From assembly GCF_002278035.1 (NCBI RefSeq), contig NZ_CP022604.1, positions 1,488,001 to 1,552,000 of the forward strand: DNA of 64,000 bases, given 5' to 3'. Each line of letters starts with the position of its first letter. The stretch's first letter is position 1. The notes beneath the pieces were generated by a model. It had not been told where the DNA came from, ran no database searches, and worked only from the letters and a program-made list of their open reading frames with translations. Made by a program: the position numbers and the translations under genes. This DNA comes from Ochrobactrum quorumnocens. GTDB lineage: Bacteria > Pseudomonadota > Alphaproteobacteria > Rhizobiales > Rhizobiaceae. Positions 1 through 64,000 of this stretch are shown here, one piece after another.

Positions 1-1510
1 GGCGCGACGACAAACCATGGGTCAGGCGCTTGAGAAGGCTCATCGGTCCGCGTTCTTCCTGAACAGGCTGCTGAGGCGCTGCACGACGTGCATTGATTTC
101 TGCCTGAGCGACTGGGGGAAAGTCAGACACCGCCGGCATGCGTGGAGCAGGACGTGGCTGTGGAGCTGGTTCTGCATGCATCTGCTGTGGCTGCTGGTAT
201 GCCTGCGGCTGCATCGCATGAGCCGTCGCCTGATTGTTGATCATCTGCGGCTGTGGAGCTGCAGGACGGGCAACAGGTGCGCGTTCAAAGCTGTCAGCAG
301 CAGGAGCCTGGAAAATACGGCTCTGCGGACGGAAGTCTGGAGCAGCCGAAGCTGCAGGTGCAGCAGTCGCAGCTGGCATTTCACTTTCGATCGACTGAGC
401 AGCCGGAGCGGCTGATTCAGCCTGACGTGGCTGTTCAGTAACCGGAAGACGCAGAGCGCCATGCGGAGCCATTGGCTTTGCCTGCTGAGCGGCTGGTTTT
501 ACTGGCTGGCGAAATTCCAGCGGCGCCGGGGCCGCATCTCCAATCTGCTTGTCGATGCCGGTTGCAACAACGGATACACGGATGACGCCTTCGAGGCCTT
601 CGTCGAAGGTCGCGCCGAGAATGATGTTGGCTTCCGGATCAACTTCTTCGCGGATACGGGTTGCAGCTTCATCGACTTCAAAGAGGGTCATGTCACGACC
701 ACCAGTGATCGAGATCAGGAGACCCTTTGCACCGCGCATCGAAGTTTCGTCGAGCAGTGGATTAGCAATCGCGGCTTCAGCAGCAGCCATCGCACGGCCT
801 TCGCCCGAAGCTTCGCCGGTGCCCATCATCGCCTTGCCCATTTCGCGCATGACAGAACGAACGTCAGCAAAGTCGAGATTGATGAGGCCTTCCTTGACCA
901 TCAGATCGGTGATGCAGGCAACACCGGAATAGAGCACCTGATCGGCCATTGCGAAGGCGTCAGCGAAGGTGGTTTTGTCGTTGGCAATGCGGAAGAGGTT
1001 CTGGTTCGGAATGACGATCAGGGTATCGACGTTCTTCTGCAGTTCTTCGATGCCGTACTCAGCCGTCTTCATGCGGCGAGCACCTTCGAAGTGGAAAGGC
1101 TTGGTAACAACGCCAACGGTGAGGATACCGCGTTCGCGTGCTGCACGTGCCACAACAGGAGCGGCACCTGTACCGGTGCCACCGCCCATGCCTGCCGTTA
1201 CGAAGCACATATGCGTGCCGTTAAGATGATCGACGATTTCATCGATGCATTCTTCAGCGGCTGCGCGGCCAACTTCTGGCTGGGAGCCAGCACCGAGGCC
1301 TTCGGTGACAGCAGCGCCAAGCTGGATCATGCGTTCAGACTTTGACATCGTCAGAGCCTGCGCGTCGGTGTTGGCAACGACAAAATCCACGCCGCGCAGA
1401 CCGGCATTGATCATGTTGTTTACCGCGTTGCCGCCGCCACCGCCGACACCGAATACAGTGATGCGAGGCTTCAGCTCGGTGATGTCCGGCTTTTGCAGAT
1501 TAATGGTCAT
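1..1510 (-). CDS. ftsZ: Cell division GTPase FtsZ (3' end beyond window)
   Basis: FtsZ polymerises into the Z ring at midcell and recruits the division machinery. The minus-strand frame opens with ATG at 1508-1510 behind an AGAGGAAC ribosome binding site and stays open to the left edge (about 503 codons). The tubulin signature GGGTGTG lies at about residues 109-115, and the glycine-rich nucleotide-binding loop [12 protein letters not shown] is near residue 20. After the GTPase and C-terminal core (about residue 320) comes a long Ala/Pro/Gln-rich linker, as in alphaproteobacterial FtsZ. The conserved C-terminal peptide that binds FtsA is not in the window, so the gene is partial. It follows ftsA after 107 bases, room enough for its own promoter. 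Confidence 0.97.
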
Positions 1511-1617
1511 GGTTCTCGTTCCTCTTAAGCCTCTCACCGCTTCGCCGCCGCGGTGCTAATTGGTTATTACGCTGATGGTTACGCCCACATCACGCAATCA
1601 AATCACTCAATGTGTAC

Positions 1618-2940
1618 TCAAAAACTCTCTCTCAGCCATTGGCCGACACGTTGAATCCGCCCGCCCGTACCAGTCATAAGACCGGAGGAGGCTGCCTTCA
1701 CTGACCGTTCTTCAATGCCTGCCACCTGAGGGTAGATCAGAAGTCCGACGGTCGCGGAGAAAGCCGCACCCTTAGCCGCCTCAGGCAATCCCGCTATGCC
1801 TAGCGGACGCCCGATACGTACATTTCTTGCAAGAATCCGTCGCGCAGCTTCAGGCATGCCCGGCAACTGGCTTGCGCCGCCTGTCAGGACAACACGCTTG
1901 CCGACAATATGTCCGAGGCCGGACTGGTTCAGCCTGTCGCGAACCAGTTCCAGTGTTTCTTCCACTCTTGCACGGATGATCCGCGTCAGTACCGAGCGCG
2001 GATATTGATTGGGTACATCACGCTCGTCGTCGCCGATTGGCGGAACTGAGATGAGGTCGCGGTCATCGGCAGCGCTTGGCAGCGCCGAGCCGTACATGAC
2101 CTTGAGACGCTCAGCATCCTCCATACGGGTGGAGAAGCCGCGTGCCACGTCCATCGTGACGTGATTGCCGCCAATGGCAACAGCATCAGCGTGAATGAAC
2201 TTACCTTCGGAAAAGACCGAAATCGTCGTCGTGCCACCGCCCATATCGATGCAAGCCGCACCCATTTCAGCTTCATCACCTACGAGCGCCGCAAGGCCAC
2301 TCGCATAAGGGGTGGCAACGATAGCTTCGACCGAAAGGTGGCAACGATTGATGCAGAGTTCGAGATTGCGCAATGGCGCTGCATCAGCGGTTAGCACGTG
2401 CATGTCAACGCCGAGGCTATCGCCCAGCATTCCGAGCGGATCGCGAATGCCGCGTTCGCCATCAAGTGTGTAGCCAACCGGCAGCGAATGAACGAGGTGA
2501 CGTTCTGCTGCAAGAGCCTGCTTGGCGCCAGCGGCCAGTACTCGGCGAATATCAGTCTGCTCGACTTCATGACCGCCGAGATTGACGCTCGCGGTAAAGG
2601 TTTCACTCTTGAGGCGTCCAGCAGAAATATTGACGATAAGGCTATCAACCGTCAGCCCAGCCATGCGCTCGGCAGCATCAACTGCGAGACGAATGGACTG
2701 TTCAGCCGCATCCAGATCAATGATGACACCGGACTTCACACCGCGCGAACGCTGATGACCGATGCCAAGCACTTCCATGCGATGCGTGCGACCCGGCAGC
2801 AGCGCGCCACTTTCATGTGGACGCAAGCGCGCAATTACACAGGAAACCTTGCTTGAACCAACATCCAGAACCGTTAGAAGGCGCACCTTGCGCCCTGAAG
2901 TTCCGACCGGTGATGAACCTTTTCCGCCAAGAATACTCAT
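1618..2940 (-). CDS. ftsA: Cell division protein FtsA
   Basis: FtsA is the actin-like ATPase that ties FtsZ filaments to the inner membrane. The 440-residue product has the actin-fold phosphate 1 segment LDVGSSKVSC near residue 25 and the later loops DMGGGTT and LTGGASQLPG. An approximately 20-residue N-terminal extension precedes the fold. The length matches alphaproteobacterial FtsA. The ATG at 2938-2940 overlaps the ftsQ stop by four bases (ATGA), so translation is probably coupled. The C-terminal residues, ending GQWLRESF, could form the amphipathic membrane-targeting helix of the family. Confidence 0.97.
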   Translation of the reverse strand: MSILGGKGSSPVGTSGRKVRLLTVLDVGSSKVSCVIARLRPHESGALLPGRTHRMEVLGIGHQRSRGVKSGVIIDLDAAEQSIRLAVDAAERMAGLTVDSLIVNISAGRLKSETFTASVNLGGHEVEQTDIRRVLAAGAKQALAAERHLVHSLPVGYTLDGERGIRDPLGMLGDSLGVDMHVLTADAAPLRNLELCINRCHLSVEAIVATPYASGLAALVGDEAEMGAACIDMGGGTTTISVFSEGKFIHADAVAIGGNHVTMDVARGFSTRMEDAERLKVMYGSALPSAADDRDLISVPPIGDDERDVPNQYPRSVLTRIIRARVEETLELVRDRLNQSGLGHIVGKRVVLTGGASQLPGMPEAARRILARNVRIGRPLGIAGLPEAAKGAAFSATVGLLIYPQVAGIEERSVKAASSGLMTGTGGRIQRVGQWLRESF

Positions 2941-3884
2941 ACGCGCTTCCCCGTGCGGGATAATTCTTTTTTACGCTCCGCCAAAAACTTCTGGCGTTGC
3001 TCCATGCCACTCGCAGTCAATTGAACGGTAACGCGATCATCCAGACGAAGATCGACAGATGCGATATCACGCGACAGAAGTTGCTTTTCGCTATCCAGAC
3101 GCTCAACCTCGGCGAGAGCCTTCATCGGCTCATCTTCCGGCAGCATAATGCGAACGCCATTTTCGAGCAGAATATCCCAACGGCGGTCAGCGACGCGGAT
3201 ATAGGCACGAACCTTGCCAGCCAGCCCCGGATAGGCCGCAACCTCGTCTACGAAGCCCTTAACGCGCTTTTCGGCACCCTCACCCACGACAAGCGGGAGA
3301 GCGTTGTAACGACCCGGACGAAATGGAACGATGGTATCGCCGGCAGAATCAATCAAAGAAAGCTCCTGGCCGTTCTGCCAGACGGCGAATGCCTTGCGCT
3401 CTTCGAGAGAAACAAGCAGCGTACCCGGATAAACCTTACGCACTTCTGCGCCTTCAACCCAAGGCAGCTTTGCGATAGCCTGACGCGCCTGTTCGGCACT
3501 CAAACCGACCAGTGAGGTTTCACCATCCAGCTCAAGCTGACCCAGAATATCGATGTCAGAAGTTTCGCTGTTGCCAACGACCTTTACGTCTTCAATCGCA
3601 AAGCCAAATGTCGAAGCCGTTGCCTTGACCATGTTTTCGGAATGGCCGCCAAGGACCATGCCATAAATACCAGTTGCTCCGAGAAAGCCGAGCATGCCAA
3701 TCGTGCCAGCATAGCGTGGAACGTTGATATTGCCCTGAAACAGACGGACAGCAAAGCGGAATGGCTTCCGCAGAAGGCGCGGCAGAACAAAGGCTGCACC
3801 CGATGCATCCCGCATCGCGCCCGAACGCCTATATTCCTGAGATCTGCCGTTTACCGCAAACAAGACGCGTCCTCCACCATCCAA
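2937..3884 (-). CDS. ftsQ: Cell division protein FtsQ
   Basis: FtsQ is a bitopic inner-membrane protein of the divisome that links early and late division proteins through FtsL/FtsB. The 315-residue product has a basic cytoplasmic N-terminus, one membrane segment at about residues 62-82 ([18 protein letters not shown]), a POTRA domain (about 95-170) and the FtsQ domain. It lies between ddlB (34-base overlap with the chosen start) and ftsA (4-base overlap), the usual order. Upstream of 3884 the ribosome binding site is weak. An in-frame ATG at 3815 would shorten the cytoplasmic tail by 23 residues and is a real alternative. Confidence 0.93.
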
Positions 3885-4798
3885 CTCAACAATTCACCAA
3901 AAGAGATACCTGCCGCCTTCGCGATATCAGGCACGAGCGATGTAGGAGTCATTCCTGGCTGGGTGTTAATTTCCAGCCAAATAACTTCGCCTTCTTCGGA
4001 AAAACGATCATCGAAACGGAAGTCTGATCTGCTTACGCCCCGACACCCGATTGCCCGATGCGCCGTAAGGGCCATTGTTTGTATTTTTTGGTAAATATTT
4101 GGTAAAATTTTTGCCGGACATGCGTGAGTTGATGCGCCAGCCACATATTTTGAATCATAATCGTAGAACTGATGACCCACTGGAATGATCTCGCAGACAT
4201 CCATCGCGCGATCACCCATCACAGCGCAGGTCAATTCACGACCGGCAATATAACCCTCGACCATGACCTCATCGCCATAGCGCCAGTCAGTAGAACCAAT
4301 AATCTGAGGCGGATGCGACTGGTCTTCCTTGACGATAACGACACCGAAGCTTGAGCCTTCACGCACAGGTTTGACGACGTATGGCGGCTCCATCGGATGC
4401 TCTGAACCAATATCAAAACGGTTCATCAAACGTGATGGCGCAATAGCCACACCGGCAGCAGCAGCAACCTTCTTGGCGCGATCTTTGTCCATGGCAAGCG
4501 CCGAAGCGAGCACGCCGGAATGCGTGTAAGGGATCTGAAGATATTCAAGGATACCCTGAATAGCGCCATCCTCACCAAAAGGGCCATGCAACGCATTGAA
4601 CGCCACATCAGGCCTCAGCTCTGCAAGAACGCTGGCAACATTGCGGTCGACATCGATACGCGTGACGCGGTAGCCGCACTCTTCAAGCGTTGTCGCACAG
4701 GCAGCACCGGAGGATAGGCTGACAGGACGCTCAGAAGAGAAACCGCCCATCAAAACGGCAACATGCTTTACAGCCTTCTGTCCAGCCACGTTAGTCAT
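3851..4798 (-). CDS. ddlB: D-alanine--D-alanine ligase
   Basis: Joins two D-alanines with ATP to give the dipeptide that MurF adds to the peptidoglycan precursor. The 315-residue product is an ATP-grasp enzyme: the N-terminal [12 protein letters not shown] motif, HGPFGEDG (about residues 70-77), the central [11 protein letters not shown] grasp segment and the C-terminal [15 protein letters not shown] metal/substrate motif are all present. It is the first gene of the ddlB-ftsQ-ftsA-ftsZ block, separated from murB by about 245 bases with a terminator. The start is uncertain: GAGGGG directly abuts the ATG at 4798, whereas its spacing to an in-frame GTG at 4789 (nine bases) is more normal. Confidence 0.94.
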
Positions 4799-4891
4799 CC
4801 CCTCTGCGCATTCCCTGCGCTCGAATCAAAAATAGAATCAGGATAGCCCGGCGACACAAGCCGCAGACACCCAAGTCAGGAAAACCCTGAC

Positions 4892-4939
4892 GAATCAAAT
4901 CACTGTACGGTTAACCATAAAGAATCAGAGAGTTGATTC
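4892..4939. promoter_or_regulatory. Cluster of GANTC sites with a CtrA half-site upstream of ddlB-ftsQAZ
   Basis: Within 48 bases there are three GANTC sequences (4892-4896, 4922-4926, 4935-4939), the target of the CcrM methyltransferase, and TTAACCAT at 4911-4918, which matches the CtrA half-site. They lie 94-141 bases upstream of the ddlB start, beyond the murB terminator. In Caulobacter the ftsQA promoter region is under CtrA and methylation control. The same here is inference from motif matches only. Confidence 0.5.
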
Positions 4940-4992
4940 CGTGGCAAGCCCCTATCAAAAGGGGAGCAACTTACGCATGACTCAACAAGCGC

Positions 4993-5028
4993 AAAAAAGC
5001 CCGGTATTTCAGTGGGAAATCCGGGCTT
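4993..5028 (-). terminator. Rho-independent terminator of the rsmH-murB operon
   Basis: Read on the minus strand just past the murB stop, AAGCCCGG and CCGGGCTT form a stem that is extended by ATTTC/GAAAT pairs and ends in a run of six T. It separates the rsmH-to-murB operon from ddlB-ftsQAZ. Confidence 0.85.
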
Positions 5029-5044
5029 CTTAAAATGTTAATTT

Positions 5045-5998
5045 TTATAAGAATTCTTTCACTTGCTTGCCTTCTTGGAACAAGCCGAGCCGTTTAATCT
5101 CCCAATGAAGGCGAATGCCGGAATTCTCATAAACTTTAGCGCGAACTGTCTCACCGAGCGTTTCGAGGTCATATCCGGTCGCATTGCCGGTATTGATCAT
5201 GAAATTGCAGTGCATCTCTGACATCTGCGCCCCACCGACACGCAGACCACGACAGCCTGCCTTGTCGATTTCTTTCCATGCGGATGTGCCTTCGGGGTTC
5301 TTGAAGGTTGAACCGCCGGTTTTTTCGCGCACAGGCTGTACTGTCTCGCGGTGATTCTGCACCTCGTCCATCGCCTTTTTGATTTCCTCCCGGTCGCCCG
5401 GAATGCCCTCAAACAATGCTGAAGTGAAGATCAAATCTGGTGAAGCCGATGAGTGCCGATAGGCATAGCCCATATCGGCATTGGACAGGATGTGCAGATC
5501 GCCCTTGCGATCAAGTGCGCGCACTTCCACTACGCGTTCGCGCGTTTCAACGCCATTAGCACCCGCATTCATGCGCAAAGCGCCACCGATGCCACCGGGA
5601 ATGCCGTGATAGAAATGAAAGCCACCAAGACCAGCGTCAAGGGCCGCAGCAGCCACGCGCTTGTCTGGCGTTGCCGTCCCTGCCCTGAGCTGTGTTTCAG
5701 AAACCTGCTGAACTTCTCCAAAGCCCTTGGCCGACAAACGAACCACAAAGCCCGGGATACCGCCGTCACGTACCAGCAGATTGGAGCCGATACCTACAAC
5801 CAGAAGCGGAATCTCTTCTGGCACAGCTTTCAGAAATTCCGACAAGTCTTCTTCGTCAGCTGGTTGGAACAAAACCTGTGCAGGGCCACCGGCACGGAAC
5901 CAAGTGATCTTGTCCATGCCAGTATCCGGCATCAGCTTGCCGCGCAGGCCCGACAGCTTGCCGTCGAGCTTCTTGAGAAGCGCCTCGCCGCTTTCCAT
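5045..5998 (-). CDS. murB: UDP-N-acetylenolpyruvoylglucosamine reductase
   Basis: Reduces UDP-GlcNAc-enolpyruvate with NADPH and FAD to UDP-MurNAc in the cytoplasm. The 317-residue product shows the FAD-binding [15 protein letters not shown] segment (about residues 72-86), [16 protein letters not shown] (about 134-149), and the catalytic [10 protein letters not shown] (about 228-237) with the serine proton donor; this pattern fits type II MurB, which lacks the extra Tyr loop. The start overlaps the murC stop by one base (TAATG). It is the last gene before the terminator at 4993-5028. Confidence 0.96.
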
Positions 5999-7404
5999 TA
6001 CTTGCTTCCCTGTTCAGCCAGTTCTTTGGGAAGCGCATAAGCCCATTGCGTAATATTGCCTGCACCCAGACAAACCACGAAATCACCGGGTTCAGCGATG
6101 GATGCCACCAGTGGCGCAAGTGCCTCCGGCCCGCTTGCATAACGCGCGTCGCGGTGACCAGCCGTTTTGATACGCGAAACCAGCGCGTCCGAATTCACGC
6201 CCTCAATCGGGTCTTCGCCAGCGGTATAAACTGGCGTCACAATGACTGTATCGGCGTCGTTGAAGCACGCTGCAAACTCATCAAACAGGCTGTGCAGACG
6301 CGTATAGCGATGCGGCTGGACGATACCGACGACTCGCCCCTTGGTTGCTTCGCGTGCGGCTTTCAGCACAGCGCGGATTTCAACGGGGTGATGTCCATAA
6401 TCATCAAATATCTCGACACCATTCCACGAACCCGTATGCGTAAAGCGGCGTTTCACACCACCGAATGCTCCAAGACCACGACGGATATCGTCGGGTGAAA
6501 TACCCAGCTCATGCGCCACGGCAATCGCAGCTGTGGCGTTGGAAACATTGTGCAGACCCGGCATTGGCAGACGCAGGTCTTTGATCTCCGTCGTCTCACC
6601 CTTGCGCGAACGGATCAGCACGTCAAACAGGCTGACAGCACCTTCCATGCGATGGTTGAGAAAACGCACATCAGCCTGCGGGTTTTGCCCATAGGTCACA
6701 ATACGACGATCCTCAATGCGGCTCACCAGAGCCTGAACTTCCGGATGATCGAGGCACATCACACCAAAACCGTAGAATGGCACGTTCTCAACGAACTGCG
6801 CGAAAGCTGCGCGCACATTGTCGAAATTGCCGTAATGGTCGAGGTGTTCGGGATCGATATTGGTTACAACCGCGATATCAGCTGGAAGCTTCAGGAACGT
6901 GCCGTCGCTTTCATCCGCTTCAACAACCATCCAGTCGCCATCGCCCATACGGGCATTGGTGCCATATGCATTGATGATGCCGCCATTGATCACGGTCGGA
7001 TCAAGATGACCGGCATCAAGCAAGGCTGCCACCATTGAGGTCGTTGTGGTTTTGCCGTGTGTGCCGCCAATAGCAACTGCACGTCGGAAGCGCATCAGTT
7101 CAGCCAGCATTTCAGCGCGGCGAACGATTGGCAGAAGTTTTTCACGTGCAGCGACAAGCTCAGGGTTGTTTTTGCGGATCGCAGTCGAGACGACTATCAC
7201 TTCCGCGTCGCCAAGGTTCTCGGCCTTGTGGCCGACAAAGACCTCAATGCCCTTCTCGCGCAGACGCTGCACATTGGCGCTGTCTGATTGATCAGAGCCT
7301 TGAACCTTATAGCCGAGATTGTGCAGCACTTCCGCAATGCCGCTCATGCCGATGCCGCCTATCCCGATAAAATGGACAAGCCCGATATTCAGCGGCATTT
7401 TCAT
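5998..7404 (-). CDS. murC: UDP-N-acetylmuramate--L-alanine ligase
   Basis: Adds L-alanine to UDP-MurNAc, the first amino acid ligation of the stem peptide. The 468-residue product has the N-terminal Rossmann motif [12 protein letters not shown] (about residues 11-22), the ATP-binding P-loop GTHGKTTT (about 114-121), EADESDGTF in the central domain and [10 protein letters not shown] typical of MurC. Its ATG overlaps the murG stop by four bases (ATGA) and its stop overlaps the murB start, so murG, murC and murB are probably translated in a coupled way. Confidence 0.97.
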
Positions 7405-8528
7405 GGCCGGTTTCCTTTTTTCAATTCTTGTACTGATTTACCTGCTGCAATAGCCTCTGACAGATCGGCAAGCAACTGTGCGGCATCCGGCTTACCAACG
7501 CTTTTTGCAGCTTTTGCCTGTTGTTCAAGCCTTTCAGGCTCGTTCATGGCTGAACTGATGATCTCAGCCAGTCGCTGTGCAGTCAGCTCAGACTGTCGCA
7601 CGACCTGACCACCACCTGCTGCCGCGAGCGCCGCCGCATTGGCTGCCTGATCATGATCGAGCGCATGCGGGAACGGCACCAGCATGGCTGGACGGCCAAT
7701 CACCGCGATTTCTGAAACCGTCGAAGCACCCGAACGGGAGATCACGAAATGTGCATCCGCAATGCGTGCAGGCATGTCGTTGAAGAACGGTGCCACATCG
7801 GCGGGGATTTTCAGATTCTGATAAGCCGTACGAACGGCAGCCTCGTCCTCTTTACGTGCTTGCTGTGTAATCAGCAATCGTGCGCGTTCGGCGTCCGACA
7901 ACAGCGCAATCGCTTCGGGTATGGCATTCGAGAAGAACTGCGCTCCCTGACTTCCACCAAACACCAGCAGACGAAAACGCTGGCCTTCTTTTGCAGGCTT
8001 ATAGGGCATATTGGCCGCAGCAAGCACAGGTGGGCGAACCGGATTACCGGTCGCAATAATCTTGTCGGCGTGTGCACCGCTCGTCTCAGGCAGGAAACCA
8101 CCGGCAATTGCTTTCACACGTCCCGCAAGGCCCTTATTGGCGCGACCCATGACGGCGTTCTGTTCATGTACGACGGTTGGGATTCCCAAATTACTTGCAG
8201 CATAAAGCGGTGGCAGCGTTGGATAGCCACCAAAGCCTGCAACCAGTTTCGGCTTCAATCGACGAAATAGTCTGCGCGAATCAAGATTGCCCTGCCACAA
8301 CAACCAGAAGGTCTTTATGAGTGCTATTGGATTGCGGCCTGAAATAGTGGCTGAACGGATCACATGCACATGGTCTTCGGCAAATGCACCGGCAAAACGC
8401 TGAGCACGCGCATCAGTCGCCAGATGCACATCCCAACCACGTATCTTCAATTCATGAGCCAGCGCTTCCGCCGGAAACAGATGACCGCCAGTTCCCCCGG
8501 CGGCCAATACGATTACGCCTTTTCCCAT
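7401..8528 (-). CDS. murG: Lipid II synthase MurG (UDP-GlcNAc transferase)
   Basis: Transfers GlcNAc from UDP-GlcNAc to lipid I at the inner face of the membrane to give lipid II. The product has the GT28 N-terminal loop [15 protein letters not shown], the second glycine-rich [12 protein letters not shown] stretch and the C-terminal GGSQGA and [11 protein letters not shown] donor-binding motifs. I start it at the ATG at 8526-8528 (375 residues), which has GAGGGG five bases upstream and leaves seven bases after ftsW. A longer reading from 8558 would run back into ftsW and add ten residues before the conserved N-terminus. Confidence 0.95.
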
Positions 8529-8535
8529 ATTCCCC

Positions 8536-9684
8536 TCACAAAGCCGGAATGCGCTCACCCATACTGACCGTATGCGTCATACGCGCTTCCGGACGGCGGC
8601 GTGTCAGCGCCAGAAGAATACCCATGGTGATCGCAATAGCGACCAGCGAGGAACCACCATAGGAAATGAATGGCAGCGTCATACCCTTGGCAGGCATCAG
8701 ATGCAGATTAACCGCCATGTTGATGATCGACTGGAAGCCAAACAGAATGACGATACCGGACACAGCCAAACGTGTGAAAGCATCGCGCTCACGAAGCGCA
8801 ATCGAAAGCCCGCGGATCACTATGAACGCAAAAAGCGCCATGATGATCATGCACAGAATGATGCCGTATTCTTCAGCCGCAACCGAGAAGATAAAGTCAG
8901 TGTGGCTGTCAGGGATGATGCGCTTGACCGTACCTTCGCCTGGACCTTGTCCAAACCAACCGCCGCGCAGAATGGCTTCGCGGCCTGCGTCCACTTGGAA
9001 CGTATCGCCCTCACCCGTCATGAAGCGGTTAACACGGCCTGCAACGTGATCAAATGTCAGATAAGCGCCAAAAGCACCGCAGACTGCAATGCCGCCGAGA
9101 ACCAGAATCCAGAACATTGGCAGGCCTGCCAGGAAGAACATTGCACCCCATGTGCCCGTCGTCAGCATGGTCTGGCCAAGGTCAGGCTGGAGCACAAGAA
9201 GCCCAACAGTCGCTATAAAAAGCAGCATTGCAAGGAAATTGCCCGGCATTTCGCCGCCACGTTCCCGCTCAGAGAAAAGCCACGCGCAAATGACCACAAA
9301 TGCGGGCTTCATGAACTCGGATGGCTGAATGGAAATGCCCGCAAGGCTTACCCAGCGGCGCGCGCCCTTGATCTCGATACCGACGAAAAGCGCTGCCGCC
9401 ATCAGCAACAGCGATGCGCCCAGCAAAACCAGCGCGAAGCGCCTGATCTGGCGTGGCGTCAGGAATGACACCCCGATCATCACGATCACAGCCGGGATCA
9501 TGAAGAAGGTCTGGCGCTCAACAAAATGGAAGCTGTCGAGGCCGATGCGCTGCGCAACGGCAGGACTTGCCGCAAAGGATAACAACACGCCAAGCCCCAT
9601 CAAGGCCAGACATGCAGCCAGAAAGTAACGGTCGATTGTCCACCACCAATTGGCGACAGGACCGCGGTCAACACGACTTACCAT
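8536..9684 (-). CDS. ftsW: Lipid II polymerase FtsW
   Basis: FtsW is the SEDS-family glycosyltransferase that polymerises septal glycan together with FtsI. The 382-residue product has about ten hydrophobic segments and the family signatures: [13 protein letters not shown] and QPSEFMKPA in the first half, [22 protein letters not shown] in the large periplasmic loop with its catalytic Asp, and [13 protein letters not shown] near the C-terminus. The start overlaps the murD stop by one base (TGATG). Confidence 0.96.
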
Positions 9685-11087
9685 CAGCTTTCCCCTCTCA
9701 TCGGCTCAACACCCGGGAGCGCAAGAACGGCGTTACGGAATGCATCACCGCGTTTTTCAAAATTCTGAAACTGATCGAAACTCGCACATGCAGGTGAGAG
9801 CAGCACCGCAGGTTCGTTTGCTGCATCATTGCCTGCATCACGTGCAGCATGCTCGACGGCAATGGCCAAGGTGTCGGAAATCTCGAACGACACGGCATCC
9901 CCAAGCGTCGCAGCAAACTGCGCCGCTGCTTCACCAATAAGATAGGCTTTGGTGATGCGCGGGAAGAAGCTCGATAGCGATGTGATGCCACCAGCCTTGG
10001 GAACGCCTCCGGCGATCCAATAAATGTGATTGGCGAAAGACGACAGTGCAGGTGCAGTCGCTTCCGCATTGGTTGCTTTGGAATCGTTGACGAACAGAAC
10101 TTTGCCACGATATCCCACCTGCTCCATGCGGTGTGCAAGACCCGGAAAGCTCTTCAGACCAGCACGAATTTCTTCGATTGAAAGACCAATAGACAAACAG
10201 GCAGTGACTGCAGCCAACGCATTCTGCGCATTATGCGCGCCGCGCAGCGAACCAATACCTTCAAGTGAAGTCAGTTCTTCGATCTGACCATTTGTTGTCG
10301 AATAAAGCTTTGCGCCGTCAGCGAAGCTTCCATTCTCAAGGCGCTTATTCTTGGAGATACGTGCGACTTTTACACCCTTACTCTCAAGGCGTGTCGCAAT
10401 GTCCGCGCAATATTCATCGTCCACACCAATGATTGCCACACCGCTTTTCTCAACAAGCCGTTCTTTAATGGCGGCATAGTTTTCCATGGAGCCATGGCGG
10501 TCGAGATGATCAGGCGTAAGATTGAGAAGAATACCGGCAGTCGGATTAAGCGAAGGCGCCAGATCAATCTGGTAAGACGAACACTCGACCACATAGAAGC
10601 GGCTTGGTGCAGGCGGTTCCAGTGTGAGGATGGCCGTACCAATATTGCCGCCAAGCTGCATATCGCGACCGGACGCCTTGATAATATGCGCGATCAGCGC
10701 AGTCGTGGTCGATTTACCGTTGGTGCCGGTTATGGCGATAAACGGGCAGTCGGGCGCTATATGATTGCGCTCACGCGCAAAGAGTTCGACGTCACCGATG
10801 ACTTCAACGCCTGCGGCACGCGCCAGATCAACCGTCCAATGTGGCTTCGGATGAGTGAGAGGTACACCCGGCGAAAGCACAAAGGCAGCGAACTGCGACC
10901 AGTCCGCCTGCCTCAAATCACCAGTCGCAATCCCCGCGCTCTGAGCGCGGGCAACACTGTCGGGATTATCATCCCAGGCAATGATCTTCGCCCCACCAGC
11001 CACGATGGCCTTGGCAGTGGCGATGCCCGACCCGCCCAATCCGAAGAGGGCTACAGTCTTATCTTTAAGGGCGGTGATCGGGATCAT
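9684..11087 (-). CDS. murD: UDP-N-acetylmuramoylalanine--D-glutamate ligase
   Basis: Adds D-glutamate to UDP-MurNAc-L-Ala. The 467-residue Mur ligase has the N-terminal FGLGGSG Rossmann loop, the ATP-binding GTNGKST (about residues 121-127), the central [11 protein letters not shown] motif and [13 protein letters not shown] in the C-terminal domain, all typical of MurD. It lies 12 bases after mraY and shares one base with ftsW. Confidence 0.97.
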
Positions 11088-11099
11088 TCTTCGTGCCTG

Positions 11100-12182
11100 T
11101 TATCTGAGCTTCAAGGTAGAAAGGCCGATCATGGCGAGGATGATCGCCACGATCCAGAAGCGGATCACGACCTGACTTTCCGTCCAGCCCTTCTTTTCAA
11201 AATGATGGTGAATCGGCGCCATCAGGAACACGCGCTTACCGGTGAGCTTGAACGAGCCGACCTGAATAATGACCGAAAGCGCTTCAACCACGAACAAACC
11301 GCCAATGATCGCAAGAACGATTTCGTGTTTGGTCGCAACTGCAACTGTTCCAAGCATGCCGCCCAAGGCCAGCGAGCCGGTGTCACCCATGAAGATAGCG
11401 GCAGGTGGCGCATTGAACCAAAGGAAGCCAAGGCCAGCACCAATGACCGCACCAAGCACCACGGCAAGCTCACCCGTTCCAGGCACAAAATGAATTTGCA
11501 GGTAATCAGCAAAAATCGCATTGCCCGAAAGATAAGCGATGAAGCCAAATGAAGCGGCCGCAACCATCACTGGCACGATTGCAAGGCCGTCAAGACCGTC
11601 CGTCAGATTCACGGCATTGCCCGCACCAACCATGACGAAGGCTGCGAAAGGAATAAAGAACCAGCCGAGGTTCATGACGAACTGCTTCATAAACGGGAAC
11701 GTCAGCGACGAAGAGAAAGGTTCCTGACCAGCGCGCATGATGATGAAGGCCGCAACAGCTGCGATCAGAAACTCGATAGCGAGACGCGACTTGCCGGAAA
11801 AGCCCTTGTCCGACTGCTTCGTGACCTTGAGATAATCGTCATAAAAGCCAATGGCGCCGAAGCCAACAGTAACCATGAGCACAACCCAGACATAGACGCT
11901 GGAAAGATTGGCCCAGAAGAAACATGAAACGAGAATACCCGTCATGATCATCAGGCCGCCCATGGTCGGCGTTCCGGCTTTTTTGAAGTGGGTCTGCGGA
12001 CCGTCAGCGCGGATTGGCTGACCTTTTCCCTGCCGCGCGCGCAGCGAATTGATGATGGTCGGTCCGAACAGAAACACGATCAGTGCCGAGGTAATCATCG
12101 CGCCGCCGGTGCGGAACGTGATGTAGCGGAACACGTTGAACGGTGTCACATGCTCGGCAAAAATTGTAAGAAGCATCAACAT
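11100..12182 (-). CDS. mraY: Phospho-MurNAc-pentapeptide transferase MraY
   Basis: Transfers phospho-MurNAc-pentapeptide to undecaprenyl phosphate, making lipid I in the inner membrane. The 360-residue polytopic protein (about ten segments) carries [10 protein letters not shown], the Asp-rich FYDDYLK motif, the [10 protein letters not shown] catalytic region, [12 protein letters not shown] and the histidine loop [12 protein letters not shown]. Between murF and murD as usual. A second Met two codons in could also serve as the start; neither has a clear ribosome binding site. Confidence 0.97.
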
Positions 12183-12207
12183 GCGGAGAAAAATCCCTCA
12201 AAATCGC

Positions 12208-13641
12208 CTATTCAGCAGGCACCACCGGCGGAAATTGGTTTGTCAGCGCCTTGACGATCTTGGAGAAGCCGATCCCCTTGGAGGATTTCACCATGACAAC
12301 ATCGCCGGGGCGGACTGCTTTCATCACCAGCGGTAACAATTCTTCGGTGCTCTGCCTGTATTCGACGTGAATTTCAACCGGCAAGGCGTTTTTGAGCACC
12401 GACATTTCACGTCCGCCGATGTAAAGCACATTCACTTCTGCATCGACGATAGGCCGTGCAAGATCGGCGTGGAGCTTTCCTGACTGACGACCAAGCTCGA
12501 GCATATCACCTAAGATTGCGATGCGGCGACCACGTGGCCCCTCCGGCGGAGTGGCCTGGAGAAGCGACAGCGATGCGCGCATCGAAGTTGGATTTGCGTT
12601 GTAGCTTTCGTCGATCAACGTGAAAGAACCACCATCCGGATGTTCCAGCACGTGACGTGCACCGCGTCCGCCTTCTGCCGAAAGCGTCGCCATTGCGATG
12701 GCAACCTTTGCCATATCCGCACCGACAAGATGAGCCGCGCCCAGAACAGCCAGCATGTTCTGCACGATATGGCGTCCCGGCATACCAACCTTTACGACTG
12801 CCTCTTCGCTGCCGATCTTGACCGTCATGCATGAGCAGGTCGGATGCATCTTCGCTTCGCGCAGGCGATAATCGGAACGGGCATTCTCGCCAAAAGTTAC
12901 GATATGCTCGATGCCTGCCTTTTCAGCCAGTTCTTCAAGCTGTTTGAAACGCTTGTCATCACGATTGAGAAGCGCGTAACCGCCCGGCACAACACCTTCA
13001 AAAATCTCAGCTTTCGCGACTGCGATTTCTTCAAGATTGGCAAAATGCCCGAGATGCGCAGGTGCAATCAGTGTGATCAGCGCCACATGCGGACGCACCA
13101 TCTTCACCAGCGGACGAATTTCGTCGTGATGATTCATGCCGATCTCGAACACACCATAATCGGTATCGGCAGGCATACGGGCGAGCGTCAGCGGCACACC
13201 CCAATGATTGTTGAACGAAGCAACAGAAGCGTGAACTTTGCCTGAATCGACCAGCACATGACGCAGCGCTTCTTTGGTTGTGGTTTTGCCGACTGAGCCG
13301 GTAACAGCGATTATCTGTGCCGTGGATCGTTCGCGCGAAGCAATACCGAGCTTGGTGAGGGCCTCAAGCACGTCCTCGACCACAATCATCGGAACTTTAA
13401 GATTACCGAGTGCAGGAAGACGGGATTCATTGACAACCAGAAGACCTGCACCCGCCGCCATGGCAGCGGTTGCAAAATCATGACCATCAAACAGATCGCC
13501 TTTGATCGCGAAAAAAGCTTCGCCGTCCTTTAGCGTGCGGCTATCGATGGAAATCCCGGTGATACCCGCAGGCAACGTACCGAAAGGCCGGCCTTCCATG
13601 GCCTCCACCATATCGGCAGATGTCCAGAGCCAGTCACTCAT
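12208..13641 (-). CDS. murF: UDP-MurNAc-tripeptide--D-Ala-D-Ala ligase
   Basis: Adds the D-Ala-D-Ala dipeptide made by DdlB to the UDP-MurNAc tripeptide. The 477-residue Mur ligase has GSVGKTTT (about residues 115-122), [11 protein letters not shown], and [15 protein letters not shown], the MurF-type C-terminal signature. The ATG overlaps the murE stop by four bases (ATGA). Confidence 0.97.
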
Positions 13642-15104
13642 TCCTTATGCTCCTCAAGGCGCGCAGCCAGTGCTGCCGCCACTTCCGTATGATCCGAGAA
13701 CGGCAGCGTGATGTCGCCGACGATCTGGCCTTCTTCATGCCCTTTACCAGCAACAACGAGTGTGTCGCCCGGCATCATCATCGATACAGCGGTGAAAATT
13801 GCTTCGCGGCGGTCGCCAATTTCAGTCGCGCCCGGTGCCGCTGCCATGATCTCCGAACGGATTTGCGCAGGCACTTCCGAACGCGGATTATCATCGGTGA
13901 CAATGGCCACGTCCGCGAGGCGCGCAGCAATTTCGCCCATGATCGGACGCTTGCCCTTGTCGCGATCACCACCACAGCCAAACACCACAATCACACGACC
14001 CGTCGTGAATGGACGGACGGAAGTCAGAACATTTTCGAGCGCTTCCGGCTTATGTGCATAATCGACGTAAGCGGGAGCACCCTCTTCCGTAGCACCAACC
14101 AGATCAAGACGACCCGGCGCACCTTTAAGACGCTCAAGCGCGCGCATAGCAGCAGCCGCAGGAACACCTGTCACGATTGCGAGGCCTGCTGATACGAGAG
14201 CATTCGCCACCTGAAAATCACCTGCCAGCGGCAACGCGATTTCGAAGATTTCATCGGCAATGCGAACCTCAACATGCTGGCGGAAACGCTCATGCTCGAC
14301 ACGTTTAATGGTGATGAAATCACCCTTGCGGCCGACAGTCTTGACGTCACAACCAGCAGCCTTCGCCGCTTCAATCGCCTGCGGCGAGAACTGATCATCT
14401 GCAAAAATGATTGCAGGCGATCCTTTTGGCAAAAGTGTATCGAACAGGCGCATTTTTGCGTTCAGATATTCTTCGATCGTCGCATGATAATCCATGTGAT
14501 CGCGACCGAGATTGGTGAAAGCACCGGCGGCAAGCGTCACACCGTCAAGACGGCGTTGATCAAGACCGTGCGACGAGGCTTCCATTGCGGCATGAGTAAC
14601 ACCTTCATCGACGAGTTCAGCCAGAACACGATGCAGCTCAACAGGATCAGGTGTGGTCAGCGAATTATAATCGCTGCGCGTTGGCGAAAAGACGCCAGTC
14701 GTTCCTATATTGGCTGCAGGAAAACCTGCATAAGCCCAGATCTGTCGTGTGAAAGAAGCGACGGACGTCTTGCCACTCGTACCGGTGACAGCGACCATGA
14801 CTTCGGGCTGTTTGCCATAAAATTGGGCGGCAGCAACTGCCAAAGCGTGACGCGGATCATCCACATGCAGCACCGGCACGCCCGGATTTTCCAGAGTCAC
14901 ATTCTTGCCCGCGATAATCGCAACTGCGCCGCGCTTGACTGCATCGGCAGCATAGGCAGAACCATCAGCCTTTACACCCTTGAGGGCCGCAAAAAGGAAG
15001 CCGCGTTCGACCTTACGAGAGTCTGACGTGACGCCGGTAATGTCCACTTCGTCCGCAGTGCCGGAGGCCAGTTCTTTAAAGAGTGTAATTTCCTTCAGCT
15101 TCAT
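13638..15104 (-). CDS. murE: UDP-MurNAc-L-Ala-D-Glu--meso-diaminopimelate ligase
   Basis: Adds the third amino acid of the stem peptide. The 488-residue product has the ATP loop GTSGKTS (about residues 108-114), [14 protein letters not shown], and the DNPRSE motif whose Arg marks specificity for meso-diaminopimelate rather than lysine, as expected for a Gram-negative. It lies 61 bases after ftsI and overlaps murF. Confidence 0.97.
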
Positions 15105-15165
15105 GGTCTTACCAAATCCAGGTTCAGTGGTGTAGCTTCCGCTCCCAATGGCGAAACTGCACGGG

Positions 15166-16983
15166 TCAGTCGTTTATCGAATCAGCGGAAGCGATCTCTG
15201 CTTCTGCTGGCGCAAATTCCTGTTTAAAATCGGGCTTAACCCCCAAAAAGGTGGCTGAGCGACGAATAATGTCTGCAACCATCGGGGCGGCATTAAGACC
15301 AGCGGTTGCGCTGTACTTGCCTTCTTCTGGTTTTGGCTCATCAATGATCGTCAAAACAACGTAGGTCGGATCGTCCATCGGGAAGGATGCTAGGAACGCG
15401 TTGAAGCGTACATCTTTCGAATAACGGCCGTGCACAACCTTTTCCGCCGTGCCAGTTTTACCGCCAACGCGATAGCCCTGAACCGTCGCGCGCTTACCCG
15501 AACCACCCGGAGCGGTGGAGTTCAGACGATAAAGATAGCGCATATCGGCAGAAACCTGCGGATGTATAACCTGCTGCGCAACCTGATCAGCCTGAGCCTG
15601 TGTACGGGTCAGGAATGTCGGTTCAATCAGCTTGCCGCCATTCATCAACGCGGCAGCACCCACTGCCGTTTGAAGCGGTGTCGTCATCATGCCATGACCA
15701 AAGGAAATGGTCATGGAGTGAACTTTCTTCCAGACGCGTGGTTCGACCGGACGCGCAACTTCCGGCAATTCCGTCTGCATGCGATCAAGCAGGCCGATCT
15801 TCTTGAGGAACGCGCGATGGCCTTCGATGCCAACCACATTCGCCTCATGACCTGAACCGATATTAGACGAGAAGATAAACACTTCGGGCAGCGTCAACAC
15901 GCGGCCTTTACCGTGGAAGTCGCGGATGGTCTGGCGACCAATCACCAGTGGCCGTGATGCGTCGATCCTCGAGTTAAGATTAAACTTGCCGGAATCGAGC
16001 GCCATTGCTGTCGTGAAACTCTTGATCGTCGAGCCCATTTCGTAGGTGCCCGCCGACATACGGTTCAGACGATCCTTGTCGAGTGCATGCACTGGATTGT
16101 TGGGATCGAAATCAGGAACAGAAGCCATGGCGATAACTTCGCCGGTCTTCACATTCAGCACCACAGCACCCGCGGCAATTGCGCGATAGCGGTCGACGGC
16201 CTTGACCAGCACGTCACGCATAATGTGCTGAACACGAATATCAATCGAAAGCCGAACTGGCTCAAGCGACTGGCCGGTTGCCATACCGACCGCACGCAGA
16301 TCACTTAGACCCTGGCTGTCGATATATTTCTCCATGCCGGCAATGCCCTGATTGTCGACATTCACGAGGCCGAGAACATGAGATGCCGTTGGGCCGCCAG
16401 GATAGAAACGGCGCTTTTCGGTACGGAAACCGATACCCGGCACACCAAGCGCCATGATCTGGCTCTGCTGGCGTGGCGTCAGACCGCGCTTGATCCAGAC
16501 GAAGCCTGCACCACTCTTGAGACGGCGATAGGTTGCTTCCCAGTCGAGATCAGGAATGACCGTCGAAAGAAGTTCGATGGTTTCATCCGGATCGACGATC
16601 TTGCGCGGCTCGGCAAAGAGCGAAGATGTTTTGATATCTGTCGCAAGAATTTCACCGTTGCGATCCAGAATGTCGGGACGCGATGCGAGCTGGTGTACGG
16701 CAGGACCGTTGGAATCATCGTCCTCACCACCAATCACGCCAAAATAGACTAGCTTGCCACCAATCACGCCGTAAATGCCGACAAAGCAGGCAATTGCCAT
16801 CCACAGACGATTGCGTGCGCGATTGCCATGCTTCTTACGAGAACCAACAAACGCCATATTGCCGGCCAGCTTTTCATTGCCAACCGGCGCATTGCCGTTA
16901 TTCAGATTTGGACCGCTATTAAGACTTTGGCCCTGGTCGAGGTTCTGCTTGTTCTTTTTGGAAAATCCGAGCTTCAGCCGCAT
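15166..16983 (-). CDS. ftsI: Septal peptidoglycan transpeptidase FtsI (PBP3)
   Basis: Cross-links septal peptidoglycan with FtsW. The 605-residue class B penicillin-binding protein has a long Asn/Gly-rich cytoplasmic N-terminus (about residues 15-45), one membrane segment (about 60-85), a PBP dimer domain, and the transpeptidase motifs Ser318-Thr-Ile-Lys321, Ser-Ser-Asn374 and Lys509-Thr-Gly. The start is two bases after the ftsL stop, with a GGAG-containing site inside the ftsL end. Confidence 0.96.
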
Positions 16984-16985
16984 GA

Positions 16986-17411
16986 TCAGTGCCTCGCTCC
17001 ATTCTTCTTGATGCTGCCGGTGGTTGTTGCATCGGGTACGAGAACACCGCTTGCCACCAGTTCATCACTGCCTGAGATAAGTTTCTGAATATCGTCCAGC
17101 TGGCGTTCCGGAATGTCCTGCACACCCATCGCAAGCTGCTCTGCTTCGATCGGCTGCAACTTAAGTTCCTCAGAGTAAACGCCCACGAGGCTCTGCAAGC
17201 GACCCGGCTGGGTCATCAAAGCCCAATCCGCGCGCAGAAGCGTAATCGTATCCTTTTCGGAATCGATCTGGCGCTTGAGCTTGGCAATAACAGCGATCTG
17301 CCTCTCCGCATCATACTTGATGGTATAGGTGATCGTTGCTGCTACCAGCATCGCCGCTATCATGATGAGTTCAAAAGTACGCAGCACTCGTTCAACTCCG
17401 GGCCAGTTCAT
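16986..17411 (-). CDS. ftsL: Cell division protein FtsL
   Basis: Small bitopic divisome protein. With the ATG at 17409-17411 the product has 141 residues: a short cytoplasmic tail, one membrane helix at about residues 15-32 ([18 protein letters not shown]), then a periplasmic heptad-like coiled coil ([20 protein letters not shown]) and a variable tail. Identity rests on size, topology and place between rsmH and ftsI, since FtsL sequence is poorly conserved. The frame extends back to a TTG at 17459 deep in rsmH; the nearer ATG gives a 20-base overlap and a normal FtsL tail. Confidence 0.85.
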
Positions 17412-18435
17412 GCGTTTCGGGCAATTTGGGCAGCCCGAAAAGCGAAAGATCATCTTCAAGAGGCGGGTTTTCGGTCCTCAGACCAGCGCGCAATTTTGCA
17501 GAGCGCGCACGTGGATTGCGCTCTTCTTCTTCTGCAGTTGGACCAACGGCACCTTTCACTGCAGGTGTAAAACTCGGATAGCGCACATGCGTCTCAGGCA
17601 GATGCCTTGAACCGGCACTGCCGCCAGCGCGGTCGGCAAAGTAGCGTTTGACCATGCGGTCTTCGAGCGAATGGAACGTAACGACGACCAGACGTCCGCC
17701 CGGCTTGAGAACGCGCTCGGCTGCAAGCAATGCCCGCGCCAGCTCGCCCAACTCGTCATTCACATAGATGCGCAGCGCCTGAAACACGCGCGTAGCAGGA
17801 TGAATAGGCACTTTCGGATTGCGACCGACCAGCGATTCAATAGCATTGGCGAGATCCAGAGTGCGCGTAAAAGGCTGTGTTTCGCGGCGCTTTTCGATCA
17901 TGCGTGCGATACGGCCCGCATTACGTTCTTCACCCAGAAAATTGAAGATGCGAGCAAGATCGCCCATCTTCAGACGGTTCACCACATCAGAAGCACTTGG
18001 CCCATTGCGTGACATGCGCATGTCGAGAGGCCCGTCTTTCTGGAAGGAAAAGCCACGCTCGGCTTCGTCGATCTGCATCGACGAGACGCCGATATCGAGC
18101 ACAACGCCATCAACTTTCTCGCCTTCACCCTCGACTTTTTCAACGGCTTTATCCAACGCCGAAAAGCGGCTCTCGACCAGATTGAGCTTGCCTTCGAACT
18201 GCTTTTCCATAGCGCGACCAGCTGCAATTGCGGTCGGGTCGCGATCAATAGCGATGACATTGGCACCCTCTTCCAGAATACGCCGCGTATAACCGCCCGC
18301 ACCAAACGTGCCGTCGACGATTACCTTGCCGGATTCAGGCTTCAAGGCTTCAATCACTTCGGAAATGAGCACCGGAACGTGACGGTCCTTAGCCCCTTCA
18401 GCTTGAGATGTGTCTCCGCCGAGGCTAGCCATCAT
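17392..18435 (-). CDS. rsmH: 16S rRNA (cytosine1402-N4)-methyltransferase RsmH
   Basis: Methylates C1402 in the 16S rRNA decoding centre. The 347-residue product has [14 protein letters not shown] (SAM-binding motif I, about residues 41-54), [14 protein letters not shown], and the C-terminal [16 protein letters not shown] signature. AGGA lies five bases before the ATG. It is the first gene of the dcw operon here; no mraZ is found upstream. Confidence 0.96.
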
Positions 18436-18761
18436 TCCGATCCTTTCTCGGGCTCACATCCCGCTAAACTGTCTTTGTCTGCATGAATTCCGGCCAATTG
18501 TAGACAAGTCCCAGCTTGGCGGATTCGATCAAACAGTTATCGGATATTAAGCTTAATGAACCGTTATCCTTTGCTACGCACATGCAGAAAACCGGGCGTT
18601 ATACAAAAGTTTTTCGAGCACGTTTTTACGGAACAAATCGACGACAAATCGTGCTTTTGAACGGCAGTTCAATACCGCAATATCCAGTACAGCTCGATCA
18701 CATATTTATGAGAAAAGCCCCCGTTTGCGGCCGTTGACGGAAAAGCTTCACAGGTTTATTA
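18436..18761. other. Divergent intergenic region between rsmH and mntH
   Basis: No credible gene fits here, in particular no mraZ, which often precedes rsmH. It should hold the leftward promoter of the dcw operon. A perfect 12-base palindrome ATTAAGCTTAAT lies at 18546-18557 and one GATTC at 18522-18526. No function is assigned. Confidence 0.5.
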
Positions 18762-18780
18762 ATTGCAAATAATTCGCAAT
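18762..18780 (+). promoter_or_regulatory. Mur/Fur-type operator of mntH
   Basis: The 19 bases ATTGCAAATAATTCGCAAT form an inverted repeat around a central A with eight of nine arm positions matching. It is 33 bases before the chosen mntH start. In Brucella abortus the Fur-family regulator Mur is reported to repress mntH in response to manganese; the site resembles alphaproteobacterial Mur/Fur targets. Assignment to Mur is inference. Confidence 0.65.
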
Positions 18781-18813
18781 TGCATTTTGAAAGCACACAG
18801 AATGGCATTTAAG

Positions 18814-20184
18814 ATGGCCCCTCGGGGGAGTACTCCCCCCGCACAACACGACGTCACATTTGAAGGCTGGCGTCGTGATCGTGGCGAAGCGTCCATGTCA
18901 GACGTGCACCGGTCAATCCGGGTCAGCCGATCAGGCTCAAAACTTCGCCGCGCGACGGCGTTCTTCGGCCCCGGCTATCTGGTTGCCGTCGGCTATATGG
19001 ACCCTGGCAACTGGGCGACTTCCCTCGCTGGCGGCTCCCGCTTCGGCTATATGTTGCTGTCGGTCGTGCTGATTTCCAATCTGATGGCCGTGCTTTTGCA
19101 GGCACTCTGCACCCGGCTTGCAGTTGCGACAGGTCGCGATCTCGCGCAAGCTTGCCGGGATGCCTATCCGCGTTTCCTCGCATGGCCCTTGTGGCTTTTG
19201 GCTGAACTCGCCATTTGCGCCACAGACTTGGCTGAAGTCATCGGCACGGCAATCGGTCTTAATCTTCTTTTCGGCATTCCACTGGAAATCGGCGTCATCA
19301 TCACTGCAGCCGACGTACTCCTCGTTCTCTATTTACAGAATAAGGGCTTTCGCCGCGTCGAAGCACTCATCATCACGCTGTTGGGCGTGATTGCTCTCTG
19401 CTTCCTGATCCAGATTTTGATGGCAGAACCCAAATGGGGCGAAGTAATCCGCGGCTTTGCGCCAACGACTGAAATTCTCCGAAATCCGGATATGCTTTAT
19501 ATAGCATTGGGTATTATTGGTGCGACGGTGATGCCGCATAATCTCTACCTGCACTCAGGCATCATTCAAACCCGTGATTATGGACATACCCTGCCGGAAA
19601 AGCGCGAAGCGATCCGATTTGCGACGCTAGACTCCACCATCGCCCTCACCTTCGCATTGCTGGTCAATGCCTCGATCCTGATCCTCGCCGCAGCAAGCTT
19701 CCACGCAACCGGCAATACCGGGGTAGAGGATCTCGACAAAGCCCATGCTTTGCTCAATCCGCTGCTCGGCTCGGCACTGGCGCCTACCCTCTTTGCAATT
19801 GCGCTTCTGTGCTGCGGGCTCAATTCGACCATTACGGCAACCATGGCCGGTCAAATCGTGATGGAAGGCTTTATCGATATCAAGTTGAAGCCCTGGCTTC
19901 GCCGCGCCATCACACGTTTCGTTGCGATTGTGCCCGCAGCCATTGTCACCATCATGTATGGTTCGCAGGGAACGACCGAGCTCCTTATCCTGTCACAGGT
20001 CGTACTCAGCCTGCAGCTGCCTTTTGCGATCATACCGCTGGTGATGTTCACGGCAGAAAAGAAGAAAATGGGCGCTTTGGTTGCCCCGCGCTGGGTTACA
20101 ATCCTTGCAGCAATCACCGCCGCCATCATCGTCGTCTTGAACATGAAACTCATCTACGACTTCTTCACAGGCGTACCGTTTTGA
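18814..20184 (+). CDS. mntH: Manganese transporter MntH (NRAMP family)
   Basis: Proton-coupled Mn2+ importer of the inner membrane. The product has about eleven membrane segments, the metal-binding DPGN motif (about residues 63-66 from this start) and the second conserved MPHNLYLHS motif on helix 6. Starting at 18814 gives 456 residues, the size I recall for Brucella MntH. The frame is open from a TTG at 18763, but that lies inside the operator palindrome and is rejected. ATG 18802 and ATG 18895 remain possible, as no strong ribosome binding site decides. Confidence 0.93.
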
Positions 20185-20191
20185 GGCGGCA

Positions 20192-20226
20192 CAGCGGCTT
20201 TCCAACCCGGAAAGCCGCTGTTTTTT
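20192..20226 (+). terminator. Rho-independent terminator of mntH
   Basis: A perfect 12-base-pair stem (CAGCGGCTTTCC with GGAAAGCCGCTG, loop AACCC) is followed by six T. The T run overlaps the end of the convergent SDR gene. Confidence 0.9.
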
Positions 20227-20974
20227 ATTTGACCGCTGAATTGCCACCATCAGCATAAAGCGCTGAACCAGAAACAAAGCTCGCCATTGGCCCTGCAAGA
20301 AAGAGTGCTGCCTGGGCAATTTCCTCGGGCTGCGCTATCCGCTTCATTGCATGTAGACCCGCTGCCCATTCTTTCTGTGCGTCGCTACCTGCCATCGGCG
20401 TATCGACACCGCCCGGCAAAAGCGCATTGGCTCTGATGCCCTGCGAGCCATAGTCCGCGGTGATACCCTTTACCAATCCCATCAACCCAGCCTTTGCCGC
20501 ACCATAGAGTGACATTCCTGGAATCCCAACGCTGGTACCGACAAAAGTTGATGTGAAAATGATTGCACCACCGCCAGACATGAGCATCGATGGTATCTGC
20601 AATTTTGCGCCGAGAAATGCAGATGTCAGATTTCCAGCGATCACAGTGTCCCAGTCATCAAGGCTAGCTTCTATCAGCGGTCTGATCGGACCAACGGTAC
20701 CCGCATTATTAAAGGCAATATCAAGACGACCAAATTCCCGTTGAGCAGCAGCGACCAGTTGTTCATGTGTTTCAATTCGGGAAGCATCCCCAACCACATA
20801 ACGTGCTTTTCCACCAAGCTCTTTGATGACCCTCGCCACCGACTCAAGTGCTCCCTCGTTACGCGCATTCAGAACGACAGCCGCACCTTGCGAAGCAAAC
20901 AGCATTGCCGTAGCGCGCCCTATTCCCGATGATGCACCGGTAATGATCACGACCTTATCTTTTAAGCTCGACAT
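20225..20974 (-). CDS. Short-chain dehydrogenase/reductase, substrate unknown
   Basis: Classical 249-residue SDR oxidoreductase. The cofactor loop TGASSGIG is at about residues 12-19, NNAG at 89-92, the catalytic Ser near 142 and Tyr157-x3-Lys161 (YGAAK). The Asn/Arg after the second strand (LNARNE) suggests NADP(H) rather than NAD(H), which is an inference. The C-terminus FVSGSALYADGGNSAVK is standard for the family. It is a single gene between mntH and rnpB, so context does not reveal the substrate. Confidence 0.85.
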   Translation of the reverse strand: MSSLKDKVVIITGASSGIGRATAMLFASQGAAVVLNARNEGALESVARVIKELGGKARYVVGDASRIETHEQLVAAAQREFGRLDIAFNNAGTVGPIRPLIEASLDDWDTVIAGNLTSAFLGAKLQIPSMLMSGGGAIIFTSTFVGTSVGIPGMSLYGAAKAGLMGLVKGITADYGSQGIRANALLPGGVDTPMAGSDAQKEWAAGLHAMKRIAQPEEIAQAALFLAGPMASFVSGSALYADGGNSAVK

Positions 20975-21081
20975 GAAAACCTCCTTGGTTGAGAGGCTCT
21001 GAAATAGATGCGCAATAAGAACACAACTATCCGTTTCCTGCGATCAAACAGAAATGTCGATTAGCCAATATAAGTGAAAAA

Positions 21082-21508
21082 GTGTCAGTCGGTCTGTAAG
21101 CCGGGTTCTGTATGGCTGGACTTGCGTCCAACGTGGCAGCCATTCATCTGGGACGGATGTCGCCACCCGCCTCTTGCAACCCACCCGGACGGCTGATCCG
21201 GAAACTGATTATCAGCCCTTGCGGGCTGATGCGCCGTCCCTATTCGGTTTTGCTCCCAGTGGGGTTTACCGTGCCGCCTGTGTTGCCACCGGCGCGGTGG
21301 GCTCTTACCCCACCCTTTCACCCTTACCCCGTCATCCCTGCCGCTTCGTGAAGCGGTACGGAAGACGGGGCGGTCTACTTTCTGTGGCACTATCCCTAGG
21401 GTCACCCCCGCCGGGCGTTACCCGGCACCGTATTTCCATGGAGCCCGGACTTTCCTCACCTGCCGCCTTTCGGCATATGACAAGCGCGGCTGCCCGACCG
21501 ACTGACGG
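21082..21508 (-). ncRNA. rnpB: RNase P RNA, class A
   Basis: Catalytic RNA that matures the 5' ends of tRNAs. On the minus strand the 5' end AGTCGGTC (near 21500) pairs with GACCGACT at the 3' end (near 21090) as helix P1. Between them are the conserved CR I segment GAGGAAAGTCCGGGCTCC (near 21460), the CCCTAGGGATAGTGCCACAGAAA block, and the terminal ACAGAACCCGGCTTACAG. Ends are set to within a few bases by the P1 pairing. Several apparent open frames across it are spurious. Confidence 0.97.
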
Positions 21509-21653
21509 CGCGTGTATAGCATGATCGTGGAAAGTGGGAACCGGGTTTTGAAAAAAACTATACACAACAGAAAAGCCAGCAGCGAAACCGCTACCGGCTT
21601 TTCGTTCACATCATCGGTTTGGAACTCTACGCAACCGACAACGTAAATCTGGA

Positions 21654-21697
21654 GCACATCCCGAAAAGTGGGAACCGGATTTCGGAACGAGATGTGC
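21654..21697. repeat. Short hairpin repeat (CCGAAAAGTGGGAACCGG type)
   Basis: Outer arms GCACATC/GATGTGC and inner arms CCGAAA/TTTCGG enclose AGTGGGAACCGG. A truncated relative (AAAGTGGGAACCGGGTTTTG) lies near 21530, and another copy is found at 24864-24912. It sits 14 bases after the end of the transglycosylase gene. Confidence 0.7.
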
Positions 21698-21711
21698 GTT
21701 AGAACAAATAT

Positions 21712-22386
21712 TTAAAGGCCGGCCATATAGGTCTTAACCGAGCTGCAATACTTTGCAGAGGTCGGGTTCATGCGCTTTGCGCCATGACCGGCATTGTACT
21801 TGAGGATGGTGCCGCAGGTGCTGCCGCCGCCAAGCTTCTGTGCCATGGCAAGATACTTCATGCCGAACTGGATGTTGGTTGAAGGCTCATAGAGGCCCTT
21901 TGCCGAACCCGTGTAACCCAGACCGCGAGCTGTCGAGAGCTTGATCTGCATCAGACCAATTTCACCGGCAGCACCCCGAACGTTTGGCTGGAAATTGCTT
22001 TCGTGACGAACAACGGCATGAGCCAGCGAGGAAGATACGCCGTAAGTTGCAGCATAACGATTGATGATCTGTGAGTAACCCTTGCCGCCCTGCACAGACT
22101 TTGAAGTCTCGCCACGCGACTTGGAACGCTTTGCACTTTTAGCTGTTGGCGCAGCACGCTTGGTGATGACCGAAACCTTCTTGGCAGTCTGTTTCTGATC
22201 TGCCCGTACAGCCGCGCGGGATGCCTTTTCAGACTTGTTGGCTTCAGCGGTCTTGCTCTGTGCTCTTGCCTTGAGCAGATCTGCGAGATTGGTTGGCTCA
22301 TTAACGGGAGCACTCATCGCAGAATTAAGGCCAAATGAACTCATGGCGCCAATGAGGGCGCATACAACAACAAATTTTACTTTCAT
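21712..22386 (-). CDS. Exported lytic transglycosylase (SLT domain)
   Basis: Predicted to cleave the MurNAc-GlcNAc bond with anhydro-MurNAc formation in the periplasm. The 224-residue product has a signal peptide (about residues 1-25, ending SAMSA), a Lys/Ala-rich basic linker (about 35-100) and a C-terminal SLT domain: HAVVRHESNFQPNVRG with the catalytic Glu, GEIGLMQIKLSTARGLGY, and KYNAGHGAKR. The long basic linker could bind the wall or DNA-like polymers; I see no other motif in it. GGTAGG precedes the start. A single gene, not in an obvious operon. Confidence 0.88.
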   Translation of the reverse strand: MKVKFVVVCALIGAMSSFGLNSAMSAPVNEPTNLADLLKARAQSKTAEANKSEKASRAAVRADQKQTAKKVSVITKRAAPTAKSAKRSKSRGETSKSVQGGKGYSQIINRYAATYGVSSSLAHAVVRHESNFQPNVRGAAGEIGLMQIKLSTARGLGYTGSAKGLYEPSTNIQFGMKYLAMAQKLGGGSTCGTILKYNAGHGAKRMNPTSAKYCSSVKTYMAGL

Positions 22387-22707
22387 AACCTACCGTCTTG
22401 GATCGTTTTTATGGGGCATTGCTGGTCTTGGGGGCAGCGTTGCCGTTTATTTATGATCCCGCTCGACAAGCATTTTTGCCCGCCCGTCACCGCTGGGAAT
22501 GGCAGATCATTTGCTGGGGAAATGCAGCCGAAGATTGGTTGGGGAAGTAAAATAGTCTTACAGGTTGTAATAAACGCTGTCACATTTCGTGATGCGCGCC
22601 ACAGTGGAAGAGGATCACCACCTAAAGCTGCAATTGTTCTAATTTGATGAAATTATTATGGAAATATGAAAGTCCGACACTGCTCGATCCTGCCGGACCA
22701 TGCGTGG
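22387..22707. other. Intergenic region without recognised features
   Basis: About 320 bases between the SLT gene start and the amidase stop. No open frame with a ribosome binding site, no clear terminator. It must contain the leftward promoter of the SLT gene. Confidence 0.5.
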
Positions 22708-23514
22708 TCAAGCGGTAACATTTTGCAATGAAAAAATCAGCCTGTAGAGGGTATCTATAGTAGATACGTCGGCTACACCGTCCACATTTTGTGTCCGAAA
22801 ATGTCGCTGAAACGCCTTAATCACGGTTTGTGTGGCCTCATCGAACACACCATTGATCTCGATTTTATAGCCATAAAGGGCAAGCATGGACTGCAAAGCC
22901 TCCACTGGCTGGCCCTGTTCGCCACGTGCGAGGAAGCGCCCGCCACGGATCGGCGTTGGTTCAATGTAGTGGCCAATGCCTGCTTCATACAGTTTCTTCC
23001 ATGGGAAGTTATGCCCCGGGTCCGTCTTGCGTTCAGGCGCAATGTCGGAATGCGCAAGAACATTTTCCGGGCGGATCTCATAGCGTCCGCATATGCTGCG
23101 ACAAAGATCGATGACGGTTTCAATCTGTCTATCTGCGAAAGGTGGATAGTTTTCCAAGTCACCCGGATTGACAATCTCGATGCCAATGGACGCCGAGTTG
23201 ATATCGGTTTCACCCTTCCAGAAGCTTTGACCTGCATGCCATGCTCGTGCCTTTTCAGATACCATCTGCACCACACGGCCATCTTCGTGAACGAGATAAT
23301 GAGCAGAAACTTCCCGCTCGGGTGACTTGAGTACATCCAAAGCTTCTTCAGCTGTTGCCAGCCCTGTATAATGCAGGATGAGGAAGGTCGGCGTCTTGCC
23401 ATCGCGGCGGGGACCAAAATTGGGTGACGCATCCAGAGAAGCGGCCGGATAGTCGGGCTTTTCCAAAGACAGTTCCGCTACAAGTTCTTCCTGCGAAGCG
23501 TCTGCGCTGCTCAT
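22708..23514 (-). CDS. N-acetylmuramoyl-L-alanine amidase (AmpD/AmiD type) with peptidoglycan-binding domain
   Basis: Zinc amidase that cuts the bond between MurNAc and the stem peptide. From the ATG at 23512-23514 (268 residues) an amidase_2 domain runs from about residue 40 to 185: LHYTG with the first zinc His (about 48), WHAGQSFW, IEIVNPG, and AHSDIAPERKTDPGHNFPW with the later His and Asp ligands. A PG_binding_1 repeat (LQSMLALYGYKIEINGVFDEAT) fills about 205-260. No signal peptide is visible, so a cytoplasmic recycling role is possible. The start overlaps the stop of the J-domain gene (ATGA), which favours it over a longer reading from 23547. Confidence 0.88.
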   Translation of the reverse strand: MSSADASQEELVAELSLEKPDYPAASLDASPNFGPRRDGKTPTFLILHYTGLATAEEALDVLKSPEREVSAHYLVHEDGRVVQMVSEKARAWHAGQSFWKGETDINSASIGIEIVNPGDLENYPPFADRQIETVIDLCRSICGRYEIRPENVLAHSDIAPERKTDPGHNFPWKKLYEAGIGHYIEPTPIRGGRFLARGEQGQPVEALQSMLALYGYKIEINGVFDEATQTVIKAFQRHFRTQNVDGVADVSTIDTLYRLIFSLQNVTA

Positions 23515-24221
23515 GCGGGCTCCAATTGTTTTTCGACACTTGCCCAAGCCGCATTGATGGCTGCAAGACGTGCATTCGCGATATTTATGAATTCCAGCGG
23601 AAGACCTTCCGCATAAAGCCGATCCGGATGGTGTTCTTTCACCAATGAACGGTAGCGCTTGCGCGCGTCCTCAAAAGAAACGCCGCGCACCAGCCCGAGA
23701 ATGGCATAAGGATCGCCCTCGCCTCGATTGACATGCCTCAATGCGATACGCTCGAAACTTTCCTCATCGAAGCCGAAAATCTCGGCAACGCTGGACAGGA
23801 AAGCCATTTCCTTATCGTGCACATAGCCGTCAGCGGTTGCAATGTGAAAAAGTCCGTCGAGAATATCTTCAAGGAGATGACAGTTCTCATCACCTTCACG
23901 GCAAAGGCCAGCGAGCTGACGCGCATAGCTCTCATAACCTGCAACATCCTGCTGCGCGAGATTATACAAGCGAACGACATGGGCATGTTCTTCTGGCGGC
24001 ACGGAGAAAATGCTCTGGAACGCGCGAAACTCGTCCTGCGTCACCACGCCATCGGCTTTGGCCATTTTGGCAGAAAGCGCAATCATCGCAATGGAGAATG
24101 CAACGCGCCTGCGCGTATCCGCATCGCCTTCGAAAACCGTTCGCACAGCCTCGATAACGCTTGAAATAGCGTTCAGCGTGACGGAGGTGACAAATTCACC
24201 AATGCGAACCCAGATAGACAT
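23511..24221 (-). CDS. TerB-type and J-domain protein (DjlA-like)
   Basis: The 236-residue product combines a TerB/DjlA-type helical domain (about residues 38-160, with MAKADGVVTQDEF and TADGYVHDKEMAFL repeats) and a C-terminal J domain (about 170-235) with the HPD motif at 198-200 needed to stimulate DnaK ATPase. E. coli DjlA has the same order but with an N-terminal membrane anchor; here the first 30 residues form only a weakly hydrophobic helix. It is translationally coupled to the amidase downstream, an association I cannot explain from sequence. Confidence 0.85.
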   Translation of the reverse strand: MSIWVRIGEFVTSVTLNAISSVIEAVRTVFEGDADTRRRVAFSIAMIALSAKMAKADGVVTQDEFRAFQSIFSVPPEEHAHVVRLYNLAQQDVAGYESYARQLAGLCREGDENCHLLEDILDGLFHIATADGYVHDKEMAFLSSVAEIFGFDEESFERIALRHVNRGEGDPYAILGLVRGVSFEDARKRYRSLVKEHHPDRLYAEGLPLEFINIANARLAAINAAWASVEKQLEPA

Positions 24222-24321
24222 GAATCGTTTCTATATAATTCCGTAAAGGCTGGAAACAGCAACCCGTTGCAATCGACGAAAAAACAATAATTTAGAAGAA
24301 TATTGCGCTGTGCAGAGACAA

Positions 24322-24762
24322 TTATTGCGCAGCCTGACGAGCCTCGAACGAACGCTGCGCGGCAGCGACTGCCGCTTCACCAGCGGCCTGAATCTGGTCA
24401 GCGCTTTGGCCCACAGACTTGGCTGCGGCTTCTGCATTGCTGCGTGCACGTTCAATGGCTGCATTCTGCTCTTCAGGTGTCATGACACCTGAATTGTCCT
24501 GCAAAGCCTTCATCAGATCAGGGCCAGCCTGCTTATCAGCGTCAGGCGCTGGAGTAGCTGTAGTTTGTTCCGGCTGAGTTGGAACAGCAGCCTGCTCGTC
24601 CTCTCCTCTGCCGCAAGCGGCAAGAGCAACAAGAACAATAGCGGAAATCAGAAACAGAAAATGACGGCTCATAACAAAAGCCATAACCGAAGAAAGCCTG
24701 CGTTTGAACATGGAAAACGCAGTTATATTGTCTTTGTTGACGACCACTGCAAAATTATCCAT
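24322..24762 (-). CDS. Putative lipoprotein, Ala/Gln-rich
   Basis: Unknown function. The ATG at 24762 has AAAGGAGC eight bases upstream and gives 146 residues. Near residue 31 an internal Met begins a textbook lipoprotein signal (MSRHFLFLISAIVLVALAAC, lipobox LAAC). The chosen start therefore gives an unusually long n-region of about 30 residues. Either the signal peptide is extended or translation begins at 24672, which has no good ribosome binding site. The mature part is acidic, then an Ala/Gln-rich helix (about residues 100-146). A frame from 24852 lacks a site of its own. Confidence 0.65.
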   Translation of the reverse strand: MDNFAVVVNKDNITAFSMFKRRLSSVMAFVMSRHFLFLISAIVLVALAACGRGEDEQAAVPTQPEQTTATPAPDADKQAGPDLMKALQDNSGVMTPEEQNAAIERARSNAEAAAKSVGQSADQIQAAGEAAVAAAQRSFEARQAAQ

Positions 24763-24863
24763 CAGCTTTGCTCCTTTCGGGGCAAATGGCGGCCCATTGA
24801 TTGGACCGCCATTCGTTTGCCAGCAAATACAACTGGCATTAAAATCACGCAAACTGCAATTTT

Positions 24864-24912
24864 AAGCATGTCTTTATCCGAAAACGGGTTCCCACTTTTG
24901 GGAGACATGCTT
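24864..24912. repeat. Hairpin repeat with 10-base perfect arms
   Basis: AAGCATGTCT at 24864-24873 pairs with AGACATGCTT at 24903-24912. The interior holds CCGAAAACGGGTTCCCACTTTT, the reverse orientation of the unit at 21654-21697. It abuts the stop codon of the small lipoprotein gene to its right and may act as its transcript end. Confidence 0.7.
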
Positions 24913-25130
24913 TAGTTTGCAGGAGGCGAACCAGTCGTTCCTGGAGTCGATGGCGCAGGTGCTGGTGTCGTCGGCGTGGTTGTATCGTTATTTGAAGGCG
25001 CTGCTGGTGCAGCCGGCGCTTCAGGCGAGGGCGATGCCGGTGCCTTGCTGGCGTCGTTTGAATTGTCGCTGCAAGCTGCAAGCCCCAAAAACGATACGGC
25101 AGCAACCGAAGCAATCAAAAACTTCTTCAT
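24912..25130 (-). CDS. Small Pro/Ala/Thr-rich lipoprotein
   Basis: A 72-residue lipoprotein of unknown function. The signal MKKFLIASVAAVSFLGLAAC ends in a lipobox with Cys20. The mature part is low-complexity (Ala-Pro, then Thr-Pro) and probably disordered, as for a spacer at the cell envelope. GGAAGGAG lies before the ATG. The neighbour on the left is another lipoprotein, possibly in the same transcript. Confidence 0.75.
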   Translation of the reverse strand: MKKFLIASVAAVSFLGLAACSDNSNDASKAPASPSPEAPAAPAAPSNNDTTTPTTPAPAPSTPGTTGSPPAN

Positions 25131-25525
25131 GATGGCTCTCCTTCCCTAAAATTCAGCGTTGCGGGGATATAGCCAACGCCGTTTTGGTTTTCCGTGTCTG
25201 ACCGATCAGTCCGATCAATCACCTTACGAAGACGGTCGTCACACCACTCTTAGTCCCCGGTGATGCTTTTCGACGACGCCAACGTCACACCAGAAAACGG
25301 CGAGGATGGGGAAAGGTTCTCTCAAATTGTCTTACGGCTGGTAACAAACCGCCATAATAACAAAGTTTTAACCTTAGTTTCCCCCCGAAACAGCCGTCAC
25401 GCCCCTGTTACCGGCAGATGCTTAACTCTGGCAAACAAGGTTGGATTCGCCTTGGAACCTTCGCGCATCTTGCCCGAAACGATTCAGAATTTCGGAATGC
25501 GCTCTTAAAATACGGGGAGCATGGA
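25131..25525. other. Divergent intergenic region between the small lipoprotein gene and btaA
   Basis: Nearly 400 bases with no convincing gene. The btaA frame is open back to 25418 but the good ribosome binding site is at 25514-25519. It contains a candidate Pho box (listed separately). Confidence 0.5.
25394..25411 (+). promoter_or_regulatory. Candidate Pho box upstream of btaA
   Basis: CCGTCAC-GCCC-CTGTTAC has the 7-4-7 direct-repeat layout of PhoB sites (consensus CTGTCAT twice, 11-base period); each half matches five of seven. Betaine lipid synthesis genes in Sinorhizobium are induced by phosphate starvation through PhoB, which makes the site plausible but unproven. Confidence 0.4.
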
Positions 25526-26761
25526 ATGACCGGCCAAGATGCCAACGGCACAATCCTCAAGCGCGCAGTCACACAAAACCATGCGCTTTCACGCGATGGC
25601 GTCTCCGAAAGATTGTTCGCCTGGCTTTTCAAAGGACTGGTCTATCCGCAAATATGGGAAGATCCTGAAGTAGATATGGCGGCACTTTCCATTCAACCGG
25701 GCCATCGTATCGTTACCATCGCGTCAGGCGGCTGCAACGCTCTTTCTTATCTAACGGCTGATCCGGCATCGGTAGAGGCTGTAGACCTCAACAGCGCCCA
25801 TGTTGCCTTCAACCGTCTGAAACTGGGCGCTCTGAAGCATCTGCCAGATTATGCCAGCTTCTATCGCTTCTATGGCAAAGCGGATGACAAGGCCAATCTC
25901 GCCGCTTATCAGCGTTTCATCCGTCCGCATCTCGACGGGGAAAGTCGCGCATATTGGGAAAAGCGCAAATGGAGTGGTCGCCAGCGCATTTCTATATTCT
26001 CGCGCGATCTCTATCGCCACGGTCTTCTGGGCGTCTTTATCGGTATGGGCCATCGCGTGGCCCGTCTCTATGGCATTGACCCGCGCGACATCCTTAAAGC
26101 CCGCACGATGGAAGAACAGCGCACTTTCTTCGACACTGCCCTCGCCCCCTTATTTGAAAAACGCATGGTACGCTGGGCGACCGCTCGCAAATCCTCACTG
26201 TTTGGTCTGGGTATTCCGCCTCAGCAATATGATGCACTGGCAACAGCCGGAAATGGCGACATGGCATTCGTCCTGCGTGCCCGGCTTGAGAAACTCGCTT
26301 GCGCTTTCCCGCTGACCGAGAACTATTTCGCCTGGCAGGCTTTTGGACGCGGTTATAGCGGCGACGAAGAAACCGGCCCTTTGCCGCCTTACCTTTCAAG
26401 GGCAAATTTCGACACGGTTCGCGCCCGCGTTGATCGTATGACCGTACGCAATGCCAATTACACAGAGTTTCTCAGCCACAAGTCCGCCGGATCGGTGGAT
26501 CGCTACATCTTGCTCGACGCACAGGACTGGATGAACGACGCGCAGCTCAATGCACTTTGGAGCGAAATTACCCGCACAGCAGCTATGGGCGCACGCGTTA
26601 TCTTTCGCACTGCGGCAGAGCCAAGCCTCTTGCCGGGTCGGGTTGATCCATCAATCCTTGAACACTGGCACTATCACGAAGAAGAATCTCGCCAGTTGCA
26701 TGATCGCGACCGCTCTTCAATCTATGGCGGCTTCCACCTCTATATACTGAGGGATGCGTGA
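25526..26761 (+). CDS. btaA: S-adenosylmethionine:diacylglycerol 3-amino-3-carboxypropyltransferase BtaA
   Basis: Moves the aminocarboxypropyl group of S-adenosylmethionine to diacylglycerol, giving DGHS, the precursor of the betaine lipid DGTS. The product (411 residues from the ATG at 25526 with GGGGAG upstream) is a DUF3419/BtaA protein: GLVYPQIWEDPEVDMAAL near the N-terminus, the SAM-binding IVTIASGGCNALSYL and VEAVDLNSAHVAF, a central WKRK/SRDLYRHGLLG region, and RYILLDAQDWMND. Directly followed by btaB. These phosphorus-free lipids replace phospholipids at low phosphate in related rhizobia. Confidence 0.92.
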   Translation: MTGQDANGTILKRAVTQNHALSRDGVSERLFAWLFKGLVYPQIWEDPEVDMAALSIQPGHRIVTIASGGCNALSYLTADPASVEAVDLNSAHVAFNRLKLGALKHLPDYASFYRFYGKADDKANLAAYQRFIRPHLDGESRAYWEKRKWSGRQRISIFSRDLYRHGLLGVFIGMGHRVARLYGIDPRDILKARTMEEQRTFFDTALAPLFEKRMVRWATARKSSLFGLGIPPQQYDALATAGNGDMAFVLRARLEKLACAFPLTENYFAWQAFGRGYSGDEETGPLPPYLSRANFDTVRARVDRMTVRNANYTEFLSHKSAGSVDRYILLDAQDWMNDAQLNALWSEITRTAAMGARVIFRTAAEPSLLPGRVDPSILEHWHYHEEESRQLHDRDRSSIYGGFHLYILRDA

Positions 26762-26762
26762 C

Positions 26763-27446
26763 ATGGGCACAAATCCGCAACGAGCACAGAGGCAGATCAA
26801 GGGCATTGATCATGCCAGCCTGATGGATAGGGTCTATCGGCGGCAGCGGCATTTCTATGATGCCACGCGCAAATATTACCTTTTGGGCCGCGATCCTATG
26901 ATTGCCGGACTAAACGTGCCGGAAGGTGGCAGCGTGCTCGAAATCGGCTGCGGCACGGGACGCAATCTTGTCAAAGCAGCACAGAGCTATCCCGGTGCTA
27001 CGCTCTTCGGCATCGATATTTCGGCTGAAATGCTCGACACCGCACTTCAGGCAGCACAGCGTTCAGGAATTGCAGATCGCACCAGACTTGAACGTGCCGA
27101 CGCCACGCATTTCGATCCTGCTGCCCTTTTCGGCCAGGATAGCTTTGATCGTATCTTCATTTCCTATGCGGTTTCGATGATACCGCAATGGCAATCGGTC
27201 ATTCGGGAAAGCATCCGACACTTAAACCCCGGTGGTGAGCTGCATATCGTCGATTTTGGCGATCAGAAGCGCCTGCCGCGATGGTTTAAGAAGGCGCTTT
27301 TCACATGGCTCACATGGTTCCATGTGACACCGCGTAATGATCTCTTCAGTGTCGCGGATCAAATGGCTGCAGAACAGGGCGCCACCTCCAAAAGCATAAA
27401 TCTTTATCGTGGCTTTGCTTGGATTGCGGTCATTCAGGCCAGATAG
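26763..27446 (+). CDS. btaB: Diacylglyceryl-homoserine N-methyltransferase BtaB
   Basis: Methylates the amino group of DGHS three times to give DGTS. The 227-residue product is a class I methyltransferase: LEIGCGTGRNLVKAA (motif I), FGIDISAEML (motif II) and FISYAVSMIPQW. The N-terminal LMDRVYRRQRHFYDATRKYYLLGRD segment is typical of BtaB. I start it at the ATG at 26763, which has GAGGGA eight bases upstream and lies one base past the btaA stop; an ATG at 26754 has that site too close. Confidence 0.9.
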   Translation: MGTNPQRAQRQIKGIDHASLMDRVYRRQRHFYDATRKYYLLGRDPMIAGLNVPEGGSVLEIGCGTGRNLVKAAQSYPGATLFGIDISAEMLDTALQAAQRSGIADRTRLERADATHFDPAALFGQDSFDRIFISYAVSMIPQWQSVIRESIRHLNPGGELHIVDFGDQKRLPRWFKKALFTWLTWFHVTPRNDLFSVADQMAAEQGATSKSINLYRGFAWIAVIQAR

Positions 27447-27588
27447 ATTTCCGACAGCACCCTTAATTATCCTTCAGCTGGTGCGACACAATCAATTTCC
27501 CGCAAAGTTTTGCCAGCATAACTGATGACGTTCGCACCCGGATCGCGTAACCGTTGTTGAGATTGATTCGCGACATCGGGACCACTGT

Positions 27589-28422
27589 ATGAACCGTCTG
27601 GCCAACCGCAGCATTCTTGCCCTTGGTGTTTTCCTTCTGTCCGCCTGTACGACAGTGGATTACGACTTCTCCGATGTGAAAAAGTCCGGCAACTCAATGC
27701 AGCAGATGGCGCGACCAACCGGAGCCGTCAACGCACCACGTTTCGGCGACCGCAAACCGTTTGAGTGGACAGGCAGAACGCCGTGGCATTATCCGATCCA
27801 CGGAACCGACGTTTCCAAATATCAGGTCGATGTCGACTGGAGCGCAGTGAGGCGCAGCGGAATTTCCTTTGTCTTCATCAAGGCAACCGAAGGCGGCGAC
27901 CGTTTCGATGACCGCTTCACCGAACATTGGAACGGCGCGAAACAGGCTGGCATTCCACGCAGCGCCTATCACTTCTATTATTTCTGCCGTCCAGCTATCG
28001 AACAGGCGCGCTGGTACATTCAGAATGTGCCGCGCGATCCGAATGCTCTGCCGCCCGTTCTCGACATGGAATGGAACGCACAGTCACCAAGCTGCAAGCT
28101 GAGACCAAATGCGGTCATCGTCCGCAAGGAAATGAAGATTTTCCTTGATGCGATAGAAAAGCATTATGGCAAGCGCCCGATCATTTATACGACAGTTGAT
28201 TTCTTCGACGAAAATGATCTGAACCAGCTGCGCGAATACCCATTCTGGCTGCGCTCAACTGCGGGGCATCCGACAGAAAAATATGGGCCCCACCCTTGGA
28301 CATTCTGGCAATATACCGGAACGGGTACTATTCCGGGTATCAAGGGCGATGCAGATATAAATGTCTTTGCAGGTAGCGCGGGTGCCTGGAAAAAGTGGCT
28401 GGAAAGCAACAAGGTCCGTTAA
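27589..28422 (+). CDS. GH25 family lysozyme-like lipoprotein
   Basis: Predicted muramidase anchored to the envelope. The 277-residue product has a lipoprotein signal ending LLSAC (Cys20) and a GH25 domain (about residues 70-270): GTDVSKYQVDVDW, FVFIKATEGGDRFDDRF, AYHFYYFC and PPVLDMEWN with the catalytic Asp and Glu, then WTFWQYTGTGTIPGI. GH25 enzymes hydrolyse the MurNAc-GlcNAc bond. It is followed 114 bases on by an MltB-type transglycosylase, and may be involved in wall turnover with it. Confidence 0.88.
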   Translation: MNRLANRSILALGVFLLSACTTVDYDFSDVKKSGNSMQQMARPTGAVNAPRFGDRKPFEWTGRTPWHYPIHGTDVSKYQVDVDWSAVRRSGISFVFIKATEGGDRFDDRFTEHWNGAKQAGIPRSAYHFYYFCRPAIEQARWYIQNVPRDPNALPPVLDMEWNAQSPSCKLRPNAVIVRKEMKIFLDAIEKHYGKRPIIYTTVDFFDENDLNQLREYPFWLRSTAGHPTEKYGPHPWTFWQYTGTGTIPGIKGDADINVFAGSAGAWKKWLESNKVR

Positions 28423-28536
28423 CTCATCGTTAATTGGGTACTCACACCAAGTTTTGCTTCATTTCCGATGCGTGATGAGGCAATAGCTTGAAAAACCCGA
28501 CGGGGAGACTTCCCCTATGAATTGTGAGTTTTCTCG

Positions 28537-29781
28537 ATGAAAATTATAGCTTCAGTGATGGCTACCGCCTTGCTGGCATCGACTGTAATGTCTGTCGCCC
28601 AATCTGGCGCAAAGGCTTCCGGTTCTCCCGCACCGTCTGCCAGCGCCGACAGCACCGTCAACTTGCCTAAGCCCGAATGCGAAACTGATTACGGTCAGTG
28701 GATGGACAATCTGACTAAGGAAGCACGCGAAGCAGGCGTTGGCGAAAAGGGTATTGCCGAACTGCATAAGGCGTCGCTCGAACAGAAAGTTCTTGATCGC
28801 GACCGCAAGCAGACAGTCTTCAACCTGACATTCACCGATTTTTCAAAGCGCCTCATCTCGGAAGCGCGCCTCAAGAACGGCCAGAGCAATCTGATCAAGC
28901 ATGCCGATGTTTTCAAGAAAGTCGAAGACACCTATGGCGTTCCAGGCCCTGTTCTTGCCGCCTTTTGGGGGCTTGAAACCGATTACGGTGCCATTCAGGG
29001 CGATTTTGACACGCTCAATGCACTTGTGACACTTTCTTATGACTGCCGCCGTCCGGATCTGTTTCGCCCGCAGCTGATCGCTCTTCTCAAGCTGTTCGAT
29101 ACCGGCGTTGTTGATGCTGCCACAACTGGCGCATGGGCTGGCGAAATCGGCATGATGCAGCTTCTGCCTAAGGATTATCTCGAGCGCGGCGTTGATGGCG
29201 ACGGCGACGGCAAGGTGGATCTGAAGAACAGCGTTCCCGATGCGATGATGACCGCTGGCCGCATGATTTCCGAACTCGGCTGGAAGCGCGGCGAGCCGTG
29301 GCTCGAAGAAGTACGCATCACCAAGGATCTGCCTTGGGAAGAATCCATCCGCACCAACCGCAAGCCACACTCATGGTGGGCTGAGCAGGGCGTGGTTGGG
29401 CTTAAAGGTCCACTCGGTCCAGATGACGGCGATGCATCGCTGCTTCTGCCACTGGGTCGCAAAGGCCCTGCATTCCTGTCCTATGCGAATTTTGATATTT
29501 TCGTAGAATGGAACAAGTCGATTGTTTACGCGACAACGGCTGCCTATTTCGCCACCCGCCTCGCTGGTGCTCCAGCCTTCAATCCCGGCAATCCCGATCA
29601 GGGTTTGACGCAGGAGCAAATGAAGGAATTGCAGACCAAGCTTCAAGCCCGCGGCTATGACATGGGAAAAATCGACGGCGTTTTTGGCGTACTGACGCGT
29701 GATGCCGTTCGCACCGAACAGTTGCGCCTTGGAATGCCTGCCGATTCATGGCCAACGCCTGAATTGCTCGAAAAGCTCTAA
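28537..29781 (+). CDS. Exported lytic murein transglycosylase, MltB family, with peptidoglycan-binding domain
   Basis: The 414-residue product has a signal peptide (about residues 1-28), an SLT_2 domain (about 50-335) with FWGLETDYGAIQGDFDT containing the catalytic Glu and AGEIGMMQLLPKDYLERGVDGDGDG, then a PG_binding_1 domain (about 350-410; LQTKLQARGYDMGKIDGVFG). No lipobox is seen, so it is likely soluble in the periplasm, unlike E. coli MltB. It is followed by a good terminator. Confidence 0.92.
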   Translation: MKIIASVMATALLASTVMSVAQSGAKASGSPAPSASADSTVNLPKPECETDYGQWMDNLTKEAREAGVGEKGIAELHKASLEQKVLDRDRKQTVFNLTFTDFSKRLISEARLKNGQSNLIKHADVFKKVEDTYGVPGPVLAAFWGLETDYGAIQGDFDTLNALVTLSYDCRRPDLFRPQLIALLKLFDTGVVDAATTGAWAGEIGMMQLLPKDYLERGVDGDGDGKVDLKNSVPDAMMTAGRMISELGWKRGEPWLEEVRITKDLPWEESIRTNRKPHSWWAEQGVVGLKGPLGPDDGDASLLLPLGRKGPAFLSYANFDIFVEWNKSIVYATTAAYFATRLAGAPAFNPGNPDQGLTQEQMKELQTKLQARGYDMGKIDGVFGVLTRDAVRTEQLRLGMPADSWPTPELLEKL

Positions 29782-29794
29782 ACCAAAGTAAATC

Positions 29795-29826
29795 AAAGGC
29801 GCGGACCACCCTCCGCGCCTTTCAAT
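29795..29826 (+). terminator. Rho-independent terminator of the MltB-type gene
   Basis: Stem AAAGGCGCGG (29795-29804) with CCGCGCCTTT (29813-29822), followed by CAATTTTT. Confidence 0.8.
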
Positions 29827-29848
29827 TTTTGCAAGTTATTCAAGCGCC

Positions 29849-30784
29849 ATGATTTCCACCCTTATCATCGTTCTGCCCGTCTTCGCTCTCATCTTTTCAG
29901 GTTGGGGTGCATTCAAGCTGAAGATATTGGGGCCGCATGCAATCGCAGAGCTCAACCGTTTCGTTGTCTATCTGGCCCTGCCAGCCCTGCTTTTCGACAT
30001 CATGGCCAATACCCACGGCAGCGATTTGTGGCAACCCGGCTTTATCAGCGTCTTTCTATTGAGCAGCGCTATCGCCTTTGCCCTGCCTTTCATCATCCGC
30101 CTTCGCGGCAAGTTATCTTTGGCCGACAATGCGCTTGATGGACTAAACGCCGCCTACCCCAATACGGGTTATATGGGCATTCCGCTTTCGATGATCGCTT
30201 TCGGATCCGGCGTTCTGGCTGCTACAACGATTTCTATCATCATCACCGTCTGCGTAACCTTTGCCTTTGCGATTATCTTGATCGAAATCGGAATGCAGAC
30301 TGAAAAGAAGCCACTCCGCCTTATCTGGAAAGTCGCGCGGTCCCTGATCCGCAATCCGCTTATCTTTGCGCCCGCTCTGGGAACGCTCGTGTCGTTTTCA
30401 GGCCTGACGATCCCGGCTCCTGCCGAAACCTTTCTGAAAATGCTGGGCGGTGCGGCTTCGCCTTGCGCACTTGTAGCGCTTGGCCTTTTCCTTGCACAAA
30501 CGCGCAAGATCGAGCGCGACAGCATCAACGCCATCGCATTCCTCGTTTCGGTCAAGCTGATCGTCATGCCACTGGCAACATGGTTGCTTGCGGTCTATGT
30601 CTTCGGACTTCCTCCGCATCTGGCTCAAAGCGCAACACTGCTCGCAGCGTTACCCGCAGGCACGGGTCCCTTCATGCTTGCGGAGCATTATCGCCGCGAA
30701 GCGGCCATTACGTCGAATGTGATCCTTTATTCAACCGTTCTTTCGGTGCTCACCTTGTCGGGATTCCTCGCACTGATCCGTTAA
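29849..30784 (+). CDS. AEC family permease (auxin efflux carrier type)
   Basis: A 311-residue inner-membrane protein with about ten hydrophobic segments in two similar halves. It shows the family features FVVYLALPALLFDIM in helix 2, NAAYPNTGYMGIPL in helix 4, NPLIFAPALGTLVSF, and AALPAGTGPFMLAEHY near the C-terminus. AEC proteins export or import small organic acids such as malate, but substrate cannot be told. The start has no obvious ribosome binding site. Confidence 0.85.
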   Translation: MISTLIIVLPVFALIFSGWGAFKLKILGPHAIAELNRFVVYLALPALLFDIMANTHGSDLWQPGFISVFLLSSAIAFALPFIIRLRGKLSLADNALDGLNAAYPNTGYMGIPLSMIAFGSGVLAATTISIIITVCVTFAFAIILIEIGMQTEKKPLRLIWKVARSLIRNPLIFAPALGTLVSFSGLTIPAPAETFLKMLGGAASPCALVALGLFLAQTRKIERDSINAIAFLVSVKLIVMPLATWLLAVYVFGLPPHLAQSATLLAALPAGTGPFMLAEHYRREAAITSNVILYSTVLSVLTLSGFLALIR

Positions 30785-31039
30785 ACGATGACGTAAAATA
30801 GCCAGTTCATCGTTCGGAGCGTGGCCAAAATTGGCGGTTTCGTGGCATTTTCATGAAATGTGAACAAATTTTTACAGTTAAAAATTTCAATGACTTAGCT
30901 AGTAAACAAAAGGTTTTTTTCCCTATCACCCCTTATTGCAGTACGAAATGTTCTTTTGTTTAAGCCAATTTGCGCTTAGATTCCGGGTCTCTACCAGCGC
31001 GTGCCCGACCTCGTCGGGTGCATATAAGGAGACAGACCA

Positions 31040-31126
31040 ATGGGACTTACGCGATCTCTGAATGTCCTCATGATCTGTGCAGCATTCGCATTTGTTGCAG
31101 CGTTGATAGCAGGCGTTATTCCCTGA
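31040..31126 (+). CDS. 28-residue single-pass membrane miniprotein
   Basis: A short frame with AAGGAGA eight bases before the ATG. The product starts MGLTRSLNVLM and continues as one uninterrupted hydrophobic helix of about 20 residues rich in Ala, Val, Ile and Phe, ending GVIP. The positive N-terminus suggests an N-in orientation. A GC-rich hairpin (GCCCGA/TCGGGTGC) lies in the leader at about 31007-31022 and a strong terminator follows at 31249-31277, so it looks like a complete transcription unit. Function unknown; it is too short for standard gene finders. Confidence 0.6.
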   Translation: MGLTRSLNVLMICAAFAFVAALIAGVIP

Positions 31127-31189
31127 ATTGGGATAGCCAAGCCATTATGGCGGCATCGGTTCTTGAGGATAGACCGATCCGTTTTAGAA

Positions 31190-31230
31190 GCAATTCCAGT
31201 AACAGTGCAAAGCGGTTTTACTGGAATTGC
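31190..31230. repeat. Hairpin repeat with 13-base perfect arms
   Basis: GCAATTCCAGTAA pairs with TTACTGGAATTGC across a 15-base loop (CAGTGCAAAGCGGTT). The loop resembles the GCGAAGCGGTTTT core of the units at 47626, 49431 and 51797. Confidence 0.65.
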
Positions 31231-31248
31231 GAAACAAAACCCAAAAAG

Positions 31249-31277
31249 AAAGCCCGGTTTTCAAACCGGGCTTTTTT
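31249..31277. terminator. Bidirectional terminator between the miniprotein gene and metF
   Basis: A 12-base-pair stem AAAGCCCGGTTT/AAACCGGGCTTT with a two-base loop; T runs follow it on the plus strand (six T) and on the minus strand (TTCTTTTTG). It ends metF four bases after the stop. Confidence 0.85.
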
Positions 31278-31281
31278 CATT

Positions 31282-32193
31282 TCATGCAACTTCTAAAGCA
31301 GTTTCCGTATTGGGTCTGATGCCAATCATATGGCAGATCGCAAACGGCAGATCGGCTCTGTTCATCGTGTAGAAATGGAAATCCTGCACGCCTCGTTCGA
31401 TGAGGTCCATCACCTGCTCCGCAGCAATCGCAGCAGCAACGAGCTGATGGGTCTGCGGATCATTATCCAGCCCCTCAAAGCGTTCAGCGAGCCAAGTCGG
31501 AATATGCGTGGCCGATCGCGCACAGAAGTTTTTCACCTGCTTGAAATTATGAATTGGCAGTACACCCGGCACGATTGGGATGTAAATGCCAGCACGGCGC
31601 ACACGTTCGACATAGCGCTCGAAAAGCTCGTTATCAAAGAAGAACTGCGTAATGGCACGGGTTGCACCATTATCGACCTTGCGCTTGAGCATATCGATGT
31701 CGGTTGCAAAGTCCGGGCTTTCCGGGTGCTTCTCAGGATAAGCGGAAACCGAAATGTCGAAATCATCGATCTGGCGCAATCCGGACACCAGCTCAGCGCT
31801 GCTCTGATATCCTCCGGGCGTCGAGACATATTTTTCGCCGATACCTGCTGCGGGGTCCCCACGTAACGCCACGAAGCGTTTCACGCCCAGGCTTGCAAAT
31901 TCACGTACGACTTCGTCGACTTCTTCCTTCGTCGCATCCACGCATGTGAGATGTGCAGCCGCATCTACATCGGTTTCTTTCAGGATACGCGCCACAGTCC
32001 GGATCGTGCGTTCACGTGTGGAACCGCCTGCGCCATAAGTTACTGACACGAATTTCGGCTTCAACGGCGCAAGACGCGTCACGGTTTCCCACAGGCGCTG
32101 TTCCATTTCTTCCGTCTTGGGTGGAAAAAACTCGAACGATACGCGGGTGGTCTGGCCGATATCCGATCGGCGGGAAAGACCGTAAAAGCCCAT
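31282..32193 (-). CDS. metF: Methylenetetrahydrofolate reductase
   Basis: Reduces 5,10-methylene-THF to 5-methyl-THF, the methyl donor for methionine synthesis. From the ATG at 32191-32193 it has 303 residues, normal for bacterial MetF: SFEFFPPKTEEME near residue 20, FVSVTYGAGGSTRERT, LTCVDATKEEV, VALRGDP and the FAD/folate segment ITQFFFDNELFERYV. The start shares one base with the stop of the upstream ArsR-methyltransferase gene (TAATG), so it is likely co-transcribed and coupled. Confidence 0.95.
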   Translation of the reverse strand: MGFYGLSRRSDIGQTTRVSFEFFPPKTEEMEQRLWETVTRLAPLKPKFVSVTYGAGGSTRERTIRTVARILKETDVDAAAHLTCVDATKEEVDEVVREFASLGVKRFVALRGDPAAGIGEKYVSTPGGYQSSAELVSGLRQIDDFDISVSAYPEKHPESPDFATDIDMLKRKVDNGATRAITQFFFDNELFERYVERVRRAGIYIPIVPGVLPIHNFKQVKNFCARSATHIPTWLAERFEGLDNDPQTHQLVAAAIAAEQVMDLIERGVQDFHFYTMNRADLPFAICHMIGIRPNTETALEVA

Positions 32194-33203
32194 TAGACTG
32201 TCTCCGTTATGCTTGCATTTTGGTGCGCTGGTTCGGCAATCAGCAAGCGTGGGTCGCGGCCAAGCCAAAGCTTAACCGTCAATCCGTCGTCACCATTTGC
32301 AGCCTTCGGCCCCAATTCAGTCGTCTTGGCAGGTTCAAGCCCTGCATCCTTCATCCATCCCAGCATTTGCTCATCGCTAAAGCCGAGCCTGAGATGGGCA
32401 TGTTCCTCACGCAGGAACTCGAGTTTGTGCGGTGCAAAATCGACGATCAGCAAACGCCCACCCGGGCGAAGCGCGCGCGCCGCTTCACGGATTGCAGCAA
32501 GCGGATCATCGAGGAAATGTAGAACCTGATGGATCGTCACCAGATCGAAATTCTCGCGTTCGACAGGCAGCGCATAGACGTCGCCCTGCCGTACCTGCGC
32601 GTTGCCTACCGATGCGAGATCGAGATTGGCACGCGCTACCGAAAGCATGTCGCGGTTGATATCGATGCCCAATCCGCGCACATAAAGCGGCGAAAACAGT
32701 TCTAACAATCGGCCCGTACCCGTACCGACATCGAGCATCGCCTGAAAATGCTTGTCACCAATGATGCCTTTGAGAGCGACTTCAACCGCGTTTTCGGAAA
32801 CATGCAGCTTGCGGATTTCGTCCCAGCTACCAGCATTGGCACTGAAATAAGCCGCAGCCTTTTCCTGACGGCTTGATTTGACCTGCGACAACCGTTCCAT
32901 ATCGCGTTCGATCAGTGGATCAGCTGCATCGAGCCGCAGCAGCAGATTGCGTGCGACTTCCCCACACAGCGCATTGTCCGACAGGCGGAAATAAGCCCAG
33001 GCACCTTCCTGATAGCGATCAATAAGATCAGCTTCACCCAGCAGCTTGAGATGGCGCGAAACACGCGGCTGCGACTGCCCCAAAATTGTGGTCAGATCTG
33101 AAACGGTGAGATCGCCCTTGGAAAGAAGCGCAAGGATGCGCAAGCGGCTTGGTTCTGCCACTGCTTTTAACACATCCACCATCTGATCGAGCTGCAGGCG
33201 CAA
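32193..33203 (-). CDS. ArsR-type regulator fused to a SAM-dependent methyltransferase domain
   Basis: The product joins an ArsR winged-helix domain (about residues 8-80; VLKAVAEPSRLRILALL and the recognition helix QSQPRVSRHLKLL) to a class I methyltransferase fold (about 120-300; LDVGTGTGRLLELF at 157-170, GLGIDINRDML, DLVTIHQVLHFL). No CxC metal-binding motif is seen in the sensing helix, so it is probably not a metal sensor. The coupling to metF suggests control of methionine/SAM metabolism, with the methyltransferase-like domain perhaps sensing SAM or SAH. I chose the TTG at 33203 (336 residues) because GGAG lies eight bases before it; ATG 33182 is the alternative. Confidence 0.85.
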   Translation of the reverse strand: MRLQLDQMVDVLKAVAEPSRLRILALLSKGDLTVSDLTTILGQSQPRVSRHLKLLGEADLIDRYQEGAWAYFRLSDNALCGEVARNLLLRLDAADPLIERDMERLSQVKSSRQEKAAAYFSANAGSWDEIRKLHVSENAVEVALKGIIGDKHFQAMLDVGTGTGRLLELFSPLYVRGLGIDINRDMLSVARANLDLASVGNAQVRQGDVYALPVERENFDLVTIHQVLHFLDDPLAAIREAARALRPGGRLLIVDFAPHKLEFLREEHAHLRLGFSDEQMLGWMKDAGLEPAKTTELGPKAANGDDGLTVKLWLGRDPRLLIAEPAHQNASITETV

Positions 33204-33229
33204 TTCGCAATCTCCATACGCTTCTAAAG

Positions 33230-33249
33230 ATATAAAGATATGTTTATAT
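33230..33249 (-). promoter_or_regulatory. Operator palindrome upstream of the ArsR-methyltransferase/metF operon
   Basis: ATATAAA-N6-TTTATAT, a perfect inverted repeat with 7-base arms, lies 27 bases upstream of the chosen start. AT-rich inverted repeats of this form are typical ArsR-family targets, so autoregulation is likely (inference). Confidence 0.6.
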
Positions 33250-33459
33250 GAAGCGCGGATCACACGCAAGGAATTTTCGCGACCCAATGCACAGCAAACT
33301 ATACCTCCCTTATGGGAAGTCATTTGAGCTGAAGGACAACCGAGTTATGATTATTGCGAATCTTGCTTCGAGCGCCCTAACATACTGGACTACGCGTCGC
33401 CTTTTCGGGAACTGATTTTGATTCTTCGGCGGATACGGTAGCGTGAAAGGAAGACGGCT

Positions 33460-33783
33460 ATGAGTGCAGGCACTGTGCGTCAGAAGGCAATCGCAAAATC
33501 CCTCACGCTTTTGCTTCCTGCGGTCCCCTATTCCGATTCAGAGCCAATTCGCGCGGCAGCTCTTGCACCACATATGAAAACGCTTCCACCATCAATTGCC
33601 GTATGGCTCGCGACGGTAGCCCATGTTCGTCACATGCACACCGATTATGACGTCCTGCGTGATGATGGCTATGACAAGGATTCGGCACGCTTCTTTGTGA
33701 TGGATGCCATCAACTCCAAGCTGACAGAATGGCGCGCGACACGCCTTGTCACTTCGGATGAGGATGAAGCGGCGGTAACATAA
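33460..33783 (+). CDS. DUF2293 domain protein
   Basis: A 107-residue protein of unknown function, recognised as DUF2293 from the segment LPPSIAVWLATVAHVRHMHTDYDVLRDDGYDKDSARFFV-type pattern (about residues 42-85), with conserved His/Arg/Tyr positions. AAAGGAAG precedes the ATG. It stands alone, divergent from the ArsR-methyltransferase gene and convergent with the permease gene; no neighbour suggests a role. Confidence 0.75.
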   Translation: MSAGTVRQKAIAKSLTLLLPAVPYSDSEPIRAAALAPHMKTLPPSIAVWLATVAHVRHMHTDYDVLRDDGYDKDSARFFVMDAINSKLTEWRATRLVTSDEDEAAVT

Positions 33784-33813
33784 CCGCCGCCTACAGCATC
33801 TTTCTTGCAAATC

Positions 33814-35151
33814 TCAGTGGGTACCATGTCCTTGCAGATAGCCATGTTTGCGGGGATCTGGCATTACAAGTCCCACGATAAACACGATCACCATCATGAT
33901 GGTGACATACCAGAAGAACCCGCTTTCAAAGCCGACCTTCTTGAACCAGAGTGCTACATATTCGGCTGTGCCGCCAAAGATCGCATTGGCAATCGCATAA
34001 GAGAACCCGACGCCCAAAGCGCGCACTTCTGCGGGAAACAATTCTGATTTCACGATACCGCCAATTGACGTGTACATGCTCACAATGGCCGAGGCGATTG
34101 CGATGTAAACAAACGCCATGGTCGGGCTCTGCACCGACCCAAGCACAGTCAGCAGCGGAATAGTGGTCAACACCGATACGCCCCCAAATGCGATCATCAT
34201 CGGCTTACGTCCGACCTTGTCGGAGATATAACCAAACAACGGCTGCATCAGCATGAAAGCGAACAGAGCAACGGTCATAACCTCGCTTGCCGTTTCCTTG
34301 TTCATGCCTGCTGTGTTGACCAGATATTTCTGCATGTAGGTCGTGAAGGTATAGAAGGTCAGCGAACCGCCGGCCGTGAAGCCCACGACAACCAGAAACG
34401 CCTTGCGATGGTTCTGCCAGATATTGGAGAAACTGCCAGCAGCCTTGTTGGCACGCGATTCCTCAGTCGAGGTTTCATGCAATGTACGGCGCAGAAACAG
34501 TGCTACGATTGCTGCAAAGCCGCCAATCGCAAAAGGAATGCGCCATCCCCACTCGTGCAGTTGTTCTGAAGTGAGGAAGAACTGCAAAATAACCAAAACT
34601 AGAACGGCCAGCAGTTGCCCGCCAATCAAAGTCACATACTGGAAAGACGAGAAAAATCCGCGGCGACCAGCCAGCGCGACCTCACTCATATAGGTTGCAG
34701 TAGTGCCGTATTCGCCACCGACCGATAAGCCCTGCAACAGCCGCACCACCAGCAACAAAAACGGTGCCCAAAGACCAATCGTTTCATAGGTCGGCAATAT
34801 TGCGATGGCAAAGGACCCCAGACACATCATGCTGACCGAAATCAGCATGGAGGTGCGGCGGCCAAGCTTGTCGGCTAGACGACCAAACAGCCACCCACCA
34901 ATGGGACGCATGAGAAAACCGGCGGCAAAAATTGCAGCCGCATTCAACAGCTGACTTGTCTGGTCTTCTGACGGGAAAAACTGTGACGCGAAATAAAGCG
35001 CGCCAAAGGAATAGACATAAAAATCATACCATTCCACCAGATTGCCAGAGGCACTGGCAACAATTGCGTAGATGCGGCGGCGCGTATCATGAGCGTCGTG
35101 TTTCGCTTCAATCTCGCCATTGGCATCACTCTGCATTTCTGCATTGCTCAT
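33814..35151 (-). CDS. MHS-type major facilitator permease (organic acid:H+ symporter)
   Basis: A 445-residue twelve-helix transporter of the metabolite:H+ symporter group that includes KgtP (2-oxoglutarate), ProP and citrate carriers. The MHS features are [18 protein letters not shown] in helix 1, [17 protein letters not shown] in loop 2-3, [21 protein letters not shown] in helices 4-5, and [12 protein letters not shown] in the second half. The start at ATG 35149-35151 has GGGAG seven bases upstream. A 2-oxoglutarate or other dicarboxylate substrate is the best guess only. Confidence 0.85.
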
Positions 35152-35606
35152 TCTGAAACTCCCGATAGCAGGCACCGTCACGAGGGGGAGCGCCTGCGTG
35201 ACCACTCGTTTTGCACGGGAGAGCGCAAAAGCCAGTGATCGTTGACCTCATAAACAATATATTCGGCAGGTAGCCAGGCCTCAGTCATCAATCTGCAAAG
35301 TTGCGCTAGCTCGCCAGGAAGTCAGGCTTTTGACTTAGAGCGCATCCCGAAAACTGCGCCACATCTCGGCAAAGAGACATTGATGCTCCCAACCAAGCGA
35401 TCCCTGCAGTTCGCAAAAAATACTAGGAATTACCTCCGATAACGCAAAATCATAGGAGCAATATCGTTTGCATGCAATCTATTATCAAAGACTACTATTC
35501 ACAGACTTGGATTTAATGAAACAAGTAACGCTTTGAATTAAATATGTTTTACCGGGAAACCTCTCGATGTCTCCCGGTCAAATCTTTGTGAAAGGAACGT
35601 GTCTGT
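35152..35606. other. Intergenic region between the permease gene and tam
   Basis: 455 bases without a credible gene. GAGCGCATCCCGAAAACTGCG at about 35338 looks like one arm of the dispersed hairpin repeat. ACCGGGA...CCCGGT at about 35549-35576 forms a weak hairpin without a clear T run, downstream of tam. AT-rich sequence at 35440-35545 may hold the permease promoter. Confidence 0.4.
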
Positions 35607-36371
35607 CTATTTGCTGGCGACGATAAAAATTCGCGGAAAGCGCAATAATACGCGGCCATCCTTCAAAGTTGGGTAATGTTCTTCGAGCCTCAATTTATAG
35701 GCTGTCAGAAACGCCTGCTGCTCCTGATCATCCAGCGGATCAAGAAACGGGCGCAGGCCGGTCGACTTCACCCACTCGATGATCGCATCGACATCAGCCA
35801 GCGGATGATTGTAGATCGTGTGCCAGATATCGATGCGGGAAGCGTATCCGACCAACGCATTGTAGTAATCGGTGACGGGTGCGAGCGGTCCTCTGCCCTT
35901 ATCGCCAATCTTGGCGGCGAATGGTGCTGTCTTCGCAACTTCACGCATTAATTTGTGGGTCGGTTCACCCATGTTATCCGGCATTTGTACCGCAAGACAT
36001 GCACCCGGCGTAAGCAGCGACAAAAGCCTCTTCATCTGCTCCGTATGATCGGGTAGCCACTGAAAAACGGCATTTGAAAACAGCACATCCGTTTCGGCAT
36101 CCGGTTCGAACTTGGTCACATCGCCCAGATCAAAACTTACCTGAGGCAGACGCGTTTTTGCCTTTTCGATCATATCGGGTGAAGTGTCGAAACCCGACAC
36201 TTGAGCATCTGGCCAGCGTTCAACCAGAAGCTCCGTTGAGTTTCCCGGACCACAACCAATATCAACAACCTTGCGCGGTTTATCGATTTTTATCTGCGCC
36301 AGAAGGTCAGCCGCCGGGCGGCTGCGTTCATCCTCAAACTTCAGATATTGCTTTGCGGACCAGTCTTTCAT
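35607..36371 (-). CDS. tam: Trans-aconitate 2-methyltransferase
   Basis: Esterifies trans-aconitate, a toxic by-product that inhibits aconitase, using S-adenosylmethionine. The 254-residue product starts [20 protein letters not shown], nearly invariant in Tam, and has [15 protein letters not shown] (motif I), [12 protein letters not shown] (motif II), [10 protein letters not shown] and the C-terminal [20 protein letters not shown] is seven bases before the ATG. Confidence 0.93.
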
Positions 36372-36388
36372 TCTTCACTCCTTGCAAA

Positions 36389-36416
36389 CAAAAAGGCCGG
36401 TGCATTGCACCGGCCT
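36389..36416 (-). terminator. Rho-independent terminator of ettA
   Basis: A 10-base-pair stem AGGCCGGTGC/GCACCGGCCT with a three-base loop is followed on the minus strand by TTTTGTTT. It lies between the ettA stop and the tam start. Confidence 0.85.
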
Positions 36417-36424
36417 CAATTTCT

Positions 36425-38074
36425 TTAGCGTGTCAGCGGCTTGTAGGTGACCCGCTTTGGATTAACGCTTTCAGGTCCGAGACGACGGACCTTATCCGCT
36501 TCATAATCCTCGAAGTTTCCTTCGAACCATTCGACATGACTATCACCTTCGAATGCCAGAATATGCGTCGCCAGACGATCGAGGAACATACGATCGTGGG
36601 AGATGATAACGGCGCAGCCCGCGTATTTTTCAAGCGCGTCTTCGAGCGCTGCCAGCGTTTCGGTATCAAGATCGTTGGTCGGTTCGTCGAGCAGCAGAAC
36701 GTTGCCACCTGCCTGCAGCATCTTGGCAAGATGCACACGATTGCGCTGACCACCGGACAGATTGCCGACTTTGGCCTGCTGATCGCCGCCCTTGAAGTTG
36801 AACGCACCGCAATAAGCGCGTGAGTTCATCTCAAATTTGCCGAGCTTGATGATGTCGTTACCACCGGAAATTTCTTCCCAGACATTCTTGTTCGGATCGA
36901 GGTGATCGCGGCTCTGATCCACATAACCAAGATGCACCGTGTCACCAATACGAATGGAGCCGGAATCAGGCTTTTCCTGACCGGTGATCATCTTGAACAG
37001 TGTCGACTTGCCCGCACCGTTTGGCCCGATAACACCAACGATACCACCTGGAGGCAGTTTGAAAGTCAGGTTTTCGATCAGCATGCGGTCACCAAAGGAC
37101 TTGGTCAAACCTTCAGCTTCAATAACCACCTGACCAAGACGCTCGCCAGCGGGGATCAGAATCTGGGCATCGCCCGGACGCTGATTGTTCGCAGCTTCGA
37201 CCAATTGGTCATAAGCCTTGATACGAGCTTTCGACTTGGACTGACGCGCTTTCGGGCTTGCGGCAATCCACTGGCGTTCACGCTCAAGCGCCTTCTGGCG
37301 GGAATCGTCTTCACGACCTTCCTGAATCATGCGCTTGGACTTGGCTTCCAGATAGGCAGAATAATTGCCTTCGTAAGGAATGCCGCGACCACGGTCGAGT
37401 TCGAGAATCCAGCCTGTTACATTGTCGAGGAAGTAGCGATCATGCGTGATGAGCAGGACAGCGCCTTCATATTCACGCAGGTGCTTTTCGAGCCAAGCAG
37501 TAGTTTCAGCGTCAAGGTGGTTGGTCGGTTCATCAAGCAGGAGAAGGTCAGGCTTCGACAGAAGCAGCTTGCAAAGCGCAACGCGACGACGCTCACCGCC
37601 CGAAAGCGTAGTGACATCGGCATCCGCTGGCGGGCAACGCAGAGCTTCCATCGCCATTTCAACCTGACTGTCCAAATCCCAGAGGTTCTGGCTGTCGATG
37701 AGATCCTGGAGTGCCGCACCTTCGTCTGCGGTTTCATCAGAATAGTTCATCATCAGCTCGTTGTAACGGTCGAGAATAGCCGTTTTCTTGGCCACACCTT
37801 CCATTACGTTACCGAGCACCGTCTTTTCGGGATCGAGATGTGGCTCCTGCGCGAGATAGCCGCAAGTCGCACCGTCTGCGAGCCAAGCTTCACCGGTGAA
37901 GTCTTTGTCGAGACCGGCCATGATCTTGAGAATTGTCGATTTACCGGCGCCGTTTGGTCCGAGAATACCAATCTTCGCATCTGGGTAGAACGACAGATGA
38001 AGGTTTTCGATAACCTTTTTAGCACCGTAGGCCTTATTCAGCCCGGACATATGATAGATGAATTGGCGTGCCAT
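36425..38074 (-). CDS. ettA: ABC-F translational throttle EttA
   Basis: Ribosome-associated ATPase that gates the first elongation cycle according to energy state. The 549-residue product has two ABC domains: Walker [10 protein letters not shown] (about residues 39-47 and again near 350), signatures [12 protein letters not shown] and [12 protein letters not shown], and Walker [13 protein letters not shown] and [12 protein letters not shown]. The arm region and the PtIM linker (basic, [20 protein letters not shown]) mark EttA among ABC-F proteins. No membrane segments. The start at ATG 38074 has TGGAGAC upstream; the six extra N-terminal codons from 38092 are unlikely. Confidence 0.94.
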
Positions 38075-38612
38075 AAAGCGCGTCGTCTCCACGAGTTAAA
38101 AAGCGCGAACGGCGAAAAAGCCGAACCGCAGGGAAATTGCTGCTGGGTATGTAGGCGAAATAGAGCGCGGAAGCAAATATCATCGCGCAAGATGCGCTGC
38201 GTTTTTGTTATTCACGCAGCCCGGTATCTGACTTGAGTAAACCTCAAATAAAATGAAACCGGGCGCGGATATTTCCGTCACCCGGTTTCCCCTCTGGCCA
38301 CCACTCGGGAAAGTTTCCTCCCTTTCGCCGAATGGCCTGCTGGTTATGCCTTAACGACCAAAGCCTATCGTGTTCCATCATGTCCATGCGATACGCTATA
38401 GTCTTCGTTTCTGCGCCTCTGAATTCTCTTCAAAACTCCGTCCATATCCCCTGACAGAGATAGATTTGCCTAGGATTTCGCGGTTTTCAAGCGGAATTTT
38501 CTCAAAAAAAGCAAATGCCTAAAATTACCTCATTCAACCTCTGGATGCCTTTTATTGAGACGCTACAAAAAGAGAATTTGACTATTTGCGCGGCATAAAT
38601 TCTGATGGCCTT
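38075..38612. other. Divergent intergenic region between ettA and the hydrolase gene
   Basis: About 540 bases. A hairpin with arms GAAACCGGG (38255-38263) and CCCGGTTTC (38281-38289) and an inner CGGA/TCCG stem stands out but has no T run. No open frame is convincing. The rest shows nothing recognisable. Confidence 0.4.
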
Positions 38613-39557
38613 ATGTCATTTGAAACCATTCACCGCTTGCCGCTGCCGGACGGAACCGAACTGCCCTATCGGCAGTCGTTAGCCCCAACCCCGAAAGCTG
38701 TCGTCCATATCTGTCATGGACTTGCCGAACACTCGGCTCGCTACGCCCGTTTTGCCATAGCACTGAACCAGGCGGGGTATCATGTGTACGCACACGATCA
38801 TCGCGGACATGGAGCCAATATCGGTCCACATGCACCAAGAGGCATGTTCGCACCAAAAGACGGCAATAGAGTGGCTATCGAGGATGTTCTGACGCTAAAC
38901 CGCCATATTCATGCAACCAATCCCGACCTGCCCGTGGTGTTATTCGGCCACTCAATGGGCGGGCTTATCGCGCTGAACTACACCCTTGCGCATTCGGATA
39001 CGGTGGATGCGGCCGCTGTATGGAACGCCAATTTTAATGGTGGTATCGAGAACAGTGCTGCGATGGCATTGCTTTATGCCGAGCGCATGCTCAAAGGCTC
39101 GGACGTGCCAAGCGCGCTGCTACCAAAGCTTACATTCCGGGCATGGGGCAATTCCATTCCGGGTCATCGCACTGCTTTTGACTGGCTGTCTCGTGATGCG
39201 GCAGAAGTAGAAGCTTATGTGAACGATCCTCTCTGTGGTTTTGATGCAAGTGTGGCACTTTGGATTGACGTCTTCCGCATGATGAAGAACGGCGCAACCG
39301 ACAGCAATTTCGCGAACATCCGCAAAGATCTGCCGTTCAATCTCGTTGGCGGGACTGAAGATCCGGCAACCGATAAAGCCAAAGCCACGCGCAAACTGGC
39401 GGACAGAATGCTGGCGTTGGGCTTTAGCAATGTCACTTGCACTATCTATCCCGGCACCCGCCACGAAAGCCTGAATGAGATCAACCGGGATGAAGTGACG
39501 CAGAATTTTCTGGATTGGCTCGCTGAAGCACTTCCGTCCAGCCGCATCTCCGGTTAA
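38613..39557 (+). CDS. Alpha/beta hydrolase, lysophospholipase/monoacylglycerol lipase type
   Basis: A 314-residue serine hydrolase (Hydrolase_4 group). Seen: HGLAEHSARYARFA near residue 37 (oxyanion region), DHRGHG, the nucleophile elbow GHSMGG at about 117, an acid after the sixth strand (GGTEDPATD) and the final His in GTRHESLNE. Substrate is probably a lysophospholipid or monoacylglycerol, from family knowledge. No signal peptide is seen. The start is uncertain; there is an in-frame TTG at 38586 and no strong ribosome binding site. Confidence 0.85.
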   Translation: MSFETIHRLPLPDGTELPYRQSLAPTPKAVVHICHGLAEHSARYARFAIALNQAGYHVYAHDHRGHGANIGPHAPRGMFAPKDGNRVAIEDVLTLNRHIHATNPDLPVVLFGHSMGGLIALNYTLAHSDTVDAAAVWNANFNGGIENSAAMALLYAERMLKGSDVPSALLPKLTFRAWGNSIPGHRTAFDWLSRDAAEVEAYVNDPLCGFDASVALWIDVFRMMKNGATDSNFANIRKDLPFNLVGGTEDPATDKAKATRKLADRMLALGFSNVTCTIYPGTRHESLNEINRDEVTQNFLDWLAEALPSSRISG

Positions 39558-39726
39558 AACCGGCAGATATTCAAAGACCGGATCAAACTCACGATTTCTT
39601 GAAACATCTTGGTTTGCCTCGCAATCAATGTTATGGAGCCCGCCTTGCGCGCTACAGGGCATCTGTACATAGACATTAAGCACACCGGTTTTACGGCAAA
39701 TGCGCAAGGAATGAAGGAAGCTCCGC

Positions 39727-40458
39727 TTGGCAACACCAACGATTTCTGTGGTCATCCCCTGCCGCAATGAGGCCGACAATCTCGCTTTTCTGCTCGATGA
39801 AGTCGACAGTGCCATGCTTGGTCGTGCTTATGAAGTGATTGTCGTGGATGATGGCTCGACAGATTCCACCAGTGACGTGCTGGCTGGCCGCATTCACGCA
39901 GGCAGGCCGCTGCGCCATATCCGCCATGATCGTTCTGCAGGCCAAAGTGCCGCTCTGCGCTCAGGTGTTTTCGCAGCGCACGGCCAGATCGTCGTCACGA
40001 TGGACGGCGACGGCCAGAACAATCCAGCCTATTTGCCAGCGCTTGCAGACGCTCTCATGAATGCAGGTCCAGCCTTTGGTATTGCCGCAGGTCAACGACT
40101 CAAGCGTACAGACACCAGGCTCAAGCAGCTTTCCTCGCGCTTTGCCAATAATCTGCGCGGCTCAATCCTGAAAGATAAGACGCGCGATTCTGGTTGCGGC
40201 CTGAAGGCGCTCCACACCGATCTTTTCCGTCAGCTGCCATTCTTCGACGGCTGGCACCGTTATTTGCCTGCGCTGGCACTTCGCGAAGGTTTCGATGTCG
40301 TGCATATCGACGTCACCGACCGGGAACGCCGCCATGGAAAATCCAACTATGGCATTCTCGACCGCGGCCTGCGCGGTATCCTCGACCTTTATGGCGTGTG
40401 GTGGTTGCGCAAGCGTCGTAAGGTTGTTCCGCGTGTGACGGAGATTACCCATGACTGA
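39727..40458 (+). CDS. Family 2 glycosyltransferase, polyprenyl-phosphate sugar synthase type
   Basis: A 243-residue GT-A transferase similar in layout to dolichyl/undecaprenyl-phosphate sugar synthases (ArnC, RgtE, DPM1 type). Seen: SVVIPCRNEADNLAFLLDEV, VVDDGSTDST, GQSAALRSG, the metal-binding VTMDGDGQNNP, and KSNYGILDRGLRGILDL. No membrane segments at the C-terminus, unlike ArnC. The start is TTG, with AAGGAAG six bases upstream. It overlaps the LAB_N gene by eight bases, so the two likely act together in lipid A or envelope sugar modification. Confidence 0.85.
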   Translation: MATPTISVVIPCRNEADNLAFLLDEVDSAMLGRAYEVIVVDDGSTDSTSDVLAGRIHAGRPLRHIRHDRSAGQSAALRSGVFAAHGQIVVTMDGDGQNNPAYLPALADALMNAGPAFGIAAGQRLKRTDTRLKQLSSRFANNLRGSILKDKTRDSGCGLKALHTDLFRQLPFFDGWHRYLPALALREGFDVVHIDVTDRERRHGKSNYGILDRGLRGILDLYGVWWLRKRRKVVPRVTEITHD

Positions 40459-40780
40459 CATTCTGAACAGCCTCACTCAATGGCTGCACGATGTTTTCGT
40501 AGCACAATGGGATGGCTGGATCATTCTGGGCTTCATTGCACAGGCCTGCTTTACCATGCGTTTTGTGGTGCAGTGGCTGGCGTCGGAAAAAGCCAAGAAG
40601 AGCGTTATGCCAGTGGCATTCTGGTTCTTTTCGCTGTTCGGCGGTGCGCTTCTTCTGATCTATGCGATCCAGCGCAAAGACCCGGTGTTCATCGCCGGTC
40701 AGGCACTGGGCCTGATTGTTTATGTTCGCAATCTCTGGCTCATTGCCAATGAGAAAAAGCGAACTACGGCAGCTGATTAA
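40451..40780 (+). CDS. LAB_N domain membrane protein (lipid-A-disaccharide synthase N-terminal-like)
   Basis: A 109-residue protein with three hydrophobic segments and the LAB_N signature (FIAQACFTMRFVVQWLASEKAKKSVMPVAFWFFSLFGGALLLIYAI). LAB_N proteins are usually found with GT2 and GT39 (ArnT-like) enzymes that decorate lipid A, sometimes as a flippase-like partner. Here the GT2 partner is upstream and overlapping, but no ArnT-like transferase is present within the window. Confidence 0.85.
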   Translation: MTDILNSLTQWLHDVFVAQWDGWIILGFIAQACFTMRFVVQWLASEKAKKSVMPVAFWFFSLFGGALLLIYAIQRKDPVFIAGQALGLIVYVRNLWLIANEKKRTTAAD

Positions 40781-40805
40781 ATCACCCTGCCCAACCCAAA
40801 ATCAA

Positions 40806-40836
40806 AACGCCGATCTGACGATATCAGATCGGCGTT
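40806..40836 (-). terminator. Terminator between the LAB_N gene and ugd
   Basis: A 13-base-pair stem AACGCCGATCTGA/TCAGATCGGCGTT with a five-base loop. On the minus strand TTGATTTTG follows, fitting the end of ugd; on the plus strand only CTAGTTTG follows. Confidence 0.75.
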
Positions 40837-40849
40837 CTAGTTTGAAATA

Positions 40850-42160
40850 TCACGCTTTGAGCGCACGCCCGACTGAACGATAATCCAGCCCGGTGCCAAC
40901 CACATCATCCGCCTTATAGACGTTACGCAGATCCATCAGCACCTTGCCTTCCATCACACTCGCGAGGCGCTTGAGATCAAGTGCACGGTAGGCATTCCAC
41001 TCGGTCAACAGTGCTACAACACCGGCGCCTTGTGCTGCCTCATAGGCAGAGCCGCACCACGTTACATCTGGCAGAACCGATTTTGCGGCCTCCATGGCTT
41101 CTGGGTCGTGCGCACGCACGGAAATCCCCGCCTTTTGAATAGCCGTCACGATATCGAGCGAAGGAGACTCGCGGATATCGTCCGTATTCGGTTTGAAAGC
41201 GATGCCCAGCACAGCAACAGTTTTAGTCCCGCTCTCGTGAGCAGCTGCAACAATCCGCTCCGCCATCGACTGTTTGCGCGCCTCGTTGACCGCAATCACT
41301 TCTTCGATCAGAGATTGTGGCGCATCGTATTTTTTACCTGTAGCCGCAAACGCGCGCGTATCTTTCGGGAAGCACGAGCCGCCAAAACCAGGACCCGCAT
41401 GCAGAAACTTTGAACCAATGCGGTTGTCCATACCAATGGCACGAGCAACTTCCTGCACATTGCCACCAGTTTTCTCGCAAAGATCAGCAACCTGATTGAT
41501 GAAGGTGACTTTCATCGCAAGAAAGGCGTTGGCCGCATATTTGATGATTTCAGCATTTTCCAATGATGTAACCACCATCGGCGTCTCACGCAGATAAAGC
41601 GGTCGGTAAAGCCGCTGCATAGCAGCCTTGCCGCGCTCGTCGTCAACACCGACCACAACGCGATCAGGACGCATGAAATCTTCAATTGCTGAACCTTCAC
41701 GCAGGAATTCAGGGTTTGAAACCATCGAAAATTGGACACCGGGACGTGCCGCAGCGATACGATCACGAATACGCGCATTGGTGCCGACAACGACGGTCGA
41801 CTTGATGACGACCACCGCACCCGGCTTCATGGCGGCTGCGATTTCATCGGCAGCCGCTTCAATATACTGCAAATCCGCCTCACCATCACCGCGTCGTGAC
41901 GGAGTACCGACAGCGATCAGGATCACATCTGCATCTGCAACACTGGTCGCAAGATCGGTACTGAACTCAAGCCGTCCGTCACGAATATTTCGCGCCATAA
42001 GCTCATCGAGCCCCGGTTCAAAAATCGTGACCTTGCCCGCGGTCAAGCGCTCGATGATCGACGGATTTTTGTCGACACAGGTGACGTGAAAGCCGAACTC
42101 GGCAAAACACACGCCCGAAACCAGACCCACATAGCCCGTTCCGATCATCGCCAGTTTCAT
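40850..42160 (-). CDS. ugd: UDP-glucose 6-dehydrogenase
   Basis: Oxidises UDP-glucose to UDP-glucuronate with two NAD+, a precursor for uronic acids in polysaccharides and lipid A. The 436-residue product has the N-terminal Rossmann motif MIGTGYVGLVSGVCFAEFG, VGTPSRRGDGEADL, SNPEFLREGSAIEDF, and the active-site GPGFGGSCFPKDTRAF with the catalytic Cys (about 265). AAAGGAC precedes the ATG. Confidence 0.95.
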   Translation of the reverse strand: MKLAMIGTGYVGLVSGVCFAEFGFHVTCVDKNPSIIERLTAGKVTIFEPGLDELMARNIRDGRLEFSTDLATSVADADVILIAVGTPSRRGDGEADLQYIEAAADEIAAAMKPGAVVVIKSTVVVGTNARIRDRIAAARPGVQFSMVSNPEFLREGSAIEDFMRPDRVVVGVDDERGKAAMQRLYRPLYLRETPMVVTSLENAEIIKYAANAFLAMKVTFINQVADLCEKTGGNVQEVARAIGMDNRIGSKFLHAGPGFGGSCFPKDTRAFAATGKKYDAPQSLIEEVIAVNEARKQSMAERIVAAAHESGTKTVAVLGIAFKPNTDDIRESPSLDIVTAIQKAGISVRAHDPEAMEAAKSVLPDVTWCGSAYEAAQGAGVVALLTEWNAYRALDLKRLASVMEGKVLMDLRNVYKADDVVGTGLDYRSVGRALKA

Positions 42161-42326
42161 GATTTGGTCCTTTTTCGTTTATCGCAGACCTGCGAAGATT
42201 CCGGTTATAGCCTGTCGAAAATGGTGATTTTCGAGAACCGGCGCGCAGCGTACCTAAAGGTACGCGAGCACCAGAAGAGCAGAAAAGTGACATTTGCAGA
42301 CGGCCAAAGCCAGAATATCGGTAGGT

Positions 42327-43013
42327 TCAGAGCCATTTATCGTAATCTGAGACAAGTAGATGTACCGGCTTCTCGTTTTCTTCAATATTTGAGAAGCGTC
42401 CGATCGGTTCGCGGAAAATATTATCCGTCAGATCGTCATTGACGGTCGATACTTCACCGATCAGCACGTCGCCACCCTCACCCCAGAAGGCGTGCCAGTT
42501 GCCCGGCAAAAGCGTCACACTTTCGCCTGGTGCAAGCTTGAGATGCGCGCCAGCTTTTTGCGTAACCAGACGACCGTCCGTCGCGACCGTGACCTCGGTT
42601 TCTTCATCCACGCTGCCGTCGGCGCGCGAATTGAAAAGCTCAAGCACCAGCGTACCACCACCACGATTGATGATGTCTTCTGCCTTCACCACATGGCGAT
42701 GCATTGGAGAAATCTGATTCTTGCGCGAAATCATGATCTTTTCGGCATAGAGCATACCGCCACCACGCTTGAGATCTTCAGCATTACCATTGCGCGTGGT
42801 GAAGAGAAACAGACCCAGATCGGCAAATTTGCCCTGACCGTAATCTGTAATGTCCCATCCGAGGCGACCGTCGAGAATTGCCTTCGCATCACTGGAAGTG
42901 CGTGTTTTCAGCTCTTCTGGCGACCAATAAGCAAAGGGAGGCATGATATAACCAAACGAGCGGATGAAAGCGTCGCTCTCGCGGATAATCTCATTAATTT
43001 CTGAACGTTTCAT
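42327..43013 (-). CDS. D-lyxose ketol-isomerase
   Basis: Interconverts D-lyxose and D-xylulose (and often D-mannose/D-fructose). The 228-residue cupin-fold product resembles the E. coli YdaE/LyxI-type isomerase: MKRSEINEIIRESDAFI, FAYWSPEELK, MISRKNQISPMHRHVVKAEDIINRGGG with metal-binding His and Glu, and LPGNWHAFWGEGGDVLIGEVSTVNDDLTDN. The start at ATG 43011-43013 has AGAGG upstream; a longer reading from 43109 is unlikely. No other pentose genes are adjacent. Confidence 0.85.
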   Translation of the reverse strand: MKRSEINEIIRESDAFIRSFGYIMPPFAYWSPEELKTRTSSDAKAILDGRLGWDITDYGQGKFADLGLFLFTTRNGNAEDLKRGGGMLYAEKIMISRKNQISPMHRHVVKAEDIINRGGGTLVLELFNSRADGSVDEETEVTVATDGRLVTQKAGAHLKLAPGESVTLLPGNWHAFWGEGGDVLIGEVSTVNDDLTDNIFREPIGRFSNIEENEKPVHLLVSDYDKWL

Positions 43014-43382
43014 GGCCTCTAAGCCTCCCATAGAATGAAACAGGATATATTTCGCAGTTTGGTAACTGCCTTTGAGTGCTCTTGGCAATCCCACAACAGA
43101 GAGTCTCACACAATTGCGAAGTCCAGCACCATTCTCAGCGCGTCATTTTGGCGTGTCGTCTTTACGCGAAAATCATGTCGCATCCCAATGCGCGTTTAGA
43201 ACATTTCAGTGATTGAATCATGACAACGGAAGCCAGTCTGAACAGAACCGAATGAACAGACAAGCCATTGAGATAACGGGAAAAGCCGTGCTTTCGGAAG
43301 ACAACGGGAACAGTCGGTCGAGCAAACGTCGCTGAGAGAACAGCGTCAGCACGACCTTGATACGGCACAAAGGTTCGATTCT
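43014..43382. other. Divergent intergenic region between the lyxose isomerase and Rieske oxygenase genes
   Basis: About 370 bases with no supported gene. It should carry promoters for both flanking genes. GGTTCGATTC near 43373 superficially resembles a tRNA T-loop but no cloverleaf surrounds it. Confidence 0.4.
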
Positions 43383-44630
43383 ATGGACGTTCGCAATGAA
43401 ATGCTGGGGCTTTTGACCGGGCGCGACCCAAATTTCAGCCTGGAACAGAAGTTTTACACTGATCCTGACTATTATAAGCTGGATCTGGAAAACATCTTTT
43501 ACCGCGACTGGCTGTTCGTCGGCCATGATTGCGAACTGCCGAAGACCGGCTCCTATATGACTGTGCAGGTTGGCGCCTATCCCGTCCTGATCGTGCGTGA
43601 TGCGCAGGGCGGTATTCGCGCATTCCACAATTCCTGCCGCCATCGCGGTTCGCGCATTTGTTCTGCCGAAAAAGGCACCACGGCAAAGCTCGTCTGCCCT
43701 TACCATCAGTGGACCTATGAACTGGATGGTCGCTTGCTGTTCGCCCGTCAGGTCGGCCCGGATTTCAAGCCGGCAGAATACGGTCTGAAGCACGTTCATT
43801 GCGAAACTGTCGCCGGCTATATCTATGTTTGTCTCGCTGACGAAGCACCTGACTTCAACAGCTTCCGCGCGCTTGTCGAGCCTTATCTCGCTCCGCACAG
43901 CATCAAGGAAGCCAAGGTCGCCTTTGAAAGCTCAATCATCGAGAAGGGTAATTGGAAGCTGGTATGGGAAAATAACCGTGAGTGCTATCACTGTGCGGCC
44001 AACCATCCAGAACTCTGCCGTACCTATCCTGAAGCACCTAGCGCAACCGGCGTTCAGGGTGTGATGGAAGACCCGGAAATCAACCAGCTCTGGAAAAACT
44101 GTGCTTCAATTGGTCTACCTGCTGAATTCAACATGTCGGAAGACGGGCGCTATCGCATCACTCGCATTCCGCTGCTACGCGACGCCGTGAGCTATACCAT
44201 GTCAGGTAAGCCTGCCGTTAAGAAGCCATTGAGCGATAAAGTTGCTGGTGACACCAATATCGGCGCCATGCTGCTCTTCAACTATCCGTCCACATGGAAC
44301 CATCTGATGGTGGATCACGCCATCTCCTTCCGCGTGCTGCCAATCAGTGCCGAAGAAACAATGGTCACAACCAAGTGGCTGGTCCACAAGGATGCCGTTG
44401 AAGGCGTTGATTACGACCTCGATGAGCTGACGCATGTCTGGATTCAGACCAACGACCAGGACCGTCAGATCGTGGAAGAGAACGCGGTCGGCATCCGATC
44501 GCCCGCTTACCAGCCCGGCCCATATTCGGTCGAGCACGAAGGCGGAGTGATGCAGTTCCTCGAATGGTACACCAACACCATCACGCCTCGCCTGAAAGGC
44601 GAAGCCGCAAAGCTTAGCCGCGTAGCCTGA
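43383..44630 (+). CDS. gbcA: Rieske oxygenase large subunit, glycine betaine or stachydrine demethylase type
   Basis: Oxygenase component that uses O2 and electrons from the neighbouring reductase to N-demethylate a betaine. The 415-residue product has the Rieske cluster ligands Cys85-x-His87 and Cys105-x2-His108 and the mononuclear iron site in ENNRECYHCAANHPEL (His203, His208). The ECYHC context is typical of the GbcA/Stc2 group rather than aromatic-ring dioxygenases. GbcA acts on glycine betaine and Stc2 on stachydrine (proline betaine); sequence alone does not separate these confidently. AAAGG lies before the ATG. Confidence 0.82.
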   Translation: MDVRNEMLGLLTGRDPNFSLEQKFYTDPDYYKLDLENIFYRDWLFVGHDCELPKTGSYMTVQVGAYPVLIVRDAQGGIRAFHNSCRHRGSRICSAEKGTTAKLVCPYHQWTYELDGRLLFARQVGPDFKPAEYGLKHVHCETVAGYIYVCLADEAPDFNSFRALVEPYLAPHSIKEAKVAFESSIIEKGNWKLVWENNRECYHCAANHPELCRTYPEAPSATGVQGVMEDPEINQLWKNCASIGLPAEFNMSEDGRYRITRIPLLRDAVSYTMSGKPAVKKPLSDKVAGDTNIGAMLLFNYPSTWNHLMVDHAISFRVLPISAEETMVTTKWLVHKDAVEGVDYDLDELTHVWIQTNDQDRQIVEENAVGIRSPAYQPGPYSVEHEGGVMQFLEWYTNTITPRLKGEAAKLSRVA

Positions 44631-44637
44631 ACTAAAA

Positions 44638-44680
44638 GCGTATCCCGAAAAGCGTAAAACGGTTTTCGGAAGAAGATGCG
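44638..44680. repeat. Short hairpin repeat between gbcA and gbcB
   Basis: Inner arms CCGAAAA (44645-44651) and TTTTCGG (44663-44669) with outer GCGTATC/GATGCG. It belongs to the same family as the unit at 21654. It lies in the 83-base gap between two cooperating genes, so it may adjust their relative expression. Confidence 0.65.
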
Positions 44681-44713
44681 CCTAAAATAAAGCAATAGAG
44701 AAGTGAGAAGGCC

Positions 44714-45832
44714 ATGCAGCCTCTGAAATATCTGGACGAGATGCTGCCGTGGAACGACAGGTTGCAGATGCTTCAATGCATCTCAGCTATCGAAGAAGCG
44801 CCGGACGTTATGACCTTCTCCTTCAAAACACAGGACGACAACTGGTTTCGCTATACGCCGGGACAGTTCATCACGCTCGAACTTCCAATCGAGCGGTCCG
44901 ATGGGCTTGGACCGGTGTTGCGCACATATACGCTCTCATCCACGCCTTCACGGCCCTATCATATTTCGGTTACGGTCAAGGCACAGAAAGACAGCATCGG
45001 CACCCGCTGGATGCTCGATAATCTGCGTCCGCCGATGACGATCAAGGCCTATGGTCCAAATGGCGACTTCTCGCTCGCCAATCATCCAAGCGAGAAATAC
45101 CTGTTCATTTCGGCTGGTTCAGGCATCACACCTATGGTGTCAATGACCCGCTGGCTTTTCGATTGTGCACCGGCAACCGATGTAGCCTTCATCAACTGCG
45201 CGCGCACCCCCGATGACATTATCTTCCGCAAAGAACTGGAACTTCTTTCCGGCCGCATGGAAGCCATGCATCTTGCCTTCATCGTGGAACAGTCTTCTGC
45301 GCGCCATGTCTGGCTCGGCCTTCATGGCCGCATCGATCATGCACGACTGGAGTTGCTGGCACCTGACTTCCTGCATCGCAAGGTATTCTGCTGTGGGCCA
45401 GAGCCGTTCATGAACGGTGTGCGTGGTCTGCTGGAACAATCCGGCTTCGATATGACCAACTATCATCAGGAGAGTTTTCAGCCTGCGACGGAAATCTCTG
45501 CAGTACCGGTGCCATCCTCACTTGCAGCAACCACCAACACACCAACCGCGCCGGTTGCACCGGCGGTTGCTCCAGCCAGCGTCGTCTTTAGCCTTTCCGG
45601 CGTTGAAGTCGAATGCACAGAAAACGACACTATCCTGCTTGCAGCCCGCAATGGTGGATTGAAGATCCCGAGCGCCTGCGAGTTCGGCATTTGCGGAACC
45701 TGCAAAGTTAAATGCGTCGGTGGGGAAACCGAGATGACGCATAATGGAGGCATTCGCGATGACGAAATCGCTGAAGGCTATATTCTCGCCTGCTGCAGCC
45801 GCCCACGTGGTCGTGTCGAAATTGATGCGTAG
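44714..45832 (+). CDS. gbcB: Rieske oxygenase reductase: FNR-type domain plus 2Fe-2S ferredoxin
   Basis: Electron-transfer partner of the upstream oxygenase. The 372-residue product has an FAD-binding domain (VLRTYTLSSTPS, about residues 75-86), an NAD(P)H domain (ISAGSGITPMVSMTRWL, FCCGPEPFMNGVRGLLEQSGF), a low-complexity Ala/Pro/Thr linker (about 260-285), and a C-terminal plant-type 2Fe-2S domain with ACEFGICGTCKVKC and a distal Cys in YILACCSRP. Domain order fits GbcB of Pseudomonas. GAGAAGG precedes the ATG. Confidence 0.85.
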   Translation: MQPLKYLDEMLPWNDRLQMLQCISAIEEAPDVMTFSFKTQDDNWFRYTPGQFITLELPIERSDGLGPVLRTYTLSSTPSRPYHISVTVKAQKDSIGTRWMLDNLRPPMTIKAYGPNGDFSLANHPSEKYLFISAGSGITPMVSMTRWLFDCAPATDVAFINCARTPDDIIFRKELELLSGRMEAMHLAFIVEQSSARHVWLGLHGRIDHARLELLAPDFLHRKVFCCGPEPFMNGVRGLLEQSGFDMTNYHQESFQPATEISAVPVPSSLAATTNTPTAPVAPAVAPASVVFSLSGVEVECTENDTILLAARNGGLKIPSACEFGICGTCKVKCVGGETEMTHNGGIRDDEIAEGYILACCSRPRGRVEIDA

Positions 45833-45876
45833 AGCGTTTCCATTTTTGACTTAACGAAGGAAACGCTCACTTTTTT
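45832..45876 (+). terminator. Hairpin terminator of the gbcAB-like pair
   Basis: GAGCGTTTCC (45832-45841) pairs with GGAAACGCTC (45859-45868), overlapping the gbcB stop, and is followed by ACTTTTTT. The long 17-base loop suggests it derives from the dispersed repeat family. Confidence 0.7.
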
Positions 45877-45968
45877 ACGCCTTATCCGATGCATCGAAGC
45901 AGGATCGGAAATCAGTCCACTGGACTGATTTTTCCGCGTAGGCGCTGCGCACTTTTACTGGAAATGCT

Positions 45969-46190
45969 TTAAGCTTTCTTCAGAAATTCAGTGCGCAGCA
46001 CAAGGCCTTTGACCTGCTTGGTGCTGCAATCAACTTCATCCGGGTTTCCCGTCAAACGAATACCTTTGACCAACGTACCGCGCTTGAGCGTGGTTGACGT
46101 GCCTTTGACCTTCAAATCCTTAATCAGCGTAACAGAATCGCCGTCATTCAGCTGCGCTCCGTTGCTATCGCGCGTGATTACATCCGTCAT
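45969..46190 (-). CDS. YjdM/PhnA-like SH3 domain protein
   Basis: A 73-residue protein matching the C-terminal part of PhnA/YjdM: ITRDSNGAQLNDGDSVTLIKDLKVKGTS and LKRGTLVKGIRLT. The N-terminal zinc ribbon of full-length YjdM is absent, as in many rhizobial copies; the two Cys that remain do not make a ribbon. Despite the name, the family has no established role in phosphonate use. AGGGG is before the ATG. Confidence 0.85.
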   Translation of the reverse strand: MTDVITRDSNGAQLNDGDSVTLIKDLKVKGTSTTLKRGTLVKGIRLTGNPDEVDCSTKQVKGLVLRTEFLKKA

Positions 46191-46210
46191 GATTATCCCC
46201 TGTGGCCTCA

Positions 46211-46253
46211 GAGCTTATTGCGAAAAATGTGAAACAATTTTCCGGATACGCTC
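46211..46253. repeat. Short hairpin repeat
   Basis: GAGC...GCTC outer arms with inner CGAAAAA/TTTTCCG. It is a diverged member of the dispersed hairpin family, in the promoter region between the YjdM-like gene and pncA. Confidence 0.5.
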
Positions 46254-46367
46254 TCAACAAAATTGGTCGGTAGCACCAAAGACAATGTAATACCAGAACA
46301 TGGATATTCGCTGGTATGGGCCTGCGCTGCTGACTATAGTTGGCTCAAAGCAGTCAGGAGCAATTTT

Positions 46368-46997
46368 ATGATTGGTCACGCCCTTCTCGTCGTTGATGTG
46401 CAAAATGATTTCTGCCCCGGCGGCGCACTTGCCGTCGATAAAGGCGATGAAATTCTACCCGCAATCAACCGGCTGATCGATGAGAGTGAGCATGTCATTC
46501 TGACACAGGACTGGCACCCGGCAGGCCATTCCAGCTTCGCAACAAGCCATCCGGGTAAACAGCCTTACGACACAGTCGATATGGCCTATGGTCGGCAGAC
46601 ATTATGGCCGGATCATTGCGTTCAAGGCACCCATGGCGCGGATTTTCACCCTGATCTGCAATGGACGCGTGCGCAACTGGTTATCCGCAAGGGTTTTCGC
46701 ATCGGCGTCGACAGCTATTCGGCATTTTTTGAGAACGATCACCAGACCCCGACCGGCCTCGCAGGGTATCTGCGCGAACGCAATATCAGTTCTCTGACAC
46801 TCGCAGGACTAGCCACTGATTTCTGCGTTGCCTATTCCGCACTCGACGCAATTTCACATGGCTTTCAGGTGCGTGTTCGGCTTGATGCCTGTCGCGGTAT
46901 CGACATAGGCGGCTCTATCAATGCCATGCTTGAGAAAATGCAAAAGGCGGGCGTTGAGTTCATCAATCAACCCGCCCTTGCATCGCATTTGCTCTAA
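46368..46997 (+). CDS. pncA: Nicotinamidase/pyrazinamidase
   Basis: Deamidates nicotinamide to nicotinate for NAD salvage; also hydrolyses pyrazinamide. The 209-residue isochorismatase-fold protein has VVDVQNDFCPGGAL with catalytic Asp10, the metal-binding QDWHPAGHSSFA, the catalytic Lys in VIRKGF, and the nucleophile Cys in LATDFCVAYSALDA. The ATG at 46368 has GGAG seven bases upstream; the frame extends to 46263 without a site. Confidence 0.93.
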   Translation: MIGHALLVVDVQNDFCPGGALAVDKGDEILPAINRLIDESEHVILTQDWHPAGHSSFATSHPGKQPYDTVDMAYGRQTLWPDHCVQGTHGADFHPDLQWTRAQLVIRKGFRIGVDSYSAFFENDHQTPTGLAGYLRERNISSLTLAGLATDFCVAYSALDAISHGFQVRVRLDACRGIDIGGSINAMLEKMQKAGVEFINQPALASHLL

Positions 46998-47498
46998 TTA
47001 TTTTTCGATCTCGCCATCAGGCAGAACGACATAAATCAACACGGCAATGATGGTGATGAAGAAGCGGAACGCGGATTCAATACCGTTCCATGTGGATGAC
47101 ATCCACATGCCGAACCATTCGCCACCAATCGACATGAAGCCAACCTGCCAGACAAGAAAGCCCAGTGAGAGACCGGCAATCGCCCATTTCTTGGAGCGAT
47201 TGAAACTACCGGCATCACCACCCAGACGACCGAGCATCGCAAATGCTCCAATCCAGCATAGGATCGCCGTCACAGTTTCAGCGGCAATGATCAAAATGTA
47301 CCCGGCATTGTGCAGGAAATTGCTGTCAATGGCGCGATATTTGATCGTCGCGTCGGGGAAAATCGTATCCATGAGCAGAACATGCTGCACGAATGCGAAA
47401 TTACTGCCGTAGTCGGTAATATTGCCAAAAGAAACGAGTGTGGCGAAGAAGGCGATTGCCGCAACGAATGCGGTCTTGCTCAAACGAGTAACGACCAT
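46998..47498 (-). CDS. DUF2165 family small membrane protein
   Basis: A 166-residue predicted inner-membrane protein with four hydrophobic segments, recognised as DUF2165 from SFGNITDYGSNFAFVQHVLLMDTIF and FLVWQVGFMSIGGEWFGMWMS. Function unknown. The start at ATG 47498 has GGAGAGGGG upstream. Its stop codon directly abuts the pncA stop with no spacer, so the two convergent transcripts must overlap or end inside each other. Confidence 0.82.
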   Translation of the reverse strand: MVVTRLSKTAFVAAIAFFATLVSFGNITDYGSNFAFVQHVLLMDTIFPDATIKYRAIDSNFLHNAGYILIIAAETVTAILCWIGAFAMLGRLGGDAGSFNRSKKWAIAGLSLGFLVWQVGFMSIGGEWFGMWMSSTWNGIESAFRFFITIIAVLIYVVLPDGEIEK

Positions 47499-47625
47499 GG
47501 AAGACCCCTCTCCAGAAAAGTCGCAGCCGCAATCTTTTCGAGACTTGCGGCATATGCTGATACGCTCTGGCGATAGCACCATAAGCGCATCAAGGCTCGC
47601 TAACTCTTTCGATTCGGTCAAGAGA

Positions 47626-47680
47626 GCATTGCCAGCAAAAATGCCAAGCGGTTTTGCGTAGGATAATGCGTAAAAAACAA
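47626..47680. repeat. Dispersed repeat, GCGAAGCGGTTTTGCGT type
   Basis: GCATTGCCAGCAAAAATGCC, AAGCGGTTTTGCGT and GCGTAAAAAACAA match, with a few differences, the units at 49431 and 51797. It runs into the A-rich side of the terminator of the DUF475 gene. Confidence 0.7.
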
Positions 47681-47705
47681 AAAAGGCGGCTCGAAGCCGC
47701 CTTTT
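47672..47705 (-). terminator. Rho-independent terminator of the DUF475 gene
   Basis: An 11-base-pair stem AAAAGGCGGCT/AGCCGCCTTTT with a CGA loop; on the minus strand it is followed by TTGTTTTTTA. Confidence 0.85.
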
Positions 47706-47726
47706 AGTGGCTTTTAACCCCGGGCT

Positions 47727-48794
47727 TTAATGCAGCGCGGCCTCATCTGCCTCTTTCTGCCACTCCGGATTATTCTTGTTGAAGCGGATCGAGGACACAA
47801 GAGAGAGGCCGATTAGCACAGCGCCGATCAAGCCGGTGATGACTTCCGGAATGTGCACCAGCGTCTGCACATACATGATCACGGCCAACACCAGGATGGC
47901 GTAAAATGCGCCGTGCTCAAGATAGCGATACTGACCAAGTGTCTTGCGCTCGACCAGCATGATGGTGAGCGAGCGAACATAGAACGCACCAATGCCAAGG
48001 CCAATCGCGATAACGAAGAGATTAGTCGTCAGTGCAAAGGCACCGATAACACCATCGAACGAGAAACTGGCATCAAGCACTTCAAGATAGATGAAGGCAC
48101 CAAGACCGCCGCGATGGACCATATCCACCTGTTCCTGCGAAGCGTCCAGCACCTCGCCTAAGCCTTCAACGGCCAGAAAGGTCAACAGGCCGAACAGCGC
48201 CGCGACCAGGAATGTGTGCGAATGCTCGGCATCGAGCTGATAGGAGAAGAACAGGATCAGCGCGATGGCAACGCCGATTTCAACGCCTTGAACCGATGCG
48301 AATTTTGACATGCGGCTCTCAATGATCTTGACCCAATGCACGTCTTTTTCGACATCGAAGAAGTATTTCATGCCGACCATCAGCAGGAATGTGCCGCCAA
48401 AGGCTGCGATACCTGTGTGGGATTCCGCGATCACCCGCGCATATTCATTTGGCTGCCATATAGCGAGTTTCAGCGCCGAAATCGGATCTGTCCACATGGC
48501 AACCGCAACGATTGCGAGCGGAAAGATGATACGCATGCCGAAGACGGCAATAATGATACCCCAGGTCAAAAAACGATGCTGCCACTCAGGCGTCATATCG
48601 CGCAGGATGCGCGCATTAACGATGGCATTATCGAATGAAAGGGAGATTTCTAGCACACTCAATACCGCACAAATGATGAAGACAGAAACCATGCCTCCAA
48701 CAGTGCCAGTCGTCGAGTATCCAAGCCAGAGAGCGCAGAGAAGTCCAATGACCGTGAAAAATGCAGGCCAAATGAAATACTTATAAGTGGTCAT
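47727..48794 (-). CDS. DUF475/TerC-superfamily membrane protein
   Basis: A 355-residue protein with about nine hydrophobic segments. It contains the two acidic membrane motifs of the TerC superfamily, LEISLSFDNAIVNARIL (about residues 48-64) and LEVLDASFSFDGVIGAF (about 238-254). TerC relatives (Alx, MntP-like YoaE) are linked to metal, mainly manganese, efflux; tellurite resistance is only a historical label. It has its own terminator and stands alone. Confidence 0.85.
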   Translation of the reverse strand: MTTYKYFIWPAFFTVIGLLCALWLGYSTTGTVGGMVSVFIICAVLSVLEISLSFDNAIVNARILRDMTPEWQHRFLTWGIIIAVFGMRIIFPLAIVAVAMWTDPISALKLAIWQPNEYARVIAESHTGIAAFGGTFLLMVGMKYFFDVEKDVHWVKIIESRMSKFASVQGVEIGVAIALILFFSYQLDAEHSHTFLVAALFGLLTFLAVEGLGEVLDASQEQVDMVHRGGLGAFIYLEVLDASFSFDGVIGAFALTTNLFVIAIGLGIGAFYVRSLTIMLVERKTLGQYRYLEHGAFYAILVLAVIMYVQTLVHIPEVITGLIGAVLIGLSLVSSIRFNKNNPEWQKEADEAALH

Positions 48795-49078
48795 CGCGAA
48801 CCATTGTTTTTTATGTTTATGAGGCAGGCTGAACTACCGGTCCGACAATGCGCTGGGCCGACGGCGCTTCTCCTGCGGCGCAATAGCTTATGTAAGAAGC
48901 GGACGGATCGGGGACAAGGAAGATCGTGGCCAAATTTTGTTCACGAAAAAAAGCAAAGCTCAAGATTGCGTGATCGATCAAGAGGGCGCAACTTTTCAGC
49001 AAAACGTCACATGGCAATTATCGCGATTTGTCATAGACTTATCGTCAGAACTCATCTGGAATGAAGAGGACGATTGCC

Positions 49079-49378
49079 ATGATAACAGGACCGCAATGCC
49101 GCGCTGCACGTGCACTGGTGGAATTCACGCGGGAGCGGCTAGCCCAGCTTTCGGGCATTGATGCTAAGATAATCGAGCATTTTGAACGAAAGATCGGCTC
49201 TCCGTCCGATGAGCAGATTCAAACCCTGCAGGATACGCTCGAGAAAGTTGGTGCGCAGTTCATATGGGAGAATGGCGGCGGACTTGGCGTGAGGCTGAAA
49301 TTCAATCGCTCTGAATCAAAGCGCATTGCAAATATGGAAAATGAAGGCGGCGTCGTTGGCTACGACGACGTTCCCTGA
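49079..49378 (+). CDS. Small XRE-type helix-turn-helix regulator
   Basis: A 99-residue protein beginning MITGPQCRAARALVEFTRERLAQLSGI, a Cro/C1-type helix-turn-helix (about residues 5-60), then a short C-terminal strand region VGAQFIWENGGGLGVRLKF typical of a small rhizobial family. Target unknown. The frame is open to ATG 49061, six codons upstream; the internal ATG fits the family start better. Followed by its own terminator. Confidence 0.8.
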   Translation: MITGPQCRAARALVEFTRERLAQLSGIDAKIIEHFERKIGSPSDEQIQTLQDTLEKVGAQFIWENGGGLGVRLKFNRSESKRIANMENEGGVVGYDDVP

Positions 49379-49386
49379 CAAAGGCA

Positions 49387-49417
49387 AAAGGGCGACCTCT
49401 CGGGTCGCCCTTTGTTT
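49387..49417 (+). terminator. Rho-independent terminator of the XRE-type gene
   Basis: An 11-base-pair stem AAAGGGCGACC/GGTCGCCCTTT with a five-base loop, followed by GTTTC. Confidence 0.8.
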
Positions 49418-49430
49418 CAACGAGAACTAA

Positions 49431-49535
49431 AGCATTTTCAGCAAAAAGTGCGAAGCGGTTTTGCGTGAGGCAAATGCGTAAAAACAAATAGTTACAGCGG
49501 TTCCAACGATTCAGTCTTAACTGGAACCGCTGTAA
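49431..49535. repeat. Composite dispersed repeat (two hairpin modules)
   Basis: The first module (GCATTTTCAGCAAAAAGTGC, GAAGCGGTTTTGCGT, GCGTAAAAACAAAT) matches 47626 and 51797. The second is a hairpin with 13-base perfect arms TTACAGCGGTTCC/GGAACCGCTGTAA and an 18-base loop, three bases from the stop of the hydrolase gene. The same two-module order recurs at 51797-51900. Confidence 0.8.
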
Positions 49536-49537
49536 GC

Positions 49538-50650
49538 CTATTTTTTCTCAATCAGTGAGGCAGGCTCAAGCTTCGGGTGCATCTGAATCGTGACCATGTC
49601 CTTGGCATCTAGATTAAGATCCTTGAAAGCAACACCGCGCAGAACCGGATCGTCATACGTCTTTACGTAATAGACCTGGTTCTTCAGATCGCCGATTGTG
49701 CTCCACTGAGTATATTCAGCAGGCGTGTTCGGCTCTTCGATCCAGCCCTTCGGGATATCGAAATTGTTCACGATATGCTCGGCGAGTCGCACGCTTTCAG
49801 GGCCGCTTGCAACAGGCTTTGCCGAAAGAACAAAAGCACTCGCCCGCACGAAGCGCGACGGAGGCGTGGTATCACCCGGAATACCCAGCATGCCCGAGCC
49901 TTCGCCGAGCGGCTTGATTTCAGCGCCAAGAATTTTCACTGGCTTGGCATTGTTCGGAGAGAGTTTGACGTAATTCCGCAGATTGGTCATATGCCAATCA
50001 AATGAAGGCGAGTTGGTCATCACGCCCAGCGGATTATCATAGACCTTCAGCTTGCCGTCGACAGGTTCGATAACAATGGAAGCGCCGCTTGCATCGTGAA
50101 GTGTGTAATGCAGCGGGGGCGCAATGCCCATGTTCTTTTGAATAACGGTCACGACAGAAATATCGTTGAGTGCTTCTTTCACTTCGGCAACCTTTGCAAA
50201 ATTCGTAAGCGCCCAGGTCAGGACATCCCACGGGGCGAGACTGTTTTCAGCCTTTGCTTCTGCCGGGTCCGCATAGCCGGCAAAGTCAGGGAAATAGAGA
50301 ACGCCGCCAGTCAGCCCCTTCTCGTTCATGCCGTCAGCAAGTGCTGTAACGCCAAAAGCATTCATGCCAACAGCCGCATATTTGGCTTTCCAGGTCTTGG
50401 CCGTTTTGCCGTCAGCTGGCGTGGCCGCAATATCGAAATTGCGAGGAAGCACGATCATTTGTGAATCGATCGGGAACGCAAACTCCATCGTGCGCCCATA
50501 AACGATGCTTCCATCTGTAGTAGGCAGTACAAAGCTGGTGCAGGCTTGTGCAGCCTGTGGAATGGTGAGCGCGGAAGCAAGCGCCGCTATCGCTGCACCG
50601 CGAGCCAACACCCGGCAGGAAGATTTCCAGATAGACCAATTCTTTTGCAT
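49538..50650 (-). CDS. Choloylglycine hydrolase family protein (exported Ntn hydrolase), copy 1
   Basis: A 370-residue member of the bile salt hydrolase/penicillin V acylase family. After a signal peptide ending AQA the nucleophile Cys37 becomes the mature N-terminus (CTSFVLP). Other family residues: GRTMEF, GMNEKGL and MTNSPSFDWH with the catalytic Asn. A Brucella choloylglycine hydrolase of this type is reported to act on bile salts and to aid virulence; here substrate is not known. The start at ATG 50650 has GAGG eight bases upstream; a reading to 50773 has no support. A second member lies at 53568 on the other strand. Confidence 0.88.
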   Translation of the reverse strand: MQKNWSIWKSSCRVLARGAAIAALASALTIPQAAQACTSFVLPTTDGSIVYGRTMEFAFPIDSQMIVLPRNFDIAATPADGKTAKTWKAKYAAVGMNAFGVTALADGMNEKGLTGGVLYFPDFAGYADPAEAKAENSLAPWDVLTWALTNFAKVAEVKEALNDISVVTVIQKNMGIAPPLHYTLHDASGASIVIEPVDGKLKVYDNPLGVMTNSPSFDWHMTNLRNYVKLSPNNAKPVKILGAEIKPLGEGSGMLGIPGDTTPPSRFVRASAFVLSAKPVASGPESVRLAEHIVNNFDIPKGWIEEPNTPAEYTQWSTIGDLKNQVYYVKTYDDPVLRGVAFKDLNLDAKDMVTIQMHPKLEPASLIEKK

Positions 50651-50918
50651 GATAAACCTCATCACAAAATTAGATTGTCTGGATTGATAAATGCAGCCAC
50701 TTGGGGAGCTCGGCGACATTCTCAGAAGCCAGAAACATTCATTAATCCAATCGCTGGCGAATAGAGCGACCACGTTAAAGCAAAGTCAACAGACAAAACC
50801 TCTGTATTGCCTTCATTTTTCCGTTTATTTCTTGCGATGATTAACATAATCATTGATTATGCCTTTATAGGTCGGGTCTTTTATATGTTTCTAAATTAGG
50901 TTCCGAGGGGAAAACGCC

Positions 50919-51779
50919 GTGATAAGAAACAATTCGCGTTCCGATAGTAAAAATTTACTGAGCACTACTTTTCGAAATATTATATTAGCTAATTCTTTTA
51001 TAATAACGGCAGCAGGCGCATCGCACGCGGCAGACATTATCGCACCTCCTCCTGTGCAGACAGAAATTCAGGACCAACAGCGCTGGCGCGTTATCTTCAG
51101 CCCTTATGTCTGGGGCGCATCATTGAATGGTAAAGCCGGGCTGCTTGGATTGAGCACGAATGTAGACGTACCGTTCAGGGATATTCTGGACAATCTCGAT
51201 ATGAGTCTTATGGGCAATATCGAAGTAACGAACGGCAAATTCGGCGTTTATTTTGACGGCCAATATACCAAAACCAGTCAGGATGCCGACATTCGCGACG
51301 AACAGCTCGACATGGATATCAAGTCGACGACGCTTTCAGGTGGTGTCTACTATCGCCTTTATGAACAGCAACTGGACGGCACAACGCTTTTCGGCGGGCA
51401 GCGAATTTTTGCCATCGAACCGACCGTAGGGGTGCGCTGGACAGAGATCAAGGCCCAGGTCAATGTCGGGCCATTCAGCGCCTCTCGCAAAGCAGACTGG
51501 ACCGATCCATTTATCGGAACCCGCGTTTTCTACGACATCAATGACCGCTGGAACATCTTTGCTGAAGCCGACATTGGCGGCTTTGGTGCAGGTACCAAGC
51601 TCAGCGCTAACGGCCAGATTTACCTTGGCTACCGCACTTTGTTATTCGACGTCCCGACCACATGGCGCGTTGGTTATCGCGCACTCTATCAGGACTACCG
51701 GGACAATGATGGCGTCGAAAAGTTCAAGTATGACGTAACACAACATGGCCCAGTGATCGGCCTCTCCGTCCAATTTTGA
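50919..51779 (+). CDS. Putative outer membrane beta-barrel protein
   Basis: A 286-residue protein starting with GTG behind GAGGGG. It has a signal peptide (cut probably after SHAA, about residue 38) and then alternating aromatic/hydrophobic strands (RVIFSPYVWGASL, GKFGVYFDGQYT, LSGGVYYRLYEQ, TVGVRWTEI, IYLGYRTLLFD, WRVGYRALYQDY) ending in Phe (GLSVQF), as outer membrane barrels do. No named family is recognised. The first 25 codons are AT-rich compared with the rest. Confidence 0.72.
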   Translation: MIRNNSRSDSKNLLSTTFRNIILANSFIITAAGASHAADIIAPPPVQTEIQDQQRWRVIFSPYVWGASLNGKAGLLGLSTNVDVPFRDILDNLDMSLMGNIEVTNGKFGVYFDGQYTKTSQDADIRDEQLDMDIKSTTLSGGVYYRLYEQQLDGTTLFGGQRIFAIEPTVGVRWTEIKAQVNVGPFSASRKADWTDPFIGTRVFYDINDRWNIFAEADIGGFGAGTKLSANGQIYLGYRTLLFDVPTTWRVGYRALYQDYRDNDGVEKFKYDVTQHGPVIGLSVQF

Positions 51780-51796
51780 TCCGGCTTACGTATTGT

Positions 51797-51900
51797 AAAG
51801 CGTTTCCAGCAAAAGCGCGAAGCAGTTTTGCGTCTGATGACGCGTAAAAACAAATGGTTGGAGCGGTCCCAACTATTCAATTGCAACCGGAATCGCTCTA
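51797..51900. repeat. Composite dispersed repeat, second copy
   Basis: Matches 49431-49535 module by module: GCGTTTCCAGCAAAAGCGCG, AAGCAGTTTTGCGT, GCGTAAAAACAAATGGTT, then AGCGGTCCCAACTATTCAAT and GGAATCGCTCTAA. The second hairpin is less perfect than at 49492. Confidence 0.8.
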
Positions 51901-51935
51901 AAGCCGCTGGATTGTTCCGGCGGCTTTTGTTTTTC
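51901..51935 (+). terminator. Terminator downstream of the beta-barrel gene
   Basis: AAGCCGC (51901-51907) pairs with GCGGCTT (51920-51926), continued by GG/CC pairs inside, and TTGTTTTT follows. Confidence 0.7.
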
Positions 51936-52135
51936 TCTAAGTAGGAAACCTTATCCACACGGATCGAACGGAAGCTCTTTGTTTAGCAAGAAATAATGTG
52001 CCACGATTTCATGCTTGCAAGATTGGGTGATATGGCCTCAACTATCTGAACAGGCTTGATGATTTTGACAGCAACCATTCACAACATGGATCTGCTTTCG
52101 TCATCTACTTGAATTAGCGGAGCGTTGGGCGCGGG

Positions 52136-52900
52136 ATGAATTACATATTTGAACTATCCGTTTATCTTTCTTTTGTGACTTTCGCGGTCCTCGGCGTTGC
52201 CGTCTACTTCGTTGGTCGCTTTGCGCTTCACATTCTGTCCCATCATGCCAATCATGATATTCTGTCCATCCCGATTGGCGCTTTCATCAGCACCATAGCG
52301 ACGGCATGGGCACTTTCATTGGGGTTTGTTGCCGCCGATATTTGGACGGCCAACTCAAAAGCTGATCAGGCAACGAGCGAAGAACGATCATCCATTTCGC
52401 GGCTGATTGGAGCCGCAAGCCCCGACATTCTAAATGCCCCAGTACTTGTGGCATCTCTTTCTGAATACCGCACTGCAGTCGTCAAAGACGAGTGGCTTGG
52501 AAACAGCAACATCGCGCCTGTGCATTCCGTTGAAATTGCATTGCAGAATATACGCCGCGAGATCGTGAAGCTTGCGAAGACTGACATTCCGTCGCCGATA
52601 ATATCGCAGCTCGTGCATGACTTTGACGAATTGCAGGACGCCCGCAATACGCGCCTCTCTGTCGGCTCGACATCAGTTGACATGTATAAATGGTATCTGC
52701 TGTTTTCGCTGACGATCCTGACCATCATCACCATCGCAGCCACCCATGCAGACAGGGTAAGTGCTGGCATCAAAGCCATGGTAATCTATTCGATCACGGC
52801 AGCATTTTGTCTTTGGATTCTCGCAATCCATGCCAATCCATATCAGGGAATAGAGCGGCTCGAACCGTCGCTTCTATTTACAAACCAGAAATCGAGCTGA
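52136..52900 (+). CDS. Bestrophin-like DUF4239 membrane protein
   Basis: A 254-residue protein with two N-terminal hydrophobic segments, a central helical domain and two C-terminal segments (about residues 187-205 and 212-230), the layout of DUF4239 (bestrophin-like) proteins. Seen: IPIGAFISTIATAWALSLGFVAADIW and a coiled DFDELQDARNTRLSVG stretch. Function unknown, possibly an ion channel by analogy. The next gene starts nine bases after its stop. Confidence 0.7.
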   Translation: MNYIFELSVYLSFVTFAVLGVAVYFVGRFALHILSHHANHDILSIPIGAFISTIATAWALSLGFVAADIWTANSKADQATSEERSSISRLIGAASPDILNAPVLVASLSEYRTAVVKDEWLGNSNIAPVHSVEIALQNIRREIVKLAKTDIPSPIISQLVHDFDELQDARNTRLSVGSTSVDMYKWYLLFSLTILTIITIAATHADRVSAGIKAMVIYSITAAFCLWILAIHANPYQGIERLEPSLLFTNQKSS

Positions 52901-52908
52901 TCTTTCGA

Positions 52909-53472
52909 ATGAAATCTCTTTCGATAGCCATCACAGCGTTGACACTCTTCGTAGCCTTACCAAAGGCCGAGGCCCAGACTTTCCGGGTCTGTCACGGCTA
53001 CGAGTGCTACTACAAGACCAAGGTAACGCTATCCGATCAGGATCTACGCCGCATACAGAATCTCATGCGGCAAGGCGCGCAGTCTCCTGCCGCCGAACGC
53101 AAAGCTCTTCGAGCAGCAGTCGCTTTATTTGAACAGCGCAGTACAGCCGCCATCGGCGTTCGTGACAAGCCTCGCATGCAGTTTGGCAAGGCCCGCATCA
53201 AAGGGCAGATGGACTGCATTGATGAATCGACCAATACGGACAATTTCATCCGTTATCTGGATTCTCGCGGCTGGCTGAAACATCATGCTCCTGTGCGCAA
53301 AAGCGCACGCGGCAGCTTTTTCGATGGGCGCTATCCTCATTGGACAGCGGTTATCCAAGCCAAGGATAGTGAGCGCTGGGCGGTTGACTCCTGGTACGAA
53401 GCAGGCGGCGGTCCGCCCGACATTATGCCGCTGGCAGATTGGAAGCGCCGCGGCTATGGCGGCGAAAGATAA
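52909..53472 (+). CDS. Exported protein with a possible Cys-His-Asp catalytic triad
   Basis: A 187-residue protein with a signal peptide (cut after AEA, about residue 22), a Cys-containing RVCHGYECYYK segment, a helical stretch (about 41-80) and a C-terminal half with MDCIDESTNT (Cys103), RYPHWTAVIQ (His144) and ERWAVDSWY (Asp160). Order and spacing of Cys, His and Asp resemble transglutaminase-like or papain-like hydrolases; this is a hypothesis. No named family is recognised. It is probably co-transcribed with the DUF4239 gene. Confidence 0.6.
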   Translation: MKSLSIAITALTLFVALPKAEAQTFRVCHGYECYYKTKVTLSDQDLRRIQNLMRQGAQSPAAERKALRAAVALFEQRSTAAIGVRDKPRMQFGKARIKGQMDCIDESTNTDNFIRYLDSRGWLKHHAPVRKSARGSFFDGRYPHWTAVIQAKDSERWAVDSWYEAGGGPPDIMPLADWKRRGYGGER

Positions 53473-53567
53473 ATACAGATTGAGTGCAGTAGCAGCTTCA
53501 CACCAAGCCGTAAAACGAAGCGCTCATGATGATGAATGTGTAGGCCGTTTCACCTAGGGGGTTACCA

Positions 53568-54635
53568 ATGGCTATTCTGAAGAAGTCCTTTGCAGCCGCG
53601 TGCACGAGCGCACTTGTCGCATTCAGCATGTTTGCTGCACCCGTCGCTGAAGCTTGCACACGGGTGGTTTATCTTGGAGCCAATGATCAGGTGATAACGG
53701 CGCGTTCCATGGATTGGAAGGTCGATGTCGGCACCAATCTCTGGATTTTCCCGCGCGGCATGGACCGCAATGGCGAGGCTGGGCCCAATTCCATCAAGTG
53801 GACGTCCAAATATGGCAGCGTGATTTCCTCCGGCTACGATATTTCGACAACCGATGGGATGAACGAAGCTGGCCTCGTTGCCAATGTGCTGTGGCTGGTC
53901 GAATCCGAATATCCGAAATATGATGGAACCGGCCCTGGCCTTTCCATTGCAGCCTGGGCACAATATGTACTCGATAACTTTGCCACCGTTGACGACGCGG
54001 TCAAGGAACTCAGCACCAATCCATTCACGATCGTGACAGACAATGTGCCCGGCCAGGACCGGCTCGCGACCCTTCACCTGTCAATATCGGATGCGTCAGG
54101 CGATAGTGCGATCTTCGAATATATTGACGGAAAGCAGGTCATCCATCACAGCCGTGAATATCAGGTAATGACCAATTCCCCGACATTCGACGAACAGCTT
54201 GCGCTGCACTCTTATTGGTCGCAGATCGGTGGAACGGTCATGTTACCGGGTACGAACCGGGCATCTGATCGCTTCACACGTGCCGCCTTCTATGTGAATG
54301 CCGTACCAAAATCGGAAGAACCTGTTGAAGCGCTTGCTAGCGTTTTCGGCGTCATCCGTAACGCATCGGTTCCGTTCGGCATCACAACACCAGACGAACC
54401 GAACATCTCGTCGACACGCTGGCGCACTGTTTCCGATCAAAAGCGTAAGCTCTATTTCTTTGAGTCGGCTCTGACGCCTAACGTTTTCTGGGTCGATCTG
54501 AACACGGTAGACTTCTCTGCCGATAAGGGAAAAGTACAGAAGCTCGACCTTGGTCCCGATCAGCGAAATATTTTTTCCGGTGTTGTGAACAAGGATTTCA
54601 AGGACGCAAAACCTTTCAAATTCCTCGGGCTTTAA
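53568..54635 (+). CDS. Choloylglycine hydrolase family protein (exported Ntn hydrolase), copy 2
   Basis: A 355-residue paralogue of the gene at 49538. Signal peptide ending AEA, nucleophile Cys30 at the mature N-terminus (CTRVVYLG), ARSMDW, DGMNEAGL and MTNSPTFDEQ with the catalytic Asn are all present. Sequence identity to copy 1 is moderate by eye, so these are not a recent duplication. It may act as a penicillin V acylase, bile salt hydrolase or acyl-homoserine lactone acylase; sequence does not decide. AGGGGGT precedes the ATG. Confidence 0.87.
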   Translation: MAILKKSFAAACTSALVAFSMFAAPVAEACTRVVYLGANDQVITARSMDWKVDVGTNLWIFPRGMDRNGEAGPNSIKWTSKYGSVISSGYDISTTDGMNEAGLVANVLWLVESEYPKYDGTGPGLSIAAWAQYVLDNFATVDDAVKELSTNPFTIVTDNVPGQDRLATLHLSISDASGDSAIFEYIDGKQVIHHSREYQVMTNSPTFDEQLALHSYWSQIGGTVMLPGTNRASDRFTRAAFYVNAVPKSEEPVEALASVFGVIRNASVPFGITTPDEPNISSTRWRTVSDQKRKLYFFESALTPNVFWVDLNTVDFSADKGKVQKLDLGPDQRNIFSGVVNKDFKDAKPFKFLGL

Positions 54636-54760
54636 GCGCCATTCAGCAAAGCCTAAAACCGGCCTAGACCATTAAGAGCACTGATTCTGGCCAAAAAATC
54701 TGAAACCAATCGGCATCCCGCGCGTTAACTAGTCACAACAACCAGAACGGAGGAAATCCA

Positions 54761-54970
54761 ATGGACTGGAATCGCGTAGAAGGCAATTGGAAGCAGGCTA
54801 AGGGTAAGGTCAAGGAACAGTGGGGTAAGCTCACCGATGATGATCTCGACCAGATTAATGGCCGCCGCGAGCAGTTGGAAGGCAAGATTCAGGAACGTTA
54901 CGGCATCGCTAAGGACCGTGTAAAATCGGATATCGATGACTGGTACAAACACCAGCAGTGGCTTTCCTAA
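54761..54970 (+). CDS. CsbD family stress protein
   Basis: A 69-residue, charged, helical protein of the CsbD family: MDWNRVEGNWKQAKGKVKEQWGKLTDDDL and the ERYGIAKDRVKSDIDDWYK tail. Relatives are induced by general stress in many bacteria (sigma B in Bacillus); molecular role unknown. GGAGG precedes the ATG and a terminator follows, so it is a single-gene unit. Confidence 0.92.
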   Translation: MDWNRVEGNWKQAKGKVKEQWGKLTDDDLDQINGRREQLEGKIQERYGIAKDRVKSDIDDWYKHQQWLS

Positions 54971-54999
54971 CAAAAGCCCCGTAATCAGACCGACAGAAT

Positions 55000-55031
55000 G
55001 AAGCCCTGCCCTATGGCGGGGCTTCATTTTT
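55000..55031 (+). terminator. Rho-independent terminator of the CsbD gene
   Basis: Stem GAAGCCCTGCC/GGCGGGGCTTC (one G-T pair) with loop CTAT, followed by ATTTTT. Confidence 0.85.
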
Positions 55032-55046
55032 CCATGTTTGTTACGC

Positions 55047-55541
55047 TCAGCAGCGATCAACGCGCTGAAGCGATGCAGACAATCCCATCAGCGAAAATGT
55101 GTAACGGGTTTGCGTGCCACGTGCCGATGTGGCTTGCACATTGACAGTACGGCCAGACCGCATGGCGCTGACGATGCGTGCCTCATCACCGACGTTCTGC
55201 GCCCATGCCCGGTTTCCTTCGCTGAAGAAGGGAAACTGCGCTCCGTCAACCATTACCTTTACGGTGCTATCCGCTTTCAGATCATACCCCATCACAAGCT
55301 GCGGGCTATAGCTCGCACCCGACTTGGAAAGAATAATGAAATTATCGCCATGCCGAACGCCTGCCGGAAGAAAACTCGACGGCACGGTCAAAGCATAGCA
55401 TTTGTTGCCGGGCAGCTGGGTGTTTTGATAAACGCCCCAATCCCTGAACTCACCAATATGACTCGTTTTAGCCGAAGCCGCGAGAGAACTCGCCACCAAC
55501 CCTGCAAGCGCCAACGCAACAGTGGTTGTCTTTTTAGTCAT
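55047..55541 (-). CDS. Invasion-associated locus B (IalB) family protein
   Basis: A 164-residue periplasmic protein with a signal peptide (about residues 1-25, ending AASA) and an IalB-type domain: FRDWGVYQN, KCYALTVPSSFLP, GDNFIILSKSGASYSPQLVMGYDLK, and the paired terminal Cys. IalB was named for erythrocyte invasion in Bartonella but homologues occur in free-living relatives with unknown role. The start at ATG 55541 has GGAGG nine bases upstream. It is the last chromosomal-type gene before the prophage. Confidence 0.82.
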   Translation of the reverse strand: MTKKTTTVALALAGLVASSLAASAKTSHIGEFRDWGVYQNTQLPGNKCYALTVPSSFLPAGVRHGDNFIILSKSGASYSPQLVMGYDLKADSTVKVMVDGAQFPFFSEGNRAWAQNVGDEARIVSAMRSGRTVNVQATSARGTQTRYTFSLMGLSASLQRVDRC

Positions 55542-56066
55542 TGCCTGAAACCTCCATAATGTCACCAATCACGTGGCATAAAAAATTGTTTCATTGCGTT
55601 ACTATTTCCTTAACAGACTCCTAAAAACTTGTTGAACAGGAAAAAAGGTCGCGGCTGAATAAACTTCGCGCATGAAAAAGCGCGTCCGCTCGACACTTCA
55701 ACGACAAATCGGACGAGCTGTGATCAACACTATTCAAATATTCTGAAACCGGGAATGCAGAGGTCGCAAACGCTGTTTCTGCGTGTTTTATCTTCACTAA
55801 GCACGTCAAGGACAACGGCTTGATAGCCATCCATACCGACAGCAACGACAGAACAAACTTCTGGAAGAAATGGTGGGCCCGGAGGTTCTACGGAAAACGA
55901 GTTAAATCAACTACTTGCAGAAAAGTGGGACAGAAATGCCCCATATGATTCGTTTATGTTTTTTAAATCGCCTGCCCCACAAATCTAAGATTTTATCCAC
56001 GCGTTATCCAATGGATATCAACCGTATTTCCACAGCCGTAAAAACGCGGATTGACTCTTTTTCCAA
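55542..56066. other. Chromosome/prophage junction region without a supported gene
   Basis: More than 500 AT-richer bases. A 58-codon minus-strand reading without stops (55733-55906, ending CIPGFRIFE) and an equally long plus-strand reading look coding-like but lack good starts. They may be remnants of a gene broken by the prophage. An attachment site probably lies here but cannot be named without the other end. Confidence 0.4.
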
Positions 56067-56070
56067 ATGA

Positions 56071-56085
56071 GAACATTTTAGGAAC
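56071..56085 (+). promoter_or_regulatory. LexA (SOS) box upstream of the phage polymerase gene
   Basis: GAAC-ATTTTAG-GAAC is an exact match to the alphaproteobacterial LexA site GAAC-N7-GAAC (GTTC-N7-GTTC). It lies 82 bases before the polymerase start. A 23-base block around it (56066-56088) is repeated exactly at 58211-58233. A degenerate GTTC-N7-TTTC occurs at 56142-56156, close to the start. Confidence 0.75.
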
Positions 56086-56113
56086 ATATCCACATTGAGC
56101 GGAATATGTTCCT
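56080..56113. promoter_or_regulatory. Inverted repeat overlapping the SOS box
   Basis: AGGAACATAT (56080-56089) and ATATGTTCCT (56104-56113) are perfect 10-base arms with a 14-base spacer. The left arm includes the second half of the LexA box. It could be a second operator, for example of a phage repressor. Confidence 0.5.
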
Positions 56114-56167
56114 GTGCACCCCTGTGCGCGAGGCAGGTTTCGTTCGCCCTGTTTTCTGGAGTTTGTA

Positions 56168-57442
56168 ATGCGTCTGCCGGAGGCGATTGAACGGCTATAC
56201 CTCGATTTCGACGGCTTTTTCGCATCAGTCGAACAGCAGTGCGACAAGCGCCTGCGCGGCAGGCCGATAGGTGTGGTTCCATTTGAAGGCACAAACCGCA
56301 CAGCAGTCATTGCATGCTCGAAAGAAGCTAAGGCGCAAGGCGTCAAGAACGTGATGCCGATCAAGGACGCATTGCGGGTGTGTCCGGATCTTGTACTTGT
56401 TCCGCAAAAGCCAGACCTTTACCGCCGAGCACATAACGCCCTGCTCTGCGAGATCGAAACGGTGATCGCCATCGACACCGCAAAGAGCATCGATGAACTG
56501 ACATGCGTTCTCGATGACAGCGGAAAGCGAGATCCTGAATTGCTCGCAGCAAGGATAAAAGCTGCGATTGCTGACAACATCGGCCCATACATCACCAGTT
56601 CAATCGGCTTTGCCGCCAACCGCCAGCTGGCGAAGATCGCCTGCAAGGCTGGCAAAGAAGAAAGCAAGCGACACGGAAGCTATGGCAACGGCCTTGCGAT
56701 ATGGCGGCCCGCCTCGATGCCCGCGCCATTGCTTAAGGTCGAGCTGGAGGATATTCCCGGCATCGGGTCGAGCATGGCAAAGCGGCTTTATCGAAATCGG
56801 GTTTACAGCACCGAGCAGCTCTATGCGCTTCAACCGAAACACATGCGCAAAATCTGGAACAGCGTGAATGGCGAGCGGCTTTGGTATGCGCTGCACGGAT
56901 ATGACATCCAAGCGCCAGAGCAGCAGCGCGGCATGTTCGGCCACGGTCGAGTGCTACCGCCCGAAGCTCGCAAGATTGACGGCGCATATGAGATATCGCG
57001 CCTATTGCTCACGAAAGCTGCCCGTCGCCTGCGCAGAGAGAACTATTACGCCGGGGGCTTATGGCTCTGGCTGTCGATCCGTGACGGCTCATGGTTTGGC
57101 AAGCATCACCTTTCTGTCGTCAATGATGATCAAGCCATTTTATCCGGCCTGCATGCACTCTGGCAGAACGTCAGAAAAGACTTTCCGAAAGGCGTCGAGA
57201 TCTTTCGGGTTGGCGTCACACTTTACGACCTGTCACCAGCCGACGAGCGGCAGATTGATTTGCTCGATAATGACGACGAGCTGCGCCAGAAATGGGAACG
57301 CGCCAACGGGGCAGTTGATAAACTCAACTCGAAATATTCCGGCACGATTGTCAGCATGGGTGAATGGAAACCACCGGCAGGCGGTCATGTCGGTGGCAAG
57401 ATCAGCTACACGCGGATCCCTAGCGCCGAGGATTTCTGGTAA
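56168..57442 (+). CDS. Prophage Y-family DNA polymerase (UmuC/DinB-like)
   Basis: Predicted translesion polymerase. The 424-residue product has LYLDFDGFFASVEQ with catalytic Asp13, SIDE at 107-110 with Asp109/Glu110, the thumb-side SIGFAANRQLAKIACKAGKEESKRHG, a helix-hairpin-helix (DIPGIGSSMAKRL, about 195-207), a little-finger domain, and QIDLL near residue 362 that resembles the beta-clamp binding pentapeptide. All catalytic acids are present, so it should be active, unlike ImuB. GGAG is six bases before the ATG at 56168; a reading from 56114 has none. It starts a tightly packed operon behind an SOS box. Confidence 0.88.
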   Translation: MRLPEAIERLYLDFDGFFASVEQQCDKRLRGRPIGVVPFEGTNRTAVIACSKEAKAQGVKNVMPIKDALRVCPDLVLVPQKPDLYRRAHNALLCEIETVIAIDTAKSIDELTCVLDDSGKRDPELLAARIKAAIADNIGPYITSSIGFAANRQLAKIACKAGKEESKRHGSYGNGLAIWRPASMPAPLLKVELEDIPGIGSSMAKRLYRNRVYSTEQLYALQPKHMRKIWNSVNGERLWYALHGYDIQAPEQQRGMFGHGRVLPPEARKIDGAYEISRLLLTKAARRLRRENYYAGGLWLWLSIRDGSWFGKHHLSVVNDDQAILSGLHALWQNVRKDFPKGVEIFRVGVTLYDLSPADERQIDLLDNDDELRQKWERANGAVDKLNSKYSGTIVSMGEWKPPAGGHVGGKISYTRIPSAEDFW

Positions 57443-57696
57443 TGGGAAACTGGAAAACAACAGTCAAGGTTGGCGATCTGGCAGACGATCAGAAGCTCGA
57501 ATTGATATGCCGCAAATGTAACCGCCTCGCCTATACGGATCGAACAATGCTCTGCCAAGAAAAAGACCGCTCGCAACTTTATCTAGATGAGATCGAGAAA
57601 AAGGCCGTATGCAAACGCCGGGGCTGCAATGGACCGATGCGCCTATCCATGGTGCGCCTTAAAGAAATGAGCGGCTTTGTGGGTGGTTTAGCATGA
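57442..57696 (+). CDS. Small zinc-ribbon protein of the phage polymerase operon
   Basis: An 84-residue protein of unknown function. Cys23-x2-Cys26 and Cys57-x4-Cys62, with an extra Cys38, suggest a zinc ribbon. It starts on the polymerase stop (TAATG), so the two are translationally coupled, and overlaps the next gene by four bases. A role as DNA-binding or polymerase accessory factor is inference from this linkage alone. Confidence 0.7.
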   Translation: MGNWKTTVKVGDLADDQKLELICRKCNRLAYTDRTMLCQEKDRSQLYLDEIEKKAVCKRRGCNGPMRLSMVRLKEMSGFVGGLA

Positions 57697-57875
57697 GCGG
57701 TTATGGTGGTGATAACGGTCGCGTGTCCAAGCCCGGAAAGCTTTTTGAGCATTGGTGTGATGCTGAAGGCTGCAAGGCATGGGGATCCTTTGGATATAAA
57801 ACCAAGTATGGGCAGCTCTGGTTTTGCCGCGCCCATAAACAAGAAGGCGAAGAGGCACTGGCTGGACGCCGGTAA
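57693..57875 (+). CDS. Small CCCH zinc-finger-like phage protein
   Basis: A 60-residue protein. Cys22-x4-Cys27 and Cys45-x2-His48 make a probable zinc site around an aromatic core (WGSFGYKTKYGQLWF). It overlaps the upstream gene by ATGA. Function unknown. With its neighbour it makes two zinc-binding miniproteins behind a polymerase. Confidence 0.65.
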   Translation: MSGYGGDNGRVSKPGKLFEHWCDAEGCKAWGSFGYKTKYGQLWFCRAHKQEGEEALAGRR

Positions 57876-57911
57876 ATTCCGCACTACCTCCTTTGAAAAT
57901 AGGAGGACGAC

Positions 57912-58193
57912 ATGCTGGGACCAAAACAACCGGGCGATTATCCAGACCGCGACATTGATTGTCAGGAAGCCGTTGCGCAGGGAATTGCAGATCTAATCGA
58001 GCAAGCAACGCTCTCCGGCAGCTCAGAGCAAGAAGCCGCCGCCGCTATAGCTGACACAGGAGTACCCGGCATACGGGACCTTATCGACGATGCGGTCGCG
58101 GCGGGATGGTCAGCAGAAGAAACGGCGAGCGCCATAAAGATCGTTTCCGCTGGAATGTATCGTGGTTTCACCGGCACCGAACCGGATGAATAG
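57912..58193 (+). CDS. Unknown small acidic phage protein
   Basis: A 93-residue, acidic (about 19 Asp/Glu), Ala-rich helical protein with two similar halves around VPGIRDLIDDAVAAGWSAEE and GIADLIEQATLSGSSEQEA, each a short helix-turn unit. AGGAGG is eight bases before the ATG. It is 36 bases past the previous gene and likely the last of the first SOS unit. Confidence 0.6.
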   Translation: MLGPKQPGDYPDRDIDCQEAVAQGIADLIEQATLSGSSEQEAAAAIADTGVPGIRDLIDDAVAAGWSAEETASAIKIVSAGMYRGFTGTEPDE

Positions 58194-58216
58194 CGATTGA
58201 CTTCTCTTGAAAATGA

Positions 58217-58231
58217 GAACATTTTAGGAAC
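58217..58231 (+). promoter_or_regulatory. Second LexA (SOS) box, identical to the first
   Basis: GAAC-ATTTTAG-GAAC again, inside an exact 23-base copy (58211-58233) of the block at 56066-56088. It lies 29 bases before the next ATG, close enough to overlap a promoter. Confidence 0.7.
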
Positions 58232-58260
58232 ATCCGTTTAAGAGGAATATAAAGAGATCC

Positions 58261-58395
58261 ATGGCAATCAAGTTTACAAGCTCACCTGACCGTCAACCGG
58301 AACCCAAAGCAGGGAAAGGAAAAGCTTCTAAAAAGAAATCTGCAACCCCGTCGGAAGACAATGCGGAGCATGATCTCAACACCGAGGGAAAGTGA
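58261..58395 (+). CDS. 44-residue Lys-rich phage miniprotein
   Basis: A short frame right behind the second SOS box, with AAAGAG before the ATG. The product is very basic in its middle (GKGKASKKK) and acidic at the end (EDNAEHDLNTEGK), probably disordered. Function unknown. It is too short for the usual gene cut-off. The next gene starts five bases after its stop. Confidence 0.55.
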   Translation: MAIKFTSSPDRQPEPKAGKGKASKKKSATPSEDNAEHDLNTEGK

Positions 58396-58400
58396 ACTGA

Positions 58401-58640
58401 ATGGCAGCTGCTCGACTGATCGTGGTTGCGGCTTTTGATAAGAACGATGACGGCGAACTGATTCCAGCATTTGATCCCATAGCATTTGAAACAGAAGGGC
58501 GCGCGATGAAGACCGCGCTTGCGCTGGAAAGCAGACATGCAGGGGTTGTTGCATGGAGCCGAGAGGCCGATCCGGACATTGGTGAATATGGACCTCCAGC
58601 CATTATTTTCCAATACGGCGAAATTCCGGATATGGAATGA
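58401..58640 (+). CDS. Unknown small phage protein
   Basis: A 79-residue protein with the pattern LIVVAAFDKNDDGELIPAFDP then ALALESRHAGVVAWSREADPDIGEYGPPAIIFQYG, a mixed alpha/beta fold by eye. GAGGGAAAG lies before the ATG. It occurs in the second SOS unit and ends in a bidirectional terminator. No family recognised. Confidence 0.6.
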   Translation: MAAARLIVVAAFDKNDDGELIPAFDPIAFETEGRAMKTALALESRHAGVVAWSREADPDIGEYGPPAIIFQYGEIPDME

Positions 58641-58659
58641 GCCGGATATTCAAACAACA

Positions 58660-58683
58660 AAAGCCCCGCCTAAGCGGGGCTTT
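58660..58683. terminator. Bidirectional terminator between convergent phage operons
   Basis: A 10-base-pair stem AAAGCCCCGC/GCGGGGCTTT with loop CTAA. It lies between the rightward SOS genes and the leftward late genes. Confidence 0.8.
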
Positions 58684-58685
58684 CG

Positions 58686-58928
58686 TTATTTCTGAAACCA
58701 AGCGATCAGTTTCACAGTGTTTTCATAGAGAGACACAACTCCGATAAGTATCGCCAGTACGCCCAAAATAACCCACCTCATGAAACGTCCAATGGTGCGC
58801 ATTGATCTGATCAGATCCAACCCGTGTTTCATCAGGTCGATATCTTCTTCTCTAAGCTGTGAGAGAAACTCGCGGGTTTCTTCGGGTAATTCGATCAGCT
58901 TGCCAGCTGTGGTAGCTTCCGGATCCAT
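58686..58928 (-). CDS. Small single-pass phage membrane protein
   Basis: An 80-residue protein: acidic helical cytoplasmic part (EETREFLSQLREEDIDLMKHGLDLI) followed by one membrane segment (about residues 53-72) and a short tail. The ATG at 58928 has GAGG eight bases upstream. It is the last gene of the late operon, next to the spanins; a lysis-accessory role (second holin or antiholin) is possible but unproven. Confidence 0.6.
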   Translation of the reverse strand: MDPEATTAGKLIELPEETREFLSQLREEDIDLMKHGLDLIRSMRTIGRFMRWVILGVLAILIGVVSLYENTVKLIAWFQK

Positions 58929-58938
58929 TGGCATCACC

Positions 58939-59232
58939 TCATTCCCCCGCCAAGCCATCATAAAAATCAGCGCACCGATCTGTACGCGCATTCTGTCGAT
59001 CAAGCGCCTGCCGTTCGCGTTTGAGCACTGATCGAACTTCTACCCCATCGATCAGCGCTGCATGCTGTTCTTTTCTGCGGCAGTCATCAGGATAGGTTGG
59101 CAATTGCCGTTCTGAATGCGCCTGCCCCGCCCGTTCAGCCGCTTCCTGCAAAAGCCTGTTACTTGCGCAGGAACTCAATGTCATCGCGATCAAGCAGGCA
59201 AACCCGCCCCGCATCAGCAAGCCGCTTTTCAT
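58939..59232 (-). CDS. Outer-membrane spanin lipoprotein (Rz1-like)
   Basis: A 97-residue lipoprotein with signal ending LSSC (Cys22) and a charged mature part. It starts inside the Rz-like gene in another frame (74-base overlap), the hallmark of Rz/Rz1 pairs. Outer spanins join with inner spanins to fuse the membranes at the end of lysis. AGGAG is ten bases before the ATG at 59232. Confidence 0.72.
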   Translation of the reverse strand: MKSGLLMRGGFACLIAMTLSSCASNRLLQEAAERAGQAHSERQLPTYPDDCRRKEQHAALIDGVEVRSVLKRERQALDRQNARTDRCADFYDGLAGE

Positions 59233-59542
59233 AGTCGGCAATCTCCTGTTCCGTTTGTTCAATGCGTGCGGCTTCAGCTGCGCGTGCGTTGCGCAGCTGC
59301 ACTTGATAGGCTTCGATAACGAGGTCATTGGCGCGTCTGATTGATTTGAGCTGATCGAGTTCAGCCTTTAAGGCCAACGCCTGAAACTCAGGCACCAGCC
59401 CTTTTTTCGCCTGCCCCTCGAACGCGGCCCCAATATACGGAATATCCTTCAGCACCGGGACGCCGTTGTAATAAATCGATGCAAGCACGATGCCGATTGC
59501 AACACCCGCAGTCACCTTAATGGCGTCGAGGATCTGGCTCAT
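59159..59542 (-). CDS. Inner-membrane spanin (Rz-like)
   Basis: A 127-residue protein with an N-terminal membrane anchor (IKVTAGVAIGIVLASIYY, about residues 8-25) and a long coiled coil (about 50-115; LKAELDQLKSIRRANDL, IEQTEQEIADYEKRL). Its ATG overlaps the endolysin stop (ATGA). Confidence 0.75.
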   Translation of the reverse strand: MSQILDAIKVTAGVAIGIVLASIYYNGVPVLKDIPYIGAAFEGQAKKGLVPEFQALALKAELDQLKSIRRANDLVIEAYQVQLRNARAAEAARIEQTEQEIADYEKRLADAGRVCLLDRDDIEFLRK

Positions 59543-60045
59543 TTCAAACCAGCCAGACAAAGTTCAAGCTCACCGATGCGTTGCGCATCGCCCAGCTCGC
59601 GCCGCTTACGCAAACCTTCCACGACCTTGCCGCCAGCTCGATTGAATGCCGTCATGGCATTGCAGGCCATGCGCCATTGCTTTTCCGTCATGCGCCTAGC
59701 GGCAGTCGATTTGCAGGCAGCGCCAGTACCGATGTTGTATGAGAGATCGAGCATTGATGCCTGCACGCTGATCGGAGCTTGATCAAAAGTCCGGATGCAT
59801 TTGCGAAGCGGCTGACGAAAATCAGTTTCAAGACGCTTGATCAGCATCTCCTGACACTGTTTATCGGTGTAGCTGTCGCCTTTTTTGACGCCTTTGGTTT
59901 CCCCCAGGCACACTGTCCATACCTTGCCTAGCTTGTCGTAATAGGCATGGTTTTCCATGCCCTCCCACGGCGCAGTCAGATATGTTGCAGTCAATGCAAC
60001 CAGACCAAGCGTAGACGCCAAAGCCGCTTTTGCACGTTTACTCAT
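59539..60045 (-). CDS. Phage lysozyme (GH24) with N-terminal SAR-like segment
   Basis: Muramidase endolysin. The 168-residue product has a weakly hydrophobic N-terminal segment (about residues 7-26, ALASTLGLVALTATYLTA) without a signal cleavage site, as in signal-arrest-release endolysins such as R21, then WEGMENHAYYDKLGKVWTVCLGETKG with the catalytic Glu, Asp and Thr of GH24 and DLSYNIGTGAACKST. AAGGA is eight bases before the ATG at 60045. SAR behaviour is inferred. Confidence 0.85.
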   Translation of the reverse strand: MSKRAKAALASTLGLVALTATYLTAPWEGMENHAYYDKLGKVWTVCLGETKGVKKGDSYTDKQCQEMLIKRLETDFRQPLRKCIRTFDQAPISVQASMLDLSYNIGTGAACKSTAARRMTEKQWRMACNAMTAFNRAGGKVVEGLRKRRELGDAQRIGELELCLAGLK

Positions 60046-60256
60046 CGCGAAAATCCTTCTGTGATTTGATGCGCATGACAAAGGCCAGCACCGTCACGAC
60101 GAAGGTGAGAGCTGCAAATGCGCCTGTGGGGATGGGGAAAGCGTCACCCAGATAGGGCAACACGACTTCAAGGCCGGACAGAATTGCAGCGGCCAGCAGC
60201 AAGCGGATGCTCCACGCATAGCGAAGCACCCGCCTCCAATCGGTGACAAGTTTCAT
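60038..60256 (-). CDS. Putative holin
   Basis: A 72-residue protein with two membrane segments (about residues 17-36 and 46-62) and charged ends (MKLVTDWRRVLRYAWS, RIKSQKDFRDE). It sits directly upstream of the endolysin with an eight-base overlap. Size and place fit a holin (pinholin if the endolysin is of the SAR type). Confidence 0.65.
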   Translation of the reverse strand: MKLVTDWRRVLRYAWSIRLLLAAAILSGLEVVLPYLGDAFPIPTGAFAALTFVVTVLAFVMRIKSQKDFRDE

Positions 60257-60289
60257 ACTGATGCTTTCAATGAAACAATTCAGTCAGGC

Positions 60290-61429
60290 TTAAGCCCTGC
60301 CAATACCGAAACCGCCGGGCATGGATCCGGAAGACGACGAGGGTGTCGGGCTTGGGATCTCTGGCGTCTTTGATCCGTTCTTACTCGGTTGCTTACTGGG
60401 AGCCTTGTTTGTGGATTTCTCGCCGGAATTAGCTGACGCGATTGGCTTAAGCTTCGCAGTTATTTCGGTGACGTAACCACTCTTGGAAATGCGATGGACG
60501 GCAGTTTCAATAATGAATTCCACGCCGTCGACTTCTGGTCGCACGCCCGAATAGGAGAATGGAGCACCGGCTCGAATGGCTGGATTGCCAAAAACCGCGA
60601 CCGTTGTTGTCACAGTTTCTGACTTTAGATTTTCGGCCTTAGACTTAGCGGCCCGTTTTGCCTCTTCTTCGCTGGCAAAATTGTCTTTGATTGTGAAATC
60701 GGCAGTACCTTCGTCGTCGCTATCTTCTTCAATTTCGACGGTTTCGGCGGTCAGACGGTCGCGGGTTTTAGCTTTAACTTTGCGGACCTTCTTCCGATAC
60801 GCATAATTAATGCGGCAAGTTCCGGCAATAATATCGTTTGGCCCCACAACAATAGCGGTTAGATCTTTGCCGCTCGCAGACTTGCCGCTGCCTCGCTTTG
60901 TGAAAACCAGCCTGCCATCCTTCACTGAAAACAAAGCCCCGTGAAGGCGCGCAAGGCGTTCTGCAACATGAAGGTCGCTTTCTCCCTGTTGTCCAAACCA
61001 ACTATATTTATGATTAGAGACGCTCTCATCGATCACAGGAGAAAGGCCGTTATCGGCTGCAATATCCCTAAGGATATCGCCGACCGTTTTGTCGTCCCAA
61101 TGGCGAGTCCGGCTTTGCTTCAGCTGGTCTCTGACATTTGCGCCACGCCCTTTGATTGACATGCCATAGGGAAGGCAGCGGATTTCAGGTTCATCGATTG
61201 TGTAAGAGCCAAACGGAATTACGCCGGTTTCTTTGTAACCGAGCGAAGCCTCAATTGTGTCACCCTTCTTCGGGATCGCAGCAAATGGGTGCCCGTCGTT
61301 GAGATCAACGTCGATGCTATCCGAGCCGACACCCTCTTTATCTGTGATCGTCAATGAGATAAGGCGGTCGATCATGATTGAGGCGACCGGTTTGCCGTTC
61401 ACCTTGATTTCGAATGCGGGAGTTTGCAT
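60290..61429 (-). CDS. Phage tail protein gpD (late control D, baseplate hub)
   Basis: A 379-residue P2 gpD-like hub protein of the contractile tail: FEIKVNGKPVASIMIDRLISLTITDKEG at the N-terminus, LGYKETGVIPFGSYTIDEPEI, and YSWFGQQGESDLHVAERLARLHGALF. The C-terminal 50 residues are low-complexity Ser/Pro/Lys, an extension not typical of P2 gpD. The start may be ATG 61429 or GTG 61435; neither has a good ribosome binding site. Confidence 0.88.
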   Translation of the reverse strand: MQTPAFEIKVNGKPVASIMIDRLISLTITDKEGVGSDSIDVDLNDGHPFAAIPKKGDTIEASLGYKETGVIPFGSYTIDEPEIRCLPYGMSIKGRGANVRDQLKQSRTRHWDDKTVGDILRDIAADNGLSPVIDESVSNHKYSWFGQQGESDLHVAERLARLHGALFSVKDGRLVFTKRGSGKSASGKDLTAIVVGPNDIIAGTCRINYAYRKKVRKVKAKTRDRLTAETVEIEEDSDDEGTADFTIKDNFASEEEAKRAAKSKAENLKSETVTTTVAVFGNPAIRAGAPFSYSGVRPEVDGVEFIIETAVHRISKSGYVTEITAKLKPIASANSGEKSTNKAPSKQPSKNGSKTPEIPSPTPSSSSGSMPGGFGIGRA

Positions 61430-61452
61430 GTTCACACCATGGAGGGCTTGCT

Positions 61453-61812
61453 ATGGAAGCAAACAAAGGGATTCTTGGGAGTAATTGGAAAAAGGGTGGG
61501 GCTGTAATCGTCTTAGGTATTGCAGCAATATGGCTTGCGCCAAGCATCCTGTTTGGAAGTGACAGCGGTCCGTATGACTGCAAAGCGCTCATTCCGGAGG
61601 TCGTCAAACTATCGACCGACAACCCAAACCCGCTAACAAACGTTAAGCTATTGGATATCTCTGCCCCGAAAACCATTGTCGCGGGAACGTCCAAGATGAT
61701 CGAATGCGAAGGTCGAGGATTTTTAAGTGACGGCACCGAGCAAGATATTCGATACCGTATAATACAGAAGAACAATAAGCCTTGGCTTTTCTTCGAGCCT
61801 GCTGACTCCTAA
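61453..61812 (+). CDS. Probable moron: membrane-anchored protein inside the tail operon
   Basis: A 119-residue protein on the opposite strand to all its neighbours. GGAGGG is eight bases before the ATG at 61453. An N-terminal membrane segment (about residues 14-34) is followed by a periplasmic domain with two Cys (near 43 and 83), likely a disulphide, and short beta-strand-like stretches. It lies exactly between gpX (four-base convergent overlap) and gpD (divergent, about 20 bases). Such reversed single genes in tail operons are usually lysogenic conversion or superinfection exclusion genes. Function unknown. Confidence 0.68.
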   Translation: MEANKGILGSNWKKGGAVIVLGIAAIWLAPSILFGSDSGPYDCKALIPEVVKLSTDNPNPLTNVKLLDISAPKTIVAGTSKMIECEGRGFLSDGTEQDIRYRIIQKNNKPWLFFEPADS

Positions 61813-62021
61813 TCCCAAAGCGAAATGATTGACGGCGTTGCGTCTGCCCTATTTAATTCGGGCAGACGTATCACCGTTCCGGGCGGCAATTTATGTGGGA
61901 GTTCCGCCAATCCGGGATTTGCTTCGAGAACTTGCTCGACGTAGCCGCTTTCGTCGCCGTATTCCTTCCGACAAATAATATCGATCATTTCGCCCTGAAT
62001 AGTAGTGTAAGTACGGCTCAT
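61809..62021 (-). CDS. Phage tail protein gpX (LysM-like)
   Basis: A 70-residue protein matching P2 gpX: YTTIQGEMIDIICRKEYG then VEQVLEANPGLAELPHKLPPGTVIRLPE, a LysM-like fold. It sits between gpU and gpD as in P2, apart from the inserted reversed gene. Confidence 0.88.
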   Translation of the reverse strand: MSRTYTTIQGEMIDIICRKEYGDESGYVEQVLEANPGLAELPHKLPPGTVIRLPELNRADATPSIISLWD

Positions 62022-62025
62022 AATA

Positions 62026-62451
62026 TCACCCGAACAACGTTTGGACGATTGAAACCGGCGAGAAGTTCCCGCCAGAATATCGTTTCAATTGAATACGAAA
62101 GACGTCCTTTCGGGGCATGCCTCTGGCATCGTGGTATGACTGATCTTCGCTCACACCTTCAATGACATGCATTCCGTAGACGTTCCCAGCCAGTGTAATG
62201 AGTGGCAGCACCGTTCCCGTGGTTGCGGCCTGTCGCAACTGTTCCAGTGTGGTTAGTCCGCCGAACTCATGCGGGAAAAGAACACCTTCAATAGTGGTCG
62301 TATCACTATCACCGCCGGTCCACTGTAGGCGGTTCAAGCCGCCCACAGTTTGAATATCGGCCCATTTTGTCGATAGCTCGCGTCTGACGCCCGTGTATCC
62401 AAATTCCAACGACTGGAACATGAACGGGCCAAGACACATCGGAGTTGACAT
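62026..62451 (-). CDS. Phage tail protein gpU
   Basis: A 141-residue tail protein of the P2 gpU family: FQSLEFGYTGVRRELSTKWADIQTVGG, LQWTGGDSDTTTIEGVLFPHEFGGL, and the C-terminal YHDARGMPRKDVFRIQLKRY. Its start overlaps the stop of the tape measure gene by one base. Confidence 0.88.
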   Translation of the reverse strand: MSTPMCLGPFMFQSLEFGYTGVRRELSTKWADIQTVGGLNRLQWTGGDSDTTTIEGVLFPHEFGGLTTLEQLRQAATTGTVLPLITLAGNVYGMHVIEGVSEDQSYHDARGMPRKDVFRIQLKRYSGGNFSPVSIVQTLFG

Positions 62452-64000
62452 TACATTCCCCCGTCAGAGTAAGCGCCGTTTGAGGCTGCTTGAAGTTTAG
62501 CCGATATCGCGTTGCCGACCGCTGCCCCGATTTCACTCGGAGAGGCATTCGTCTGCACGTTAACGGCAACCGAGATTTGCGCCGCAGGCGGCGGATTAGT
62601 GACGCGAACGTCTTGGGTGCCAGACGGGACGGTTTGAACCGGTGCAGCGAGAGCGACCGGAGGCGTGCCAACGATGTTGACATTCTCAGGGCTGCTGCTA
62701 GCTGGCGGTCGATATTTGTTGACGTCGATCGCCATTGTTTCTTTGAAAGATGGGCGCTTGCCGTCATCATCGCCAAGCCAGAACGAACGATCCCAAAGGG
62801 CCGATATGCCTCGGTTATGGGTGGCATTGAAATCGGCGGCCTTCTTCTTTTGCTCGTCGGTATGTACGCGGTCGTTAAGTGCATCAAGTCCGGACTGAAT
62901 TGCGTATTCACCCAATTTTTCCGCGACGACCGCAAAAACGCCGCCACGGGCAAATGATTTCCACCCACCGCCAGCGGTTGGAGCGCTCCCTCCCGATCCC
63001 GCACCGGCAGGAGGTGCCCCGGTAGGCCCTCCAGCCTTCGGGCCGCCACCTAAGCCCGCAACCTTCGCAATCGGCCCGGCAACAGCTAGCAAACCCGCAC
63101 CGATCATTACCCAGTCGACAGTTGAGAGCTTCATTAAGTTATCGGCAAACGCACCGATGCTATCAGCACCCTTGACGGCATCGATTAGCTTTGCCGCTGC
63201 AAATGCGACAGTCGTGATCCGTCCGATTGGCGATGCGGCTAACGCAATCGCACCGAAAGATATCCCCATAAGGCCACGCCCAACCAACCCAATAGCTAGC
63301 GCGCTACCCACGGTCATGCTTCCGGACATTTTGTCAAATGCAGAACCAAGACTAGTCATGGCCCCGGAAATGTCGCCCGCTCCGATATCGCTAACAAAGG
63401 ACTTAATATCCGAGCCAATTTTTCGAGCGTGGTTCGAAAGCTTTGCAAGATCCACCATGCGCTGATCAAATGCACTGGTATCGCCTTCGAATGCCTTGCC
63501 GAACAGTATGTCGCCAAGGTCGTTGACCATCTCACGGACGCCGCCGGTTCCGCCATAACCCAACCCGCTCACAAGCCCAGTAAGCGCCATCTGAATTTTG
63601 TCGATTACTCCGACACGCTTGTCGAGAGTGTCGACCACATCACCGACGCCAAGTGAAAACTCTTTCAGGGTTGGTAGCCATGTGTCACCGTACTTGATAC
63701 CCCGCGCACTCAACTTGTTTCCGAGAAGTTCCAGAACGTTGGCCGTGGTGTCTGCCCGGACCATGTATTCCTGAAATGCGGATCCCGCATAATCAGCTTC
63801 CCGACCCACAAGCCCCAGCTGTCGCCGCAGTTCTTTCGTATCGCTGATGACAGGCATCAGGGCGCGAGCTTCTTCGCCGAAGAGAGCAAACGCATTAGTT
63901 GCCCGTTCCCATTCCGGGAGCTTTCCTATTGCGTCCAGCACCTTGAGAGTGGTCTTTACGGCATTCTTCTGCATGTCCTTGGCCGCAGCCTTAGGCGACA
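62451..64000 (-). CDS. Phage tail tape measure protein (5' part beyond window)
   Basis: The tape measure fixes tail length and leaves with the DNA. The visible C-terminal part (over 510 residues, open to the right edge) has the P2 gpT-type segment TLKVLDAIGKLPEWERATNAFALFGEEARALMPVI, hydrophobic stretches in the middle (GLVGRGLMGISFGAIALAASPIG, VMIGAGLLAVAGPIAKVAG), a Gly/Pro-rich linker and an NVQTNASPSEIGAAVGNAI tail. An internal Met at 63974 is not the start, as the frame remains open before it. Confidence 0.88.
   Translation of the reverse strand, partial: SPKAAAKDMQKNAVKTTLKVLDAIGKLPEWERATNAFALFGEEARALMPVISDTKELRRQLGLVGREADYAGSAFQEYMVRADTTANVLELLGNKLSARGIKYGDTWLPTLKEFSLGVGDVVDTLDKRVGVIDKIQMALTGLVSGLGYGGTGGVREMVNDLGDILFGKAFEGDTSAFDQRMVDLAKLSNHARKIGSDIKSFVSDIGAGDISGAMTSLGSAFDKMSGSMTVGSALAIGLVGRGLMGISFGAIALAASPIGRITTVAFAAAKLIDAVKGADSIGAFADNLMKLSTVDWVMIGAGLLAVAGPIAKVAGLGGGPKAGGPTGAPPAGAGSGGSAPTAGGGWKSFARGGVFAVVAEKLGEYAIQSGLDALNDRVHTDEQKKKAADFNATHNRGISALWDRSFWLGDDDGKRPSFKETMAIDVNKYRPPASSSPENVNIVGTPPVALAAPVQTVPSGTQDVRVTNPPPAAQISVAVNVQTNASPSEIGAAVGNAISAKLQAASNGAYSDGGM

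What the first reader, a model, noticed from the sequence alone, without database searches (positions are those of the whole stretch)
56066..58193. SOS-boxed phage operon pairing a Y-family polymerase with two zinc-binding miniproteins
An apparently intact Y-family polymerase (Asp13, SIDE, clamp-like QIDLL) is translationally coupled to an 84-residue zinc ribbon and a 60-residue CCCH protein, followed by an acidic 93-residue protein. The operon is behind an exact GAAC-N7-GAAC box. Phage-borne mutasomes are known (UmuDC-like), but there is no UmuD or ImuA here. The two zinc miniproteins may be new accessory subunits for damage-induced phage mutagenesis.
Basis: partly seen in the sequence, partly recalled or inferred. 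Interest (0 to 1): 0.8.

Follow-up and report, generated by a model that had tools for sequence, protein, structure and literature searches.

The report
Zinc-ribbon partner of SOS mutagenic polymerase
Viruses and plasmids of alphaproteobacteria carry an error-prone DNA polymerase gene that looks switched on by DNA damage, and nearly always a second small gene beside it for an unstudied, probably zinc-binding protein that is likely its dedicated helper subunit.

Summary
A Y-family polymerase with an intact active site (56168-57442) overlaps an 84-aa four-cysteine protein ("ZnR", 57442-57696), then a 60-aa CCCH protein and a 93-aa acidic one, behind a LexA-type box. The operon lies about 0.2 kb inside one end of a 43-kb prophage in a tRNA-Met gene. 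ZnR is a dedicated polymerase partner: starting from the polymerase, 44 of 45 full-length copies examined (55% identity or more) have it close behind; starting from ZnR, 72 of 75 genome loci have the polymerase, or a piece, just before. None of 11 more distant polymerases examined has it, and one tree branch parts the two sets. 57 of 59 carry a LexA-type box upstream (0.39 expected). The CCCH and acidic proteins are not polymerase-specific, and the pair also lives on plasmids. Best reading: a mutasome in which ZnR takes the small-subunit place of UmuD' or YolD, with RecA docking through a RecA-N-terminus-like segment. Contact, zinc, RecA docking and mutagenesis are inferred, not shown. The 2026 survey of polymerase modules names no such subunit in the parts I read. 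New variant of a known kind.

The parts
55869..55885 (+). Left attachment-site core of the prophage; the same 17 bases recur at window-scale position 99079 (G000:C3:1587079), at the 3' end of a tRNA-Met and just after a phage-integrase gene
56051..56085 (+). Promoter-like TTGACT (56051) with a LexA-type direct repeat GAACATTTTAGGAAC (56071-56085) lying where a -10 element would be
   Evidence: box also upstream of relatives
56168..57442 (+). Y-family DNA polymerase, 424 aa; catalytic D13, D109, E110; clamp-like QIDLL; RecA-N-terminus-like segment about 374-398; conserved C-terminal tail 405-424
57442..57696 (+). ZnR, 84-aa four-cysteine (C23, C26, C57, C62) small protein; dedicated polymerase partner
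57693..57875 (+). 60-aa CCCH protein (resembles the EsV-1-7 motif, just under the Pfam cut-off); travels in the cassette but is not polymerase-specific
56023..57886 (+). Exchangeable cassette: box, polymerase, ZnR and CCCH, 99.57% identical over 1864 bases to a second copy in the same genome whose flanks do not match
57912..58193 (+). 93-aa acidic protein (phrog_37258, phrog_37486), outside the near-identical cassette, found also without the polymerase
58197..58231 (+). Second promoter-like TTGACT plus identical LexA-type box (58217-58231)
58262..58640 (+). Two small ORFs (44 and 79 aa) behind the second box; no match in Pfam or PHROGs at E up to 1, and only a chance-level NCBIfam match for the second

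Best explanation
The module is a DNA-damage-switched translesion mutasome of mobile elements. LexA holds the operon down; damage releases it, and polymerase and ZnR are made together by coupled translation (inferred from box position and gene overlap). ZnR, probably folded round zinc held by four cysteines, binds the polymerase, most likely through the conserved and otherwise disordered tails of the two proteins; the polymerase's RecA-N-terminus-like segment lets it dock on RecA and its clamp-like motif on the sliding clamp. ZnR thereby does what UmuD' does for UmuC and what YolD/YqjX is thought to do for UvrX/YqjW: it makes the polymerase competent or aims it at lesions. The element gains replication past damage during induction. 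Shown here: gene pairing, its confinement to one group of polymerases, intact catalytic residues, boxes, conservation, cassette exchange. Inferred: binding, zinc, RecA and clamp contact, mutagenesis.
For: Pairing from both sides: 44 of 45 polymerase-first loci and 72 of 75 ZnR-first genome loci; 25 of 25 full-length copies at 60% identity or more in the 60 nearest genomes. 0 of 11 distant polymerases examined has ZnR within 900 nt, and the two sets lie on the two sides of one branch, 100/96, in 100% of bootstrap trees. The two frames overlap in 48 of 63. LexA-type box upstream of 57 of 59, 0.39 expected; the host's own recA has the same kind of box. Catalytic triad 55 of 55; Y-family fold. Tail 405-424 mean identity 0.91 against 0.76 overall, yet 409-424 has pLDDT under 50 alone; the ZnR tail (F79, G81, G82, A84 in 68 of 68 distinct) is likewise under 50 alone. 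RecA-like segment: the best-scoring place is the same C-terminal register in 43 of 55 distinct polymerases. A conserved tail behind a RecA-NT motif is the published mark of polymerases with a small subunit (PMC6511836, passages). The cassette moved as a unit between two otherwise unlike loci.
Against: No direct evidence of contact; no co-fold was obtained (abandoned). The RecA-NT match is weak in statistics: hhalign probability 0.12%, E 0.47; single-sequence scores were reached by 0 to 26 of 100 shuffles, 11 of 100 for the window's own; in 12 of 55 the best place is elsewhere; and no DUF4113 hit was listed (up to E 1). ZnR-less relatives share part of the tail, and some share the RecA-like segment (6 of 12), so neither is ZnR-specific. 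Intact ZnR genes without polymerase exist: L236, L237 and viral L177, L178, near a DNA methylase or a Com-like gene. One polymerase, L135, lacks ZnR. The one protein that covers both parts, P0143, looks like a frameshift, not a true fusion. The ZnR model is only moderately confident (pLDDT 75.7, pTM 0.58) and its fold matches are weak. Of 20 recA loci used as a control for the box, 7, all from other families, showed none.
Confidence: 0.55

Rival explanations
1. ZnR is a nucleic-acid-binding regulator, like the Mu zinc protein Com (which activates translation of mom), that controls expression of the polymerase or of neighbouring genes and never joins the enzyme.
For: Small zinc proteins of mobile elements can be RNA binders: Com activates mom translation (PMC6483171, start of abstract in a search listing). 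Two viral ZnR genes sit without polymerase near a D12 methylase (L177) or a Com-like gene (L178). Weak sub-threshold matches of ZnR proteins are to zinc-ribbon families such as Trm112p and TFIIS.
Against: ZnR itself lists no match to the Com family at E up to 1; it lies downstream of the polymerase gene, which is not the Com-mom order (recalled); the polymerase is nearly always its upstream neighbour across Alphaproteobacteria while the genes behind it change.
Confidence: 0.2
2. ZnR restrains or removes the polymerase: its conserved C-terminal GF-V-GGLA tail is a protease or chaperone signal and ZnR limits the mutagenic burst.
For: The last residues are almost invariant and end at the same column in 15 of 15 aligned (68 distinct) and are disordered in the model. 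Likeness to C-terminal degradation signals is recalled, from no call.
Against: No family or structure match supports it; a degradation signal would not by itself explain the conserved W4, D12, L13, E20 and the four cysteines.
Confidence: 0.12
3. ZnR is an independent SOS-induced accessory gene (for example anti-defence or DNA-modification related) that merely shares the operon and is inherited with it.
For: The cassette moves as a block, so neighbours can be inherited together; orphan intact ZnR genes exist.
Against: Passengers change between relatives, as CCCH and the acidic gene do, whereas ZnR stays with the polymerase through deep divergence, both on phages and on plasmids.
Confidence: 0.13

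Closest known systems
UvrX-YolD / YqjW-YqjX (putative Gram-positive mutasome; phage SPbeta yolD-yolE)
   Same: SOS-linked Y-family polymerase with a RecA-NT motif and conserved tail, and a small protein from the same operon, UvrX being prophage-encoded (PMC6511836, passages; SPbeta locus)
   Different: Partner is a YolD protein with an SH3-like core (per the paper), encoded upstream in SPbeta; ZnR has four cysteines, is encoded downstream and lists no YolD match
Pol V (UmuD'2-UmuC-RecA)
   Same: Active Y-family polymerase plus small LexA-controlled subunit; a umuD-polymerase pair is annotated on a Cronobacter phage
   Different: Partner UmuD is a self-cleaving LexA-like protein (recalled); this polymerase scores 53.4 bits against a UmuC cut-off of 431
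PolY-SRAP and PolY-ImuB-C modules named in the 2026 survey (PMC12926913)
   Same: Y-family polymerase with a dedicated partner and probable RecA docking
   Different: Other partner proteins; on a Maritalea plasmid an SRAP gene does stand beside a polymerase-ZnR pair
Mu Com zinc protein (PF10122)
   Same: Small zinc-ribbon protein of mobile elements
   Different: No match to ZnR listed at E up to 1

Membership tests
Y-family DNA polymerase | IMS catalytic domain and carboxylate triad | tested here: met
   PF00817 E 5.3e-34; D13, D109, E110 in 55 of 55; Foldseek best hits are Y-family polymerases
UmuC of Pol V | UmuC model cut-off and UmuD partner gene | tested here: not met
   53.4 bits against 431; no UmuD-like match for the cassette's small proteins
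YqjW/UvrX-YolD module | YolD-family partner | tested here: not met
   No YolD match listed for any of the small proteins at E up to 1
ImuB of ImuA-ImuB-DnaE2 | Catalytically dead Y-family protein | tested here: not met
   Active-site residues intact. The host has a separate divergent Y-family frame (C3:78462) that I take for ImuB; that name is recalled, not tested
PolY with RecA-NT motif | RecA-N-terminus-like helix-strand after the clamp motif | tested here: inconclusive
   Same C-terminal register best in 43 of 55, but hhalign probability 0.12% and no DUF4113 match listed; helix 371-389 predicted, no strand behind it
LexA regulon of Alphaproteobacteria | GTTC/GAAC-N7 direct repeat at the promoter | tested here: met
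   57 of 59 against 0.39 expected; host recA (L191) carries the same kind, though 7 of 20 recA loci of other families showed none; motif per PMC3323433 passages
LexA regulon of Alphaproteobacteria | LexA binding and induction by damage | not testable with these tools
   needs an experiment
Multisubunit mutasome with small subunit | Physical complex and effect on translesion synthesis | not testable with these tools
   only single-chain models available; tethered attempt abandoned
Zinc-ribbon fold (ZnR) | Two Cys pairs and zinc-ribbon fold | tested here: inconclusive
Mu Com | PF10122 match | tested here: not met
   none listed at E up to 1
EsV-1-7 repeat (CCCH protein) | PF19114 cut-off | tested here: inconclusive
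   24.5 bits against 25

The most novel reading that the evidence does not exclude
ZnR founds a further class of mutasome subunit: a zinc ribbon, unrelated to UmuD' and YolD, that binds the tail of a RecA-docking Y-family polymerase and is required for damage-induced mutagenesis by phages and plasmids of Alphaproteobacteria.
Probability: 0.45. Interest if true: 0.78.

Novelty: new variant of a known kind. Interest (0 to 1): 0.62.

Why it matters
Pol V needs UmuD', and Gram-positive PolYs have YolD; the polymerases described here pass in public records as 'ImpB', 'UmuC' or 'DNA polymerase-4' with a 'hypothetical protein' beside them. A dedicated, SOS-controlled zinc partner would show that the small-subunit role was filled again by an unrelated protein, give a handle on what such subunits do in general, and explain how mobile elements of many environmental and some animal- or plant-associated bacteria bring their own means of replicating past damage, and perhaps of mutating.

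Tried and rejected
Natural fusion: a query made of a polymerase and ZnR read as one chain found, among the 120 listed of 1716 hits (only the 7998 candidates sharing most words were scored), one protein covering both (P0143). Its sequence shows the conserved polymerase tail replaced by unrelated residues just before ZnR, like the other frame over the tail seen upstream of ZnR. I take it for a frameshift or assembly error and do not count it.

Complex modelling: single chains only are offered. A tethered alignment was built, but its consensus and invariant columns show that the aligner laid the ZnR-only rows on the polymerase, so it was not folded; the second fold went to the polymerase alone.

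ZnR in isolated phages: no tblastn hit in 50,697 records at E 0.01, and no DNA match of 56000-58700. Co-evolution of distances was not tested: adjacent genes co-inherit trivially. A YolD-like N-terminal arm in ZnR was considered by eye only and is not claimed.

Literature: I saw no paper on this pair in the listings. Subscription journals are mostly not held and supplements were not readable, so the supplementary figures of the 2026 survey were not seen. What I saw: PMC12926913 abstract, sections 22 and 24 whole, passages elsewhere; PMC6511836 abstract and passages; PMC3323433 passages; PMC6483171 search listing only.
Full report
WHAT IS THERE. The reading frames, overlaps and box are as described. 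The polymerase has Pfam IMS and IMS_C domains, aligns with solved Y-family polymerases so that Asp13, Asp109 and Glu110 fall on their catalytic positions, and its model matches Y-family structures. ZnR has no family match above any curated cut-off. The LexA-type box recurs identically at 58214 before two more small ORFs; both copies lie 20 bases behind the start of a TTGACT, where a repressor would cover a -10 element (inference).

WHERE IT SITS. The window is G000:C3:1488001-1552000. The closest named loci are Brucella/Ochrobactrum, so the host is taken to be a Brucellaceae member. A 17-base repeat at 55869 recurs at 99079 (window-scale numbering), beside a phage-integrase gene and overlapping the 3' end of a tRNA-Met gene. 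The prophage therefore spans about 55.87-99.1 kb, with lysozyme, tail, baseplate-hub and tape-measure genes right of the operon, and the operon's box lies about 0.2 kb inside its left end. The genome holds a second copy: 56023-57886 is 99.57% identical over 1864 bases to C3:1027k, in flanks that do not match, apart from part of the acidic gene at 69%. Box, polymerase, ZnR and CCCH have thus moved as one block between two otherwise unlike loci; a viral-contig collection calls the second one a provirus too (L148).

IS ZnR TIED TO THE POLYMERASE? From the polymerase side: in the 60 nearest genomes the search at E 1e-30 listed 31 copies. 25 are full-length and at least 60% identical, and all 25 have ZnR at once behind; two truncated copies (L106, L108) and four distant ones do not. 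An order-wide search (397 genomes, 46 with a match) added 20 fetched loci of 55% identity or more; three further second copies and most of the distant matches listed there were not examined. Together 44 of 45 polymerase-first loci have ZnR within 900 nt (the 47 non-viral rows less L180 and L181, which were found through ZnR). The exception is L135. In three (L136-L138) a longer spacer puts ZnR 245-577 nt away, yet it stays open. Adding the 16 viral and two class-level loci found through ZnR itself, which are biased, gives 62 of 63; of the 11 full-length polymerases under 50% identity that I examined, none has ZnR.

From the ZnR side: a scan of one genome for each of 84,980 species gave 75 loci; 72 have the polymerase or a piece directly upstream on the same strand. 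L236 and L237 carry intact ZnR without it, and L289 a remnant; among the 72, L285 is cut by the contig end and L290 keeps only a scrap. Two of the 72 are contigs labelled Bacillus subtilis SK6B4 that look like contamination. Of 32 viral-contig loci, 22 went into the script: 18 have the polymerase or a piece, L166 and L175 have too little upstream (L166 shows the polymerase's last residues), and L177 and L178 have room but no polymerase. The other ten begin at ZnR itself, so they say nothing. In the polymerase tree (88 rows: 75 with ZnR, 11 without, L135 and one SPbeta row in no group) a single branch parts the two sets, 100/96, in 100% of bootstraps; long branches make inner placements unsure.

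DISTRIBUTION. Hosts with informative names are Alphaproteobacteria: Brucellaceae, Rhizobiaceae, Phyllobacteriaceae, Pleomorphomonadaceae, Rhodovibrionaceae, Sphingomonadales, Bartonella tamiae, Methylocapsa and others. In a class-wide sample 2 of 384 other genomes have ZnR. A phylum sample was not obtained. Of 35 plasmid records with ZnR, many from Acinetobacter, Aeromonas and Enterobacteriaceae, I opened six: four alphaproteobacterial plasmids have the intact pair and a box. Two resistance plasmids, of Aeromonas and Salmonella, have a ZnR gene or ZnR pieces behind mere polymerase-tail pieces, near tet(Y) or tet(C). The other 29 were not opened.

REGULATION. 57 of 59 genome-contig polymerases have a GAAC-N7-GAAC or GTTC-N7-GTTC repeat within 200 nt upstream, 0.39 expected from shuffles; the host's recA (L191) has GAACAATAATAGAAC. 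In that control 12 of 20 recA loci have such a box before the open frame, one (L190) only just inside it, and 7, all of other families, none. GTTC-N7-GTTC is the alphaproteobacterial LexA motif (PMC3323433, passages).

HOW IT MAY WORK. Two papers define the frame. Many PolYs carry a RecA-N-terminus-like motif, and those with a small subunit (UmuD', YolD) have a conserved tail behind it (PMC6511836, abstract and passages). [quoted passage not shown] its only 'zinc' is in the reference list, so its main text names no zinc-ribbon type. Here the tail 405-424 has mean identity 0.91 against 0.76 overall, is mostly modelled as disordered and follows a segment whose best match to the host RecA N-terminus falls in one register in 43 of 55 distinct polymerases. 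That match is weak by itself (hhalign probability 0.12%; 0 to 26 of 100 shuffles reach the single-sequence scores), and ZnR-less relatives share part of the tail and, in 6 of 12, the segment. ZnR is most conserved at W4, D12, L13, E20, four cysteines and the last residues F79, G81, G82, A84 (68 distinct); its tail too is disordered alone. Conserved yet disordered ends on two closely paired proteins suggest docking (inference). I therefore favour a polymerase-ZnR-RecA mutasome at 0.55.

THE OTHER SMALL PROTEINS. CCCH occurs in 22 of 60 genomes. Of 30 opened loci, 9 lie behind polymerase and ZnR, most of the rest behind another small open frame. The acidic gene is likewise independent. I drop both from the proposed complex.

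VERDICT. Real, conserved and, as far as my searches reach, undescribed; a new variant of the polymerase-plus-small-subunit mutasome kind. Function is inferred.

Noticed in passing
L292 (Aeromonas pAb5S9) 3980-4252; L293 (Salmonella) around 3450-4240: A ZnR gene or pieces with polymerase-tail pieces sit near tet(Y) or tet(C) on gammaproteobacterial resistance plasmids, suggesting these blocks passed through an alphaproteobacterial element carrying the pair. Described only.
   Followed up: partly
L177 7998-8243; L178 7998-8240: Divergent intact ZnR genes without polymerase on viral contigs, near a D12 adenine methylase (L177) and a Com-like zinc protein (L178; PF10122, below cut-off).
   Followed up: partly
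window 58197-58640: Second, identical LexA-type box before two unknown small ORFs (44 and 79 aa): the prophage seems to have two SOS operons side by side.
   Followed up: no
L082, upstream of the second polymerase copy: The second copy has what reads like a divergent adenine methylase gene upstream of the same cassette (read by eye).
   Followed up: no
L136, L137, L138 between polymerase and ZnR: Repeat-like DNA of varying length between polymerase and ZnR, leaving both open.
   Followed up: no
L236 and L237, about 224-514 bases behind the ZnR start: Another small cysteine-rich protein follows the orphan ZnR genes in Pseudochrobactrum; the L236 one has no family match at cut-off.
   Followed up: partly
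L296 863-1606 (Maritalea plasmid): An SRAP gene stands divergently beside a polymerase-ZnR pair; SRAP-like proteins are themselves named as PolY partners in the 2026 survey.
   Followed up: partly
P0146, P0155, P0174, L294: These polymerases are named 'type VI secretion protein ImpB' in public records, which looks like a carried-over misannotation of ImpB (UmuC-like).
   Followed up: no
L239, L240: Contigs titled Bacillus subtilis SK6B4 carry Pseudochrobactrum-like polymerase-ZnR loci: probable contamination.
   Followed up: no
window 52136-55568: Host genes left of the prophage include bestrophin-like, choloylglycine-hydrolase-like, CsbD-like and IalB-like proteins.
   Followed up: no
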